Positions 1-64,000 of a stretch of DNA of 64,000 bases are shown here, one piece after another; within the stretch, counting starts at the first letter, position 1; every line of letters starts with the position of its first letter. The notes below the pieces were generated by a model. That model ran no database searches. It worked only from the letters and a program-made list of their open reading frames with translations, and was not told the origin of the DNA. This DNA is from Nocardioidaceae bacterium (GTDB lineage Bacteria > Actinomycetota > Actinomycetes > Propionibacteriales > Nocardioidaceae). A program made the translations under genes and the position numbers. The stretch is taken from contig JABFXA010000128.1 in assembly GCA_013361955.1 (NCBI GenBank), positions 1 to 64,000 on the forward strand, read 5' to 3'.

Positions 1-126
1 GAGGAGGGTTGCGGTGTCGGACATGAGTCCATTCAAGCAGTGTCCACCGACAGTTCCTGGGCCGAATCCCCTGCTGTGGAAAGGGATTCTCCGCATCAGC
101 CTGTGGACGGAATCCGGCTCGCCGGG

Positions 127-168
127 TTGGTTTCGAGGCTCGCGGCGGGCCGCTCGCACCTCAACCAA
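127..168. repeat. Dispersed palindromic repeat, copy A (TTGGTTTCGAGGC...GCACCTCAACCAA)
   Basis: Imperfect dyad sharing TTTCGAGGC and CACCTCAACCA with copies near 31.2 and 48.5 kb; lies just 3' of the SMP-30 gene. Confidence 0.7.
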
Positions 169-171
169 CGG

Positions 172-990
172 TCAGGGGTGTCCCGCGTGCGGGGCCGGGG
201 CAGGGTAGGTCAGCACCTGCCCGGTGCGCTCACCGCCGCCGTGCTGCCAGTCCAGCCGCTCCCAGTCCGTCGCCACGATGTGCAGCAGCCGGCCGTCGGG
301 GCCGCCCAGCATGCAGGCGAAGCAGCCGCGGTCGACCTCGACCGTCTCGAGCACGGTGCCGCCCTCGGCGACCCGGCGGCAGTGCCGGTGCGGCACGTCG
401 GCGTACCAGACCGCGCCGTCCACATCGAGGCAGATCCCGTCGGGCGCGGCGGCGTCGCCCAGCTCCGCCCAGGTACGGCGGCCCGTCAGCGACCCGTCGG
501 CGGTGATCGTGAACGCGGTCAGCCGGTGCGCGTGCGACTCGGCCACGATGAGCGTCGACCCGTCGGGCGTGACCGCCATGCCGTTCGGGAACCACAGGTC
601 GTCGGCCACCTCGCGGGTCTCGCCGTCCGGGGTGACGACTGCCGCGATGCCGGGTCGGGGCTCCTCGCCGGGCATCGACCCCGGCATGTTCACGAACACC
701 CGGCCGGCGGGGTCGACGACGACCTCGTTCCACGGCCGACCGGTCCCGCCGTACGGCGACAGGTCGGGGCCGACCAGCACACCGCGGGGCGTCGTGTAGA
801 CCTCGCGGCCGTCGGGCAGCCAGTCCACCGAGACCGGCAGCCCCTCGATCCGGCGGACCACGTCCACGCTCCCCCGGTCGTCGACGGTGACCACCTCGCC
901 GGCCAGCCAGTCGCAGAGCCAGAGCCGGTCGTCGTGCCACCGGGGTGACTCGCCCATCGCGAGTCCGGTGGCGAGCACGCGCGTCGTCAT
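172..990 (-). CDS. SMP-30/gluconolactonase/LRE family protein
   Basis: MTTRVLATGLAMGESPRWHDDRLWLCDW and WFPNGMAVTPDGSTLIVAES beta-propeller motifs. Confidence 0.88.
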   Translation of the reverse strand: MTTRVLATGLAMGESPRWHDDRLWLCDWLAGEVVTVDDRGSVDVVRRIEGLPVSVDWLPDGREVYTTPRGVLVGPDLSPYGGTGRPWNEVVVDPAGRVFVNMPGSMPGEEPRPGIAAVVTPDGETREVADDLWFPNGMAVTPDGSTLIVAESHAHRLTAFTITADGSLTGRRTWAELGDAAAPDGICLDVDGAVWYADVPHRHCRRVAEGGTVLETVEVDRGCFACMLGGPDGRLLHIVATDWERLDWQHGGGERTGQVLTYPAPAPHAGHP

Positions 991-1056
991 ACGGAAACAG
1001 ACCTCGGTCAAGACGGGAACTCATCGCGCCCATGCGCAACGGCCCATCCGCGCGCG

Positions 1057-1263
1057 ATGCTGGACGCATGGGCGCTGCGGTTCGTCGGCCGGGTCAGCTA
1101 CGCCTTCTACCTGTGGCACGTGCCGCTGTTCCGGCTCTCCGGTACGACGTACGGGCGCGCGTCCACGCTGCCGTGGATCGTGCTGTCCTTCGCGCTGGCG
1201 GTGGCCTCGACGCTGCTGGAGGAGCCGCTGCGGCGTAGGTGGCGGCACCGCAGCGGCCGCGCG
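1057..1263 (+). pseudogene. C-terminal remnant of an acyltransferase-3 (OafA-like) membrane protein
   Basis: LRFVGRVSYAFYLWHVPLFRL...LEEPLRRRW matches the C-terminal end of acyltransferase-3 proteins; no upstream catalytic region. Confidence 0.6.
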
Positions 1264-1266
1264 GGG

Positions 1267-2265
1267 TCAGCCGGCCAGCCGGGCCCGGGTCGCCTCGACG
1301 TCCATCCCGTGCAGCCGTAGCAGGTTCTCGCCGAGGATCTTGCGCTTGGCCTGCTCGGTGAGGGGTGGGTACCCGTAGCCGTCGACGAGGTCCTGCGGGA
1401 TCTCGAAGTTCCAGAACGCGTCGAGCGCCCACTGCGGCTGCCAGATCGGCGCCTCGCTGCCATAGACGATCTTGTCCTCGCCGCACCAGAACAACAGCTT
1501 GCCGATCAGCTCCGCGAACATCCGGGGCGCGCGGACCACGAAGTTGATGGAGGCCGCGAGCGACGCGTAGAGGTTCGGGTAGCGGATCAGCTGCCAGCAG
1601 GTCTCGTCGATGAACGGCAGACCGACGTGGTAGATCACGAAGTTGATGTCCGGGAACGCCCCGGCCGCGCCGTCCATGTCCCAGGTCTGGGTGTGCTCGA
1701 TCATCTGCGGGCCGAGCGGCACGCCCTTGTGCACGCCGATCAGGTTCACACCCAGCTCCTGGATCCGCTCGAAGACCGGGAACGCCACCTTCGGGTCGTC
1801 CATCCGCCACGGCACCTGGCCGCCGTCCTCGTAGCGCACGTTGTAGAACTTGAACGCCCTCGCGCCGTACTCCTCGACCTGGCGGGTCACGTCGTCGAGC
1901 GCCGCCTTGCCCTCCAGCGGGTTCACGGTGCCCCACAGCACGGTGCGGTCGGGGTCGATCTGCGCGAGCTTCGCGCACTCCGTCCAGGGCGACAGCCCGT
2001 CCTTGTACAGGTCGGTGAGCGGCAGCGGCATCGCGACGAGCATGTCGGTGTCGGAGCCGCCGTAGACCATCTCGTGGATCTCCTCGACGCTCCACTTGTG
2101 CAGGAACTCCTCCGCCGACATCAGCGGCAGCCCCTGCGGCGTCAGCACGGTGTGGAACGCGTAGAGGTGGTTGGAGAACATCCGCCCGGCCGGGCCACGG
2201 GCGTTGTCGTCCTCGAAGTTGAACGGGTGTGCGACCCCGTCGAACACCAGTGCGTCACCGATCAT
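1267..2265 (-). CDS. Amidohydrolase family (TIM-barrel metal-dependent hydrolase)
   Basis: MIGDALVFDGVAHPFNFEDDN; FVIYHVGLPFIDETCWQ; IVYGSEAPIWQPQWALDAFW. Confidence 0.82.
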   Translation of the reverse strand: MIGDALVFDGVAHPFNFEDDNARGPAGRMFSNHLYAFHTVLTPQGLPLMSAEEFLHKWSVEEIHEMVYGGSDTDMLVAMPLPLTDLYKDGLSPWTECAKLAQIDPDRTVLWGTVNPLEGKAALDDVTRQVEEYGARAFKFYNVRYEDGGQVPWRMDDPKVAFPVFERIQELGVNLIGVHKGVPLGPQMIEHTQTWDMDGAAGAFPDINFVIYHVGLPFIDETCWQLIRYPNLYASLAASINFVVRAPRMFAELIGKLLFWCGEDKIVYGSEAPIWQPQWALDAFWNFEIPQDLVDGYGYPPLTEQAKRKILGENLLRLHGMDVEATRARLAG

Positions 2266-2645
2266 GGCGAGTCCTTCGTGGAGTGGGCGGAGACCCGGCT
2301 CGCGGCGTACGACGCGGGGTCGGCCACCGTGTTCGGGTCGGGGAGGAAGCGGAGCTTGGCGCGGGCGCTGTCGGAGAGCCGTGCCGGCGACCAGGCCTCG
2401 TGCCAGACCAGCTCGACGGTGGCGGTCTGCACACCGGGGAGGGAGCACACGGCGGTCTCGATGTCCCCGAGCACCGCGGTCGCGAACGGGCACCAGCCCG
2501 AGGTGAGCACCAGCTCGACGTGGGCCGCGCCCGCGTCGATCTCGGCGCTCTGCAGCAGCCCCATGTCGACGACGGAGATGCCCTTGTCGCGGCAGCACGG
2601 GTCGTAGACGTCACGCAGCACGTCGCGCACCGACGGGTCGATCAC
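2262..2645 (-). CDS. Metal-sulfur cluster assembly factor (MIP18/DUF59 family)
   Basis: VYDPCCRDKGISVVDMGLL...LTSGWCPFATAVLGDIETAV; overlaps amidohydrolase start by 4 bp. Confidence 0.75.
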   Translation of the reverse strand: MIDPSVRDVLRDVYDPCCRDKGISVVDMGLLQSAEIDAGAAHVELVLTSGWCPFATAVLGDIETAVCSLPGVQTATVELVWHEAWSPARLSDSARAKLRFLPDPNTVADPASYAASRVSAHSTKDSP

Positions 2646-2778
2646 GCCGCCAGTCTCGACCCGCTCCGATGGGCCGGGTACCCCCTCAGATTTCGCATGA
2701 CGAAACGGTGGACGGTCCCGCGCCGCTGCCTACGATGGGGGCACGGCCGGGTGGCGACGGCCGAGGACGAGGTGTGCG

Positions 2779-3558
2779 ATGGAGCCTGGTGCCGAGGTTC
2801 CGGACGACGGCCGGCCGGACGACTTCGTGCAGAGTGTCGGGCGCGCCGTGCGGGTGCTCGAGGTCGTCGGGCGCGAGCCGGGGCTGCCGGTGAAGGCGAT
2901 CGCCCGCAAGTGCGAGCTGAACATCTCCACCAGCTACCACCTGGTGCGCACGCTGGCCTACGAGGGCTACCTGGTCCGGCTGCCCAACGGCACCTACGTG
3001 ATCGGGGAGTCCGTCGCGCGCCGGTTCCACGACCTGGTCACGTCGCTCGGACGACCACCCGAGGCGGCGGTGGTGCTCCGCCAGCTGTCCGAGCGGGTGG
3101 GCCTGAGCTCCTACCTCGGCCTGCTGCACGAGGAACGCGTCACCGTCGTCGAGGTGGCCGAGGCCGCCGGCTCACCGTACCTGGAGGACTTCGAGGTGGG
3201 CCTCGACGTGTCCGCGCACGCGACCGCGCTCGGCAAGGCGCTGCTGGTCGGGATGCCGCCGCGGCAGCGGCACCGGTTCCTGGCCAGCCACGAGCTGCGG
3301 CCGTTCACGAGCCGCACCCGCACCGACGTCGAGGCGCTCGAGGCGGAGCTGCGCCTGGTCCGGCCCGACGCGCCGGTGAGCGAGCACGGCGAGTTCCGCG
3401 ACGGGGTCTCCTGCACCGCCACGCTGGTCCCCCGGCAGCGGGCGCAGGATCCGGCCTGGGCGGTGGTGGTGGCGGTCGCCGACGAGGAGGTCTCCGAGCG
3501 GATCGCCGCCGAGGTCACGCTGGCCGCGGCCGACCTGGCCGGGAGCGTGGGCCGCTGA
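2779..3558 (+). CDS. IclR family transcriptional regulator
   Basis: QSVGRAVRVLEVVGREPGLPVKAIARKCELNISTSYHLVRTL HTH; HATALGKALL effector-domain motif. Confidence 0.92.
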   Translation: MEPGAEVPDDGRPDDFVQSVGRAVRVLEVVGREPGLPVKAIARKCELNISTSYHLVRTLAYEGYLVRLPNGTYVIGESVARRFHDLVTSLGRPPEAAVVLRQLSERVGLSSYLGLLHEERVTVVEVAEAAGSPYLEDFEVGLDVSAHATALGKALLVGMPPRQRHRFLASHELRPFTSRTRTDVEALEAELRLVRPDAPVSEHGEFRDGVSCTATLVPRQRAQDPAWAVVVAVADEEVSERIAAEVTLAAADLAGSVGR

Positions 3559-3701
3559 ACGGCCCGGGCAGGCACCTCGGCGTCGACGCCGTCAGGACGA
3601 CCGCGTGTCCAGGAACCGGTCCACGACGCCGCGCACCCGTCGTCGTCACCCGGCCCGGTCCCGAGGCTGCAGGAGGCGGTGTCGTACGCCGGCCGCGACC
3701 G

Positions 3702-4841
3702 TCAGCGGCTGCCGGTGACGGACAGCCGGTTGCGACCCAGCTCGACGCTGTGCACGCGGCCGGGGAGCACGACGTGCCGCAACGGCTCGGTGGACCCGGA
3801 CATCCGGGCGTGCAGCACCCGGGCCGCGGTCGCGCCCATGTCGCGCGCCGGCAGGGTCGCGGAGACGACGGCCATCGGCGAGACGTCGTACGGGCCGAGC
3901 TCGTCCATGTTGGCCAGCTCGATGGTCCCCGGGAACCCGTCCGGGAGCGCCAGCAGGTCGGAGGCCGCCATCGCCATGGTCCCGGCGTTGCCGCCGATGA
4001 TCGCGGTGAGCCCGCCCGGCGAGTCGATCAGCGACCGCAGCCGGCGCTGCCGCCGGTCGGGCGACAGCGCGGAGTAGTCCCGCAGGGCCGATCGCTCCGG
4101 CAGCTCGGACAGGCCGCGGTCGCGCAGCGCCCGGTAGTGCCCGCTGAGCCGGTCCCGGACGCTGGTGACGTCCTCCTCGCCCCAGAGCAGCGCGGGCGAG
4201 CTGTGCCCGCGGTCGAGCACCGCGGACGTCACCTCGTAGCCGATCGCGAAGTCGTCGAAGATCACCGCGTCGGTCGGCATCGAGGGCAGGTACCGGTCGA
4301 CCAGGACGAACGCGGCACCGGCGCGCCGCAGCTCGTCGACCGTGGTCGCGGCGCGCGAGTGGTCGCGCAGGTACGCGATCACGCCGTCCGCGCCCTCCTC
4401 GACGGTGCGGCGCAGCACGGCGTTCTCCGAGTCGAGGTCGGGGGTGGTGGCCACCACCAGCCGGTGGTCGTGCACCTGGCACTCGGCGGCGATGCCGGCC
4501 CGGACGGCGACCTGGTGCGGGTCGACGTCGTTGGGGCTCACGAACGCGACGGTGCGCTGCCGTGACCGCCTCGCCGGGGTCGCGGCCGCGGGCTCGGTCT
4601 CGGCCACGAAGGTGCCCTTGCCGCGGTGCCGGACCACGAGTCCCTCGGCCACCAGGTCGTTGAGCGCCCGCACCGCCGTGGTCGTCGAGACACCGAACTG
4701 CTCGACGATCTGGCGCTGGGTCACGAACGGCTCGTCGGGCGCGAAGTCGCCGCGGGCGATGGCGTCGCGCAGCGAGGCCTTGACCCACGCGAACAGGGTC
4801 GTGCCGGCCGGTGGTCCGCCGCTCGGAGGCTCGATGCCCAC
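3702..4841 (-). CDS. GntR-type HTH with LacI-like ligand domain, transcriptional regulator
   Basis: FVTQRQIVEQFGVSTTTAVRALNDLVAEGLVVRHRGKGTFVAE followed by a periplasmic-binding-like domain. Confidence 0.88.
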   Translation of the reverse strand: MGIEPPSGGPPAGTTLFAWVKASLRDAIARGDFAPDEPFVTQRQIVEQFGVSTTTAVRALNDLVAEGLVVRHRGKGTFVAETEPAAATPARRSRQRTVAFVSPNDVDPHQVAVRAGIAAECQVHDHRLVVATTPDLDSENAVLRRTVEEGADGVIAYLRDHSRAATTVDELRRAGAAFVLVDRYLPSMPTDAVIFDDFAIGYEVTSAVLDRGHSSPALLWGEEDVTSVRDRLSGHYRALRDRGLSELPERSALRDYSALSPDRRQRRLRSLIDSPGGLTAIIGGNAGTMAMAASDLLALPDGFPGTIELANMDELGPYDVSPMAVVSATLPARDMGATAARVLHARMSGSTEPLRHVVLPGRVHSVELGRNRLSVTGSR

Positions 4842-4897
4842 GCTTTCACCCCTCTCCGGGTGTCATGAGCATACGAGCATCCGCTGGATTTGATGTA

Positions 4898-4926
4898 TTG
4901 ACGTGCTAAATCCCGGGACTTAGGGT
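4898..4926 (+). promoter_or_regulatory. Candidate sigma70-like promoter with palindromic operator in the spacer
   Basis: TTGACG-17 nt-TAGGGT; CTAAATCCCGGGACTTAG near-perfect palindrome at 4906..4923, upstream of the alpha-mannosidase gene. Confidence 0.5.
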
Positions 4927-4959
4927 CCGAGTGACGCACCCAACACGGAGGCATGCCAC

Positions 4960-7900
4960 ATGCATGACGATCGGGTCCATGTTGAGCGCCGCATCTCGCG
5001 GATGCTGGACGAACGCCTGCGGCCGGCGGTCTACCGCGACGCCGTCCCGCTCGCGCTGGAGTCCTGGCAGGCACCGGGTGAGCCGGTGCCCGTCGAGGAG
5101 GGGCTGCGGGCCCAGTACTCCGAGGCGAAGCCCGGTGAGCTGTGGGGACCGCCCTGGGGCACCACCTGGTTCCGGGTGACCGGCACCGTCCCCGGGTCCT
5201 GGGCCGGCCGCGAGGTGCAGGCGGTCGTCGACCTCGGGTTCGCCACCGACCGGCCCGGCTTCTCCGCCGAGGCGCTGGCGATGCGGCCCGACGGCAGCCC
5301 GATCAAGGCGCTGAACCCGATGAGCACCTGGCTCCCGGTCGCCTCCCCCGCCCGCGGCGGCGAGCCCGTCGAGGTGTACGTCGAGGCCGCGTCGAACCCC
5401 GACGTCGCCGGCGCCGGCATCGGCAGCCACCTGGGCGACGTGCTCACCGCCGGGCGCGAGCCGCTCTACCAGGTCCGCCGGGTGGAGCTCGCGGTGTTCG
5501 ACCGCACCGTCTGGGAGCTGGTGCAGGACCTCGAGGTCCTCGACCAGCTGATGCGCCAGCTGCCCACCGACGCGAACCGCCGCTGGCAGCTGCTGCGCAC
5601 CCTCGAGCGCGCCCTCGACCTCCTCGACCTCGGCGACGTCTCCGGGTCGGCCTCCGCGGTCCGCGACGAGCTCGCGCCCGCGCTGGCGGCGCCGGCGCAC
5701 GCGGGGGCGCACGTGGTCAGCGCGGTCGGGCACGCGCACATCGACTCGGCGTGGCTGTGGCCGCTGCGCGAGACGGTCCGCAAGGTGGCCCGCACGGTCT
5801 CCAACGTCACCTCGCTGATGGACGACCACCCCGAGCTGGTGTTCGCGATGTCGTCGGCGCAGCAGTGGGCATGGATGAAGGAGCACCGTCCCGAGGTGTG
5901 GGAGCGGATGCGCGAGAAGGTCGGCACCGGGCAGCTCGTCCCCGTGGGCGGCATGTGGGTGGAGTCCGACACCAACCTGCCCGGCGGCGAGGCCCTGGCC
6001 CGCCAGCTGGTGCACGGCAAGCGGTTCTTCCTCGACGAGCTCGGCATCGAGACCACCGAGGTGTGGCTGCCCGACTCGTTCGGCTACACCGCGGCGCTGC
6101 CGCAGCTGGTGGCGCTCTCCGGGTCGCAGTGGTTCCTGACCCAGAAGATCTCCTGGAACCAGACCAACAAGCACCCGCACCACACGTTCTGGTGGGAGGG
6201 GCTCGACGGCACCCGGGTCTTCACGCACTTCCCGCCGGTGGACACGTACAACTCCGAGCTGTCCGGCGCGGAGCTGGCGCACCTGGTCCGCAACTTCTCC
6301 GAGAAGGGCCTGGCGAACCGGTCGCTGGTGCCCTTCGGCCATGGTGACGGCGGCGGCGGACCGACCCGCGAGATGCTCGCCCGCGCCGCCCGCCTGAAGG
6401 ACCTCGAGGGCTCCGCGAAGGTCGAGATCGAGGCGCCTGCGGCCTTCTTCGAGAAGGCGCTGGCCGACCACGCCGACCCGGCGGTGTGGGCCGGCGAGCT
6501 GTACCTCGAGCTGCACCGGGCGACGTACACGACGCAGGCCGGCACCAAGCAGGGCAACCGGCGCAGCGAGCACCTGCTGCGCGAGGCCGAGCTGTGGGCG
6601 ACCACGGCGGCGGTCCGCACGGGTGCGCCGTACCCGGCGGCCGAGCTCGACCGGATCTGGAAGGTCGTGCTGCTGAACCAGTTCCACGACATCCTCCCCG
6701 GGTCGTCGATCGCCTGGGTGCACCGCGAGGCGCGCGACACCTACGCCCGGGTGGCCGCCGAGCTCGAGAGCCTGATCGCCACCGCGCAGACCGCGCTGGC
6801 CGGCGACCCCTCCACCGACGACCGGGTGCTGTTCAACGCCGCACCGCACGCCCGTGGCGGTGTGCCGGCCGGCGGCGCGGTGGTCAGCGAGCAGGCCCTC
6901 GGCGCGACCGAGGCACACGTCACCGCCGACGGCGACGGCTACGTGCTCGACAACGGGCTGGTCCGCGCGGTCGTCGACGGTCGCGGCCTGCTCACCTCGG
7001 TCGTCGACCTGGCCTCCGGGCGCGAGGCGATCGCCGCGGGAGCCGCCGGCAACCTGCTGCAGCTGCACCCCGACGTGCCGAACAACTGGGACGCCTGGGA
7101 CGTCGACCGGCACTACACGCGCCGGGTCACCGACCTGGTCGACCACACCTCCCTGGCGCCCGTCGACGGTGCCGCCGCGGTGCGCGTCGAACGGCGCTTC
7201 GGCGACTCGACGGCCACCCAGGTGGTATCGCTCGAGCCCGGTGCCGGCCGGGTCGACGTCGAGACCGAGGTCGACTGGCACGAGGTCGAGACGTTCCTCA
7301 AGGCGGCGTTCCCGCTCGACGTACGCGCCGACCGGTCGTCCGCGGAGACCCAGTTCGGGTACGTCGAGCGGTCCACCACCACGAACACCAGCTGGGACGT
7401 GGCCCGCTTCGAGATCTGCGCGCACCGATACCTGCACGTGGGCGAGCCGGGCTACGGGCTGGCGGTCGTCAACGACTCCAGCTACGGCCACGACGTCACC
7501 CGCAGCGTGCGCGACGACGGCGGCACCACCACCACGGTGCGGCTGTCGCTGCTGCGGGCGCCGCGCTTCCCAGACCCGGAGACCGACCAGGGCCGGCACC
7601 GGTTCCGCTACGGGCTGGTGGTCGGCGCCGACCTCCTCGACGCCACCCGCGAGGGGCACTGGATGAACCTGCCCCCGCGCAGCATCCCGGGTGACACCGC
7701 GTTCGAGCCGCTCGTCTCCGTCGACCAGGACGGGATCGTGGTGTCGGCGGTGAAGCTCGCCGACGACGCCGGCACGGACCCCGACGGCGACGTCGTGGTC
7801 CGGGTCTACGAGGCGCTCGGCGCACGTGCGACCGGGCACCTGTCCCTCGGGTTCCCGGCCGGGTCGGTCGTCGCGACCGACCTGCTCGAACGGCCGCTCG

Positions 7901-8001
7901 CCGACGGCGCCGTCGAGGTGTCCACCGACGGCCGGGTCGGCCTGATCCTGCGCCCGTTCCAGGTGCTCACCCTGCGCGTCACCCGGGCTCAACGCGCCTG
8001 A
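4960..8001 (+). CDS. Alpha-mannosidase, glycoside hydrolase family 38
   Basis: GHAHIDSAWLWPLRETVRK; WLPDSFGYTAALPQL; FGHGDGGGGPTREM. Confidence 0.93.
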   Translation: MHDDRVHVERRISRMLDERLRPAVYRDAVPLALESWQAPGEPVPVEEGLRAQYSEAKPGELWGPPWGTTWFRVTGTVPGSWAGREVQAVVDLGFATDRPGFSAEALAMRPDGSPIKALNPMSTWLPVASPARGGEPVEVYVEAASNPDVAGAGIGSHLGDVLTAGREPLYQVRRVELAVFDRTVWELVQDLEVLDQLMRQLPTDANRRWQLLRTLERALDLLDLGDVSGSASAVRDELAPALAAPAHAGAHVVSAVGHAHIDSAWLWPLRETVRKVARTVSNVTSLMDDHPELVFAMSSAQQWAWMKEHRPEVWERMREKVGTGQLVPVGGMWVESDTNLPGGEALARQLVHGKRFFLDELGIETTEVWLPDSFGYTAALPQLVALSGSQWFLTQKISWNQTNKHPHHTFWWEGLDGTRVFTHFPPVDTYNSELSGAELAHLVRNFSEKGLANRSLVPFGHGDGGGGPTREMLARAARLKDLEGSAKVEIEAPAAFFEKALADHADPAVWAGELYLELHRATYTTQAGTKQGNRRSEHLLREAELWATTAAVRTGAPYPAAELDRIWKVVLLNQFHDILPGSSIAWVHREARDTYARVAAELESLIATAQTALAGDPSTDDRVLFNAAPHARGGVPAGGAVVSEQALGATEAHVTADGDGYVLDNGLVRAVVDGRGLLTSVVDLASGREAIAAGAAGNLLQLHPDVPNNWDAWDVDRHYTRRVTDLVDHTSLAPVDGAAAVRVERRFGDSTATQVVSLEPGAGRVDVETEVDWHEVETFLKAAFPLDVRADRSSAETQFGYVERSTTTNTSWDVARFEICAHRYLHVGEPGYGLAVVNDSSYGHDVTRSVRDDGGTTTTVRLSLLRAPRFPDPETDQGRHRFRYGLVVGADLLDATREGHWMNLPPRSIPGDTAFEPLVSVDQDGIVVSAVKLADDAGTDPDGDVVVRVYEALGARATGHLSLGFPAGSVVATDLLERPLADGAVEVSTDGRVGLILRPFQVLTLRVTRAQRA

Positions 8002-8078
8002 CCCCCGCCCGTCCCGTCGCACCCACTGCAGTCCCACCACCCCGCACGCCGCCAGGCGGTTGCTCTCGGAGGAGAACC

Positions 8079-9512
8079 ATGTCGCGTAGAACCCAGCACC
8101 ACGACCACACCGCCGCGGCCGGTGCCGCGGCACCGCCCCGGGGCGGCGTACGCCGACGGCTCCGCGCGGGCATCGCGACCGCCGCGGTCGCCGTGCTCGC
8201 CGTCTCGGTGGCGGGCTGCGGAGGCGAGGCAGGCAACGGCGGCAGCGACACGCTGACCGTGACCTACCAGCAGTTCGGCGACTCGCACGTGCAGGCGAAC
8301 TTCCTCAAGGGCGTGAAGAAGGAGTTCGAGAAGTCGCACAAGGGCATCACCGTCGACCTGCAGCCGATCAGCGCGTCGGAGGACGACTACTACACCAAGC
8401 TGCAGCTGCAGATGCGCTCGCCGAAGACGTCGCCGGACCTGGTCTACGAGGACACCTTCCTGATCAACTCCGACATCGAGGCGGGGTACCTGCGGCCGCT
8501 CGACGACCACCTGAAGACCTGGTCGGACTGGAGCCAGTTCCAGCCGGCCGCGAAGAAGGCCGCGCAGGCCCTCGACGGCAAGACGTACGGCGTCCCGGAC
8601 GGCACCGACACCCGCGGGCTCTGGTACAACAAGAAGCTCTTCGCGCAGGCCGGGCTGCCCACCGACTGGCAGCCGAAGACCTGGGACGAGGTCCTCGACG
8701 CCGCCCGCGCCATCAAGGCGAAGGTGCCCGGCGTGACCCCGATGAACGTGTACGCCGGCACCGGCGTCGGCGAGGCCGCCACCATGCAGGGCTTCGAGAT
8801 GCTGCTCTATGGCACCGGCGACTCGCTCTACGACGCCGACAACCAGAAGTGGATCGTCGGCAGCAAGGGCTTCACCGACGCGCTGAACTTCATCAAGACG
8901 CTGCAGGACGAAGGGCTCTCGCCGTCCGCGAAGGACCAGCTGAAGCCGACCTGGAGCAACACCGTCCCGCAGGAGGAGCTGCCGATGGGCAAGCTCGCGA
9001 TCGCGCTCGACGGCTCCTGGGTCTCCAACAACTGGCTCGACTCCGGCGCCGCGCCGTGGCCGGAGTGGAGCAAGACGATGGGCACCACCGCGATGCCCAC
9101 GCAGGACGGCGGTGGCAACGGCAAGGTGAGCCTGTCCGGCGGCTGGACCTGGGCGATCCCGAAGAACTCCGACAACGACAGCGCCGCCTGGGACCTGATC
9201 AAGCTCCTCGGTGACAAGCAGCACCAGCTCGAGTGGGCGACCAAGAACGTGCAGATCCCGGTGCGCAAGGACGTCGCCGACGACCCGGCGTACGCGGAGG
9301 CCAACCCCACCAACGAGTTCTTCGCGTCGCTGGTGCCGATCACCGACTACCGGCCGGCGTACTCGGTCTACCCCCGGATCTCGCAGGAGATCCAGGCCGC
9401 GACCGAGTCGGTCGTCACCGGCAGCTCCTCGCCCGAAGACGCCGCGAAGGAGTACGACGAGCAGGTCAAGGGCATCGCGGGGGACGACGTCACTGGCGCC
9501 TCGGCCCAGTGA
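8079..9512 (+). CDS. Carbohydrate ABC transporter substrate-binding protein (lipoprotein)
   Basis: Signal/lipobox AVSVAGCGG; LTVTYQQFGDSHVQANFLKGVKKEFEKSHKGI; large SBP family features. Confidence 0.92.
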   Translation: MSRRTQHHDHTAAAGAAAPPRGGVRRRLRAGIATAAVAVLAVSVAGCGGEAGNGGSDTLTVTYQQFGDSHVQANFLKGVKKEFEKSHKGITVDLQPISASEDDYYTKLQLQMRSPKTSPDLVYEDTFLINSDIEAGYLRPLDDHLKTWSDWSQFQPAAKKAAQALDGKTYGVPDGTDTRGLWYNKKLFAQAGLPTDWQPKTWDEVLDAARAIKAKVPGVTPMNVYAGTGVGEAATMQGFEMLLYGTGDSLYDADNQKWIVGSKGFTDALNFIKTLQDEGLSPSAKDQLKPTWSNTVPQEELPMGKLAIALDGSWVSNNWLDSGAAPWPEWSKTMGTTAMPTQDGGGNGKVSLSGGWTWAIPKNSDNDSAAWDLIKLLGDKQHQLEWATKNVQIPVRKDVADDPAYAEANPTNEFFASLVPITDYRPAYSVYPRISQEIQAATESVVTGSSSPEDAAKEYDEQVKGIAGDDVTGASAQ

Positions 9513-10411
9513 CCGTCTCCGCGACCCAGCCCGGTGCCACCGAACGGTGGCGCCGGGGGCTGATCCAGGGGATGCCGCTCGGGCCGGCGGTCGTGCTGCT
9601 CGGCGTCTTCCTCGCCGGGCCGATCCTCTACTGCCTGTACGCGGCGTTCACCGACATGGCGCTGACCGGCGGCACGGGCGCGCACTTCGTCGGGCTGGAC
9701 AACTTCCGCAAGGCGTTCGAGAGCCCGGAGTTCCGGCAGTCGCTCGTGTACACGCTGGTGTTCACGCTGCTGTCCGCGATCATCGGGCAGAACGTCCTCG
9801 GCATGGTGCTGGCGCTGCTGATGCGGTCCAGCACCGCCTGGATCCGGGCCACCGTCAGCGCGATCGTGATCGGCGCCTGGGTGATGCCCGAGGTGGTCGC
9901 CGGCTACCTCTGGACGGCGTTCCTCGGCGACGACGGGTCGCTGAACCACCTGCTCGGGATGGTGCACCTGCCGCCGCAGGACTGGCTGTTCAGCGTCCCG
10001 ATCCTGGCCGTGTCGCTGGCGAACATCTGGCGCGGCACCGCCTTCTCGATGCTGGTCTACTCGGCCGCCCTGTCCGAGGTGCCCAAGGAGATCGAGGAGT
10101 CCGCCACGGTCGACGGCGCCGGCACCGTGCAACGACTGTGGTCGGTGACGCTGCCGATGATCCGCCGCTCGATCACCACCAACCTGATGCTGATCACCCT
10201 GCAGACGCTGTCCGTCTTCGGGCTGATCTGGACGATGACCCGCGGCGGGCCCAGCAACCACAGCACGACGCTGCCGCTCTTCGCCTACCAGCAGGCGTTC
10301 CAGCTCTCGCAGCTCGGCTACGGCACCGCGCTCGCGCTGGTGCTGCTGGCCATCGGCGCGGTGTTCTCGCTGGTGTACCTGCGCGCCCTGCGACTGGAGG
10401 ACGGTCGATGA
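9509..10411 (+). CDS. Carbohydrate ABC transporter permease
   Basis: EIEESATVDGAGTVQRLWSVTLPMIRRS EAA-type loop; GTG start overlaps preceding stop. Confidence 0.9.
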   Translation: MTVSATQPGATERWRRGLIQGMPLGPAVVLLGVFLAGPILYCLYAAFTDMALTGGTGAHFVGLDNFRKAFESPEFRQSLVYTLVFTLLSAIIGQNVLGMVLALLMRSSTAWIRATVSAIVIGAWVMPEVVAGYLWTAFLGDDGSLNHLLGMVHLPPQDWLFSVPILAVSLANIWRGTAFSMLVYSAALSEVPKEIEESATVDGAGTVQRLWSVTLPMIRRSITTNLMLITLQTLSVFGLIWTMTRGGPSNHSTTLPLFAYQQAFQLSQLGYGTALALVLLAIGAVFSLVYLRALRLEDGR

Positions 10412-11256
10412 GCCTCTCCCTCTCCACCCGCGACCCGCGGCGGATCCGCGACAAGGTCGCGGTGAACATCGCGCTGGTCCTGGTCGCCGCCGGGTTCGTG
10501 ATCCCGCTGGTGTGGCTGCTGCTGGCGGCCTTCGACGCGAAGGCGGGTGTGGCGGTCAGCTGGCCGCACCCGTGGACGTTCGACAACTTCGACGCGATCC
10601 TCACCATGGACACGACGTACCGGCCGATGCTCAACGGCGTCATCCTCTGCGGTGGCGGCACGCTGGTGACGGTGCTCGCGTCGGTGCTCGCGGCGTACCC
10701 GTTGTCGCGCTACCAGTTCCGGGCGAAGCGGCCGTTCCTGCTCACCATCCTGTTCGCGACCGGGCTGCCGATCACCGCGATCATGGTCCCGGTGTACGGG
10801 CTGTTCGTGCAGGTGAACCTGATCGACACCTTCACGGGGACGATCCTGTTCATGGCGACCACGGCGCTGCCGATCTCGATCTGGCTGACCAAGAACTTCA
10901 TGGACGGCGTCCCGATCGAGCTCGAGCAGGCCGCCTGGACCGACGGCGCCTCGACCATGCAGGGGCTGCGCAGCGTGGTGCTGCCGCTGATGTGGCCGGG
11001 GCTCGCGGTGGTGACGATCTACACCTTCATCGGGCTGTGGGGGAACTTCTTCGTCCCCTTCGTGCTGCTCGCCTCCAACGACCGGCTGCCGGCATCGGTC
11101 AGCATCTACACGTTCTTCGGCCAGTACGGCCAGATCGTGTACGGCCAGCTGGCGGCGTACTCGCTGCTGTACTCGCTGCCCGCGGTGCTGCTGTACCTGG
11201 TGCTCTCCCGTCGGCTCGGCGGGGCGTTCTCGTTCGGTGGGGCGGTGAAGGGCTGA
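10408..11256 (+). CDS. Carbohydrate ABC transporter permease
   Basis: ELEQAAWTDGASTMQGLRSVVLPLMWPGLA EAA loop; 4-bp overlap with previous gene. Confidence 0.92.
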   Translation: MSLSLSTRDPRRIRDKVAVNIALVLVAAGFVIPLVWLLLAAFDAKAGVAVSWPHPWTFDNFDAILTMDTTYRPMLNGVILCGGGTLVTVLASVLAAYPLSRYQFRAKRPFLLTILFATGLPITAIMVPVYGLFVQVNLIDTFTGTILFMATTALPISIWLTKNFMDGVPIELEQAAWTDGASTMQGLRSVVLPLMWPGLAVVTIYTFIGLWGNFFVPFVLLASNDRLPASVSIYTFFGQYGQIVYGQLAAYSLLYSLPAVLLYLVLSRRLGGAFSFGGAVKG

Positions 11257-11296
11257 GCTTTGCGGTGGTGCTCCTGGCGCCTCCGCACCTGACCGG

Positions 11297-11842
11297 TCAG
11301 ACCGTCAGCGGCACGAGGACGTCCGGGCGCCGCCACTCCCGCGCCAGCACCGCGAACATCTCCGAGTCGCGCCACGAGCCGTCGCGCATCCGCAGGTTCT
11401 CGCGCAGCCGGCCCTCGCGGGTCATGCCGAGCTTGTCGAGGACCCGGGCCGACGCGCGGTTGTCGGGGTGGCAGGTCGCCTGCACCCGGTGCAGCCCGAG
11501 CTCGGTGAACGCGAACTCGACCACCCGGGCCGCGGCCGCGGTGGCGTGGCCGCGTCCCCACACCTCGGGGTGCATCAGGTACCCGACCTCCCCGCACGCG
11601 TCCTGCGCCGCGTGCAGGTGCAGCTCGATGTTGCCGACCACCCGGCCGTCGGGCCGTTGCGCCACCCACACGTAGCCGTTGGACGGGTCGGCCGTCGCGG
11701 CGAGGGCGGCAGCGACGTACGCCTGGGTGTCCTCGACCGAGTTCGGCCCCCAGGTCTGGTAGCGGGACACCTCGGGGAGCCGCGCCCACTCGTGGACGGC
11801 TTGCCAGTCGTCCTCGCGCAGCGGCCGGAGCGCGATCGCCAT
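11297..11842 (-). CDS. GNAT family N-acetyltransferase (RimJ/RimL-like)
   Basis: YLMHPEVWGRGHATAAAARVVEFAFTELGLHRVQATCHPDNRASARVLDKLGM. Confidence 0.9.
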   Translation of the reverse strand: MAIALRPLREDDWQAVHEWARLPEVSRYQTWGPNSVEDTQAYVAAALAATADPSNGYVWVAQRPDGRVVGNIELHLHAAQDACGEVGYLMHPEVWGRGHATAAAARVVEFAFTELGLHRVQATCHPDNRASARVLDKLGMTREGRLRENLRMRDGSWRDSEMFAVLAREWRRPDVLVPLTV

Positions 11843-11929
11843 GGTCGGGATTCTGCCGCCGTACGCGCCGAATTCGGTTCACCCACGCGGGCAGCTCGAC
11901 GGGGAGGATGCGCGACCACGCGAGGATCA

Positions 11930-13207
11930 CTACGACCTGTTGGCCTCGGTCGCCGCGTCGTCGAGAATGGCTTGGTCGCGGACGGCGTCCTCCTCGTGGA
12001 TCTCCTCTTCGCGGACGTCGTCCTCGATATCTGTCGGCTGCTCGGACTCGTGCGCCTCCACCGACGCCTCAGTGCCGCGATGTTGGCTCGTCGCCGGGGG
12101 AGTGTCGCCAAGGTCGGTCGGGACCTGATGCCCGGCCCGTGGCTCCACAGGGTCTGGCTCGCCCTGCTGACCCTGCGCGCCCTGCTGACCCTGCTGGTCC
12201 TGCAGCACGGTAGGCCCGCCGCCGTGGCCCCCGGCTTCCTGTTCCCGCCTGAACTTGTCGGCGAGCCCAGCAACGTGCAGACCTGTGGTGGCGCCCATGA
12301 AGGCGACGAAGGCTGCCGTCAGCAATGCGATCGACTCGCTGACCGAGACTCCCCACGTGGGATCGCTCAAGTAGCTCGCCTGGTAGATCGCGACCGCCGC
12401 AGCGGCGCCGGCCACGACCGAGATGATCCCGATGGCAGTGACGGACCAACTCGCCCACTCCTTCGGGTTGAACCTGGTCGCGTCGGGCTTCTGCTCCTTC
12501 ACCACCCACGTCACCCAGCTACCGGCGATCATCGCCAGGACGACGAGTGCCAACGCCCGCGCCCAGTTCGGATCGGATGCGTCGACGACCAATGGCAGGT
12601 CGACGCGTGCGACACGAGGGTCGATGATCGAGACCGTCCCGCTGTAGCTCCCAGGACCGCCCAGCGCATCTGCTTGCCTTCGGTCGACGCACAGGGTGAC
12701 CCTGACCCGGTCTCCCACGACCCGTGCGCGGGCCCTCACGTCGTCGGGGTTGAGATTCGCACCGTCCGACCGCCTGAACTGCAGGAGGTCGAGCTGGACC
12801 GGCGTCTTGCCCAACCGCTTCTTGAGTGTCTCTACATCCTGGCTGGAGGAGGCACCAGCGGCACCCTGCAGGGACAACTTGTAGTCGATGTCGAGTGCAC
12901 GAACAGCCTGGCTCCGCCCGAAGTGAAGTGTCGTCGCCTGTTCTGGCAGGAGGGCGAGCTGCAAGGGCTGCGCCCCGGACTGGGACTCCGGCGGACTGTT
13001 GGGCCGGTCGTACCGGGCCCAGACGGCGTCCTGTCCCGAGGTCGGCTGGTCGAAGCACCGGGGACTGGTGTCGACGCCGGCATCTCCCTTCCAGCCGAAC
13101 AACAGCAGCCCGACCGTCATGAGGGCGAGCCCTATGAGCAGGACCGTGCCTGCGTTGACCCCAGGTTGATGTGGAGGCGTGCGCGGATGCGCTGATGGAT
13201 GGGCCAT
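11930..13207 (-). CDS. Hypothetical membrane protein with Q/G-rich acidic C-terminal tail
   Basis: Several TM segments (NAGTVLLIGLALMTVGLLLFG; ALALVVLAMIAGSWVTWVV; AIGIISVVAGAAAAVAIY); low-complexity QDQQGQQGAQGQQGE tail. Confidence 0.7.
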   Translation of the reverse strand: MAHPSAHPRTPPHQPGVNAGTVLLIGLALMTVGLLLFGWKGDAGVDTSPRCFDQPTSGQDAVWARYDRPNSPPESQSGAQPLQLALLPEQATTLHFGRSQAVRALDIDYKLSLQGAAGASSSQDVETLKKRLGKTPVQLDLLQFRRSDGANLNPDDVRARARVVGDRVRVTLCVDRRQADALGGPGSYSGTVSIIDPRVARVDLPLVVDASDPNWARALALVVLAMIAGSWVTWVVKEQKPDATRFNPKEWASWSVTAIGIISVVAGAAAAVAIYQASYLSDPTWGVSVSESIALLTAAFVAFMGATTGLHVAGLADKFRREQEAGGHGGGPTVLQDQQGQQGAQGQQGEPDPVEPRAGHQVPTDLGDTPPATSQHRGTEASVEAHESEQPTDIEDDVREEEIHEEDAVRDQAILDDAATEANRS

Positions 13208-13365
13208 GACAATCTCCCCCGTGTCGCCGATCCGGATTCAAGGACAGATGACTCGGCGCCACCTGTTGGTACAACTATCTGCAAAATGTGCGGATGTGCC
13301 ATGGCCCGACGGGATCACTTGAGCACTAGAACCCGTGACGCGCTTGGGTTGTCTGCCCTGGGCGC

Positions 13366-13599
13366 GTGTCGATCGACCCCGAGGCCGAGTACGCGCGGAT
13401 CCGGACCACGTACGCACGCGCGCGACGGCGTGACGTGCTGGTCCTCGTGCTGCTCTTCGCCGGCTTCGCCGTCGCCAGCCTCGTCCACCGGCTCGACTGG
13501 TCCTTCGCGCTCGGCACCCTCGCGGCGTTCGTCGCCTGGGAGCTCACCAAGCTCAAGGTCCGACGCAACGCCCGCGACTTCGCGCGGAGCGCTGGCTAG
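13366..13599 (+). CDS. Small hypothetical membrane protein
   Basis: 77-aa ORF with two hydrophobic segments (VLVLVLLFAGFAVASLVH; FALGTLAAFVAWEL). Confidence 0.5.
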   Translation: MSIDPEAEYARIRTTYARARRRDVLVLVLLFAGFAVASLVHRLDWSFALGTLAAFVAWELTKLKVRRNARDFARSAG

Positions 13600-14954
13600 G
13601 ACGTCGCGACCAGCGGCGCCAGCGGCTCGCTCACCGGCGGCACCGGTACGCCGAGCTCGGCGACGTTCCAGCCGGCGCACTGCCAGCGCTCCGCGTCGAG
13701 CAGGTGCCGCGCGTCCAGCAGCGCCTTGCGGCGCACGATCGCGCCGAGGGTGGCCGGGTCGAGTGCGCGGAACTGCTCCCAGTCGGTGAGCACGGCGACC
13801 ACGTCGGCTCCCACCGCGGCGCTGCCGACGGTCGGGGCGTACCTCGCCTCGGGCACCACCCGCCGAGCGTTCTCGGCCGCCTGCGGGTCGAACACCGCGA
13901 CCTGCGCGCCGCCGTGGACGAGCGCGCGGACCACGGCGAGCGCCGGGGAGTCGCGGACGTCGTCGGAGTCCGGCTTGAACGACGCACCGAGCACGCAGAC
14001 CCGGGTGCCGGCAAGGACACCGCCGGCAAGGTGCCGGACCAGCTCGACCGCACGCGTACGGCGACGCAGGTTCACCGCGTCGACCTCGTGAAGGAACCGC
14101 ACCGCAGCGCCGGCGCCGATCTCCTCGGCCCGGTGCGCGAACGCGCGGATGTCCTTCGGCAGGCAGCCGCCGCCGAACCCGAGCCCCGGAGCGAGGTACC
14201 GACCGCCGATCCGGCTGTCCAGCGACAGCGCGTGCACCAGGTGCCGCACGTCGGCGCCGGCGGCCTCGCACACCTCGGCCATCGCGTTCACGTAGGAGAG
14301 CTTGGTCGCGAGGTACCCGTTGGCGGCGACCTTGACCAGCTCGGCGGTGCACAGGTCGGTCTCCACGAGCGGGACGCCGCGCTCCAGCAGCGGGGCGTAG
14401 ACCTCGTGCAGCCGGTCCGACGCGCGCCTCGAGGCGGTGCCGAACACCAGCCGCTCGGGGCGGAGCGAGTCCTCGACGGCGTACCCCTCACGGAGGAACT
14501 CCGGGTTCCACGCCACCTCGGCGGCGTCGCCGACCGGAGCCAGCGAGCGCAGCAGGCAGGCGAGCCGGTCGGCGGTGCCGACCGGGACGGTGGACTTGCC
14601 GACCACCACGGTCGCCCGGGTCAGCGCCGGGGCGAGGGCCCGGACCGCGGCCTCGAGCTGGGACACGTCGGCGGCCGGCGAGTCCGGCTGCTGCGGCGTG
14701 CCGACGCACAGGAAGTGCAGGTCCGCGAACTCGCCCGCCTCGGCCGTGTCGTGGCCGAAGCGCAGCCGGCCGGTGGCCAGGGTGGTGCGCAGCAACCCGG
14801 TCAGCCCCGGCTCGTGGAACGGCAACCGGCCCGCGGCCAGGCTTGCGATCCGCGCGCGGTCGACGTCCACCGCGAGCACGTCGTGCCCGAGGGCGGCGAG
14901 GCAGACCGCGTGGGTGGCGCCGAGGTAGCCGGCGCCGATCACCGACACCCGCAC
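13596..14954 (-). CDS. UDP-glucose/GDP-mannose 6-dehydrogenase family
   Basis: VSVIGAGYLGATHAVCLAALGHDVLAVDVD; GLGFGGGCLPKDIRAF; VCVLGASFKPDSDDVRDSPAL. Confidence 0.93.
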   Translation of the reverse strand: MRVSVIGAGYLGATHAVCLAALGHDVLAVDVDRARIASLAAGRLPFHEPGLTGLLRTTLATGRLRFGHDTAEAGEFADLHFLCVGTPQQPDSPAADVSQLEAAVRALAPALTRATVVVGKSTVPVGTADRLACLLRSLAPVGDAAEVAWNPEFLREGYAVEDSLRPERLVFGTASRRASDRLHEVYAPLLERGVPLVETDLCTAELVKVAANGYLATKLSYVNAMAEVCEAAGADVRHLVHALSLDSRIGGRYLAPGLGFGGGCLPKDIRAFAHRAEEIGAGAAVRFLHEVDAVNLRRRTRAVELVRHLAGGVLAGTRVCVLGASFKPDSDDVRDSPALAVVRALVHGGAQVAVFDPQAAENARRVVPEARYAPTVGSAAVGADVVAVLTDWEQFRALDPATLGAIVRRKALLDARHLLDAERWQCAGWNVAELGVPVPPVSEPLAPLVATS

Positions 14955-14955
14955 G

Positions 14956-16095
14956 TCAGGCCGCCTTCGCCACGACCGGCGTGCCCAGCAGCGGCAGGTA
15001 GTGCTCCCGCACCAGCTCGTCGACCACGGCCGACCAGGTCCGCCCGCGCACCGCGGCGGCGGCCGCGGCACCGGCGGACTCGCGCAGGTCCGGGTCGCCG
15101 ACCAGGGTGGCCACCGCCCGCCGCAACCCGCGCGGGTCGGCGACGTCGTACAGCAGCCCCGTGCGTCCGTGGTCGACGAGGTCGACCGGACCGCCCGCCG
15201 TCGGCGCCACCACGGGTACGCCGCTCGCCTGCGCCTCCTGCACGGTCTGGCAGAACGTCTCGGCCTCACCGGGGTGCACGAACACGTCGAGCGAGGCGAA
15301 CGCCGCGGCCAGCGCATCGCCGGTGAGCAGCCCGGTGAAGCGCGCGTCGGGCAGGTGCCGCTCGAGCCACGCCCGCTCGGGCCCGTCGCCGACGACGACC
15401 AGCCGAACACCGGGGATCCGGGCCACCTCCGCGAGCCGGCGCACGTTCTTCTCGGCGGCCAGCCGGCCGACGTAGCCGACCACCACGCGGTCGTCGTCGG
15501 CCCAGCGCGCGTGCAGGTCCGGGTCGTGCCGGTCGGGACCGAAGAGGTCGAGGTCGACCCCGCGCCGCCAGAGGTGCACGTTGTCGACGCCGTAGCCCGC
15601 GAGCTGCCGGGCCGACGCGGACGACGGCGCCAGGGTCCGGTCCACCCGGCGGTGCAGGTGCCCGACCCAGCTGTCGACCAAGCCGGCCAGCGGCACGCCG
15701 TACTCGCGGACGAAGCCGGCGACGTCGGTCTGGTACACGCCGAGCGTCGGGACGCCGAGCCGGCGGGCGGCCCGCAACCCCCAGGCGCCGAGCGCGACCG
15801 GCGACGCGAGGTGCACGAGGTCAGGACCGAACGCGTCCAGCGCCCGGTCGACGTCGAGGGTCGGCAGGCCGACCCGGAAGGACCGGTACGCCGGCAGCCG
15901 CGCCGCGCGGACCCGCACCACCGGCGCTCCGGCGTACCGGTCGGGACCCGGACCCGGGGCGATGACGAGCGCGTCGTGCCCGTGCCTCGTGAGGTGCTCG
16001 ACGACATGACGGACGGTGTTCGTCACGCCGTTGACGTGCGGCAGGAAGGACTCCGTGACCACGGCCACCCGGAGCCGTCGCGCGTGAGGTGCCAT
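14956..16095 (-). CDS. Glycosyltransferase family 4 (alpha-mannosyltransferase-like)
   Basis: VAVVTESFLPHVNGVTNTVRHVVEHL; VGYVGRLAAEKNVRRLAEVARIPGVRLVVVGDGPER; HPGEAETFCQTVQEAQASGVPVVAP. Confidence 0.92.
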   Translation of the reverse strand: MAPHARRLRVAVVTESFLPHVNGVTNTVRHVVEHLTRHGHDALVIAPGPGPDRYAGAPVVRVRAARLPAYRSFRVGLPTLDVDRALDAFGPDLVHLASPVALGAWGLRAARRLGVPTLGVYQTDVAGFVREYGVPLAGLVDSWVGHLHRRVDRTLAPSSASARQLAGYGVDNVHLWRRGVDLDLFGPDRHDPDLHARWADDDRVVVGYVGRLAAEKNVRRLAEVARIPGVRLVVVGDGPERAWLERHLPDARFTGLLTGDALAAAFASLDVFVHPGEAETFCQTVQEAQASGVPVVAPTAGGPVDLVDHGRTGLLYDVADPRGLRRAVATLVGDPDLRESAGAAAAAAVRGRTWSAVVDELVREHYLPLLGTPVVAKAA

Positions 16096-16209
16096 GGCTC
16101 CACGGTCCCGACGGCCGGTGAACGGCTCGTGACCTTGTCGGTGGTGTCGGGGGACGGCTTCGGTGACAACACCGAAACACCCGCCGCTGGTTGCGGTCCC
16201 CCCCGCCGG

Positions 16210-16578
16210 TCACCTCGTGCAGACCGCGATCGCGGACCGGATCTCCGACGGCCCCACGGTGAACGCGTCGTGGTTCGCGAGCATGGACACCCAGCCGTCG
16301 GCCGACCCCTCGACCCGCACGGTCAGCGTCTTGTACGCGTCCCGGGCGGACCGGACGTAGCAGAGCGCGCGGACGCTCCGGCCGGCGGGAAGCGTCGTGA
16401 CAACCGCCCCGCCGGCCGGCCGGTCGTTGACCGGGGTGAGCCGGCGCGTGAACAGGGTCAGCCCCGGCTCGGGAGGCGCCGGCCGTGGCCGGGCGTCGCA
16501 GGCCACCACGCCGACCAGGGCCGGCAGCATCGCCAGCACCCAGCAGGCGGTCCGGGTCCGCACGTCAGGCCGGAGCAA
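16210..16578 (-). CDS. Putative secreted/lipoprotein of unknown function
   Basis: N-terminal hydrophobic stretch ending in lipobox-like VVAC; overlaps upstream GNAT gene by 14 bp. Confidence 0.55.
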   Translation of the reverse strand: MLRPDVRTRTACWVLAMLPALVGVVACDARPRPAPPEPGLTLFTRRLTPVNDRPAGGAVVTTLPAGRSVRALCYVRSARDAYKTLTVRVEGSADGWVSMLANHDAFTVGPSEIRSAIAVCTR

Positions 16579-17149
16579 CCGTCCGTCTCATCACCGTGTG
16601 GTTCTTGCCCTTCGCGCGCTGGTAGTCGAAGCCGGCCCGTTCGTAGAGCGCCCGGGTGCCGTTGTACAGGAACGAGTTGCCGACCCGCCGGCCGTCGGAG
16701 AGGTCCTGCGGGTAGCCCTCGACGACGCCGCCGCCGGCCGCGGCGATCAGGTCGAGGGCACCCTGCAGCGCGATCTCGGAGAGGCCCCGACGGCGGTACT
16801 CCTTGTCGATGAAGATGCAGGTCAGCCGATAGTCCGGGAGCAGGTCGCGCTCCGCGTCGTACTGCTTGCGGTGGTGGATGTTCGGCAGCTCCTCGGGGGT
16901 GCCGTACTCGCACCAGGCCACCGCCCGGTCGCCGTCGAACACCAGCGCGGCGTGCGCCTCGCCCTGCTCGACCAGCTTCCGCTTCAACGCGCGGTTGCCG
17001 TCGTAGCCCTGTCCACGCTCCGCGCAGTCGGGGTGGAACCAGATGCACCAGCAGCCACCGAAGATCCCGTTGTGCCGCTCGACCATGGCGGCGAACGCGT
17101 CCCAGGTGTCCGCCGTCAGCGGGCGTACGACGAGCTCGTCGGCGCCCAT
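16565..17149 (-). CDS. GNAT family N-acetyltransferase
   Basis: LTCIFIDKEYRRRGLSEIALQGALDLIAAAGGGVVEGYP; YERAGFDYQR. Confidence 0.85.
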   Translation of the reverse strand: MGADELVVRPLTADTWDAFAAMVERHNGIFGGCWCIWFHPDCAERGQGYDGNRALKRKLVEQGEAHAALVFDGDRAVAWCEYGTPEELPNIHHRKQYDAERDLLPDYRLTCIFIDKEYRRRGLSEIALQGALDLIAAAGGGVVEGYPQDLSDGRRVGNSFLYNGTRALYERAGFDYQRAKGKNHTVMRRTVAPA

Positions 17150-17151
17150 GC

Positions 17152-17529
17152 TCAGTGCACCCCGAAGCAGAGCGGGTGGCCGGCCGGGCTCGCGTAGACC
17201 GCGAACATCTCGTCGCCGTCGGGGTTGTCGGCCGGGCGCCGCGCAGCCCGAAGCTCACGACCGCCGAGCCTGACCGCCGCCTGCCCGGCCGCCGCCAGGT
17301 CGTCGACGTGCAGGTCGAGGTGCACCTGCTGCTGCTGCTTGCCGTCGGGCCACTCCGGGGCGACGTGGTTCGGGGCCCGCTGCACCCCCATCACCCACTC
17401 ACCGTCGACCACAATGCTGTGCCAGTCGTCGTCACGGTGCACCTCCCCGTCGAGGAGACCCGCCCAGAACCTGCTCTCCGCCTCGATGTCGCTCGCGTCG
17501 AACACCACGATCCGCCTCGTCACCCGCAC
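17152..17529 (-). CDS. VOC family (glyoxalase-like) protein
   Basis: VVFDASDIEAESRFWAGLLDGEVHRDDDWHSI; HLDLHVDDLAAAGQAAV. Confidence 0.88.
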   Translation of the reverse strand: MRVTRRIVVFDASDIEAESRFWAGLLDGEVHRDDDWHSIVVDGEWVMGVQRAPNHVAPEWPDGKQQQQVHLDLHVDDLAAAGQAAVRLGGRELRAARRPADNPDGDEMFAVYASPAGHPLCFGVH

Positions 17530-17573
17530 GCCGGCTCCTCCTCCCGTCCCGGTCGAGCCGAGCGTACGACGGG

Positions 17574-17596
17574 TTGCGGACGTTCTGCGTCCGCAA
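17574..17596. repeat. Perfect 9-bp inverted repeat with 5-nt loop (TTGCGGACG TTCTG CGTCCGCAA)
   Basis: Direct reading; lies between lipoprotein and VOC genes. Confidence 0.7.
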
Positions 17597-17650
17597 GCGC
17601 GGCCAGGTCCCCGACCCCGCCGGGGCGCGCAGCCGCGGCAGTGCGGCCGC

Positions 17651-18124
17651 CTAGTGGCAGTCGACGGAGGTCCCGAGCGAGGCCAGGGACGCGACGAACG
17701 CCGCCACGGCGGTCCGCAGTTCCGGCGCGACCTGGCCCGGGCTCGCCGTGCTCAGCCCGCGAGCGGCCGGTTGCACCCGCTGCCAGGCGGTCTTCACGTC
17801 GGCCACGTTGGCGGTCGACTCCTTCTCCAGGGCGGCGAAGAGCTCGTCCACCGCGCTCCGTACGGCGCGGATGTCGGCGGCCAGCGCCGCGGTGTCGTTC
17901 GTCTGGAAGTCCTGCTGCAGCTGGGTGCCGGCGGTCCTCAGGTCGGCGAGCGCCGCGCAGGTGGCGCCGCCGCCGGACGCGGAGGACGCGGGCGTGGTCG
18001 GGCTGGACGCGCGCGACGACGTGGCCGGCGAGGACTGCGACGAGCTGGTGCCGTCACCGCCGCACCCGGTGAGCACGAAGATCAGGATGGTGAGCACGAT
18101 GACGATCAGGGTTCGCCGGAGCAT
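17651..18124 (-). CDS. Hypothetical lipoprotein
   Basis: LIVIVLTILIFVLTGCGGDG signal peptide/lipobox. Confidence 0.75.
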   Translation of the reverse strand: MLRRTLIVIVLTILIFVLTGCGGDGTSSSQSSPATSSRASSPTTPASSASGGGATCAALADLRTAGTQLQQDFQTNDTAALAADIRAVRSAVDELFAALEKESTANVADVKTAWQRVQPAARGLSTASPGQVAPELRTAVAAFVASLASLGTSVDCH

Positions 18125-18215
18125 CGCCGCCTCCTCGCCTGGGCACGTCTGCGGTGCACCCGGGCAGCGTCTCCCGGGGGCAGCGGGTTCCGCCTCGCCC
18201 GAAGCGGATGAGCCG

Positions 18216-19109
18216 TCAGCCGTGGTGCCGCAGCACCGCGCCGGCGACGACGAGGTCCTCCCAGGACATCCCGACGTTCTTGAACACCAGCGGACGGTCG
18301 GCGGGCACCTCCGCCGTGCCGGTCACCACGTCGCGCATCGGCAGCAGGTCGTCGGCGGTCAGCGCACCCTCGCCGACCGCGAGCACCACGTCGCCGGCCT
18401 CGCGCAGCGCGGCGCCGACGTCCTCGACGACGACCGTGGACCGGCCGAGCAGCGCCCCGTCGAGCTCGCGGGCGTCGGGCTCGTGCGACCCGACGGCGAC
18501 CACCACGACGCCGTCCCCCAGCAGCGCGGAGTCGAACACCGGTGACCGCGCCGAGGTAGCGCAGTCCACCACGTCCGCACGGCGCAGCGCCTCGTCGGCG
18601 GGCGGGGACCCGAGCGTCACCGCGTCCAGGTCGGTGCGGGCGGGGGCGCGCACCAGGTACGTCTCGTCCGCGAGCGGGCGCACGGCCGCCAGCGTCGCGA
18701 CGTGACCGGTCGCCTGCGGGCCGGCGCCGACCACGACGACGCGCAGCAGCCGGTCCGGCAGCCGACCGAGCACCGCGGCGACGGACACCGCGGCGGTCCG
18801 GAGCGTGGTCAGTGCGGTGCCGTCGAGCATGGCGCGCACCGCGAAGGTGTCCCGGTCGTACAGCAGGTAGACGGCCTGCACCCGCGGCAGCCCCTGTGCG
18901 GGGTTGCCGGGGGCGATCGTGACCACCTTGACGCCGACCGCGTCCGGCGACTCCGACGGCATCAGCAGGAGCTGACCGGTGCTCAGCCCGACCGGCACCC
19001 GCGGCGGGTCGGCGGCCGGGTCGAGCCCGCCGTGCAGCGCGTCGGTGACCGCGCGCACCGCGCCCGCGGGTCCGAGGGCTGCGACGGCGTCCGCGTCGAG
19101 GAACCTCAT
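18216..19109 (-). CDS. Ornithine cyclodeaminase/mu-crystallin family protein
   Basis: LLMPSESPDAVGVKVVTIAPGNP; GTALTTLRTAAVSVAAV; VVVVGAGPQATGHVATL. Confidence 0.9.
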   Translation of the reverse strand: MRFLDADAVAALGPAGAVRAVTDALHGGLDPAADPPRVPVGLSTGQLLLMPSESPDAVGVKVVTIAPGNPAQGLPRVQAVYLLYDRDTFAVRAMLDGTALTTLRTAAVSVAAVLGRLPDRLLRVVVVGAGPQATGHVATLAAVRPLADETYLVRAPARTDLDAVTLGSPPADEALRRADVVDCATSARSPVFDSALLGDGVVVVAVGSHEPDARELDGALLGRSTVVVEDVGAALREAGDVVLAVGEGALTADDLLPMRDVVTGTAEVPADRPLVFKNVGMSWEDLVVAGAVLRHHG

Positions 19110-20122
19110 CGCAGCACGAACCCCGGGACCAGCGGGTCGTGCGGGTCGACCGAGAACCGGTGCTCGCCCGTGCGGTACGCCGTCCCGGTGACCTGCGGCA
19201 GCACCGCCGGACGCCCGTCGACGTCGACCCGCTCGAGCACCCGCCCGGTGAACGTGCTGCCCACGATCGAGTCGTGCCGCAGCACCGTGCCGGCCGGCAG
19301 CCGGCCGTCCGCGGCCAGCACCGCGAGCCGGGCGCAGGTACCCGACCCGCACGGCGACCGGTCCACCTCGCCGTCCGCGAACACGGCGACGTTGCGCTGG
19401 TGCACCTGCCCGTCGCTGTCCCCGAGGTCGTCGAACCAGATCGTGCCGTAGACGCCGTCGAGCCGCGGGTCGGTCGGGTGCGCCGCGTGCGGGCTGTCGT
19501 CGAGCGCCCACTTGATCTCCCGACCCAGCGCCGTCAGGTCGCCCAGCCGGTCGGCCGTGACAGTCAGGCCGAGCTGCTCGGCGGGCAGGGTCGCGTACGT
19601 CGCCCCGCCGTACGCCACGGTGACCGAGACGTCGCCGCGCGACGTCGGCACCGGTACGTCGCGGGCGACGACCCAGCTGGGCACGTTCACGAAGTCGACC
19701 GCGACCACCCGCGAACCCTTCCGGTGCACCCGCGCGGTCACCCGCCCGGACGGCACGTCGATGACCACGTCGACGCTGCCGGTCTCCGGCGCCGCGACCC
19801 GGCCGGACTCGACCGCCCAGACGCCCAGCGCGATCGTGCCGTGCCCGCAGGCGGTGGAGAACCCGTCCTTGTGCCAGAACAGCACGCCGAGGTCGGCGCC
19901 CTCGTCGTCCGGCGGGACCAGGAACCCGCCGTACATGTCCGCGTGGCCACGCGGCTCCGAGCAGAGCACCGCCCGCAGCGCCTGGACGTCGGGGTCGTTG
20001 ATGGCCAGCGCACGTCGTTCGGCCACTGTGCCGCCGGGGATCGGCACCGGCGGCTCGGCGACGATCCGGAACGGCTCCCCGCCCGTGTGGTAGTCCGTGG
20101 TCGTGATCGTCGACGGCACCAT
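19106..20122 (-). CDS. Proline racemase / hydroxyproline 2-epimerase family
   Basis: TDYHTGGEPFRIV; STACGHGTIALG and DRSPCGSGTCARLA (both catalytic Cys motifs present). Confidence 0.92.
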   Translation of the reverse strand: MVPSTITTTDYHTGGEPFRIVAEPPVPIPGGTVAERRALAINDPDVQALRAVLCSEPRGHADMYGGFLVPPDDEGADLGVLFWHKDGFSTACGHGTIALGVWAVESGRVAAPETGSVDVVIDVPSGRVTARVHRKGSRVVAVDFVNVPSWVVARDVPVPTSRGDVSVTVAYGGATYATLPAEQLGLTVTADRLGDLTALGREIKWALDDSPHAAHPTDPRLDGVYGTIWFDDLGDSDGQVHQRNVAVFADGEVDRSPCGSGTCARLAVLAADGRLPAGTVLRHDSIVGSTFTGRVLERVDVDGRPAVLPQVTGTAYRTGEHRFSVDPHDPLVPGFVLR

Positions 20123-20127
20123 GGCGG

Positions 20128-20865
20128 TCAGGTCGCGTCGCCGAAGGCCCGGTCGACGGCGTCGGCGAAGGCGGCCATCGACGGGTACTCCGCGGCGTAG
20201 CTCCAGTCCCCCGACGGCTCCGGGGTCGCGCCCCAGCCGGGCCGGTCGTGGCGGCGGTTGATCCAGACCGACGGCAGCCCCTCCCGCTTGGCCGGCACGT
20301 GGTCGTGGAACAGGCTCTGCGCCACGTGCAGTAGCTGCGGCCGCTCCACGCCGAGCTCGGGCAGGGTGCGGTCCAGTGCCCGGAAGTGGTTCTCCGCGGG
20401 CTTGTAGGCCCCGACGTCCTCGGCGGTGATGACCGCCGCGAAGTCGCCGTGCAGCCGCCGGTTGCTGCCCGCGAAGCCCTCGCGGTGCACGTTGGACAGG
20501 ATGACCAGCCGGTAGTGCTTCGCGAGTCGCGCCAGCGCGTCGGCGGAGTCGGGGAACGCCGGCCAGTCCGGCACCGAGCCGCCGAGCCGCGTCGCCCACC
20601 CCTCGTTCACCGGCCGGCCGAGGACCTCCCCGGTGCGCCGGAACGCGGACGCGAGCACCTCGGGGTACGACGCCGCCGGCGTCTCCCGCTCGACCGCCGC
20701 CTCGTTGTCGGCGTACGCCAGCAGCAGGTCCTCGTCGCTGCGCTCCAGCCCCTGCTCCCGGGCCCACGGCGACAGCACCGCCGCGATCCCGGCCTCCCAG
20801 TCGATCAGCGTCCCGTAGCAGTCGAAGCTCACCGCCCGGTACGAGGTCAGGTCGAGGTCGGTCAC
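20128..20865 (-). CDS. HAD family hydrolase (haloacid dehalogenase type II-like)
   Basis: VSFDCYGTLIDWEAGI; LVILSNVHREGF; GAYKPAENHF. Confidence 0.9.
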   Translation of the reverse strand: MTDLDLTSYRAVSFDCYGTLIDWEAGIAAVLSPWAREQGLERSDEDLLLAYADNEAAVERETPAASYPEVLASAFRRTGEVLGRPVNEGWATRLGGSVPDWPAFPDSADALARLAKHYRLVILSNVHREGFAGSNRRLHGDFAAVITAEDVGAYKPAENHFRALDRTLPELGVERPQLLHVAQSLFHDHVPAKREGLPSVWINRRHDRPGWGATPEPSGDWSYAAEYPSMAAFADAVDRAFGDAT

Positions 20866-20921
20866 CCGGCAAGTCTGTCAGGCGCGGATCGGCTCGACCC
20901 GCTGGATCACGAAGGAGCCGC

Positions 20922-22562
20922 TCAGCCGGGTGCGTTCCGGTCGGCATCGATCGCCACCCGCAGGACGGCGTCGAAGCCGGTCCCGGACGCCTCGAACTGC
21001 CAGTGCCCGTTGGCGTCCCGCTTCATCTGCCGGACCGCGGCGCGGACCCCGTCGCCGGCCTGCGCGTCGGCAAGGGCGGTGAGCTCCTTCCGCGTGCGCG
21101 CATCGCGCAGACCGACGTACTGCTCACCGGTGTGCAGGAACAGCGCCGGGTCGGCGCTCGGGAACGCCTGCACGTAGTACTGCTTGCGGAAGATCACGTT
21201 GTCGGAGAAGCCGATGCCGCGGGTGTCACGCTCGCCCACGTACATGTCGAGGCGGAACACCAGGCCGGGCGTCGTCTGCTCGGGCTTGACGCGACCGTCG
21301 ACCCATCCCTCCCAGATCAACCGGTCGGCCCCGGCCCACCCCGTGGTCGCGTCGCCACGGTCCGCCAGCGGCTTGCGGAGCTCGGGCTCGAGCGGCGGTG
21401 GACCGTCGGCCAACGCCTTGTCCCTGAAGGGGCCGTAGCAGTTCTCCGCGTCCGGACTCTGGTGGAACAGCTCGAAGTCGACGAACCGAGGCTTGATGCT
21501 CACCCCGAAGTAGAACTCGCTGTCCCCGAACCAGTCCCCACCGCGCTCGATCCGGGCGTCGTCCAGCCACAGCCGGACCCGGTGGGTCCCGTGGAAGAAG
21601 CGCATCGCGATCTCGTAGGCCTCGCGGGACGTGACCAGCGAGTCGACCCCACCATGACACTTGTCGACGAACGTCCGCGGCGCGGCGGGCAGCTGGGCGG
21701 CCGACTGCTTGACCAGGCCGTCGCTGCGGTTGGTCATCAGCGAACCTTCGTCGACCAGGGTCGAGAGCCGGTTCGCGAGCGAAGCGGCCGCGACGCCGTA
21801 CGCCCGGTAGTTGGTGCCCACCACCGTGAGGATCCGGTCCACGGGGAACGCCTTCTCGATCTCGAGGAACCGGGTGCTCTCCGGCGAGAAGGACTCCAGC
21901 TCATCCGACCCGTCCTTCGCCTGGGGCAGCGCCTCCAACAGCCAGCCCGGCAGCCGCTGGAACGCGATGCCGCGATGCGGCGTGCCGAGCGTGACCACCC
22001 GGTGCACCAGCTGCGACGCCGAGCCCGGCCGGTCCGCGTGCATGGCCAGCAGCGCCTCGCGCACGACGAGCCCGCCCATGCTGTGCGCCACGACGTCGAC
22101 GCCGCTGAACCCGCCCGGCGTGTGCCTCTCGACCGACTTCCTGATCAGTCGCACCAGCCGGTACAGCCCCCGGCCGTACGTCGCCAGCCCGCGCGGGCGG
22201 AGGTCGTAGAACCGGTAGACCCAGATCGTGCCGTTGGCGTCCTGGGCCAGGACCCGCTTGGCGATCTGGGGATCGATCAGCACCGTCCCGCTCGCGTCGT
22301 CGGGGTCGAAGCCCTCGAGGTCGGGCGGCGCGGTCATCTGGTCGGCGTAGTAGCCGACGACGTTCGTCGCGTCCGTGTAGCGGTAGCGGTCCGACTTCAG
22401 GGCGCGCAGCAGGAAGCCTTCGTAGATGTAGTTGTCGCCACGTCGGCCCGGGTACACCGTGCCGTCGTTGTAGCCCTGGTAGGCGTTGCGCTGCTCGGCG
22501 GTGACGTCGAGGCCTCCGAAGCCCCGCACGAGCACCAACGGTCGCGTGGCTGAGTCCGCCAT
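20922..22562 (-). CDS. Alpha/beta hydrolase, PGAP1/lipase-like, with additional C-terminal region
   Basis: GVDVVAHSMGGLVVREALLAM nucleophile elbow; VHRVVTLGTPHRGIAFQRLP. Confidence 0.75.
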   Translation of the reverse strand: MADSATRPLVLVRGFGGLDVTAEQRNAYQGYNDGTVYPGRRGDNYIYEGFLLRALKSDRYRYTDATNVVGYYADQMTAPPDLEGFDPDDASGTVLIDPQIAKRVLAQDANGTIWVYRFYDLRPRGLATYGRGLYRLVRLIRKSVERHTPGGFSGVDVVAHSMGGLVVREALLAMHADRPGSASQLVHRVVTLGTPHRGIAFQRLPGWLLEALPQAKDGSDELESFSPESTRFLEIEKAFPVDRILTVVGTNYRAYGVAAASLANRLSTLVDEGSLMTNRSDGLVKQSAAQLPAAPRTFVDKCHGGVDSLVTSREAYEIAMRFFHGTHRVRLWLDDARIERGGDWFGDSEFYFGVSIKPRFVDFELFHQSPDAENCYGPFRDKALADGPPPLEPELRKPLADRGDATTGWAGADRLIWEGWVDGRVKPEQTTPGLVFRLDMYVGERDTRGIGFSDNVIFRKQYYVQAFPSADPALFLHTGEQYVGLRDARTRKELTALADAQAGDGVRAAVRQMKRDANGHWQFEASGTGFDAVLRVAIDADRNAPG

Positions 22563-22676
22563 GGTGACCCCCTCGGCGGCCACCACCGCGACAGCCGCCT
22601 TTACCAAGGTCCGGCCTCAGGCGACCGTCGTCCATAGGGCGGACGGACCATTCGGCCGCGCACACGTGCGCGGGCG

Positions 22677-23048
22677 TCAGGCCCGGAGCGAACGGATGAA
22701 CTCGTCGACGAGCTGCTGCTGCTGGTCAGCCGTGGCCGCGGAGAGCTCCAGTGTCCGCCCGTCGACCGTCACCTTCAGCGACCGTGAGGCGCCCCGCTGC
22801 ACCCACGTCCGCACGACGGAGACGACGGCGTTCACGAGCGGCAGCGAGTCCTTGAGGTGCACGAGCAGCGCGCCGATCGCGGCCAGCTCGAGGCCCTTGC
22901 TGTCGTCCGGCGCCGGCCCGGCCGCGAGCGGGGACACGGAGTCCACGTCGAGCTGGAGCAGCTCCTGGCGGAGGTCACCGGCGAGTCGGTCGAGCTCCTC
23001 GGCGTCGGCCTCGGGCTCGAAGATCTCGATCGTCAGCTCGGTGCTCAT
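22677..23048 (-). CDS. Effector-associated constant component EACC1-like protein
   Basis: About 123 aa: ELDRLAGDLRQELLQLDV...KGLELAAIGALLVHLKDSLPLVNAVVSVVRTWVQRGASRSLKVTVDGRTLELSAATADQQQQLVDEFI; fold/length pattern of EACC1 plus adjacent caspase gene. Confidence 0.78.
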   Translation of the reverse strand: MSTELTIEIFEPEADAEELDRLAGDLRQELLQLDVDSVSPLAAGPAPDDSKGLELAAIGALLVHLKDSLPLVNAVVSVVRTWVQRGASRSLKVTVDGRTLELSAATADQQQQLVDEFIRSLRA

Positions 23049-23230
23049 CGCGCCCACCCCGTCCCCGTCCTCGCTCCTCCTGGCTCGACTTGAGCACAGG
23101 CCGGGGGGTGCGTCAACCGACGAACGGCGCGTGCAGTCGCGGATTCCACCTGGCGCCTGAACGTAACGTGTCGTATACCTGCTGGTGGGGGTCGAAGGTC
23201 GGCAGACCTGGACGGGGAAGTAGGTCGGCG

Positions 23231-24748
23231 ATGTCCGGATCGCCAGTCGCCCGGACCGAAGACGCGGTCACCTCGCGCCGGGTGGCACTCGTGGTCGCCG
23301 TGACGGACTACGTCGACGGAGCGGTGCGAAGACTGCGCGCGCCGGCCGGCGACGCGGCCGAGCTGCGCGACCTGCTCGCCGACCCGGAGATCGGCGGTTT
23401 CTCGGTCACGTCGGTGGTCAACGAAAGAGCCCAGCAGATCCGGCTCTCCATCGAGGACTTCCTGTCCGACCGCCGTCCCAACGACCTGCTCCTCGTGTAC
23501 CTCTCGTGCCACGGCCTGATGGATGCCCGTCGTCGTCTGTACTTCGCCGCCCGCGACACGATCAAGAACCGGCTCGCATCGTCGGGCGTGGAGGCGCACT
23601 GGCTGCTCGACCAGCTGGAGGAGTGTCGCGCCCGCCGGCAGATCGTGATCCTCGACTGCTGCTTCAGCGGCGCGTTCGCCCACGGCGCCAAGGGTGATGA
23701 CGACGACATCCGCCTCGGCGAGCGACTCGTCGGCGAGGGACGCGGCAGGGTGGTGCTGACGGCGTCGCGCGCCAGCGAGTACTCCTTCGAGGGCGAGCCG
23801 CTGCAGGGCGAGGACAGTGCGCGCGGATCGGTGTTCACCAGCGCGCTGATCGACGGCATCCGCAGCGGCCGGGCCGACCTGGACGAGGACGGCGACATCT
23901 CCGTCGACGACGCCTACGCGTACGCCTTCGAGCAGGTGCGCCGGTCCGGCACCCAGCAGACACCGCAACGCTGGTTGTACGGCGCGGAGGGCTCGATCCT
24001 GCTGGCCCACACCGCCCAGCGCCAGGCGGCGTCCGACGTACCCGACCCGGCGCCCGAGCTCGTTGCCGCGACGGAGCCGGCACCCGTCCCCCGTCGAGGC
24101 GACTCGTCGCGGCCGAGGGCACGGACCGCCCTCATCGCCGGTGTCGCCGCGCTGGCGCTCGGGGCGGCCGTGCTGGTCGGCGTGCTGATCGCACCGGACG
24201 GCGACCCGGGCGCGACGTCGACGAACGGTGGAGGCGGAGGCGACACGGTGACCGACACGTTCACGACGGAGGCACCCTGGCGGTTCAAGATCGACAACGA
24301 CACCGAGGCGACCCGCGACGGCGAGATCGGCTGCGACGTCACGCTCACCCCCGCCGACAACACCGACCAGCGCGTCTGGAGGAACTTCTTCGGCGCGAGC
24401 ACCTACCAGATGGCGGACGGGGGCGACTTCACGTACCAGGTCAACGACCCCGGCTGCCTCGTGGTGCACCTCGACGGCGACGACCTCACCAGCCTCCCGT
24501 TCAGCTCCAACGCCCAGGACGGTGACACACGTGCGTTCCAGAGCCCCGGCTTCGTCTCGATCAGCGTCTCCGCGTGGAACGGGTCGTCGACCTGCAAGCT
24601 CGTGCTCAACACCGTGGCCGAGGGCAAGACCATCAACACCGCCGACGCGGTGGACGGCAAGGGCCCGGTGCGGATGAGCACCAACGGTCCCGCACGCGTC
24701 TACGTCGCCTCCCCCACCTGCGACATCCAGGTGGCGGCCGCCGAGTAG
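23231..24748 (+). CDS. Caspase-like cysteine peptidase (EACC1-associated type) with TM helix and extracytoplasmic C-terminal domain
   Basis: RRVALVVAVTDYVDGAVRRLRAPAGDAAELRDLL; LSCHGL (His codon about 23510) and LDCCFSGAF (Cys codon about 23660); TM TALIAGVAALALGAAVLVGVLI. Confidence 0.9.
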   Translation: MSGSPVARTEDAVTSRRVALVVAVTDYVDGAVRRLRAPAGDAAELRDLLADPEIGGFSVTSVVNERAQQIRLSIEDFLSDRRPNDLLLVYLSCHGLMDARRRLYFAARDTIKNRLASSGVEAHWLLDQLEECRARRQIVILDCCFSGAFAHGAKGDDDDIRLGERLVGEGRGRVVLTASRASEYSFEGEPLQGEDSARGSVFTSALIDGIRSGRADLDEDGDISVDDAYAYAFEQVRRSGTQQTPQRWLYGAEGSILLAHTAQRQAASDVPDPAPELVAATEPAPVPRRGDSSRPRARTALIAGVAALALGAAVLVGVLIAPDGDPGATSTNGGGGGDTVTDTFTTEAPWRFKIDNDTEATRDGEIGCDVTLTPADNTDQRVWRNFFGASTYQMADGGDFTYQVNDPGCLVVHLDGDDLTSLPFSSNAQDGDTRAFQSPGFVSISVSAWNGSSTCKLVLNTVAEGKTINTADAVDGKGPVRMSTNGPARVYVASPTCDIQVAAAE

Positions 24749-24752
24749 GGCG

Positions 24753-26177
24753 TCAGGGCATCGCCGGCGTGTGCCTCGAGTGTTGGGCCTGCCACCGCAC
24801 CTCGCGCTTCTTGGGTTGACCCACGCAGACGGCCCACCAGAGCAGCAGGCAGCCCGCCACGATGAGGACCGACCCGACCCATGCCGACAAGTCCGCTCCT
24901 TCGTCCGTGAAGTCGCGGTAGAGAGATGTGGCTCTGATCCCGACCTGATACATCAGGATGACGCCGATACATGTCCGCAGAGCCCGGGTTTGGTCGCTGT
25001 TGCCCAGCACCACGGCGGCGATGGCGCAGAGCAAGAACGGGATGAGGCTGTCCACCCGGACCAACCACGGCTCGGAGTCGAGAGCCAACGGCAGGGCCCC
25101 GGCTGAGTCGCCAGTCACCGCCTTCGCCAACCGGTCCGCCTGCGAGTGAACAAGGAATCCAAGAACCGCGAGGAAGAGCGCCACAACCGCCTGGAGCAGA
25201 TGGTTGCTGTGCAGACGCTCCCGCAACCGAGCACTGGTCGCGATGCCGACAGCAGCGGCCAACAGCAGGAGGACCAGCACGGTGTGGACGACGTGGTGCG
25301 GCTCGGTCCGGTCATGGAACGCGGCCCAGGATTCGGCCACCATCCATGCTGCGGCGGCGGTCAGGCCGAGCATCGTGCCCAGCGTCGACGGCTTGCCGCG
25401 GTACACCAGCACCGCTGAGACCAGGGCGACGAGCCCCGGCAACAACCACAGGAACGCGAGCCATTCGTCTGTGTCGGGCTGGAAGTGCCGTGCAGCTCGT
25501 AGGTCGTCGAAGATGCTCGGGAGAGCCACGAGCAGGAGCACCAACGACGCCGTCAACAGGCCGACAAGACCCCACCGGAGACCGGGCGCGAACGCCTCGT
25601 CGCTCCGCGGTTTGGGCTTCGGCACGGGGACCGGCCGCGGTTGCCGGCGTCGCGTCCCGGGGTCGGCGAGCACCTCGTCGAGCTTCGTGAGGAGCTTGCC
25701 GACGGCCCAGTCGAACTGCTCCGGGTGCAGGGCCAGCGCCTCGCGGTACGGCAGCGTGGCCAGTGAGTGCGTCTCGGGCTCGTCCCCCGGCACGGCCGGA
25801 CTGCCCGGGAGGTCCGAGACCCGCGGCATGCGGGCGCCGTCGACCAGGATCGGCACCACCAGCACCTGGCGGCGCAGCGCGGCCTCGATCTCGATCCGTA
25901 CGTAGTCGTTCGGGTCCTCGAGGCGCCGTTCGCCGTTCTCGTCAGCGGCGGTCAGCCATGTCGGGCCGATCACCGCCAGCAGCACGTCGCACGACGCCAC
26001 CGCCTTGGTGATCTTCTTGGCGAAGTCGTCACCGAGCTCGATGGAGTCCACGTCGGTGAAGACCTGTTGCTGGCCGTAGTGCTCGACGAGGCGATCGGTG
26101 AGCCAACCCGTCGGGTAGGCGGAGTCGTCCCGCCGGTAGCTCACGAAGATCCGGCCCGTCACAGGCATCTTGTCCAT
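24753..26177 (-). CDS. TIR domain protein with C-terminal multi-TM region
   Basis: GRIFVSYRRDDSAYPTGWLTDRLVEHYGQQQVFTDVDSIELGDDF...CDVLLAVIGPTWL...RIEIEAALRRQVLVVPILV; multiple hydrophobic helices after residue about 190. Confidence 0.92.
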   Translation of the reverse strand: MDKMPVTGRIFVSYRRDDSAYPTGWLTDRLVEHYGQQQVFTDVDSIELGDDFAKKITKAVASCDVLLAVIGPTWLTAADENGERRLEDPNDYVRIEIEAALRRQVLVVPILVDGARMPRVSDLPGSPAVPGDEPETHSLATLPYREALALHPEQFDWAVGKLLTKLDEVLADPGTRRRQPRPVPVPKPKPRSDEAFAPGLRWGLVGLLTASLVLLLVALPSIFDDLRAARHFQPDTDEWLAFLWLLPGLVALVSAVLVYRGKPSTLGTMLGLTAAAAWMVAESWAAFHDRTEPHHVVHTVLVLLLLAAAVGIATSARLRERLHSNHLLQAVVALFLAVLGFLVHSQADRLAKAVTGDSAGALPLALDSEPWLVRVDSLIPFLLCAIAAVVLGNSDQTRALRTCIGVILMYQVGIRATSLYRDFTDEGADLSAWVGSVLIVAGCLLLWWAVCVGQPKKREVRWQAQHSRHTPAMP

Positions 26178-26356
26178 GTCCCCGTCCCCTGTGGTCGAGA
26201 CGTGGGTGCGACTCCCTCAGTAGAGCACCGGGGGTCGCCGAAAAATACAACGTTCCTTCCTTGGTACAGACCTCTTCATCTCACCCGATCGGGCCATGGA
26301 CCGTCGCTCCCTAACGGTCGGACCATGGAGTGTCTCGGGCCTAGCGGGGAGGCTCC

Positions 26357-27706
26357 ATGAGATACGTGCAGACGCACCGGACCCGATGGACCGCGGCCGA
26401 GGCGGCGACCTACGTCAGGCAGCAGGCGGCCCTGCGAAGCACGAAGTGGCACCGGTTGTGTCTCGGGCTGTGTGCCCGCGCCTACGGGTACGCCGCCAGC
26501 GGGACCCCGAACGCGGACCGCGACGGCTACGTGGAGGCGTCGGACTACTGGGACTCCTCGGCGCACCGGCACGTCGGCGACCGACGTCCGCCGGTCGGCG
26601 CCCTGACCTGCTGGACACGCCCCGGCCGCGCCGGCCACATCGCCGTCGTCGTGCACAGTGGCGACCACGACGTGCACATCGCGAGCAACGACATCAACGA
26701 CGTGGTGGCCGTCGTTCCCCTCGGCTACATCGAGAAGAGCTGGGGGCTGACGTACCGCGGGTGGGCCGAGCCGGACTTCCCGAACGGCATCGGGCGGAAC
26801 CCCGAACAACGTCCTCGTCCGCGAGCCCTGGCGGACGTGTGGTGGCAGCGCCTCAGCCTCGGTGTCACCGACTCGGACAGCGTCCGTGTCTTGCAGCGGC
26901 GACTCAACGCGACCGTCCGGGCACGCCTCGAGGTGACCGGCAGCTATGACGACGCGACGCGCACCGCGGTGGCGAAGTACCAACGCAGCCTGGGCTGGAC
27001 GGGCGTCGATGCGGACGGCCTCATCTTCGACCCGGTGCGTGGCGACGGCGGCCGCGTCACCACCCGCATGCTGTTCCCGGAGACCAGGTTCGACATCCAC
27101 TGGACCGACCCGGGGACCCGCCCGGTCGTCTCGGTGGACAAGCGCCGGGTCGACGCCAAACGGGCGGGCGCCCCTCCCCGTCCGGCCCCGCGTCCGCGCA
27201 CCACCAGGCGCCCGCGAACGCTCTCCGCGTCCGGGGCACGGATGATCGGTGAGTTCGAGGGGTTCAGCGGCAGGCTCTACAACGACCCGGCCGGGCACTG
27301 CACGATCGGGTACGGCCACCTGGTGCACCGCGGACCGATCAACGGAGCGGAGCCGCAGCGCTTCTCACGCGGGATCACCGAGTCGCAGGGTCGCCGGCTG
27401 CTGCGCGAGGATGCCCGCCCGGCAGGGGAGGCCGTCTCGTCGCTCGTCAGGGTCCCCCTGTCGCAGCAGCAGTTCGACGCGCTGTGCAGCTTCACCTACA
27501 ACCTGGGTGCCGGGAACCTCAGGCGCTCCCAGCTTCTCAAGCGCCTGAACGCCGGCGAGTACGACGCGGTGCCGGAGGAGCTGAGCAAGTGGGTGAACGC
27601 CGGAGGACGGGAGCTGCCCGGGCTGGTGAGGCGTCGGCGCGCTGAGGGGGTCCTCTTCCGGGCGGGCTCGTACCCGTGGCAGACCCAGCCGGCCGCCGCC
27701 CGCTGA
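26357..27706 (+). CDS. Three-domain cell-wall hydrolase: CHAP/NlpC-like region, peptidoglycan-binding domain, GH24 lysozyme
   Basis: LCLGLCARAYGY...GALTCWTRPGRAGHIAVVV; VRVLQRRLNATVRARLEVTGSYDDATRTAVAKYQRSLG; IGEFEGFSGRLYNDPAGHCTIGYGHLVHRG. Confidence 0.85.
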   Translation: MRYVQTHRTRWTAAEAATYVRQQAALRSTKWHRLCLGLCARAYGYAASGTPNADRDGYVEASDYWDSSAHRHVGDRRPPVGALTCWTRPGRAGHIAVVVHSGDHDVHIASNDINDVVAVVPLGYIEKSWGLTYRGWAEPDFPNGIGRNPEQRPRPRALADVWWQRLSLGVTDSDSVRVLQRRLNATVRARLEVTGSYDDATRTAVAKYQRSLGWTGVDADGLIFDPVRGDGGRVTTRMLFPETRFDIHWTDPGTRPVVSVDKRRVDAKRAGAPPRPAPRPRTTRRPRTLSASGARMIGEFEGFSGRLYNDPAGHCTIGYGHLVHRGPINGAEPQRFSRGITESQGRRLLREDARPAGEAVSSLVRVPLSQQQFDALCSFTYNLGAGNLRRSQLLKRLNAGEYDAVPEELSKWVNAGGRELPGLVRRRRAEGVLFRAGSYPWQTQPAAAR

Positions 27707-27721
27707 ACACGGACGTGCGTC

Positions 27722-28696
27722 GTGCGGGGGGCGAGCAGCAGTCCGGGTGAGACGTCAGGCATCCCCGCCCGTGACCCGGCCGGACGACGGACGGGCGAGC
27801 CCGCTCCCGCCCTCACGTACGCCTGGCGCGCCCACCGTCAGTGGTCGCTGGTGGCGTCGCACGCGCGGCGGTCGTTGGAGCGGTGGCGGACGACCTACCT
27901 CGGGCTGCTGCTGGTCGGCTCGGTCCTGGCTGCGCTGGCCGCCCACCCCGGTGGGCTCGCCGGCCCAGCAGTCGGGCCGCTGGCATCGACCGCGGCGGTC
28001 GCGCTGGCGCTCGCCACGTTCGTGCAGGCCCGGTTCCTCGCCGCCCCGGCCACCCGCGAGCGATCCCGGAGCCGGGCCGCCGCCGAGGGGCTCAAGGGGC
28101 TCGTCTACCAGTACCTGGCGGGTGTCGCCCCGTACGACGCACCCGACCGCGCCGCGGTCCTGGACGCCAAGGTGGGCGAGCTGGAGACGCAGGTCGAGGA
28201 CCTGGCGCACCTGGTCGTCGGGGTCGACCCCGACGACCGTGACCTGCCCGCGGTGACCGGCGTCGCCGACTACCGCCGCGAGCGCGCCGAGGGTCAGCGT
28301 GCCTGGCACGTCCAGGCCGCCCGGGAGCACCTGCAGCGCGCCAAGGCCTGGCGCACTGCCGAGATCCTCTCGGCCGCGGCGGCCACCGTGGTGGCGGCAC
28401 TGGGAGGCGTCAACAAGTCCCACGACCTCTCCGTGTGGGTCACGGTGGCCACCACGTTCGCGGCCGCCTTCGCGGCCCAGGCCGCGGCCGGCCAGCACGA
28501 CCGCGTCGCAGACTCCTGTGCACGGACCGCGCACGACCTCGGGACGCTGCTGCGTCGCTTCGACCCCACGACCGCGACGTCGGCGACGTCGGCTGGTTTC
28601 GTCGCCGACGTCGAGGGAGTGCTGGCCGCGCAGAACCGTACGTGGCTGTCCTTGTTCCAGTCGTCGCGGGGGCTCGAGCAGCCGGGATCCCCGTGA
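27722..28696 (+). CDS. SLATT/DUF4231-like two-TM effector-type membrane protein
   Basis: Two paired hydrophobic hairpins (TYLGLLLVGSVLAALAAHP...STAAVALALATFV; ILSAAAATVVAALGGV...TVATTFAAAFAAQ) in the SLATT arrangement; coupled to a SLOG-like gene. Confidence 0.65.
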   Translation: MRGASSSPGETSGIPARDPAGRRTGEPAPALTYAWRAHRQWSLVASHARRSLERWRTTYLGLLLVGSVLAALAAHPGGLAGPAVGPLASTAAVALALATFVQARFLAAPATRERSRSRAAAEGLKGLVYQYLAGVAPYDAPDRAAVLDAKVGELETQVEDLAHLVVGVDPDDRDLPAVTGVADYRRERAEGQRAWHVQAAREHLQRAKAWRTAEILSAAAATVVAALGGVNKSHDLSVWVTVATTFAAAFAAQAAAGQHDRVADSCARTAHDLGTLLRRFDPTTATSATSAGFVADVEGVLAAQNRTWLSLFQSSRGLEQPGSP

Positions 28697-30570
28697 TCGT
28701 CACCTACGTCGGCCGCCGGGCGCACAGCCTCCCCGCGAACCTGGGCCAGGTCAGCGAGCGGATCGCCCGCCTGCTCGGCGCGCTCCGACCGACGTACCTC
28801 GTCGGCTCCGCGGCGGACGGTGCCGACCTGCTGGTCCTGGAGGCGGCGCTGTCGAGCACCGGCACTCCCGGGCTGCACGTGATCCTGCCGACGTCACGGG
28901 CGGACTTCGCCGAGGGCTCGGTCGAGGCCGCGTGGCACGACCGCTTCGACGCGGTGGTCGACGAGGTGGAGCGCCGTGGCGGCGCCGTACGGTCCCTGGA
29001 GCGGTCGGCCGGGGACCGTGCGTACCGAGACGCGAACCAGGCGATGCTCGACGCCGCGCAGGCGCTGGCTGCGGAGGCGGAACGCAACGTCCTGCTCGTC
29101 CTCGCGCGCGAGGGTGAAGGCGAGTACATCGAGGACATGCAGGCGCGCGCACGCCTGCGCGGGGTCCCCGTGTTGCGCATCGACCCGTCGGTCGACATGT
29201 CCACCCGACCTCGGTGCTTCATCGCCATGCCGTTCGGGCGCAAGCCGGATCCGCAACGCCGGATCGACGTGGACTGCGACCTGGTCTACGCCAAGGTCCT
29301 GGTCCCGGCCCTGGAGAACGCCCAGCTGAACTACCGGCGAGGCGACGAGGAGATCGACTCCGGTCTGGTTCTCGAGCCGATGATCGACGCGCTCGCGAAC
29401 GCCGACATCGTCGTCGGCGACCTCGGCACCGGCAACTTCAACGTCGGCTGGGAGCTGGGGCTTCGGCACCTGCTGCGGCCCCGGCAGACGGTGCTGATCC
29501 GGCCGGCCGGCACCACCGCCCCCTTCGACCTGGCCGCGCTTCGACACGCGCGGTACGTCCAGGACCAGACCGGCATCACCGACGGCGCCGCCATCGACGC
29601 GTGGCACGACCTGGCGCAGTACCTGTGCCGGGACGGGACTGCCGGCCCCAACGACTCCCCCGTGGCGGCCGCCATGGACGTGAAGCGATGGGCGGAGGTA
29701 CGCCGGCGCAACCGCCGCGACGCCCGGTGGGAGGAGCTGCGCCAGCGACTGGCCCTGGCTCGCGACCTCCGGGACGCGGACATGATCCGCGAGGTGCTGG
29801 CCGACGCGGACGCGCTGTCGGACGACCACCAGCGTCTGGTCCGCGCCGAGGCCGGCGTCGGCCTGGTCAGGCTGGGCCGGTTCCACGAGGCCAGACCGCT
29901 GCTCCGGGAGATCGTCGACACCGACCGACCGGTGCAGCGTCCGGATGCACACGTGTACTTCGCGCAGTCGCTGTACCGCCCCGATGGCGCGAGCCTCGCC
30001 GACCTCGACTGCGCGGAGGCGGTGCTCGAGCACGTCCTGCTCCGGCGCCCCGCCCATCCCCAGGTCCGAGCCCTGCTCGGCGCAGTCGCGAAGCGGCGGC
30101 TCCGCATGATCGACGACCCGGACCTCGTCGCTGCCGGCCTGCGGGCCGCGCTCGGCCACTATCGGCACGACGTGGAGCGGAACCTCAACCTGTACTACGA
30201 GGGCGTCAACGTGGTGGCGCTGGGCACGGCCCTCGCGGTCAGGTACGCGGACACGTCGGCGGGTCAGCTCGCGCGGGACCTGCTGCCCGCCGTCCAGGTG
30301 GCCGCCCGGCTGGCCTCACGAGGGTCCGACGACCGCTTCTGGGCCCTGGTCTCCCTCGCCGAGTGCACCCTGCACGAGCATCTCCTCGACGGCGTCCCGG
30401 ACCAGCGAGCCGTGCACGCCGCCTACGCGACCGCCGCTGCCGAGCGTCCCGTCGAAGGCGAGCTGACCAGCGCGCTCCAGCAGCTCGACCTCCTCGAGTA
30501 CCTCGGGCTCCCCGCCGTACCGATCAGGAGTGCGCGTGCGGGACTGCGCGGCGACTCCTGGCACCGATGA
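28693..30570 (+). CDS. SLOG-like Rossmann domain + nucleoside 2-deoxyribosyltransferase/TIR-like domain + TPR (TRAFs-binding/DUF4071-like) protein
   Basis: N-term YLVGSAADGADLLVLEAAL...LHVILPTSRADFAEG; middle RPRCFIAMPFGRK...MIDALANADIVVGDLGTGNFNVGWELGLRHLLRPRQTVLI; helical TPR-like C-term; GTG start overlaps SLATT stop. Confidence 0.75.
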   Translation: MIVTYVGRRAHSLPANLGQVSERIARLLGALRPTYLVGSAADGADLLVLEAALSSTGTPGLHVILPTSRADFAEGSVEAAWHDRFDAVVDEVERRGGAVRSLERSAGDRAYRDANQAMLDAAQALAAEAERNVLLVLAREGEGEYIEDMQARARLRGVPVLRIDPSVDMSTRPRCFIAMPFGRKPDPQRRIDVDCDLVYAKVLVPALENAQLNYRRGDEEIDSGLVLEPMIDALANADIVVGDLGTGNFNVGWELGLRHLLRPRQTVLIRPAGTTAPFDLAALRHARYVQDQTGITDGAAIDAWHDLAQYLCRDGTAGPNDSPVAAAMDVKRWAEVRRRNRRDARWEELRQRLALARDLRDADMIREVLADADALSDDHQRLVRAEAGVGLVRLGRFHEARPLLREIVDTDRPVQRPDAHVYFAQSLYRPDGASLADLDCAEAVLEHVLLRRPAHPQVRALLGAVAKRRLRMIDDPDLVAAGLRAALGHYRHDVERNLNLYYEGVNVVALGTALAVRYADTSAGQLARDLLPAVQVAARLASRGSDDRFWALVSLAECTLHEHLLDGVPDQRAVHAAYATAAAERPVEGELTSALQQLDLLEYLGLPAVPIRSARAGLRGDSWHR

Positions 30571-30647
30571 ATCCACCGCGTCCGTCGGGTCGTATCGACT
30601 GAACCGGCGGACGGCCCCGTCCGCCATGACCGTCCGAGGAGGGCACG

Positions 30648-31127
30648 ATGACCAAGCTGTTCCCCTGCTTGTGGTTCGACGGCGACGCCGAGGAGGCTGC
30701 CGACTTCTACGTGACGCTGCTGCCGGACAGCCACGTCGACAAGCGCTGGCGCGCGCCGACCGACACCCCGTCCGGCCCGCAGGACATGCTGCTGACCGTG
30801 GACTTCACGCTGGCCGGCCAGAAGTTCCAGGGCCTCAACGGCGGCCCGGACTTCAGGTTCAACGAGGCGGTCTCGTTCGTCATCGACTGCGAGGACCAGG
30901 CCGAGGTCGACCGGCTCTGGGAGGCGCTCACGGCGAACGGCGGCCAGCCGGGTCCGTGCGGCTGGCTCAAGGACCGCTTCGGGCTGTCCTGGCAGATCAC
31001 CCCGCGCCGCCTCGACGAGCTGATCAACGACCCGGACCCGGAGCGGGCGCGCCGCGCGTTCGAGGCGATGCTGAAGATGGGCAAGATCGACATCGCCGAG
31101 CTGGAGCGGGCCGCCGACGCCCCCTGA
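30648..31127 (+). CDS. VOC family protein (PhnB/3-demethylubiquinone methyltransferase-like)
   Basis: KLFPCLWFDGDAEEAADFYVTLLPDS; GWLKDRFGLSWQITPRRL. Confidence 0.93.
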   Translation: MTKLFPCLWFDGDAEEAADFYVTLLPDSHVDKRWRAPTDTPSGPQDMLLTVDFTLAGQKFQGLNGGPDFRFNEAVSFVIDCEDQAEVDRLWEALTANGGQPGPCGWLKDRFGLSWQITPRRLDELINDPDPERARRAFEAMLKMGKIDIAELERAADAP

Positions 31128-31154
31128 AGCCCGGCTGAGCGCGTCCGCTGCGGC

Positions 31155-31196
31155 GTTTCGAGGCGGGCTGCAGCCCGCCCGCACCTCAACCAGCGG
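31155..31196. repeat. Dispersed palindromic repeat, copy B with perfect 18-bp core palindrome GGCGGGCTGCAGCCCGCC
   Basis: GTTTCGAGGC...CACCTCAACCAGCGG shared with copies A and C; between convergent genes. Confidence 0.75.
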
Positions 31197-32355
31197 TGGG
31201 GGGCACGGTCGTCCAGGCCTGCTTCGCGACGGACTCGTTCAGGGCGGCCATCACCGCGGCCGCCGCCACCGCGTCGTCGAGCGTGGCCCCGAGCCCGCTG
31301 CCGGGCACCCCCAGCACCGCGCTGAGCAGGTCGGCGCACTCGGCGACCTTGAGGTCGTCGTACCCCATCGCGATCCCGGCGCCGGGCTGGAAGCGGCCGT
31401 AGTCGCCGTCGCCCGGCCCGACCGTGGTGTCGGTGACCGGCTGGTTCTGGTACTCCGTGCCCGTGGAGATCCGGAGCTCGGGCATCCGCCGGAAGTCCCA
31501 GGCGACGCTCCCCTGCGTGCCGTGGATCTCGAAGCCGTAGTTGTTCTGGTTGCCGACCGCGACCCGGCTGCTCTCCAGCTGCACGGGTACGTCGGAGTCG
31601 GTGCGCATCAGCGCGGACAGGTGGTCGAGGTTCTCCACCCGGCCCTGGGGCCCGCCGGTCGCCACCTCGTAGTGGCTGCCCGATCCCGACGGCAGCGGCC
31701 GGTCGGCGATGAACACACCGCCCTCGGCGACCACGGCGGCGATCTCGCCGACGAGGTAGCGCACCAGGTCGACGCCGTGCGAGACCAGGTCGCCGACCAC
31801 GCCGTCGCCGCCGCGTGCGCTCTCGAACCGCCACGACAGCACGCCGCCGGGGTGCGCGGCGTAGTCGGTGAGCAGCCGGAACCGGGCGTGCGTGACGGTG
31901 CCGATGGCGCCGGAGCGCACCAGTGCCCGCGCCTTCACCACCGCCGGCGCGTGCCGGTAGTTGAAGCCCACCCGGCCGACCACCCCGGCCGCGGCGACCG
32001 CGTCGCGCACCCGCCGGGTCTCGTCGAGCGACAGCCCGACCGGCTTCTCGATCCACAGGTGCTTGCCGGCCGCACCGACGGCCTGCCCGATCTCGGCGTG
32101 CAGGAAGGTCGGCGTGGTCACGCTGACGACGCGGATCCGCGGGTCGTCGACGAGCCGCTGCCAGTTGTCGAGGCCGGTCTCGAAGCCGTACCGGTCCACG
32201 GCGTCCTCGCGCAGGTCGGCGACCGGGTCGGCCACCGCGAGCAGCCGCGGCCGGGCACCGAGGTCGCGGTAGTGGTGCGGCACCCGCAGGTACGAGCGCG
32301 CGTGCGCGTGGCCCATCCAGCCCGCGCCGACGACGCCGACGTCAAGCGGCGTCAC
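31186..32355 (-). CDS. Gfo/Idh/MocA family oxidoreductase
   Basis: LDVGVVGAGWMGHAHARSYLRV; HLWIEKPVGLSLDE; GFNYRHAPAV. Confidence 0.92.
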   Translation of the reverse strand: MTPLDVGVVGAGWMGHAHARSYLRVPHHYRDLGARPRLLAVADPVADLREDAVDRYGFETGLDNWQRLVDDPRIRVVSVTTPTFLHAEIGQAVGAAGKHLWIEKPVGLSLDETRRVRDAVAAAGVVGRVGFNYRHAPAVVKARALVRSGAIGTVTHARFRLLTDYAAHPGGVLSWRFESARGGDGVVGDLVSHGVDLVRYLVGEIAAVVAEGGVFIADRPLPSGSGSHYEVATGGPQGRVENLDHLSALMRTDSDVPVQLESSRVAVGNQNNYGFEIHGTQGSVAWDFRRMPELRISTGTEYQNQPVTDTTVGPGDGDYGRFQPGAGIAMGYDDLKVAECADLLSAVLGVPGSGLGATLDDAVAAAAVMAALNESVAKQAWTTVPPTAG

Positions 32356-34256
32356 AGCCACCTCACCTGGCGGTGCTTCCCCTCGTCGTACGACGCCCGG
32401 CCGGACAGCGACTCCGGCACGCCGGTCTCCCACCAGGCGCCGGCCTCGGTCCAGGCGGACTCGTGCACGGTGCACGCCACCACCGCCGGGCGCCGGGTGG
32501 CCCGGGCCGCCTCGCGGGCGCGCAGGTACGCCGCCCGCAGCTCCTCCACGTCGGTGCTGCCGCGCACGTCCTCGACGTGCGCGCCGAGCGACGCGGCGTG
32601 CGCGGCGAAGTCCACGCGGACACTGCCGTCGGCGCCCGGACCGCGGGCGTCGGAGAGCAGGTTGTTGAACCCCTCGGCGCCCTGGTTGGTCTGCAGCCGG
32701 TGGATCACCGCGAAGCCGCCGTTGTCGCAGACGACCGCGACGTACGGGTGGCCGGCGAAGGCCGCGGAGTAGATCTCGGAGTTCAGCATCAGGTACGAGC
32801 CGTCGCCGAAGATCGAGGTGACCAGTCCCTCGGGGTGGGTCTGCTGGCGGGCCATCGCGGCACCCCACGGCGCGACGACCTCGTAGCCCATGCAGGAGAA
32901 GCCGTACTCCAGGTCCATCGTCGCGCCGGACGTCGGACCGGCGCCGTGCTTGACCTCCCCGGTGCGCCAGCCGCCGTGCAGCTCCCCGGGCATGCCGCCG
33001 GACGCGGTCACCACGTAGTCGTCGGGAGTGCTGGCGTCGTTGACGATCCCGGTCACCTGCGCGTAGGTCAGCGTGCCGTCGGGGGTGTGCCCGCCGGCCC
33101 GCAGGTCGTCGACGTGGGCGTCCCAGCGCTGCTTCTCCGACGCCGCCCGGCCGGCCCAGGAGGGGCCCGTCGACCAGTCGCCGAGCGCAGTGCTCAGCTC
33201 GGGCAGCGTCTCGCGGGCGTCGCCCACGACCGAGGGGGCGTTGTGCTTGACCGCGTCGAAGCGCGCCGCGTTGACGGTGACCAGGCGCGCTCCGTCGGCG
33301 AACCCGGTCCACGACGACGTGGTGAAGTCCTGCAGCCGGGTGCCGACCGCGACGACCACGTCGGCCTCCGCGGCCAGCGCGTTCGCCGACGCCGACCCGA
33401 CGATGCCCAGCGCCCCGCCGTACAAGGGGTGGTCGTGCGGGACCAGGGTGCGGCCGGCCACCGTCTCCACGACGGGTACGTCGTGCCGCTCGGCGAACGC
33501 GACCGCCTGGGCGCCCGCGCCGGAGTACCGGACGCCACCACCGAGCACCAGCAGCGGACGCTCGGCCCGCCGCACCACCTCCGCCGCCGCCGCGAGGTCG
33601 GCGAGGTCCGGACGGGCCCGCGGCACCCGATGCACCCGGGTCTCGAACATCGCGGTCGGGAAGTCGAACGCCTCCGCCTGCACGTCCTGCGGCAGCGCGA
33701 CGGTGACCGGCCCGGCGTCGGCGGGGTCGGTCAGCACCCGGGCGACCTGCGGCAGCGTGGCGAGCAGCTGCTCCGGTCGGGTGATCCGGTCGAAGTAGCG
33801 CGACACCGGCCGGAACGCGTCGTTGACCGAGATCGTCGGGTCGCCGTAGTGCTCGACCTGCTGCAGCACCGGGTCGGGAGCACGCCCGGTGAACGTGTCA
33901 CCCGGCAGCAGCAGCACCGGCAGCCGGTTGGCGTGCGCGACGCCGGCCGCGGTGACCATGTTCAGCGCGCCGGGTCCCACCGAGCTGGTCGCGGCCATCA
34001 CCTGACGGCGGTCGGTGGCGCGGGCGTACGCGACCGCGGCGAGCGCCATGCCCTGCTCCGTCTGCCCCCTCCAGGTGGGCAGCCGGTGGCGGGCGTCGTG
34101 CAGGGCGGTGCCGAGACCCAGCACGTTGCCGTGCCCGAAGATGCCGAACACCCCGGCGAACAGCGGCACCTCGGTGCCGTCCAGCAGCTCCGAACGCTGC
34201 GCCAGCATCCAGCGCACCAGGGCCTGGGCCGTCGTCAGCCGGGTCGTCGCGCTCAT
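32352..34256 (-). CDS. iolD: 3D-(3,5/4)-trihydroxycyclohexane-1,2-dione acylhydrolase (decyclizing)
   Basis: ThDP-enzyme architecture: FAGVFGIFGHGNVLGLGTAL; LPTWRGQTEQGMALAAVAYAR; C-term ThDP motif FGDGSYLMLNSEIY; iol operon context. Confidence 0.93.
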   Translation of the reverse strand: MSATTRLTTAQALVRWMLAQRSELLDGTEVPLFAGVFGIFGHGNVLGLGTALHDARHRLPTWRGQTEQGMALAAVAYARATDRRQVMAATSSVGPGALNMVTAAGVAHANRLPVLLLPGDTFTGRAPDPVLQQVEHYGDPTISVNDAFRPVSRYFDRITRPEQLLATLPQVARVLTDPADAGPVTVALPQDVQAEAFDFPTAMFETRVHRVPRARPDLADLAAAAEVVRRAERPLLVLGGGVRYSGAGAQAVAFAERHDVPVVETVAGRTLVPHDHPLYGGALGIVGSASANALAAEADVVVAVGTRLQDFTTSSWTGFADGARLVTVNAARFDAVKHNAPSVVGDARETLPELSTALGDWSTGPSWAGRAASEKQRWDAHVDDLRAGGHTPDGTLTYAQVTGIVNDASTPDDYVVTASGGMPGELHGGWRTGEVKHGAGPTSGATMDLEYGFSCMGYEVVAPWGAAMARQQTHPEGLVTSIFGDGSYLMLNSEIYSAAFAGHPYVAVVCDNGGFAVIHRLQTNQGAEGFNNLLSDARGPGADGSVRVDFAAHAASLGAHVEDVRGSTDVEELRAAYLRAREAARATRRPAVVACTVHESAWTEAGAWWETGVPESLSGRASYDEGKHRQVRWL

Positions 34257-35209
34257 CGGGTCTGCCTCTCTCTCGGACCGTCGACCAGGCCGTCGCACCG
34301 GCCGGCCGCGGACGTCACCGGGCACCGCGGGTCGAGGGGCGTGTCCGCCCACCCGTCGCGGACCCACGCGTGCCCCGGGTCGTCGCAGAAGGCCAGCACC
34401 CGGTCGTCGGCCGGGCCAGCCATCACGTTCAGGTAGTACATCGGGTAGCCCGGCGCCGCGATGCACGGGCCGTGGTACCCGTGCGGGACCAGCACCACGT
34501 CGTGGTCGCGCACCTCGACGAGCTCGTCGAGCGGGTCCAGCCCGGCGGCCCGGTGCTCGGGACCGGTGTACGTGCGGTGGTAGCCGAACCCGTCGCGCGA
34601 CGGCGTCACCTGGTCCGGCCCGGCGATCCGGTAGTAGTAGATCTCCTCGTTCACCACCGGGCAGGGCTCGCTCGCGTCGTGCTTGTGCGGCGGGTAGCTC
34701 GACCAGTTCCCGTCCGGCGTGATCAGCTCGCAGCAGATCAGCTTCTCGGCGTGGTCCCAGACCCCGGGGATCCCGAAGTTCGTCACTTGCCGGGTGGCGT
34801 TGCCCGCGCCCCTCACCTCGACCGGCACGTCCTCCGCCGCGCCGTACGCCGGAGGGCGTCGGCCGGCGCAGCGCGACGCGGGCACGGCCACCTCGGCGCC
34901 GTCGTCGCTGCGCAGCTCCACGACGCTGTCGCGACCGACGTACAGGAAGTCGGTGACCGCCGCGAACACCGACGGCCGGCCGTCGAGGACGAACCGCTCG
35001 CTGCCGCCCTCCCAGGAGACCTCGGCGGTCATCGCGCGGCCGGCCAGCGGCAGCACGAACGCCTCGGACTCGCCGGTGCGCACCGTCGTCGGCGCTCCGG
35101 GCGCGAGGGCCAGCACCCGCAGGCCGGTCCACGACCAGCCGGCGTCCTCGGGGGTGATGTCGACCAGCGTCGGCGAGCCGGCCGCGGTCCAGGGTCGGTG
35201 CAGGGTCAC
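34253..35209 (-). CDS. iolB: 5-deoxy-glucuronate isomerase
   Basis: ELITPDGNWSSYPPHKHD; EEIYYYRI; VLVPHGYHGPCIAAPGYPMYYLNVMAG. Confidence 0.94.
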   Translation of the reverse strand: MTLHRPWTAAGSPTLVDITPEDAGWSWTGLRVLALAPGAPTTVRTGESEAFVLPLAGRAMTAEVSWEGGSERFVLDGRPSVFAAVTDFLYVGRDSVVELRSDDGAEVAVPASRCAGRRPPAYGAAEDVPVEVRGAGNATRQVTNFGIPGVWDHAEKLICCELITPDGNWSSYPPHKHDASEPCPVVNEEIYYYRIAGPDQVTPSRDGFGYHRTYTGPEHRAAGLDPLDELVEVRDHDVVLVPHGYHGPCIAAPGYPMYYLNVMAGPADDRVLAFCDDPGHAWVRDGWADTPLDPRCPVTSAAGRCDGLVDGPRERQTR

Positions 35210-36162
35210 CGGGTCGCCTCCCGGGCACAGCGCAGCACGGTGGCCGCCGCGTCGACGGCGCTGCGGACGTCGCCGTCCGGCGGGTACAGCAGCGCGCGTC
35301 CGACCACCAGCCCGCGGACCGTCGGCTGGGTGAGCGCGCGGCCCCACGAGTGCAGGTCCTGCTCGGGGTCGGGGCTGGGCACGCCGCCGAGCACGACGCA
35401 CGGCAGCGTGGTCGCGTTGAACACCGCCTCCGGGTCCTCGCACGCCGGCATCTTCAGCCAGGTGTGCGCGCTCGTGGTGCCCAGCGCGCTCGCGATCGTG
35501 ATCGCCCGCGCGAGGGCGGGCGTGCCCTTGAGCAGCGTCAGCGCGCCGTCGTCGTCGCGGTGGTACGGCAGCGGCTCGACCATCGCCAGCAGCCCCCGCG
35601 CAGCGAGCTCGCTGACCGCCTGCGCGCAGCGCTCCAGGGTGCCCGCCGTGGACGGGTCGCGGTCGTCGATGCGCAGCAGCATCTTGCCGCCGTCGAGCCG
35701 GTTCCCCTCGATGGTGGCGGCGTCGTAGCCGGTGAACCGGTCGTCCATCGTCCAGCTGGCGCCGTCGAGGCCTCCGCGGTTCATCGAGCCGATCACCAGC
35801 TTGTCCTCGAGCGCGCCGAGGAGCAGCAGCTCCTCGACCACGTCGGGGCTGCCGAGGACGCCGTCGACGTCCGGGTGCTCGAGGGCGGCGCTGAGCCGGG
35901 CGAGCAGGGACCTCCGGTCCGCCATCGCCATCGCGTCGTCCCCCGACCTCAGCGAGCCGCGCGCGGGGTGGTCGGCGGCGACGAGGAACAGCGTGCCCCG
36001 CTCGGAGAGCACCCGGCCGGCGCGCTTGCGCGACGCGTAGGCCTGGGCGATGGCGGCCGGCTGGTGGGCGCGGACGTGCAGCAAGCGTCGCCACTGGTCG
36101 TCGGTCAGGGTCGGGGCCAGCCGGTCGGGTGGTGCGGCGAGCCGGGGGCTGTCGAGGTTCAT
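35206..36162 (-). CDS. Cgl0159-like (beta/alpha)8 aldolase-type protein
   Basis: LFLVAADHPARGSL; MNRGGLDGASWTMDDRFTGYD; WLKMPACEDPEAVFNATTLPCVVLGG; operon position. Confidence 0.82.
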   Translation of the reverse strand: MNLDSPRLAAPPDRLAPTLTDDQWRRLLHVRAHQPAAIAQAYASRKRAGRVLSERGTLFLVAADHPARGSLRSGDDAMAMADRRSLLARLSAALEHPDVDGVLGSPDVVEELLLLGALEDKLVIGSMNRGGLDGASWTMDDRFTGYDAATIEGNRLDGGKMLLRIDDRDPSTAGTLERCAQAVSELAARGLLAMVEPLPYHRDDDGALTLLKGTPALARAITIASALGTTSAHTWLKMPACEDPEAVFNATTLPCVVLGGVPSPDPEQDLHSWGRALTQPTVRGLVVGRALLYPPDGDVRSAVDAAATVLRCAREATR

Positions 36163-37130
36163 CACGCTGTCACTCCTCCTCGCGACGAGACCATCGCGTC
36201 GAGCTCGGCCAGGGTCGGCATGGCGTCGGCGCACGCGAGCCGCGACGCCACCACCGCTCCGGCGGCGTTGGCGTGCTCCGCGATCCGCACCGGGTCCCAC
36301 CCGGCGAGCAGGCCGTGCACGAGCCCTCCCCCGAACGCGTCGCCGGCGCCGAGCCCGCACACCACCTCCACCGGGTGCGGCGGCACCACGCTCTCCCCCT
36401 CGGGGGTGGCGACCAGGACCCCCTCGCCGCCCATCTTCACCAGGGCCAGCTGCACACCCTTCTCCAGCAGCCGTCGGGCGGCCTCCCGCGGTTCGGCGGT
36501 GCCGACCGCGACCTCCACTTCCGCGCGGTTGCCGACCACGACGTTCGCGAGGTGCAGCATCTGCTCGTACTCCGCGCGCGCCTCCTCGGGCGAGGGCCAG
36601 AACATCGCGCGCCAGTCCAGGTCGAGGCAGGTCCACCGCCCCGAGCCCGCGACCGGCCGGCCACGGCGCTCGAGCATCGCCAGCTGGGTGCTCCGGGCCG
36701 GCTCGACGCTGACGCCGGTGCCGGTCACCCACAGCACCGGCACGTCGGCGACGACGTCCCACGGCACGTCGGCCTCGGTGAGGGTCAGGTCCGGCGCCAC
36801 CGGCAGCCGGTAGAACAGCAGCGGCGGGTCCTCCGGCGGGTCGATCTCGCAGAACACCACGGGGGTGAGCAGGTCCGCCGACGTCCCGACGTACGACGCG
36901 TCGACGCCGAAGCCCTCGAGCGCCTCGCGGACGTAGGCGCCGAAGCCGTCCGGGCCGACCTTGGTGAGCACCGCGGTACGTCGGCCCAGCCGGGCCGCGC
37001 CGACGGCGACGTTCGTCGCGGTGCCGCCGAGGAACTTCGCGAAGCTGGTCACGTCCTTGAGCGGGCCCTGCTGCTCGGGGTAGAGGTCCACGCCCACGCG
37101 ACCGACGGTCAGCAGGTCGAGGGAGGTCAT
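36162..37130 (-). CDS. iolC: 5-dehydro-2-deoxygluconokinase
   Basis: PfkB family: LLTVGRVGVDLYPEQQGPLKDVTSFAKFLGGTATNVAVGAARLG; CGLGAGDAFGGGLVHGLL. Confidence 0.93.
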   Translation of the reverse strand: MTSLDLLTVGRVGVDLYPEQQGPLKDVTSFAKFLGGTATNVAVGAARLGRRTAVLTKVGPDGFGAYVREALEGFGVDASYVGTSADLLTPVVFCEIDPPEDPPLLFYRLPVAPDLTLTEADVPWDVVADVPVLWVTGTGVSVEPARSTQLAMLERRGRPVAGSGRWTCLDLDWRAMFWPSPEEARAEYEQMLHLANVVVGNRAEVEVAVGTAEPREAARRLLEKGVQLALVKMGGEGVLVATPEGESVVPPHPVEVVCGLGAGDAFGGGLVHGLLAGWDPVRIAEHANAAGAVVASRLACADAMPTLAELDAMVSSRGGVTA

Positions 37131-37168
37131 CGTCACCACCGCCTACCAGGTGATCTGGATGGCGCGCG

Positions 37169-37188
37169 GCAGGTGCGCCGCCACCTGC
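37169..37188. repeat. Intercistronic hairpin GCAGGTG-CGCCGC-CACCTGC
   Basis: Perfect 7-bp arms, 6-nt loop, in the only sizeable gap inside the core iol operon. Confidence 0.6.
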
Positions 37189-37235
37189 AGCCCGGCCGCA
37201 TCTTCATCGCGCGCCGCCCTTCGTCTCGATGCCAG

Positions 37236-38243
37236 TCACGTGTAGAGCGCCGGCTTGTCGACCAGCCGGATCTCGACGCGCTCGCCGCCGTAGAGCGCCG
37301 CGAGTCCCGCGTCGCAGACCACCTGCGCCGCATAGCCGTCCCACGAGCTCGGACCGGTCGGGTCGGCGCCCGCGCTCACCTCGTCGATCCACTCCTGGAG
37401 CTCGACGTCGTACGCCGCGATGAACCGCTCGCGCCAGTCCTGCGGGACGGCGACGCCCACCGAACCGGCGGACCGCAGCACCACCGGCCCGCGCTCCGCC
37501 AGCGCGGCCGTGCCGCTCTCCCCCACGACCTCGCCGCGGATGTCGTAGCCGTAGCGGATGTTCACCGAGGTCTCGACGTTGACCAGCACGCCGGACGTGG
37601 TCTCGATGATCATCAGCAGCGGGTCCTGCAGGTCGACGCCCTGGCTGTTCGGCTTCGCCGCGATCACCCGGATCGCGGCGAGCTCCTCGCCGAGCAGCCA
37701 CCGGGACACGTCGAAGTCGTGGACCGCCGTGTCCACGATCGCCATGTCCTTGGTGTAGTGCGCCGGCACCGACGGGTTCCGGTGGCCGGAGTGGAAGATC
37801 AGCGGCGCGCCGACGGCCCCGGAGTCGACCACCTGCTTCAGCGCCCGGTAGTCCGCGTCGTAGCGGCGCATGAACCCGACCTGCACGAGGCGCCGGCCGG
37901 CCCTCCCCTCGGCCTCGATGATCCGCAGGCAGGCGTCCGTCGTGGTGGCGAGCGGCTTCTCGCAGAACACCGGCTTGCCGGCGTCGACCGACGCGACGAC
38001 GTACTCCTCGTGGGTCGGTCCCCACGAGCAGACGATCACCGCGTCGACGTCCGGGTCGGCGACGACCTCCGCGCCCGTCGTGTGCACCCGGGCACCAGGC
38101 AGGTTCGCGGCCACCTTCTCCGCGACCGCCTGCTCGGCGTCGGCGACCGCGACCACCTGCGCACCGGACACCACGTGGGTGAGCCGGCGGATGTGGTCCT
38201 GGCCGATCATGCCGGTCCCGATGACTCCTACCTTGAGCGTCAT
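37236..38243 (-). CDS. iolG: Inositol 2-dehydrogenase (Gfo/Idh/MocA family)
   Basis: LKVGVIGTGMIGQDHIRRLT; KPVFCEKPLATT; VQVGFMRRYDADYRALK; DTAVHDFDVSRWLLGEE. Confidence 0.92.
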   Translation of the reverse strand: MTLKVGVIGTGMIGQDHIRRLTHVVSGAQVVAVADAEQAVAEKVAANLPGARVHTTGAEVVADPDVDAVIVCSWGPTHEEYVVASVDAGKPVFCEKPLATTTDACLRIIEAEGRAGRRLVQVGFMRRYDADYRALKQVVDSGAVGAPLIFHSGHRNPSVPAHYTKDMAIVDTAVHDFDVSRWLLGEELAAIRVIAAKPNSQGVDLQDPLLMIIETTSGVLVNVETSVNIRYGYDIRGEVVGESGTAALAERGPVVLRSAGSVGVAVPQDWRERFIAAYDVELQEWIDEVSAGADPTGPSSWDGYAAQVVCDAGLAALYGGERVEIRLVDKPALYT

Positions 38244-38274
38244 GTCAGGTCTCCCTGGTGCCGGTCGTGGGTGG

Positions 38275-39198
38275 TCAGTAGGGCCAGCGCCGGACCGGGC
38301 CGAGGCCGCAGCCGACGTAGTAGCCGGCGGTGCGGGCGCCGATGGGCATCGGGATGTGCGGCTCGACGGGGTAGAGGTCCTGCTCGATGACCGCGAAGAT
38401 CTCCCGGTCCAGCCGGCCGAGGGCCTCGAGGAGCGGGGGCATGTCCGGCTCGCCGTACGGCGGCTCGCACATGATGCCGAGCTTCACCGACTCCGACAGC
38501 GGCATCTTCTCCGCGAGGGCACGGGCCCGCACGACGGGGTCGACGGACTTCAGGTGCACGTAGGTGACCCGCTCCGGGTAGCGCTGGACGATCTCCAGGT
38601 TGTCGCCCTCGCAGTACGCGACGTGCCCGGTGTCGAGGCACAGGTTCACCAGGTCGGGATCGGTGTCGTCGAGGAACCGCTCGATCCGGTCCTGGGTGTC
38701 GACATGGGTGTCGGCATGCGGGTGGAAGACCAGCTTGACGCCGTGCTCCTCCAGGAGCACCCGGGCCAGCTGGTCGGTGCCGGTCACCAGGTTCTTCCAC
38801 TGCTCGGTGTCGAGGTCGGAGGACTCGGTGCTCTGCCCGGAGTGCTGGTCGGTGTACTGCTCGGGCAGGTGGACGAGGTACTCCGCACCCACCGCCGAGA
38901 GCAGCCGGGCCTCCTGCGAGAACTCCCGGATCGCCTTGTCCAGGGCCTCCTTGCCCTTGTGCAGCCCCGCGAACACCGTGCCGCCGCAGACGGTGAGGCC
39001 GCGACGGTCGAGCTCGTCCTGGAGATGCGAGGGGTCCTGCGGCATGAAGCCCTGCGGACCGAGCTCGGTGTAGACGTACCCGACCGCGGCGATCTCGTCG
39101 AGGTACGCGTCCCAGGTGACCTGGTGTGGGTCGCTGGGGAACCACACTCCCCAGGAGTCCGGCGCGGTGCCGAGGCGCAGCTGGGTGAGGTCGGACAT
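38275..39198 (-). CDS. Sugar phosphate isomerase/epimerase (TIM barrel; candidate inosose dehydratase, IolE-like)
   Basis: LRLGTAPDSWGVWFPSDPHQVTWDAYLDEIAAVGY; LVFHPHADTHVDTQD; LCLDTGHVAYCEGDN. Confidence 0.88.
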   Translation of the reverse strand: MSDLTQLRLGTAPDSWGVWFPSDPHQVTWDAYLDEIAAVGYVYTELGPQGFMPQDPSHLQDELDRRGLTVCGGTVFAGLHKGKEALDKAIREFSQEARLLSAVGAEYLVHLPEQYTDQHSGQSTESSDLDTEQWKNLVTGTDQLARVLLEEHGVKLVFHPHADTHVDTQDRIERFLDDTDPDLVNLCLDTGHVAYCEGDNLEIVQRYPERVTYVHLKSVDPVVRARALAEKMPLSESVKLGIMCEPPYGEPDMPPLLEALGRLDREIFAVIEQDLYPVEPHIPMPIGARTAGYYVGCGLGPVRRWPY

Positions 39199-39243
39199 GC
39201 TCCTCCTTGACGAGTCGTCGCGTGGCGGCCGCGGGGCCGGGTG

Positions 39244-40740
39244 CTACTTGGACGTGGGGAAGTGGAAGCTCGCGTCGCTGGCGTGAGAGACGTGCGGCCA
39301 GCGCGCGGTGACCACCTTTGCGCGGGTGTAGAAGCTGACGCCCTCGGGACCGTGCACGTGCTTGTCGCCGAACAGGGAGTCCTTCCAGCCGCCGAAGGAG
39401 TAGAACGCCATCGGCACCGGGACCGGCACGTTGATGCCGATCATGCCGACGTGCACGCCGCGCTGGAACCGTCTCGCGGCCTCCCCGCTCGAGGTGAAGA
39501 TCGCGGTGCCGTTGCCGTACGGGTTGGCGTTGACGAGCGCGATGGCCTGGTCGACGTCGTCGCTGCGCACGACCGAGAGCACGGGCCCGAAGATCTCCTG
39601 CTGGTAGACGTCCATCTCAGTCGTCACCCGGTCGAGCACCGTCGGTCCGACGAAGAAGCCGTCCTCGTAGCCGGGCACGGCGAACCCCCGCCCGTCGACG
39701 GTCACCTTCGCGCCCTGCGACTCCCCGGCGTCGATGAGGCCGAGGATCCGCTGCTGCGCCTCGCGGGTCACCACCGGGCCCATCTCGCTCGCGGCGTCAC
39801 GGCCGGACCCGACGCGTACGGCGCGGGCCCGGTCGTTGACCGCCTCCACGACGGCGTCGGCCGCCGACCCGACCGCGACCGCCGCCGAGATAGCCATGCA
39901 CCGCTCGCCCGCCGACCCGAACGCCGCCGCGGCCAGGTGGTCGGCGGCGAACTCGACGTCCGCGTCCGGGAGCACGATCGCGTGGTTCTTGGCCCCACCC
40001 AGCGCCTGCACGCGCTTGCCGTTGGCGGTCCCCCGCTGGTGGATGTACCTCGCGATCGGGGTGGACCCCACGAAGGACACGGCGGCCACGTCGGGCGAGT
40101 CCAGGATCGTGTCGACCGCGACCTTGTCGCCGTGCACGACGTTGAACACGCCGTCGGGCAGCCCGGCCTCACGCCACAGCTCCGCGAGCTTGAGCGACGC
40201 CGACGGGTCCCGCTCGCTCGGCTTGAGCACGAACGTGTTGCCGCAGGCGATCGCCACCGGGAACATCCACATCGGGACCATCGCGGGGAAGTTGAACGGC
40301 GTGATGCCGGCGACCACCCCGAGCGGCTCCCGGAACGAGTAGGTGTCCACGCCCGCGGACACCTGGTCGGAGTACTCCCCCTTGAGCAGCTGCGGGATCC
40401 CACACGCGAACTCGACCACCTCCAGCCCGCGCTGGACCTCGCCCAGCGCGTCCGAGAGCACCTTGCCGTGCTCGTCGGTGATCAGCTCGGCGATCTCCTG
40501 GGCACGCGCGTTGACCAGCTCCCGGAACGCGAACAGCACCTTCGCCCGCTTCGTCAGCGACGTCTGCGACCACTCCGGGAAGGCCTCGCCTGCCGCCGCG
40601 ATCGCCGCCCCCACGTCGGCCTGCGAGCCCAGCAGCACCTCGGCCTGCTGCGCCCCGGTCGCCGGGTTGAAGACGGGAGCGGTGCGGTCAGCGGTGCCGG
40701 CCGTGGCCTTGCCTGCGATCCAGTGCTGGACGGTCCTCAC
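39244..40740 (-). CDS. mmsA: CoA-acylating methylmalonate-semialdehyde dehydrogenase
   Basis: VQHWIAGKATAG; PFNFPAMVPMWMFPVAIACGNTFVLKPSERDPS; ALGGAKNHAIVLPDAD; GSAGERCMAIS. Confidence 0.94.
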   Translation of the reverse strand: MRTVQHWIAGKATAGTADRTAPVFNPATGAQQAEVLLGSQADVGAAIAAAGEAFPEWSQTSLTKRAKVLFAFRELVNARAQEIAELITDEHGKVLSDALGEVQRGLEVVEFACGIPQLLKGEYSDQVSAGVDTYSFREPLGVVAGITPFNFPAMVPMWMFPVAIACGNTFVLKPSERDPSASLKLAELWREAGLPDGVFNVVHGDKVAVDTILDSPDVAAVSFVGSTPIARYIHQRGTANGKRVQALGGAKNHAIVLPDADVEFAADHLAAAAFGSAGERCMAISAAVAVGSAADAVVEAVNDRARAVRVGSGRDAASEMGPVVTREAQQRILGLIDAGESQGAKVTVDGRGFAVPGYEDGFFVGPTVLDRVTTEMDVYQQEIFGPVLSVVRSDDVDQAIALVNANPYGNGTAIFTSSGEAARRFQRGVHVGMIGINVPVPVPMAFYSFGGWKDSLFGDKHVHGPEGVSFYTRAKVVTARWPHVSHASDASFHFPTSK

Positions 40741-40843
40741 GAACGGGCCTCCGATCTCGGTGTGCGTCGCGTGACGGGGGAAGACGCCGGCGTCCGGTTC
40801 ATGGCGCCGCTTCCGCTCCATCAAAGCCGCCGGGCGCAACCAG

Positions 40844-40864
40844 TGTCAAATATTTGTTCTGACA
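40844..40864. promoter_or_regulatory. Candidate operator TGTCA-N11-TGACA in iol operon/GntR divergent region
   Basis: Inverted repeat TGTCAAATATTTGTTCTGACA; GTTCTGACAT repeats at 40952..40961 next to the GntR start. Confidence 0.5.
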
Positions 40865-40965
40865 TTCTATCGGTCGCACATTGCGGCTGAACCCGACGGG
40901 CCCGGCATGCCTGATCGGCTGTCCGGATGTGTGTCGCGACTTTGACTCATGGTTCTGACATACTG

Positions 40966-41739
40966 ATGTCCGTGGATGCTTCCTCGGACGTCGACGCGCC
41001 CGACGCCTTCCGCGGCTTCCGGGTCAACCGATCCAGCCCGATCCCGCTGTACTTCCAGCTCTCCCAGCACCTCGAGCAGGCCATCGAGTCGGGCACCATC
41101 CCCCACGGCACGGTGTTCCGCAACGAGATCCAGCTGGCCGAGCAGCTCGGCCTGTCCCGCCCCACCATGCGGCGGGCGATGCAGGACCTGGTGGAGAAGG
41201 GCCTGATCGTCCGTCGCCGCGGCGTCGGCACCCGTGTGGTGCAGCCCAAGGTGCGCCGGCCGATGGAGCTGACGAGCCTCTACGAGGACCTGGCCGGGTC
41301 CGGCCAGTCGCCGGCCACCGAGGTCCTGGAGATCGAGGTGGTGGCGTGCGAGGAGGCGGTCGCCACCCGCCTCGGCATCACGCCGGGCGACCCGGTCACC
41401 GAGGTGGTGCGGCTGCGCAGCGCCGGGAAGAACCCGATCGCCAAGCTCACCAACTACCTCCCGGAGAGCGTCGGCGAGTTCACCGCCGCGGAGCTCGAGG
41501 CGCGCGGCCTCTACGAGATCATGCGCGGCCGCGGCATCCACCTGCACACCGCCTCGCAGACGGTCGGCGCGCGCAACGCGACGACAGCCGAGGCCAGGCT
41601 GCTCAACGAGCGGCGCAACGCCGCGCTGCTCACCATGCAGCGCTGCACCTACGACGACCGCGGCGTCGCCGTGGAGTACGGCGACCACGTCTACGCCGCG
41701 AGCCGCTACAGCTTCGAGATCGACCTGCTGACGCCCTGA
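40966..41739 (+). CDS. GntR (HutC/UbiC-TA ligand domain) family transcriptional regulator, probable iol regulator
   Basis: SPIPLYFQLSQHLEQAIESGTIPHGTVFRNEIQLAEQLGLSRPTMRRAMQDLVEKGLIVRRRGVGTRVV. Confidence 0.92.
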   Translation: MSVDASSDVDAPDAFRGFRVNRSSPIPLYFQLSQHLEQAIESGTIPHGTVFRNEIQLAEQLGLSRPTMRRAMQDLVEKGLIVRRRGVGTRVVQPKVRRPMELTSLYEDLAGSGQSPATEVLEIEVVACEEAVATRLGITPGDPVTEVVRLRSAGKNPIAKLTNYLPESVGEFTAAELEARGLYEIMRGRGIHLHTASQTVGARNATTAEARLLNERRNAALLTMQRCTYDDRGVAVEYGDHVYAASRYSFEIDLLTP

Positions 41740-41954
41740 TCCGGCTCAGCCGACGCCGGCCTGCGCCCCCACGCTGAGCAGGTTGCGGGCGGCGTACTCC
41801 AAGCTCCCGACCCGCCGGTCCGGCGCCGCGGCGCGCCTGACGAGTCGGACCTCACACGAGGAAACCCGGCCCCGTCGGCCGACACCGGGGGTGCGGTCTG
41901 GCAACGTGGACCCCCTTGTGCGCGGCCACGCCGCACGGGATCGAGGGAGGGTCC

Positions 41955-43148
41955 GTGTCCACGTCGTTCCGCCTGTCCACCGTCGCGGTGGCCGCCGCTG
42001 CCCTGGTGGGCGGTGTGCTGGGGGCACCCGCCGCCGAGGCGACGACACCGTCGAGCAACGCGGTACCCGCTGGCGCTCTCGTCAGCGCCGTCCCCGCGAA
42101 CGTCCGGAGCGCCGACTCGGTGCTCGACGAGATGACGCTGCGGCAGCGGGTCGGCCAGCTGTTCATGGTCGGCACCCCGGCCACCTCCGCGTCCGGGGCC
42201 ACCCTGGCCGCGATCAGCCGACGGCACGTCGGCAACGTGATGCTCACCGGCCGCAGCTACGGCGGCACCGCGACCCCGGCCCGGGTCGCCGCCGCGATGC
42301 AGAACCGGGCCACCCAGGACGCCACCGACCGGGTCCGGATGCTGGTCGCCACCGACCAGGAGGGCGGCCTGGTGCAGGTGCTGCACGGCCGCGGGCTGGC
42401 GGACCTGCCATCCGCCCTCCGGCAGGGTCGCTGGGCGCCGTCGACGCTGCGGGAGCGGGCCGGCACCTGGGCCGGGCAGCTTCGCAAGGCCGGCGTGAAC
42501 ATGAACCTCGCGCCCGTCGAGGACACCGTCCCGAGCGCCAGCGCGGCGCGCCGGAACCCGCCGATCGGCGCCTTCGACCGGGAGTTCGGCTACCGGGTCA
42601 AGCCGGTCTCCAACCACGGTCGCGCGTTCGCCGTCGGGATGTCCGAGCACGGCGTGGTGCCGACCATCAAGCACTTCCCCGGCCTCGGCCGGGTGCACGC
42701 CAACACCGACACCTCACGTGGCGTCACCGACTGGGTCACCACCCGCCACGACGCCTACCTGCAGCCGTTCGCCGCCTCGGTCCAGGCCCACGTTCCGGTG
42801 GTGATGATGTCGACGGCGTACTACCACCGGCTCGACCCGAAGCACCCCGCCGCGTTCTCGCCGTTCGTCATCAACCGGATGCTCCGCGGCGACCTCGGGT
42901 TCACCGGCGTGGTGATCTCCGACGACCTGGCCAACGCGCGGCAGGTGTCGGGCTGGAGCTACGGCGCCCGCGCGGTGAAGTTCGTCAACGCCGGCGGCAA
43001 CCTGGTGCTGACCGTCGACCCGGCCTCGCTCCCGGGCATGTACCAGGCGGTGCTCGACAGGGCCGCGCACGACGCGGCGTTCCGGGCCAAGGTCAACGCC
43101 TCCGCCCGCCGGGTGCTGCTGCTCAAGCAGGACCGCGGGCTGCTCTAG
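41955..43148 (+). CDS. Secreted glycoside hydrolase family 3 (beta-N-acetylhexosaminidase-like)
   Basis: Signal peptide; MTLRQRVGQLFMVGTP; VATDQEGGLVQVL; VVPTIKHFPGLGRVHANTDTSRG; GVVISDDLANA. Confidence 0.93.
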   Translation: MSTSFRLSTVAVAAAALVGGVLGAPAAEATTPSSNAVPAGALVSAVPANVRSADSVLDEMTLRQRVGQLFMVGTPATSASGATLAAISRRHVGNVMLTGRSYGGTATPARVAAAMQNRATQDATDRVRMLVATDQEGGLVQVLHGRGLADLPSALRQGRWAPSTLRERAGTWAGQLRKAGVNMNLAPVEDTVPSASAARRNPPIGAFDREFGYRVKPVSNHGRAFAVGMSEHGVVPTIKHFPGLGRVHANTDTSRGVTDWVTTRHDAYLQPFAASVQAHVPVVMMSTAYYHRLDPKHPAAFSPFVINRMLRGDLGFTGVVISDDLANARQVSGWSYGARAVKFVNAGGNLVLTVDPASLPGMYQAVLDRAAHDAAFRAKVNASARRVLLLKQDRGLL

Positions 43149-43328
43149 GGCTTCGGGAGCGCCGCGCGGAACCGCTCGGGCGCGACGGTCGGGCAGCGGA
43201 TCTCGCCGGTGCCCGGCTCGCCGCATCGCCGGCGTGACCACCTCGGACGCCACCACGGGGAGGGCGCGGTCGTCGAACGCCGCACGTGCCAGGCTGGTCC
43301 CCCAGCAGGCCGTGACGAGGAGGACATC

Positions 43329-44300
43329 GTGCAGGACGCCGGTGCGTGGACGTCGTTGACCCCGCTCGAGACGGGACGCTTCCCGGACGCGCCGGTGCGC
43401 TACCCCGACCCGGCGGTGCGGGTGCTCGACGAGCGGTTCGCGCGGTACCGGATCGGCAGCGCGGCGGTCGAACGGCTGGCCACCGGCTACCGGTGGGCGG
43501 AGGGCCCGGTCTGGTTCGGCGACCACCGCTGCCTGGTCTGGAGCGACATCCCCAACGACCGGATGATGCGCTGGGACGAGCAGACCGGGGCCGTCACGGT
43601 CTTCCGGCAGTCGTCCAGCTTCGCGAACGGCAACACCCGCGACCGCAGCGGCCGGCTGGTGACCTGCGAGCACCTCACCCGGCGGGTGACCCGCACCGAG
43701 CACGACGGGCGCGTCACGGTGCTCGCCGACCGCTCCGAGGGCAAGCCGCTGAACGCCCCCAACGACGTGGTGGTCAGCGACGACGGCGCGGTCTGGTTCA
43801 CCGACCCCGGGTACGGGATCCTGTCCGACTACGAGGGCGACCGGGCCGAGCCCGAGCTGCCCACCCGGGTGTACCGGATCGACCCGGCGAGCGGCGACGT
43901 CGAGCCGGTGATCGACGCGCTGGAGCGACCGAACGGGCTGTGCTTCTCCCCCGACGAGTGGCTGCTGTATGTCGTCGACTCCGGGTCGCGACGCACCATC
44001 CACGTGTACGACATGGCGTCCGGCCGCCCGACGAACGGCCGGGTGTTCGCCGACATGGGGCCGGGCACGTCCGACGGCATCCGCTGCGACGTCGACGGCA
44101 ACGTGTGGTCGGCGGCCGCCGGTGGCGGTGACGGGTACGACGGCGTGCACGTCTTCGACCCCGACGGCACCGTGATCGGGCAGGTCGTGCTCCCGGAGCA
44201 GTGCGCCAACCTGTGCTTCGGCGGCCGGCGCAACAACCGGCTGTTCATGGCCGCCGGGCAGTCGGTGTACTCGCTGTACACCAACGCGACCGGCCTCTAG
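43329..44300 (+). CDS. SMP-30/gluconolactonase family protein
   Basis: LATGYRWAEGPVWFGDHRCLVWSDIPNDRMMRWDE; NAPNDVVVSDDGAVWFTDPGYG; LERPNGLCFSPDEWLLYVVDSG. Confidence 0.93.
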   Translation: MQDAGAWTSLTPLETGRFPDAPVRYPDPAVRVLDERFARYRIGSAAVERLATGYRWAEGPVWFGDHRCLVWSDIPNDRMMRWDEQTGAVTVFRQSSSFANGNTRDRSGRLVTCEHLTRRVTRTEHDGRVTVLADRSEGKPLNAPNDVVVSDDGAVWFTDPGYGILSDYEGDRAEPELPTRVYRIDPASGDVEPVIDALERPNGLCFSPDEWLLYVVDSGSRRTIHVYDMASGRPTNGRVFADMGPGTSDGIRCDVDGNVWSAAAGGGDGYDGVHVFDPDGTVIGQVVLPEQCANLCFGGRRNNRLFMAAGQSVYSLYTNATGL

Positions 44301-44375
44301 GACGACCGAGCGCTCAGGCGATCCGGCGCGTCCTCCCGGTGGACGCGGCGGGGGTCCTGAGCGACGCTGGGCCTC

Positions 44376-45512
44376 ATGCACCCGCGCCACCGGACCGCAG
44401 TCGAGATGGCCGAGGCCGCGGAGGCCTGGCTGGGTTCGCTGACCGACGAGCAGCGGGCCGTCGCGCAGGGCACCGCGCCGGCGTACGACGACCCGGCCGA
44501 CGCCGAACGGCGCCGCTGGTTCTACACGCCCACCGACCACGGCGGCCTGACCGTGCACCAGCAGCGGCCGGCCCAGCAGCGCGCGGCGATGCGGCTGGTG
44601 GCGACCGGGCTGTCGATGGCCGGCTACGTCACGGTCGCGACCACGATGGGCCTGGAGAACGTGCTCGACCGGGTCGAGGGGTTCGTGACCCGCTTCGACC
44701 GCGAGCGCGGTCGCGACCCGGGTCTCTACTACCTGCGCGTCTTCGGGGAGCCGGGCGACGAGGGCACGTGGGGGTGGCGGTTCGGCGGTCACCACGTGTC
44801 GCTGAACAACCTCGTCGTCGACGGCGGGCTCGTGGCCACGACCCCGTGCTTCATGGGCGCCGACCCGGCGTCGTCGCCGCTGCTCGGGGGTGCGGTGAAC
44901 CGGCCGCTGGCCGGCGTGGAGGACCTCGCCCGCGAGCTGGTCCGCTCGCTCTCCCCCGACCTCGCCGCCCGCGCGGTCCTGCTCGACAAGGCGCCCTCGG
45001 ACCTCGTCACCGCGAACCGCGCGTCGGTCTCCGAGGGCGACCGGGTGGTCCCGCTGGCCGGGATCTGGCGCGACGCGCGGTTCCCCGACGACACCGAGCA
45101 GGCCAGGCTGCAGGCGCTCAGCGACGCGATCGACGACGCGGCCGGGTTCGGCCCCGAAGACCACCGGGCGCTGGAGTACACCGCCGTCCCGAAGGGCGTT
45201 CCCGGCAAGGAGCTCGACGGCCCCCAGCGCGAGCTGCTGCTGGCCCTGCTCGGCGCGTACTTCGACCGGGTGCCGGAGAGCGCCTCACCCCTCCCGGCGT
45301 ACGACGAGGCGGCGCTCGACGCGGTGCGTGTCGCCTGGGCCGGGCCGACGGAGCCCGGGCAGCCGCACTACTACCGGCTGCAGGGCCCCCGGCTGCTCAT
45401 CGAGTGGGACAACACCCAACGTGGCGCGAACCACGCGCACTCGGTGTGGCGCGACCCGGAGGCCGACTTCGGCCTCGACGTGCTGGCCGCGCACCGGGCC
45501 GCGCACCACTGA
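44376..45512 (+). CDS. DUF3500 domain protein
   Basis: WFYTPTDHGGLTVHQQRPAQQRAAMRLVATGLS; WGWRFGGHHVSLNNLVVDGG; PHYYRLQGPRLLIEWDNTQRGANHAHSVWRDPEADFG. Confidence 0.88.
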   Translation: MHPRHRTAVEMAEAAEAWLGSLTDEQRAVAQGTAPAYDDPADAERRRWFYTPTDHGGLTVHQQRPAQQRAAMRLVATGLSMAGYVTVATTMGLENVLDRVEGFVTRFDRERGRDPGLYYLRVFGEPGDEGTWGWRFGGHHVSLNNLVVDGGLVATTPCFMGADPASSPLLGGAVNRPLAGVEDLARELVRSLSPDLAARAVLLDKAPSDLVTANRASVSEGDRVVPLAGIWRDARFPDDTEQARLQALSDAIDDAAGFGPEDHRALEYTAVPKGVPGKELDGPQRELLLALLGAYFDRVPESASPLPAYDEAALDAVRVAWAGPTEPGQPHYYRLQGPRLLIEWDNTQRGANHAHSVWRDPEADFGLDVLAAHRAAHH

Positions 45513-45518
45513 GCGTCG

Positions 45519-46325
45519 TCAGGCCGGCCCGCTGAAGAGCAGCGTGCCGAGCCCGCGACGTACGCCGGGCACGTCGCCGACCCGGCGGACCGCCAGCAGG
45601 GTGCCGTCGACGTACGGCTCGGGGCCGAGACCGGGGTCGTGCCGCATCACCAGCCGCTCGCCGGCCCCGCCGAAGACGATGTCGGTGGCGACCACGAAGC
45701 CGGGCAGCCGCAGCGAGTGCACGCGCGAGCCGGCCACGTCGGCGCCTCGTGCCTCGACGGGTCCGTGCAGGTCCGCCAGCGGCACCGCGGGCTCCGGACG
45801 GCGGACCCGGCCGAGCTCCTCGGCGAGCTCGCGGGCGGTCCCGCTGGGCACGTCCGGCTTGGTGGCGCCGGCGTAGTCGAGGATCTCCCAGTGGTCGAGG
45901 TGTTCCGCGGCCATCGCCGCGGCGCGGTTCAGGATCGCGGCCATCACCGAGAAGTTCCCGGCGGCGAAGACGCCGACGCCCCGCTCGCGGGCGCGCCCGT
46001 CGAGCTCGGCGTACTCCTCGGCGGTCAGGCCGCTCGACCCGACCACGACGTGCACGCCCGCGTCGACCGCGGCCTCGACGTTCGCGAGCACCGCCGTGGC
46101 GCTGGTGTAGTCGACGAGCACGTCGACGTCGTGGGCCTGCACCGCCTCCGGCACGGTCGCGTGGACCTGCCCGCCCACGTCGAGCCCGGTGGCGTCGGCG
46201 ACGCTCCGGCCGGCGGCGCTGCGGGCCACCCCGGCCACCAGGTGCAGGTCGTCGGCTGCCTGGATCGCCGCCAGGATCGGCGGGGCGGTCCAGCCGGTCA
46301 CCCCGGCGAAGCAGACGTTGGTCAT
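45519..46325 (-). CDS. Dihydrodipicolinate reductase (DapB)-like protein
   Basis: VCFAGVTGWTAPPILAAI; VVVGSSGLTAEEY; GVFAAGNFSVMAAIL; DYAGATKPDVPSGTARELA. Confidence 0.8.
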   Translation of the reverse strand: MTNVCFAGVTGWTAPPILAAIQAADDLHLVAGVARSAAGRSVADATGLDVGGQVHATVPEAVQAHDVDVLVDYTSATAVLANVEAAVDAGVHVVVGSSGLTAEEYAELDGRARERGVGVFAAGNFSVMAAILNRAAAMAAEHLDHWEILDYAGATKPDVPSGTARELAEELGRVRRPEPAVPLADLHGPVEARGADVAGSRVHSLRLPGFVVATDIVFGGAGERLVMRHDPGLGPEPYVDGTLLAVRRVGDVPGVRRGLGTLLFSGPA

Positions 46326-47863
46326 CGCGTCCTCCTCACGGTCGTGACTGACACCTTGCCCTGCCGCGCGGCTTCCACGGTGCGCTCGACCCGCACCGTC
46401 GTGTCACGCGCGGCGACCTGCGCGAGCGTGTGCGCCGGGGGCGCGTGGAGGACCGGACCCAGCACACCGGTGACCAGGTCGGCGGTCGTCGCGGCCGTGC
46501 GCGCGGCCTCGGCGGTCCCGATGCCCGCGGCCGGGAGACGTCCGAGGAGCTGCCGGCCGACCGGCGTGAGGTAGCCGGACACGTCGGAGAAGCTCAGGTG
46601 GGTGGTCCCGGCGAGCGTGACCAGGGCGCCGCCGCCACGGAGCCGCTCGAGCAGCTCGTCACGGGTCCGGTGGGTCGGCCCGAGCTCCCTTCGGGTCTCG
46701 GTGGAGGCCTCGGACTGGACCCACAGGAACGGCCGGTCCAGCGACGGGACGGCCCCGAACAGCCGGCCGTCCAGGTCGGCGCCGGCGCGGAACCGGTGGT
46801 CCAGCGCCATCGCACGGGCCGCGGTCGCGCCGCCGAGCGAGTGCCCGAGGATGCCGACGTGGGCCAGGTCGAGGTGCCCGGCCAACGGCGACGTCGTGAG
46901 CCGCTCCAGCCGACTGAGCACGAAGGAGCTGTCGGCGGCCCGTACGTCGACCAGGCGCGCGACCTCGGCCCGCCCGGCCGGCGTGCTCGGGTCGAACCTG
47001 TGCGGTGCGGCCCGGTGCCCGTCGGCGAGCACGGTGACCGGCGACTCGTACGGGTGGCTGATCGCCACGACGACGTACCCGCGACTGGCCAGCTCGGTGC
47101 ACAGCGCGGTGTAGGACTGGCGGGCCATGCCCAGCCCGGGCGAGAAGAGCAGCACCGGCCACCGGTCCTGCGCGGGGCTGACCGGGACGTCGTCGTGCGC
47201 CGGGACCCGGGTGTGGTCGTAGCGGCGGAAGAGCCCCGGCGGCAGGTCGGTCATCAGCGCCGTGTCGCCGCCGGCGCCGACGTAGCGGGTGGTGCGGCCG
47301 CTGGTGCGGGCGGTCGGGTACCACGCCTGCGCGACGACCTGACGGAGGTCGCCGGCGGCCGCGGTGAGCGGTTCCCTTCGGGACCGGTCCGCCCAGGTGA
47401 GGACCGTGCTGCCCACCTCGAAGGGCCCGGTCGGCGCCGGCAGCGACGCGACAGGCGCGAGCTGGGTGGCCGCCGCGCAGGCCAGCAGCAGCACGGCGAG
47501 CACCGCGCGGTGCAGCACCCGCCCGACCCGACCGGTGCACGGGCCGCGCGTGCGCCACAGCGCCGAGAGCGCGACGACCCCGGCCAGCACCTGCCACGGC
47601 ACCAGCTGCGAGGTCGGGCCCTCCGCGACCAGCACGACGAGGGCGAGCCCGGCGACGCCGAGCGAGCAGAGGCGCAGGGCCGAGGTCAGCCGCCGGCGGG
47701 CGACGACCCACCAGACGGCGGTGACGCCGGTGCCGGCGACCAGGGCGGTCTCGAGCGGGTTCAGCCCCGTGCCGTCGAGCACCACGACCATCGCGGCGAG
47801 GAGCACCAGCACCGGCACGACGTACCGGGGGCCGGTGGGCGGGTGCAGGGCGTGGGTCGTCAT
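46322..47863 (-). CDS. Membrane-anchored alpha/beta hydrolase (PAF-acetylhydrolase-like)
   Basis: N-term TM helices; WPVLLFSPGLGMARQSYTALCTELASRGYVVVAISHPYES; VGILGHSLGGATAARAM. Confidence 0.88.
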   Translation of the reverse strand: MTTHALHPPTGPRYVVPVLVLLAAMVVVLDGTGLNPLETALVAGTGVTAVWWVVARRRLTSALRLCSLGVAGLALVVLVAEGPTSQLVPWQVLAGVVALSALWRTRGPCTGRVGRVLHRAVLAVLLLACAAATQLAPVASLPAPTGPFEVGSTVLTWADRSRREPLTAAAGDLRQVVAQAWYPTARTSGRTTRYVGAGGDTALMTDLPPGLFRRYDHTRVPAHDDVPVSPAQDRWPVLLFSPGLGMARQSYTALCTELASRGYVVVAISHPYESPVTVLADGHRAAPHRFDPSTPAGRAEVARLVDVRAADSSFVLSRLERLTTSPLAGHLDLAHVGILGHSLGGATAARAMALDHRFRAGADLDGRLFGAVPSLDRPFLWVQSEASTETRRELGPTHRTRDELLERLRGGGALVTLAGTTHLSFSDVSGYLTPVGRQLLGRLPAAGIGTAEAARTAATTADLVTGVLGPVLHAPPAHTLAQVAARDTTVRVERTVEAARQGKVSVTTVRRTR

Positions 47864-48021
47864 CGCGGGTTCCTCCGGTGGGCCGTGCCGGGACGCATCG
47901 GGCGGGTCGGGCCGGCCGTGCCGAGCGCGGCGAAGTCGCCGGCCCAGTAGCCGTTGTGCCGGTGGGTGCGGCCGCCGCGGTACACGCCACGCTCTTCCTC
48001 GACGATTCGCGATGTAGCCAT
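47860..48021 (-). CDS. Small (53 aa) ORF overlapping the hydrolase start
   Basis: MATSRIVEEERGVYRGGRTHRHNGYWAGDFAALGTAG...; 4-bp stop/start overlap with the downstream hydrolase. Confidence 0.4.
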   Translation of the reverse strand: MATSRIVEEERGVYRGGRTHRHNGYWAGDFAALGTAGPTRPMRPGTAHRRNPR

Positions 48022-48184
48022 GACCCCGCTCCTTCCGGTGAGTCCCGTGCTGTTCGTGGCTCCAGCGTCGCGACCGACGGCGCCTGGTCGCGCCGGGGAA
48101 ACCACCGGGGTCACCCGGTGCAGGTGGTGCGGGGCGTGCGGGTGTGTGGTGGTCTGCCGGTTCTGTGGACGATGAGGAGCGACG

Positions 48185-48403
48185 ATGGCGGAGCGGCCGA
48201 ACATCCTGCTGTACGACCGGCGGACCGACCCCCACGCGCACACCAACCTGGCGACCGACCCCGCCCACCGCGACCTCGTCGCCGCGATGCTCACCAGGCT
48301 CGAGGCCCTCATCGACGACGAGATCGGCACCGACGAACGGGCCTGGGTCGCCGCACGCCCCCGCCTCGTCCGCTGGCTCACCTGGCGCGGCGACGCCGCC
48401 TAG
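48185..48403 (+). pseudogene. Internally deleted sulfatase remnant
   Basis: MAERPNILL (sulfatase N-terminus) joined to YDRRTDPHAHTNLATDPAHRDLVAAMLTRLEALIDDEIGTDE (sulfatase C-terminus); catalytic core absent; GAGGAG-type RBS retained. Confidence 0.7.
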
Positions 48404-48407
48404 GTCA

Positions 48408-48525
48408 CCGCTGGGTGAGGTGCGAGGTGTCGCTGGTTGAGCTCGGCCCGCTCGCATCTCACGAACCTGGTTTCGAGGCCCGCTTCGCTCGCACCTCAAC
48501 CAGCGACGGGTTGCTCAACCAGCGG
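48408..48525. repeat. Dispersed palindromic repeat, composite copy C
   Basis: CGCTGGTTGAG (48431..48441) and CTCAACCAGCG (48495..48505) inverted ends, TGGTTTCGAGGC internal, plus a further CTCAACCAGCGG half-site at 48514-48525. Confidence 0.7.
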
Positions 48526-49081
48526 CGGGGAACTCGGTCGCGAGGATGCCCATCATCACGTCGTCGTACCAGGCGTCCCCGATGTGGGCGGACTCGCGCT
48601 CACGGCCCTCCTCGACGAACCCGGACCGTCGGTAGCTGCGGAGCGCGCGTTCGTTGAAGGCGAGGACGCGGCTGTCGACGCGGTGCAGCCCGAGCTGGCG
48701 GAAGCCGTACCCCAGTACGAGTCGCGTCACGCGCTGGCCCAGGCCCGTCCCGAGCAGGTCGCGGTCGAGGATCCCCACGGCGTACCGCGCCCGCTGGTCG
48801 ACCTCGTCGAGGTGGTGCAGGCGTGCGGTGCCGGCGAACGCGCCGTCGAGCTCGATGGCCCAGTGCAGCGGGTTGCGGTCGGCGCTGACGTGCTGGTACC
48901 AGCTGGCCGCCTCGTCGGGCGTCATCTCCGTCGGCTCCGTGTACGACGGGGAGCCGCCGAACATGCGGATGATCTCCGGGTCCTTGCCACACCGCCGACG
49001 CCCGTCGACGTCGGCCGGCTCGAAGCCGCGGAGCAGCAGGTTCCCCTGCTGGAGACGGGGCGTCACGTCCGGCACCTGCAT
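48515..49081 (-). CDS. GNAT family N-acetyltransferase
   Basis: LRGFEPADVDG; VGILDRDLLGTGLGQRVTRLVLGYGFRQLGLHRVDSRVLAFNERALRSYRRSGFVEEG. Confidence 0.9.
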   Translation of the reverse strand: MQVPDVTPRLQQGNLLLRGFEPADVDGRRRCGKDPEIIRMFGGSPSYTEPTEMTPDEAASWYQHVSADRNPLHWAIELDGAFAGTARLHHLDEVDQRARYAVGILDRDLLGTGLGQRVTRLVLGYGFRQLGLHRVDSRVLAFNERALRSYRRSGFVEEGRERESAHIGDAWYDDVMMGILATEFPAAG

Positions 49082-49110
49082 GCGCACGATGCTGCCACGC
49101 GCCCCGCGGC

Positions 49111-50169
49111 CTACGGGTCGGCCGACTGCGGGGCGGACTGCCGCTGGGTGTAGCGCCAGCCGACGATGAACAGCGCGCCGAGGACGGCGGGCGTGCCCAG
49201 TGTCACCACCCGGTAGGTGACCAGGGCCGCGACGAGTGCCGCCTCGAGCTCGACACCGCCGACCGCGGTCAGCGCCGCCACGATCGTCGCGTCCATCACG
49301 CCGAGCCCCTGGAACGGGAACAGGGTGAGCGGGAAGGCCACCAGGAAGGCGGCGATCACCTCGACCCACGACAGCTGCGCCTGGGTGATGCCGACGAACC
49401 GGATCGCCAGCAGCAGGATCGCGCCGTCCACCAGGAGCTTGACGACGAGCACCGGCATCGACAGGGCCAGCCCGCGCCGGAACCGGTCGGCGATGTGGCC
49501 CTGGAAGTCGGCGACCGAGGACGCCCACCGCTCGGGGTCGACCGACCGGCGCACCCGGGCGGCGACACCACCGGCGAGCCGGCCGAGGCGGGTCGCGAGC
49601 GGCCGCGACGTGGTCACCAGCATCGCCCCGACGAGGATCGCGATCGCGACCAGGAGGCTCACGCCCGCGGTCACGCTGTAGGCGCCGTCGAACCGCACCG
49701 TGGCCAGCAGCAGGACGCCGAGCAGCGGCGCGACCCACCGAGCGATGTAGAACACCAGGATGTTGCAGGTGCTGCCCGCCGCCGCCTTGTCGAGGTCGAT
49801 GCCCCACGACCGCATCACCATGATCCGGAACACCGTGTCGGAGGTCGGCGGCGCGATCATCGACATCAGCGTCGAGCCCTGGTCGCAGCCGGTGGCGCGG
49901 AACACCGAGAGCCCGTCGATGAAGAACACGAGCGGCATCGCGTTCAGGACCTGACGGAGGATCACCATCGCGACCAGCACCACGAGCTGCCAGGCGTGCA
50001 GGTGCGAGATGCCGCCCCGTACGGCGTCCCAGTCGATGGCGCCGACCAGGTCGATGATGATCCGCGCGCAGATGATCGACAGCACGAACAGCGCCGCCCG
50101 GCGCAGCCACGTCGCCCGCCGGGACCGCCCCGGCGGGACCTGGGGTACGTCGATGTCGTCGACCTGCAC
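49111..50169 (-). CDS. Lysylphosphatidylglycerol synthase TM region/UPF0104-like flippase family membrane protein
   Basis: Multi-TM; PPTSDTVFRIMVMRSWGIDLDKAAAGSTCNILVFYIARWVAPLLG. Confidence 0.7.
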   Translation of the reverse strand: MQVDDIDVPQVPPGRSRRATWLRRAALFVLSIICARIIIDLVGAIDWDAVRGGISHLHAWQLVVLVAMVILRQVLNAMPLVFFIDGLSVFRATGCDQGSTLMSMIAPPTSDTVFRIMVMRSWGIDLDKAAAGSTCNILVFYIARWVAPLLGVLLLATVRFDGAYSVTAGVSLLVAIAILVGAMLVTTSRPLATRLGRLAGGVAARVRRSVDPERWASSVADFQGHIADRFRRGLALSMPVLVVKLLVDGAILLLAIRFVGITQAQLSWVEVIAAFLVAFPLTLFPFQGLGVMDATIVAALTAVGGVELEAALVAALVTYRVVTLGTPAVLGALFIVGWRYTQRQSAPQSADP

Positions 50170-50180
50170 GGGTCGCGGCT

Positions 50181-51437
50181 TCAGACGTCGATCGGGTCGC
50201 GGGAGATCGGGCAGGTCATGCAGTGTCCACCGCCGCGGCCACGGCCGAGCTCCGCGCCCACGATGGTGATCACCTCGACGCCGGCCTTGCGGAGCAGCGT
50301 GTTGGTGAGCGTGTTGCGGTCGTAGGTGAACACCACGCCGGGTTCGAGGGCGACCGCGTTGTTGCCGCTGTCCCATTGCTGCCGCTCGGACTGGTACACG
50401 TCGCCACCCGTCTCGATCACCCGCAGCGACCCGAGGCCGAGCGCCTTGGCGACCACGTCGACGAACGGCGTCGACCCTTCGTCGACCACGTCGAAGCCGA
50501 GCGCCGCGTCCGCGGGCAGCAGCGTGAAGGTGTGCACGGAGTCCATGATCGTCGGGTAGACGGTGACGATGTCGCGGTCGGCGAAGGTGAACACCGTGTC
50601 CAGGTGCATCGCGGCGCGCAGCCGGGGCATGCCGGCGACGACCACCCGCTGCGCGGCGCCCTGCGCGAACAGGGTGGCGGCGACCTGGGTGATCGCCTGG
50701 CGCGAGGTGCGCTCGCTCATCCCCATCAGCACCACGCCGTTGCCGACCGGCATGACGTCGCCGCCCTCGAACGACGCCTGGGCCCACTCCTTCTCGGGAT
50801 CGCCCCACCACACGGTCGAGCCGACGTAGTCGGGGTGGAAGGAGTAGATCGCCTTGTAGATCAGGGTCTCGTCCTTGCGGGCCGGCCAGTACAACGGGTT
50901 CATGGTGAGCCCGCCGTACAGCCAGCACGTGGTGTCGCGGGTGTAGAGCGTGTTCGGCAGCGGCGGCATCAGGTACTCCCGCACGCCGGTCGACTCGCGA
51001 GCCAGGCCGAGGTAGCCGGAGCGGTAGTCCTCCGGCAGGTCGTGGGTGGCCACCCCACCGATCACGAACTCCGCCAGCTGGCGCGACGACAGCGACTCCA
51101 GGTACGCACGCGTGCTGTCGACCAGCCCGAGCCCCACCTGGTTCGCGGTGATCTTGCGGTCCAGCAGCCAGTCGCGGGCCCCGTCGACCTCGAGCGTCTG
51201 CGCCAGCAGGTCGTGCAGCTCCACGACCTCGACCCCGCGCGTGGTCATCTTGTTCACGAAGTCCGCGTGGTCGCGCTGGGCGTTCTCGACCCACATCACG
51301 TCGTCGAACAACAGGTCGTCGTTGTTGCTGGGCGTGAGCCGCCGGTGCGCGAGACCCGGCCGGCACACCAGCACCTTCCGCAGCCGGCCGACCTCCGAGT
51401 GCACGCCGTACGACGGGCTCGTGGTGGCTTCGCTCAT
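50181..51437 (-). CDS. arcA: Arginine deiminase
   Basis: [105 protein letters not shown]. Confidence 0.96.
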
Positions 51438-51455
51438 GTCCGTCCTTCCTTCCTG

Positions 51456-52910
51456 CTAGAGGCCGATCCGTCCGGTCCACAGCCCGACTGAGCCGACCAC
51501 GGTGCCGGCGAGGATCAGCACGAAGAGCCCGAGCTCGGCGGGGGTGAACATCCGCCTGCCCTGCTCGCTGCGTGCCTTGATGTAGAGCAGCGCGGCCGGC
51601 CCGAGGATCACCGTCATCAGCAGCACGAACTTCAGGCCCGCGGCGTCGAAGAGGAAGATCGTGTACGCCGTGGCCGCGCCCGCGACGATCGTCTCCCGGC
51701 GCCGGACCCCCGCGGCCACGCCGTCGTAGGTCTCGCCGGTCAGCCCGAGCTTCAGCGCGTACGCCGCCGCGAGCAGGTACGGCAGGATCGCCAGGCTCGT
51801 GGAGAGGTCGAGCATGAAGTTCAGCGCGTCGTTGACGAACAGCGTCAGCGCGAGCAGCGCCTGCACGCCGAGCGAGGTGACCACGAGCGCGGTGATCGGC
51901 GTGCCGGCCGCGTTCTCCTGCCCGAGGAACCGCGGGAAGTCGTCCTGTCGCGCCGGGATGAACATCACCTCGGCCGCCATCAGCGTCCACGCGAGGTAGG
52001 CGCCGAGCACCGACACGATCACCGCGACGCTGATGAACACCTCGCCCCAGTCACCCACGACCGACTCGAAGACACCGATCATCGACGGCTGCCGGGTCTT
52101 CGCGAGCTCGGGCTGCGGGAGCACCGAGTAGCTCGACAGGGTCACCAGCGAGAAGATCGACAGCACGCTGAGGAAGCCGAGCACCGTGGCCCTGCCGACG
52201 TCCTCGCGTCGCCGGGCGTAGCGGGAGTAGACGCTCGCGCCCTCGATGCCGATGAACACGAACGTCGTGATCAGCATCGTGTTGCGGACCTGCTCGTTGA
52301 GGTTGCCGAGGTCGCCGTACGTGCCCGCGGTCCAGTTGTCGCCGAACACGCCGGCGTCGAAGTTCACGAACAGCACGACGATGAACACCAGGATCGGGAC
52401 GATCTTGAACACCGTCACGATCCGGTTCACGACCGCCGCGTCGCGTACGCCGCGCGCGACGAGGTAGTGGAACAGCCACACGCCGGCGGTCGAGACCGCC
52501 ACCGCGAGCACCGTGTCGCCGTCGCCGAAGCCCTCGAAGAAGGTGCCGACGGTGGCACTCATGAACACCCAGTAGAACGTGTTGCCGGCAACCGCACTGG
52601 CCCAGAACCCGATCGCCGAGTTGAAGCCGGCGTAGTCGCCGAACCCGGCCTTCGCGTAGATGAACACACCGGAGTCCAGGGCGGGCTTGCGGATCGCCAG
52701 GTTCTGGAACACGAACGCCAGCATCAGCATCCCGGTGCCGGCGACCGCCCACGCGATCAGCGACCCGAGGATTCCGGTGGCGACGCCGAACCGTGCGGGG
52801 AGCGAGAAGACGCCGGCGCCGACCATGCTGCCGACCACCATGCCGGCCAGCGTGGGAAGGCTCATCTTCGCGACGGTGCCGCTCGGAGCCGCCTCGGTCT
52901 CTGTGGTCAT
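51456..52910 (-). CDS. arcD: Basic amino acid antiporter (arginine/ornithine type, APC family)
   Basis: LPTLAGMVVGSMVGAGVFSLPARFGVATGILGSLIAWAVAGTGML; adjacent to arcA. Confidence 0.88.
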   Translation of the reverse strand: MTTETEAAPSGTVAKMSLPTLAGMVVGSMVGAGVFSLPARFGVATGILGSLIAWAVAGTGMLMLAFVFQNLAIRKPALDSGVFIYAKAGFGDYAGFNSAIGFWASAVAGNTFYWVFMSATVGTFFEGFGDGDTVLAVAVSTAGVWLFHYLVARGVRDAAVVNRIVTVFKIVPILVFIVVLFVNFDAGVFGDNWTAGTYGDLGNLNEQVRNTMLITTFVFIGIEGASVYSRYARRREDVGRATVLGFLSVLSIFSLVTLSSYSVLPQPELAKTRQPSMIGVFESVVGDWGEVFISVAVIVSVLGAYLAWTLMAAEVMFIPARQDDFPRFLGQENAAGTPITALVVTSLGVQALLALTLFVNDALNFMLDLSTSLAILPYLLAAAYALKLGLTGETYDGVAAGVRRRETIVAGAATAYTIFLFDAAGLKFVLLMTVILGPAALLYIKARSEQGRRMFTPAELGLFVLILAGTVVGSVGLWTGRIGL

Positions 52911-53057
52911 GACGTCACTCCCACGTCCAGGGAAGCCCCGCTCCAGACCGGTGGGAGTGGAGCCGAGACCACCCTCCACCTCAGTCCCACGCTAGCGCCC
53001 AGACGCCGGTTGCGACACCGGCAAATCCCGATTTTCGGCGAGCCGGGCCAGCGGGGC

Positions 53058-53723
53058 TCAGGGCTCGATCAGGCCGGACCGGATCGCGTAGCGGGTGAGC
53101 TCGGTGCGGTCGCGCATGCCGAGCTTGCCGAGGATGTTCGCCCGGTGCCGCTCCACCGTCTTGATGCTGATCACCAGCGCATCCGCGATCTCCCGCGACG
53201 AGTGCCCCTCGGCGATCAGCTTGACCACCTCGTCCTCGCGGCTGGTGAGCACGGTGCGGGGCAGGTCCTCGCCGCGCGCGAGCCGGTCGAGGTAGCTGCG
53301 CACCAGGGTGCTCTCCACACCGGCGTACTGGAACGCCTTCCCGGCGGCCGCGGCGTGGCAGGCGTCGACGAGGTCCTGGTCGACGACCGACTTCAGCACG
53401 TAGCCGCTGGCGCCGGCCTTGAGCGCCTCGAAGAAGTACTGCTCGTTGTCGTAGATCGACAGCATCAGCATGGTCGGGTGCGGGGGGCGCCGGCTGATCT
53501 CGCGGGCCGCCTGCAGCCCGGTCATCCGGGGCATCGCGACGTCCATCACGATCAGGTCCACCTCGGCGCTGCGGGCGAGCTGGACGGCCTCGGCGCCGTC
53601 ACCCGCCTCGGCGACCACGCGGAGCCCGGGGCTCCCGTCGAGGATCAGCCGTACGCCGCGACGCACCAGCGCGTGGTCGTCGACGAGCAGCACCCGGAGG
53701 TCCTCGGAGGCGGTCGAGGTCAC
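53058..53723 (-). CDS. NarL/LuxR-type response regulator
   Basis: VLLVDDHALVRRGVRLIL; DLIVMDVAMPRMTG; SREDEVVKLIAEGHSSREIADALVISIKTVERHRANILGKLGMRDRTEL. Confidence 0.95.
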   Translation of the reverse strand: MTSTASEDLRVLLVDDHALVRRGVRLILDGSPGLRVVAEAGDGAEAVQLARSAEVDLIVMDVAMPRMTGLQAAREISRRPPHPTMLMLSIYDNEQYFFEALKAGASGYVLKSVVDQDLVDACHAAAAGKAFQYAGVESTLVRSYLDRLARGEDLPRTVLTSREDEVVKLIAEGHSSREIADALVISIKTVERHRANILGKLGMRDRTELTRYAIRSGLIEP

Positions 53724-54691
53724 GACAGCCCGCGCCTCGGCAGCGACAGGGTCACCTCGGTGCCGGGGTCCGCGGCGCGCACGGTCAGCGTGGCCCCGAC
53801 CGCGCGGGCGCGCTCGCGCATCCCGCGCAGACCCTCGCGTTCCCTGCCCGCGGACAGGCCGAGGCCGTCGTCGCGCACCACGAGCCGGACCCCGTCGGAA
53901 CCGGCGCCGACGTGCAGCGCGATGTGCTCGGCGGACGAGTGCCGCGCGGCGTTGGTCAACGCCTCCTGGGCCACCCGGAAGACCACCAGCTCGTGCTCCT
54001 CGGGCAGCGGTGGCAGCCGTCCGATGGACCGGGCGATCGGCACGTCGGCCCGCGCGCCGACCTCGTTGGCCATCGCGCCCAGGGCCGCCGCCAGGCCGAG
54101 GTCCTCCAGGACGCCGGGCCGCAGACCGTGCGCGACCCGGCGTACCTCCTCCAGCCCGAGGCGGGTGTTGTCACGAGCCAGCAGCAGCTCGTCGACCGCG
54201 CCGGGTCCGGCGTCGTCGAGCGCGCGCTTGATGCTGAGCAGCACCACGGTCAGCCGCTGGCCGACCTCGTCGTGGAGCTCGCGGGCGACCCGGCGACGTT
54301 CGTCCTCCTGCGCCTGCAGCGCGCGGGAGGCGCTGCTGGCCCGCTCGTCCTCGATCCGCTCGAGCATCGCGTTGAAGCTGCGCGCCACGGTGGCGGTGAC
54401 CCCGCCGTGGGGCTCGGGAAGGCGTTCGCTCAGCTCGTACCCGTCGAGCCTGTCGAGCTGTGCGGCCATCCGGTCCAGCGGCACCAGGACGGTGCGCAGC
54501 AGCAGCGCGTTGGCGAGCAGCAGCACCACCAGGCCGACCGCGAGGACGAGCACCTCACGCCCGGTCACCTTCGCGGAGACCGTGGCGGGCGAGACCACCA
54601 GCACCAGCGCCGCGGTGCCGAACACCGCCGCGTTGATCAGGCAGACCCGTCCGTACAACGACGTCCGGCTGCGCACCGCCGTCACCCGCAT
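53720..54691 (-). CDS. Sensor histidine kinase (HAMP, HisKA_3 type)
   Basis: RRVARELHDEVGQRLTVVLLSIKRAL; VVFRVAQEALTNAARHS; LVVRDDGLGLS. Confidence 0.94.
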   Translation of the reverse strand: MRVTAVRSRTSLYGRVCLINAAVFGTAALVLVVSPATVSAKVTGREVLVLAVGLVVLLLANALLLRTVLVPLDRMAAQLDRLDGYELSERLPEPHGGVTATVARSFNAMLERIEDERASSASRALQAQEDERRRVARELHDEVGQRLTVVLLSIKRALDDAGPGAVDELLLARDNTRLGLEEVRRVAHGLRPGVLEDLGLAAALGAMANEVGARADVPIARSIGRLPPLPEEHELVVFRVAQEALTNAARHSSAEHIALHVGAGSDGVRLVVRDDGLGLSAGREREGLRGMRERARAVGATLTVRAADPGTEVTLSLPRRGLS

Positions 54692-54750
54692 GTCGGCCTC
54701 CCGTGTGTGTGACTGGATTGTCCACCCGGGACGGGCCGACCGGCCGGTCG

Positions 54751-55068
54751 CTACGGGCCCACCGCGGCGCCGGCGCCGCTGCGCACCGCCCGAGCGGCCT
54801 GCTCCGCCTCGACGAGGCCCTCGAAGGTCTCCGAGGAGGTGGCGATCCGGTGGCCCATCCGCCAGGCCCGCCAGCGCCAGGTCTCCCCGATGTCCTCGTA
54901 GACCTCGTAGCGCGCGTCCGCCGCGGACTCGCGGAACTCGGTCGCGGCCTGGTGCGCCTCCTCCGTCGAGTCGCACGGCCCGCCCGACCACGCGATCACG
55001 GTGTCCGAGTCGTCGTGCAGCCACCAGGCGCACCGGCCGTTCTGGTCTTCGCCCACTCGCAGGTACAT
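54751..55068 (-). CDS. Small hypothetical protein
   Basis: 105-aa ORF: MYLRVGEDQNGRCAWWLHDDSDTVIAWSGGPCDSTEEAHQAATEFRESAADARYEVYED; looks compositionally coding. Confidence 0.55.
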   Translation of the reverse strand: MYLRVGEDQNGRCAWWLHDDSDTVIAWSGGPCDSTEEAHQAATEFRESAADARYEVYEDIGETWRWRAWRMGHRIATSSETFEGLVEAEQAARAVRSGAGAAVGP

Positions 55069-55241
55069 CGCTGCTCGTCCTTTTCGCCGTCGCCCCGCAC
55101 GCCCGGGGAGCGTGCTGGTCGGCCGGCGCCGCGACGGGTCCGACACCCAATCAGGGACCCTGCGCAACGCCGAGGCGCCGGCCGTTCCCACATGCTCCGG
55201 GTTGCCGGTGATGCCGGGAATGGGGTCGAGCACCCATCTCC

Positions 55242-55638
55242 GCGGTGTTGTCGGCGCTCGCTCCGCGCGCGTGCCCGCCGCCCGGAAGATCCTGTCTTCC
55301 CTCGTCCCAGAACACCCCTCCTCCGCTTCGCTCCCCCGGAGCACCCTGCTCCTCAGTCCAGACAGGATCGCGGCGGTGTTGTCGGCGCTCGCTCCGCTCG
55401 CGCGTGCCCGCCGCCCGGAAGATCCTGTCTTCCCACGTCCCAGAACACCCCTACACCGCTTCGCTCCCCCGGAGCACCCTGCTCCTCAGTCCAGACCGGA
55501 TCGCGGCGGTGTTGTCGGCGCTCGCTCCGCTCGCGCGTGCCCGCCGCCCGGAAGATCCTGTCTTCCCACGTCGCAGAACACCCCTCCTCCGCTTCGCTCC
55601 CCCGGAGCACCCTGCTCCTCAGTCCAGACAGGATCGCG
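55242..55638. repeat. Three-copy tandem repeat, unit about 131-133 bp, each with internal dyads
   Basis: GCGGTGTTGTCGGCGCTCGCTCC... recurs at 55242, 55373, 55506; GATCCTGTCT...AGACAGGATC inverted pair per unit. Confidence 0.95.
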
Positions 55639-55677
55639 GCGGACGCTTGGGCTGACTCCCTGCCCGGCCCACGTCGT

Positions 55678-55721
55678 GGTCTCGAGGCTCGCGGAGGCCC
55701 GCTAGGGCGAGCCTCGAAACC
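55678..55721. repeat. Dispersed palindromic repeat-like hairpin, copy D (GGTCTCGAGGCTCGC...GCGAGCCTCGAAACC)
   Basis: 15-bp arms with one mismatch, 14-nt loop; 3' of the PAS histidine kinase gene. Confidence 0.75.
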
Positions 55722-55741
55722 AGGACCGGACGCGCCACCCG

Positions 55742-57163
55742 TCAGGTGCGGGGCAGCCAGAGCTCGACCGTGGTCCCGCTCGGTCCGGACGAGCGGGCCG
55801 AGAACGTGCCGCCGGCCAGGGTCGCCCGGTCGTGCATGGTGCGCAGGCCCCGATGGCCCGGCGCTGTGAACTGCCGGGTCCCGAGCCCGATGCCGTCGTC
55901 GACCACGCGGATCTGCAGCCCGCCGTCGCAGCCGTCGACCGCGATGCGCACGGTGTGCGCGTTCGCGTGCTTGCGGGCGTTGGTCATCGCCTCCTTGGCG
56001 ACCCGGTACGCCACCGCGCGCGTCGACTGTGGAGCGGGCGGCTCGTCGCCGGACTCGACGTACCAGTCGATGTCGGTGGCTGCGAACATCTCCTCCGCGG
56101 CGTGCTCGAGGGCGCCGCCGAGACCGGCCGCCAGGTCCGGCGGCTCCAGGTCGAAGAGCAGCGCCCGGAGCCGGCCGGTGGCGCTGGAGACGGTGGCCTC
56201 GAGCGACTCGACCTCGGCGAGCAGGTCCGGGGCGCGTTCCGCGAGCTTGCGTTTCAGCATCCCGAGCCGCAGGTCGACGGCGGCGAGCACCTGGACGGAG
56301 TCGTCGTGCACGTCGGCGGCGATCCGGCTGCGCTCGGCGTCCTGTGCGTCCACGAGCCGGGTCAGCAGCGCCTGTCGCTCGTCGGACAGCCGGCGGACGG
56401 CGCGCTCCGCGGCCAGCCGCTCGGTGATGTTGCGCTGCTTGGTGGCCAGCGCGAACGGCTCCCCGGTCTCGACGTCCTTGACCACGAAGCTCGAGACCGA
56501 GACGGGTACCTCGGCGCCGGACCGCGCGCGCAGCGTCGACTCGCCCTCCCAGTGACCCCAGGACAGCACGGCGGGCTGCTCGACCCGCTCCGCCTGGGCG
56601 AGCCCCTCCGGCGTCAGGTACGCCGCCATCGTGGTCCCGGCGACGTCCTCGTCGGCGGCCCTCCCGACCATCCGCCGTCCTGCGGGGTTCAGGTACCGGA
56701 TCCGGCCCTCGAGGTCCGAGATCGCGATGAAGTCCGGCGACGCCTCGACCAGCGCCTGGAACTGCTTGAGGTCCGCGCTCACCGTGCGCAGCGCGGCGCG
56801 CACCGAGCGGACCTTGGTGACGTCCTCGCCGATCCAGCCGGTGCCCAGGTGCTCACCGGTCGCCGGGTGCGTGATCCGGAAGCAGTCGAAGTGCAGCGGG
56901 TGGTGCTCGGTCCCGCGGGCGGTGAGCTCGCCCGACCAGCGGCCGCTGCGTTCCAGGCTGGCGCGGATCGCGGCCACCTGGTCCTCGCCGAGGCGGCCCA
57001 CCAGGAACTCCCACTGGTCCAGGCACGGGTCCACGCCGCTGCCGAGGACGCGGGGGTTGCCGTAGACGAGCCGGTCCTCGCTGTCCCAGATCGCGACGTA
57101 GTCGTCCGACTCGTCGGCCAGTGCCCGGAACAGCTCGACGTCGTGGCCGTCGTACGCCGGCAT
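55742..57163 (-). CDS. PAS-domain sensor histidine kinase
   Basis: PAS regions (FRALADESDDYVAIWDSEDRLVYGN; LVEASPDFIAISDLEGRIRYLNPAGRRMVG); RSRIAADVHDDSVQVLAAVDLRLGML; YRVAKEAMTNARKHANA. Confidence 0.93.
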   Translation of the reverse strand: MPAYDGHDVELFRALADESDDYVAIWDSEDRLVYGNPRVLGSGVDPCLDQWEFLVGRLGEDQVAAIRASLERSGRWSGELTARGTEHHPLHFDCFRITHPATGEHLGTGWIGEDVTKVRSVRAALRTVSADLKQFQALVEASPDFIAISDLEGRIRYLNPAGRRMVGRAADEDVAGTTMAAYLTPEGLAQAERVEQPAVLSWGHWEGESTLRARSGAEVPVSVSSFVVKDVETGEPFALATKQRNITERLAAERAVRRLSDERQALLTRLVDAQDAERSRIAADVHDDSVQVLAAVDLRLGMLKRKLAERAPDLLAEVESLEATVSSATGRLRALLFDLEPPDLAAGLGGALEHAAEEMFAATDIDWYVESGDEPPAPQSTRAVAYRVAKEAMTNARKHANAHTVRIAVDGCDGGLQIRVVDDGIGLGTRQFTAPGHRGLRTMHDRATLAGGTFSARSSGPSGTTVELWLPRT

Positions 57164-57540
57164 CAGACCGCCTCCTTGCCCGACGCGTCGGAGAGCAGGT
57201 CCGGGAGGCTGCCCCCGATCCGGCCCTTGACGAGGAACGCCTTGGCGCCGGCCGCCAGCATGTCGCGGGCGACCGCACTGCCCGGGTCCGCGGAGATCGC
57301 CACCACCACCGGCGGGGCGGGCAGGGCGAGCAGCGCACGGGTGACCCCGACGCCGCCGCCCGGCATCCGGACGTCGAGCAGCGCGATGTCCGCGGGGACC
57401 TCACGCGCCCGCTGCAACGCCTCACCACCACTGGCCGCGGTCGCGACCACCACGAACCGCGGATCGCCGTTCACCGCGTCGACCAGGGCCGTGAGCACCA
57501 CGGGGTGGTCGTCCGCGACCAGTACTCGAATGGGCGACAC
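57163..57540 (-). CDS. Stand-alone receiver-domain response regulator
   Basis: RVLVADDHPVVLTALVDAV; DIALLDVRMPGGG; AKAFLVKGRIG; ends without an HTH; overlaps kinase start. Confidence 0.88.
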   Translation of the reverse strand: MSPIRVLVADDHPVVLTALVDAVNGDPRFVVVATAASGGEALQRAREVPADIALLDVRMPGGGVGVTRALLALPAPPVVVAISADPGSAVARDMLAAGAKAFLVKGRIGGSLPDLLSDASGKEAV

Positions 57541-57656
57541 GCCCCCTCCTCCTGCACGTACGCTCGGCTGGAGCCAGTGTCGGCGCTCCACCGAGGCCGC
57601 GCATGATCCATGGATACTAGAGACGAGCCGGCTTTCATCGTCTCGGGGAGGACCCG

Positions 57657-58331
57657 TTGAGCCGCGACAGCGCAGCACTGTCGACTCCCGTGCCGTCGAG
57701 ACCGATCCGCGTCCTGATCGTCGACGACCACGAGGTCCTCGCCGACAGCCTGGCGAAGGTGCTGGACGACGAGCCCGACATGATCGCGGTGGGCCAGGCC
57801 CGCACGCTCGCCCAGGCCCGCAGCCGGACGCGGTCCGAGGCGCCCGACGTGATGCTCCTCGACCGGCGGCTGCCGGACGGCGACGGGGTGGAGGCGATCC
57901 CCGAGCTGCGGCAGATCCGCCCCACGATGAGCATCGTGGTGCTGACGGCGACCACGGCCGACAACGTCCTGGTGCGGGCGATCGAGGCCGGTGCCGCGGG
58001 CTTCATCTCGAAGAGCCGGGGGCTGCGCGAGGTCACGAGCGCGCTCCGCGCCGCGGCCGCCGGGGAGGCGGTGATCTCGCCGGAGCTGCTGCGGAGGCTG
58101 CTGCCCGGGCTGGGCCGGAGCCCGCGCCCGCAGCCGGAGCTCACCAACCGGGAGCGGGAGGTGCTGGGCCTGCTCGCCCAGGGGATGTCCAACGCGGCGA
58201 TCGCCGAGGAGATCTCGGTCAGCGTGCACACGGTGCGCAACCACATCGCGAACCTGTCGGCCAAGCTCGGCGCGCACAGCAAGCTGGAGGCGTTGTCCAT
58301 CGCGGTGCGCGACGGCGTCTTCGACCCGTGA
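57657..58331 (+). CDS. NarL/LuxR-type response regulator
   Basis: IRVLIVDDHEVLADSLAKVL; DVMLLDRRLPDGDG; TNREREVLGLLAQGMSNAAIAEEISVSVHTVRNHIANLSAKLGA. Confidence 0.93.
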   Translation: MSRDSAALSTPVPSRPIRVLIVDDHEVLADSLAKVLDDEPDMIAVGQARTLAQARSRTRSEAPDVMLLDRRLPDGDGVEAIPELRQIRPTMSIVVLTATTADNVLVRAIEAGAAGFISKSRGLREVTSALRAAAAGEAVISPELLRRLLPGLGRSPRPQPELTNREREVLGLLAQGMSNAAIAEEISVSVHTVRNHIANLSAKLGAHSKLEALSIAVRDGVFDP

Positions 58332-58371
58332 CCGTCCCCGGTGAGGTAGTGCCAAGGCACTAGTCGCCGTC

Positions 58372-58782
58372 GTGCGTTCGCGTCTGAGCCAGGCCCTGCG
58401 CGGCCGCCACGCTGGACGCGTGTCCGGCAGCGACGACAACGGCAGCGCGGACGACCCCGGCGACCTCGAGGTCCACGCCACCACCATCGACACGACCCTG
58501 CGCATCGTCGTCCGCGGTGAGGCGGACCGGTCGAACTCGGCCGACCTGGGTCGCACCCTGGAGGCGATCGACCTGAGCGCGGTCACCCGGACCCGCATCT
58601 CGCTCGGGGGCCTGACGTTCTGCGACCTGGCCGGCTTCGAGGTGCTGGCCGACTACCTCGACGGCCTGAAGGAACGCGGGCTGCGACCCCTCGTCGACAG
58701 CGCGAGCGACGGCGTACGACTGGTCGCGCACGTGGACGGACGGCCCGCACTTCTGGACGGTCGGCCGCCCTGGACCTGGTGA
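58372..58782 (+). CDS. STAS-domain (anti-anti-sigma-like) protein
   Basis: LEVHATTIDTTLRIVVRGEADRSNSADLGRTLEAIDLSAVTRTRISLGGLTFCDLAGFEVL. Confidence 0.75.
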   Translation: MRSRLSQALRGRHAGRVSGSDDNGSADDPGDLEVHATTIDTTLRIVVRGEADRSNSADLGRTLEAIDLSAVTRTRISLGGLTFCDLAGFEVLADYLDGLKERGLRPLVDSASDGVRLVAHVDGRPALLDGRPPWTW

Positions 58783-58788
58783 CCCGCG

Positions 58789-59535
58789 TCAGGCGACGAC
58801 CAGCCGGACGAGCAGGAACGCACCGGTGCCGAGGCACGCGAGCGCGACCAGCAGCCGGAGCCGGTGCGAGGGCAGCTGGAGCGCCAGCCGGGACCCGGCC
58901 ACGACGCCGCAGGCAGCGGCGATGCCCAGCACCGTGCCGAGCCGGACGTCCGTCGCACCGGCGGTGACGAAGCCGATCGAGGCGGGGACCACGACCGGCA
59001 GCTGGGCGACCTGGCTCACGGCCACGGCGCGCACCGGAGCCACTCCCAGCGCCAGCAGCAGCGGCACCAGCAGCACCGGCCCGCCGGTCCCGGTGAGCGC
59101 CGACCCGAACCCGACGACGGCACCGATCAGCACCAGCTGCCAGGTGGTCAGGTCGCGGTCGGCACCCGAACCGACCCCGCGCCGGAGCGCGAGCACCTGG
59201 TGGGTCCCGGCGAGCAGGCTCACCGCGGCGAGGGCCACCAGGATCACCGTCGGCGGGAGGGCGGCGCTCACGCGGGCGCCGGCGTACGCCGCGGGGACCA
59301 GGCCCACGGACAGCCGGAACAGCATCGCCCAGGGGATGACACCGCGGCGGCCGTACGCGAGGGTCCCGGTCGCACCCGTGAACATGAAGGTGAACGTGCT
59401 GGTGGCCGTGGCCGCGTGGGCCGACAGGCCGCCGACGGCGATCAGGAGGGGCGCGAGCAGCACCCCGCCCACCCCCACCGTCCCCACGAGCACGCCGATG
59501 CCCAGCGCGAGCACACCGAGGACGACCACAGTCAC
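58789..59535 (-). CDS. TauE/SafE family sulfite exporter-like permease
   Basis: LALGIGVLVGTVGVGGVLLAPLLIAVGGLSAHAATATSTFTFMFTGATGTLAY; GSALTGTGGPVLLVPLLLALG. Confidence 0.9.
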   Translation of the reverse strand: MTVVVLGVLALGIGVLVGTVGVGGVLLAPLLIAVGGLSAHAATATSTFTFMFTGATGTLAYGRRGVIPWAMLFRLSVGLVPAAYAGARVSAALPPTVILVALAAVSLLAGTHQVLALRRGVGSGADRDLTTWQLVLIGAVVGFGSALTGTGGPVLLVPLLLALGVAPVRAVAVSQVAQLPVVVPASIGFVTAGATDVRLGTVLGIAAACGVVAGSRLALQLPSHRLRLLVALACLGTGAFLLVRLVVA

Positions 59536-59586
59536 GGGGGGCCTGATACCCCGACGACCGGCCGCGAACCGCTGCGCGGAGTGCGG

Positions 59587-60084
59587 TCAGGCCACGATCA
59601 TCGCGCCCATGCCCAGGGCCATCGCCCACGGCGCTGCTCGGGCGACCCGGGTGAGGGACGGTCCGGGGACGAGGCGCCGACGCGAGACGGCCCAGGCGCC
59701 GAGCAGCACCACGACCTGCGCGGCCAGCACCAGCCGGTGGTCCCCGTGGGCGTGCCCGGCGTGCTGCCCCGCTCCCGGCGCGGCCCCGAGCACCAGCGGG
59801 ACCGTCATCAGCAGCACCAGCGCTCCGCAGACCGCGACGTCCAGGGCGCAGGCCCGGTCCTCGCGCCCCCGCGCGCGGGAGAGCACGGCCGCGGTGGCCG
59901 CCAGCGCGAGAGCGCCGCCGACGACGGCCGGCACCGAGTGCCCGGCGACCACGAGCACCGCCATCGTCGCGACGACGACCCCGTGCGCGGCCCGGACCGT
60001 CCGGGTGCGCGTGCCGCCGAGCATCAGCAGCGCCGCCACGACGCACGCGACCCCGGCGTACAGGTGCACGCCGGTCAGTGGCAC
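59587..60084 (-). CDS. Small multi-TM hypothetical protein
   Basis: About five hydrophobic helices with His-rich GQHAGHAHGDHR loop; overlaps the amine oxidase 3' end by 10 bp. Confidence 0.6.
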   Translation of the reverse strand: MPLTGVHLYAGVACVVAALLMLGGTRTRTVRAAHGVVVATMAVLVVAGHSVPAVVGGALALAATAAVLSRARGREDRACALDVAVCGALVLLMTVPLVLGAAPGAGQHAGHAHGDHRLVLAAQVVVLLGAWAVSRRRLVPGPSLTRVARAAPWAMALGMGAMIVA

Positions 60085-62006
60085 GACGACCCCTCGGTGT
60101 GGCAGTGCCGCGACGCGGGCTCGGGTACGTCGAGCGCCGGGTTGCGGTCGAAGAAGCCGACCGGCTTCATCACGAACCCGGTGTGGTCGACCGGCATGAT
60201 CGGCCAGTCCTCCGGCCGCGGGAAGTGGGTCAGCCCGAACGTGTGCCACAGCACGATGTCGGTCCCGTCGATGTCGCGGTCCGCGCGCACCCAGGTGTCG
60301 ATGCCGGTGTTGCCGGGGTTCTGGTTCACGTACTGCCCCGCCGGGTAGCGCTGGTCGTCGTCCTGCGCGGTCACCCACAGGTGCCTCGTCGTGAACGCCG
60401 CCCGTCGCGCGATCGACGACGCCGGGTCGGCCAGCAGCGTCGGCAGGCCCTCCGGGTGCAGCGCGTAGGCGACCGGATGACCCAGGTGGTTGGTGCGACC
60501 TGGGTTGCTCACCTGCCAGACCCGGCCGACCGAGCCGTCGGCGGTCCGGGCACCGTCGGACTCGCGCCGCAGCCGGGTGGCGGCGCGGGTGAACCCGTTG
60601 CCGTACGGGTTGTCCGGCCCCATCGGCACGCGCGCCGCGTCGACCTCGTCGACGCAGTTGCCGACCCCGTCGACCATCATGTCCAGCCGCGCCGAGAACA
60701 GGTGCTGGTGGTACGGCGCCCCGACGCCCGGCGCGATCTCGCTCGCCCAGGGGTACGCCGACCCGTCGGCGCGCGGACCCGGGTACGCCGACGGGAACAC
60801 CACCCCGGTGGCCTTGCAGTCGAGCTCGATGGTGCCGTCGAGGTAGAGGTACCAGTAGAAGCCGTAGTCGTAGTTGCCGACGGTGATGAAGAACGAGATC
60901 ACCAGCCGGCGCTGGCGGCGCACCGAGCCGGTGCCGTTGTACATGTCGGTGTGCTTCCACAGCACGCCGTCGTCCTCCTCGTGCATGCAGATCGCGTTCT
61001 CGAGGACCCGCGGGTGGCCGTCGTCGTCGGCGACGACCGCGTCGAAGTAGTGGATCTCGCCCAGGCAGTCGCAGCCGAGGCGCAGCGAGTTGGCCTCCTT
61101 GCCGAGGGAGTACTCGCCGGCGTCGAAGTAGTTCTGCCAGAAGCGCACCGGCGACGGGTCGCCGTACGGCACCACCATCTCGGCGATCGAGGCGCGGTAG
61201 ACGATCGGGCGCACCCGGCCGCCGTCCTCGAACCCGACCTGGTGCAGGGTCAGCCCCTCGACCTGGTCGAACCCGATCCGGAGCTCCCACTTCTCCCAGC
61301 GCACCACGTCGCCGTCGACGATGAAGCTGGCGCCCTCGGGCTGGGTGATCTCGATCGGCCGCTGGCTGGTGCGCGCCGGTACGGCGGACGGCTGGAAGTC
61401 GGCCCGTTCGGTCGGGATCGGGAGGACGCCGTCGTCGACCAGCTCGACGACCTCGGCGGTCACCAGGTCGACGTACGCGACGAGACCGTCGACGGGGTGC
61501 GCCCACACGTTGTCGCTGTCGTCGAGCTGCAGGAAGGACAGGCAGCGCACCAGTCGCCGGCCCTCCTCGCCGTCGATGTCGAAGCAGCCGGCGCTGAGCG
61601 CCGAGACCCGGATCCGGCGCGGCTCGGTCAGTCCGCGGCGGGCCATCGCGGCGCACCAGCCCGCATCGGCCCAGAGCACCCGCTCCACCAGCGCGAACTC
61701 CTCGGCCATGATCGGCGGCTGGCCCTCGGCGACCACGTCGACGGTGCGCCGCCCGACCACCTCCTCGGCGGTCAGCGAGACCACGACCTCCTCGACCTCG
61801 CCGGTGCCGCGGTCGAGCAGGGTGGTGCGCACCCGGCGGTTCACCGGGTCGCCGGGACGCCAGGCGAGCACGTCGCCCTTGGTCGGCTCGACGAGCATCA
61901 CCAGCGGGAACCGGGTGGTGGCGCCGACCAGCCCGGCCTTGTCGAGGACGGTGCGGTTGTGCGCGATCTCGTCGGCGGTCAGGCGGTCCAGGGGGTGGCC
62001 GGTCAC
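60075..62006 (-). CDS. Copper-containing primary-amine oxidase (topaquinone type)
   Basis: HPLDRLTADEI; ISFFITVGNYDYGFYWYLYLDGTIE with TPQ-type N-Y-D-Y; HQHLFSARLDMMVDG; YVNQNPGNTGIDTWVRADRDIDGTDIVLWHTFGLTHFPRPEDWPIMPVDHTGF. Confidence 0.96.
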   Translation of the reverse strand: MTGHPLDRLTADEIAHNRTVLDKAGLVGATTRFPLVMLVEPTKGDVLAWRPGDPVNRRVRTTLLDRGTGEVEEVVVSLTAEEVVGRRTVDVVAEGQPPIMAEEFALVERVLWADAGWCAAMARRGLTEPRRIRVSALSAGCFDIDGEEGRRLVRCLSFLQLDDSDNVWAHPVDGLVAYVDLVTAEVVELVDDGVLPIPTERADFQPSAVPARTSQRPIEITQPEGASFIVDGDVVRWEKWELRIGFDQVEGLTLHQVGFEDGGRVRPIVYRASIAEMVVPYGDPSPVRFWQNYFDAGEYSLGKEANSLRLGCDCLGEIHYFDAVVADDDGHPRVLENAICMHEEDDGVLWKHTDMYNGTGSVRRQRRLVISFFITVGNYDYGFYWYLYLDGTIELDCKATGVVFPSAYPGPRADGSAYPWASEIAPGVGAPYHQHLFSARLDMMVDGVGNCVDEVDAARVPMGPDNPYGNGFTRAATRLRRESDGARTADGSVGRVWQVSNPGRTNHLGHPVAYALHPEGLPTLLADPASSIARRAAFTTRHLWVTAQDDDQRYPAGQYVNQNPGNTGIDTWVRADRDIDGTDIVLWHTFGLTHFPRPEDWPIMPVDHTGFVMKPVGFFDRNPALDVPEPASRHCHTEGSSCH

Positions 62007-63547
62007 GGCGTGGCTCCTTCGGTGACGGACTGCGGGGTGGGCACCGGCGTGCCGGCCGGCGACCCGACGTCGCGGCGGACCCGGGCACCGCGCACGTAGC
62101 CGACGACGCCGAGCACGAGCAGCACGGCGAGGGTGCCGAGCGTGAAGAGCTCGAAGCGGGCCTGGCTGACGCCCCAGATGTCCGCGAACGGGTAGTCGAT
62201 CCCGAACAGCGCCTCGAGCGTGCCGGGGAAGACCGCGACCCACGACCCGAGCAGCACCCAGGCGAAGCAGACCGCGCCGAGCAGCGCGAACCCGCGATCG
62301 GAGACCGGCACCCGGAACGGGCGCGCGACGTCGGGGTACTTCGTGCGCAGCCGGACGGCGGCCGGCAGCACCAGCAGGTAGCTGAGCAGGAACGTCGAGA
62401 TCGAGATCGTCAGCACCACGCCGAACACCGCTGCGCTCGAGCCGGTGAGCTGCATGGCGGCGAGCAGGAACGTCGTCGCCACGACACCGGAGAGCAGGTT
62501 GACCCGCACCGGCGTACCGAGGGTGCGGTGGAAGCGGCCGAAGAAGCCGCCGAAGAAGGACCCGTCCGCGGCCGCCATCGCCTGCATCCGGTCGGAGATG
62601 ATCATCCACGCGGAGCCCTGGCTCATCAGGATGAACACGAAGGCGCCCGCGGTGAGCTTGAGCATCACGTCGGCGGCGGGGCCGTACACGCTGAAGACGG
62701 TACCCACGGCGTCCAGCAGACCCCCGATGCCGGTGATGTCGTCCTTCGGCACGACCACCAGGATCGCCAGCATCGGCACCAGGTAGCAGAGCGCGGCGGC
62801 GGCGCAGGAGCGCGCGATCGAGATCGGCACGTCGCGGGCCGGGTTCTCCATCTCGCCCGCCGCGCTGTTGGAGGACTCGAAGCCGAGGTAGGCGAACAGC
62901 AGGATCGGCACCGAGCCGAACAGGCCGAGCAGCGTGGGGCTGAAGTCGCCGGCGCTCAGCCCGGAGACGCCGTGCTGGACGGCGTACACCACGGTGGTGA
63001 GCACGAAGACCACGAGCAGCCCGACCTTGACGATGGCGCCGACCGTGGGCAGCCACTTGCCGCGCTGCAGGCTGACGATCGCGGCGGTCACGGTGACCCA
63101 GATGAACACGACCTTGAACGCGTAGTCCCAGAAGGAGCCGGCGTGGATCGGGGCCAGGTACGTGCTCCAGGTCTCGGCCGCCAGGAACGCCATCGACCCG
63201 CCGACCCAGACCGGCTGGGTCACCCAGGTCAGGATCGCGGCGATCGCCGCGGCCGGGCGGCCGAACGCGTCGCGCACCCACGTGTACGCGCCGCCCTCCT
63301 CGCTGAACGCGGCACCGACCTCGGCGAAGATCAGCCCGTACGGCAGCAGGAACGCGACCGCGAGCACCAGCGCCCAGGTGAACGCCTCGGCGCCGTACGT
63401 CGAGACCTGGCCGAGCGTCTCGAGGCCGACGACCGCGGCGATCAGCAGGAAGACGATGTCGAACCGGCGCAGCGTCTTCTTCAGGTGGGCTTCCTGCTCG
63501 ACCGCGAGGGCCGTGGACGCGGGCTGGGGAGGTGGGGTGGTCGTCAT
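62003..63547 (-). CDS. APC family amino acid/amine permease
   Basis: LKKTLRRFDIVFLLIAAVVGLETLG; FAEVGAAFSEEGGAYTWVRDAFGRPAAAI; FAYLGFESSNSAAGEMENPARDVPISI. Confidence 0.93.
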   Translation of the reverse strand: MTTTPPPQPASTALAVEQEAHLKKTLRRFDIVFLLIAAVVGLETLGQVSTYGAEAFTWALVLAVAFLLPYGLIFAEVGAAFSEEGGAYTWVRDAFGRPAAAIAAILTWVTQPVWVGGSMAFLAAETWSTYLAPIHAGSFWDYAFKVVFIWVTVTAAIVSLQRGKWLPTVGAIVKVGLLVVFVLTTVVYAVQHGVSGLSAGDFSPTLLGLFGSVPILLFAYLGFESSNSAAGEMENPARDVPISIARSCAAAALCYLVPMLAILVVVPKDDITGIGGLLDAVGTVFSVYGPAADVMLKLTAGAFVFILMSQGSAWMIISDRMQAMAAADGSFFGGFFGRFHRTLGTPVRVNLLSGVVATTFLLAAMQLTGSSAAVFGVVLTISISTFLLSYLLVLPAAVRLRTKYPDVARPFRVPVSDRGFALLGAVCFAWVLLGSWVAVFPGTLEALFGIDYPFADIWGVSQARFELFTLGTLAVLLVLGVVGYVRGARVRRDVGSPAGTPVPTPQSVTEGATP

Positions 63548-63566
63548 CGGGGTGGCTCCCATCGAG

Positions 63567-63653
63567 TTCTTTGCGACGTGCCTCAAAGAATCCTGTGGCA
63601 CGTGCCACAAGGGAAGCCCCACGATCATGGCATTTCTTGATGACGTGCATCAA
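63567..63653. promoter_or_regulatory. Three inverted-repeat operator candidates centred on ACGTG
   Basis: TTCTTTG-N10-CAAAGAA (63567..63590), TGTGGCACGTGCCACA (63594..63609), TTGATG-ACGTG-CATCAA (63637..63653) between divergent permease and TetR genes. Confidence 0.6.
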
Positions 63654-63664
63654 TAATGGCGCTC

Positions 63665-64000
63665 ATGGCCCGACCCAAGGAGCAGGCGGCCCGGCGTCAG
63701 GAGCTGGTGGCGGCCGCCGGCCGGGTGATCGTGCAGCGGGGCGTGCGCGGGCTGCGGGTCAAGGACGTCGCCGCCCAGGCCGGCATCTCCGCCGGGCTGG
63801 TCAGCTACTACTACCCCGACCTCGGCGACCTGCTGGTCGACGTCCACGAGCACTCGGTGGACCGGTTCTACTGGTCGCGGATGCGCCTGGTCGAGGGCGT
63901 GCCCGACGCCCCCGGGCGGCTGCGGGCGCTGGCCGCCGGCGGCCTGCCCTCGGGGCCGGACGACGAGCTGTGCCTCACGCTCTACGAACTGCACCTGCAC
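63665..64000 (+). CDS. TetR family transcriptional regulator (truncated by window end)
   Basis: MARPKEQAARRQELVAAAGRVIVQRGVRGLRVKDVAAQAGISAGLVSYYYPDLGDLLVDVHE read in the + frame from ATG 63665. Confidence 0.9.
   Translation, partial: MARPKEQAARRQELVAAAGRVIVQRGVRGLRVKDVAAQAGISAGLVSYYYPDLGDLLVDVHEHSVDRFYWSRMRLVEGVPDAPGRLRALAAGGLPSGPDDELCLTLYELHLH

Follow-up and report, generated by a model that had tools for sequence, protein, structure and literature searches.

The gene at 26357–27706 of the window, the 64,000-nucleotide stretch of DNA analysed here (contig C309 of a 4.7 Mb assembly in 478 contigs), probably encodes a leaderless bacterial chromosomal peptidoglycan hydrolase of the endolysin type, which would be kept in the cytosol and act when the membrane barrier fails. 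We put the probability of this reading, which draws on sequence comparison, at roughly 0.6. The domains, the catalytic residues, the conserved leaderless architecture, the non-prophage setting and the tight spacing to a SLATT gene all support it. Against it, the GH24 module is of phage type and a past prophage origin is likely, and the tight operon with SLATT would be a coincidence if the protein, hereafter the lysin, were a plain chromosomal hydrolase. Made without an export signal, the lysin would be stored in the cytosol away from its peptidoglycan substrate. It would reach the wall once the membrane barrier gives way, whether because the cell autolyses, because a phage or prophage lyses it or because a pore of any kind has formed. 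There the GH24 domain would cleave the glycan, the CHAP/NlpC-like domain would cut a peptide or amide bond and PG_binding_1 would anchor the enzyme. That the co-oriented SLATT protein causes the membrane failure in this genome is a tentative and rather unlikely addition. The gene and its parts are as follows.

26346..26352, plus strand: GGGGAGG, Shine-Dalgarno-like, 4 nt before ATG26357 (direct reading)
26357..27706, plus strand: lysin gene, 449 aa, leaderless CHAP/NlpC-like – PG_binding_1 – GH24 hydrolase
26390..26782, plus strand: N-terminal CHAP/NlpC-P60-type domain (N-domain; Pfam CHAP and a profile of 27 relatives)
26459–26461, plus strand: Cys35 of the N-domain (alignment of relatives)
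26636–26638, plus strand: His94 of the N-domain (alignment of relatives)
26690–26692, plus strand: Asp112 of the N-domain (alignment of relatives)
26873..27007, plus strand: PG_binding_1 domain (PGB), residues 173–217 (Pfam, E 4.8e-6)
27251..27646, plus strand: GH24 domain (Phage_lysozyme, PF00959), residues 299–430 (Pfam, E 1.7e-42)

The open reading frame is intact and is coding as judged by GC content at the three codon positions (0.69/0.56/0.90). In-frame stops lie just 5' of ATG26357, and within residues 1–40 no 19-residue stretch has a mean hydropathy above about zero. The N-terminus is thus not hydrophobic, and the sequence rules out a classical secretion signal, in agreement with the first-pass annotation; the protein lacks a signal peptide, as endolysins do. 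No export tag was recognised in it either. The C-terminal GH24 lysozyme proposed in that annotation is confirmed by a PF00959 score of 145.1 bits against a cut-off of 22.3 and by the intact, T4-like spacing E301-x8-D310-x5-T316, which is invariant across the three full-length proteins known from our searches. This domain is the sole PF00959 match found in the genome. The N-terminal region had been described as a Cys/His amidase-like region, and the Cys/His part holds: in an alignment of 27 relatives neither Cys35 nor His94 varies and Asp112 hardly does, giving a Cys-His-polar triad. Pfam CHAP matches residues 49–107 of the lysin with an E-value of 9.5e-5 and 24.5 bits, just below the curated cut-off of 26; CHAP is recognised in 23 of the 27 relatives at E <= 0.1 (best 3.5e-8) and 16 of the 27 match NlpC/P60, and the profile of the N-domain against the PDB places the CwlO endopeptidase on top (E 0.0012). 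The region is better called CHAP/NlpC-P60-type than amidase-like. What had been taken for a peptidoglycan-binding repeat is one PG_binding_1 domain, and a second copy is found in the homologues from genomes G837 and G871. An AlphaFold model built from three sequences has a pLDDT of 36, too low to be of use.

The full architecture was found in just these two other genomes among the 346 of the family that were searched, with 47% (G837) and 46% (G871) identity to the lysin. Both proteins are leaderless and share its start site; for G837, codon-position GC places the start of coding at the shared site and rules out a long upstream extension. They sit in housekeeping surroundings (genes for alcohol dehydrogenase, MerR, an amidase, sigma-70 and DUF389), and no phage structural or lysis genes were found near them by Pfam and reading. 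The first-pass annotation would have been contradicted by homologues that always sit in prophages or by a secretion signal; instead, the full-length homologues are leaderless and chromosomal, and only short relatives consisting of the N-domain alone sit in prophages. Partial architectures extend the picture. Kribbella, G404 and G476 encode leaderless N-domain+PGB proteins in chromosomal settings without recognisable phage genes. Leaderless PGB+GH24 and GH24+PGB proteins are encoded in the tatC region of G1006 and at the end of the nuo operon in G1036, again with no recognisable phage genes around them. G019 carries an M23 endopeptidase with the same PGB domain, which is also chromosomal with no recognisable phage genes around it. 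In two Kribbella genomes (L032, L090) the N-domain+PGB gene lies between glutamine-synthetase-type genes and a methyltransferase, as labelled by eye, and the retention of this neighbourhood in both marks it as a settled chromosomal gene. A contig scan with narrow back-translated patterns (alignment A1) found two Kribbella loci only. In G476 (L086:91-1898) a 344 aa membrane protein with no Pfam match overlaps the start of the N-domain+PGB gene by 4 nt, and is possibly a dedicated membrane partner of its product.

Longer proteins of other actinobacteria that apparently have a membrane segment or signal at the N-terminus also contain the N-domain. Among the actinobacterial proteins that are membrane-anchored or secreted, many (L016, L018, L035-L051) have it at the C-terminus, accompanied by a lytic-transglycosylase-like region, an arrangement reminiscent of conjugation hydrolases. 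A GH24 relative of different architecture in G118, from the same order, has an apparent signal peptide and counts against the reading favoured here. The lysin group is scattered in actinobacteria, and the enzyme itself seems fairly ordinary. Leaderless, non-prophage hydrolases of the endolysin type recur in actinobacterial chromosomes at scattered, unrelated places.

The setting of the lysin in the window is defined by the following genes.

20922..22607, minus strand: PGAP1/DUF676-like alpha/beta hydrolase (HMM match)
22677..23057, minus strand: putative small EACC1-like protein, assigned from its position and a central hydrophobic segment, without an HMM match
23231..24748, plus strand: single-TM caspase of the EACC1-associated type, with ATG23231 taken as its start
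24753..26177, minus strand: TIR_2 protein with some six TM segments, oriented divergently from the lysin, 179 bp away
27722..28696, plus strand: tandem SLATT membrane protein (DUF4231/SLATT_3 and SLATT_1)
28693..30570, plus strand: SLOG-like, TIR-like and TPR-S-like protein; its start GTG28693 and the SLATT stop share a GTGA

The lysin is indeed surrounded by a signalling island, as first annotated, with a caspase of the EACC1 type that scores 166 bits (cut-off 140), a TIR protein and a genuine, co-directional SLATT protein as its downstream neighbour. For the last gene of the list, the SLOG label comes from sequence reading and the TPR-S label from homology to a protein of G013. The PGAP1-like hydrolase, the EACC1-like protein and the caspase are grouped (20922-24748), the EACC1-like gene and the caspase being divergent; the published arrangement has EACC1 5' and the caspase 3' (PMC7159879), and the order in the window differs. 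As to synteny of the island in genomes of the same genus, inositol-type genes are present in G334 and G911, where the left flanks differ and the HAD neighbour is absent. GTG27722 is the sole in-frame ATG/GTG/TTG/CTG start ahead of the SLATT domain. A SLATT start fixed 15 nt past the lysin stop, together with the GTGA overlap with the next gene, makes it likely that the lysin, SLATT and SLOG/TPR genes form one operon with the lysin gene first. No terminator-like site was found between lysin and SLATT; a scan of both strands for sigma-70 promoters and terminators gave no sites and is uninformative at this GC.

An operon of this kind invites the explanation that the lysin arms a suicide module, in which invasion is detected by the SLOG/TPR-S protein, the SLATT pore serves as the holin and the lysin, made alongside, gets out and breaks down the wall. 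The shared strand, the 15 nt gap and the GTGA overlap speak for it, and the sole SLATT start, which has no clear Shine-Dalgarno sequence, suggests translational coupling with the lysin. A nucleotide-responsive pore has been predicted for SLATT, and EAD1-coupled lysozyme and papain-like peptidoglycan peptidase domains have been proposed as effectors in related conflict systems (PMC7159879), both of which count in favour of the module. However, no EAD domain was matched in the lysin by Pfam or NCBIfam, and SLATT pores are predictions whose width may not let a protein of ~49 kDa pass. The pairing, moreover, was found in a single genome. The first-pass annotation had suggested looking for SLATT, TIR or caspase genes beside homologues: with the window proteins as tblastn queries, relatives of the SLATT, TIR, caspase, hydrolase and SLOG/TPR proteins were found at none of ten non-prophage lysin-type loci, a search that highly divergent TIR or caspase genes may escape. 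SLATT_1 has no match in the G837 and G871 genomes, and no lysin lies beside the SLATT homologues of G013 and G110. None was seen near the SLOG/TPR homologues of G066, G102, G818 and G134 either, as judged from gene lists read by eye and from the absence of these genomes from the results of the whole-family lysin search. The G110 SLATT homologue adjoins a TIR-nSTAND-WD40 protein, and in G013 (L083:8443-11391) TPR-S is fused to tandem SLATT in a 982 aa protein that adjoins a SLOG-like/patatin protein. The adjacency behind the holin/endolysin analogy of the annotation stands; a conserved partnership is not supported. As far as this small sample goes, the lysin–SLATT partnership is not conserved, and the place of the lysin at the head of the operon appears to be lineage-specific. 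We regard the suicide module as unlikely. If it were true, a bacterial conflict operon would have captured an endolysin, and a SLOG/TPR-controlled SLATT would make a leaking membrane lead to loss of the wall. The adjacency is unusual and open to test: the locus gives one testable answer to how such enzymes reach the wall, with a defence pore as the holin, and the comparative evidence does not bear this out as a general rule.

More improbable still is that the gene is the remnant lysis gene of a decayed prophage, left beside conflict genes by chance. The GH24 module is closest to phage sequences: it matches phrog_7 with an E-value of 2.8e-47, and it is of phage type and probably of phage origin in the past, since its best relatives in IMG/VR (53%) lie in two phage-like contigs. 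Viral scans found nothing in the first round and phage GH24 only in the second. Related short lysins do occur in prophages of the family. The true prophages of G864, G374 and this genome carry the relative as a short N-domain protein encoded next to tail genes; in this genome a prophage fragment (C423:1-6021, L100) holds a short leaderless N-domain protein, tail genes and two small holin-like TM proteins. Against a remnant, the reading frame and the catalytic residues are preserved, and the full architecture recurs in two unrelated non-phage contexts. The whole lysin matches 1884 phage records, none of which spans more than 80% of the protein; the phage record matches listed are through GH24, some with PGB too, and the N-domain+PGB part has no match among 50,697 phage records at E <= 0.01. 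The assembled CHAP-PGB-GH24 protein looks like a chromosomal product. None of the selected window neighbours matched a structural, integrase or holin family in PHROGs, in line with the first-pass annotation, and their matches, besides that of the lysin itself, are to families of metabolic, other or unknown function only. With PHROGs and Pfam scans of selected neighbours revealing no phage genes, a prophage context for the lysin was rejected. A wall-remodelling or antagonism enzyme that is exported independently of a leader, for example by a contractile or type VII system, is about as improbable as a remnant. Such export would account for a lysin that is leaderless yet conserved, and CHAP/NlpC-like and GH24 domains act as exported effectors elsewhere. 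However, the only secretion-system genes recognised near the lysin and its homologues are the general tatA/tatC near the G1006 relative, and no export tag was recognised either.

The chromosomal hydrolase that we favour can be compared with several known systems. The SLATT and SLOG/TPR genes of the window match the nucleotide-centric SLATT/TPR-S conflict systems in kind, and in G013 TPR-S and tandem SLATT are fused, whereas the related loci examined here are without a wall hydrolase. The EAD1-coupled effectors (Kaur et al. 2020, PMC7159879) likewise place wall hydrolase domains among conflict genes of the caspase/EACC1 kind, but here there is no EAD1 match, no NucA-trypsin system was seen and the link to conflict genes is not conserved. 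Phage endolysins (GH24, PHROG 7, released by holins) are, like the lysin, leaderless and modular, with GH24 and a wall-binding domain. The lysin differs from them in having no phage genes or recognised holin alongside and in its limited coverage by phage sequences. The endolysin of explosive cell lysis, unlike the lysin, reportedly comes from a Gram-negative species and from a cluster of the pyocin/phage type. Explosive lysis by that endolysin is established (PMC4834629), and it resembles the lysin as proposed here in being a wall hydrolase of the cytosol that bursts the cell on getting out. Leaderless prophage endolysins contribute to autolysis in Lactococcus, also where they are expressed in the absence of their cognate holin (PMC5247546). 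Like the lysin, they have no signal peptide and combine a catalytic domain with PG_binding_1; they are prophage genes with a holin gene after them, whereas the lysin described here is chromosomal and carries an added GH24 domain.
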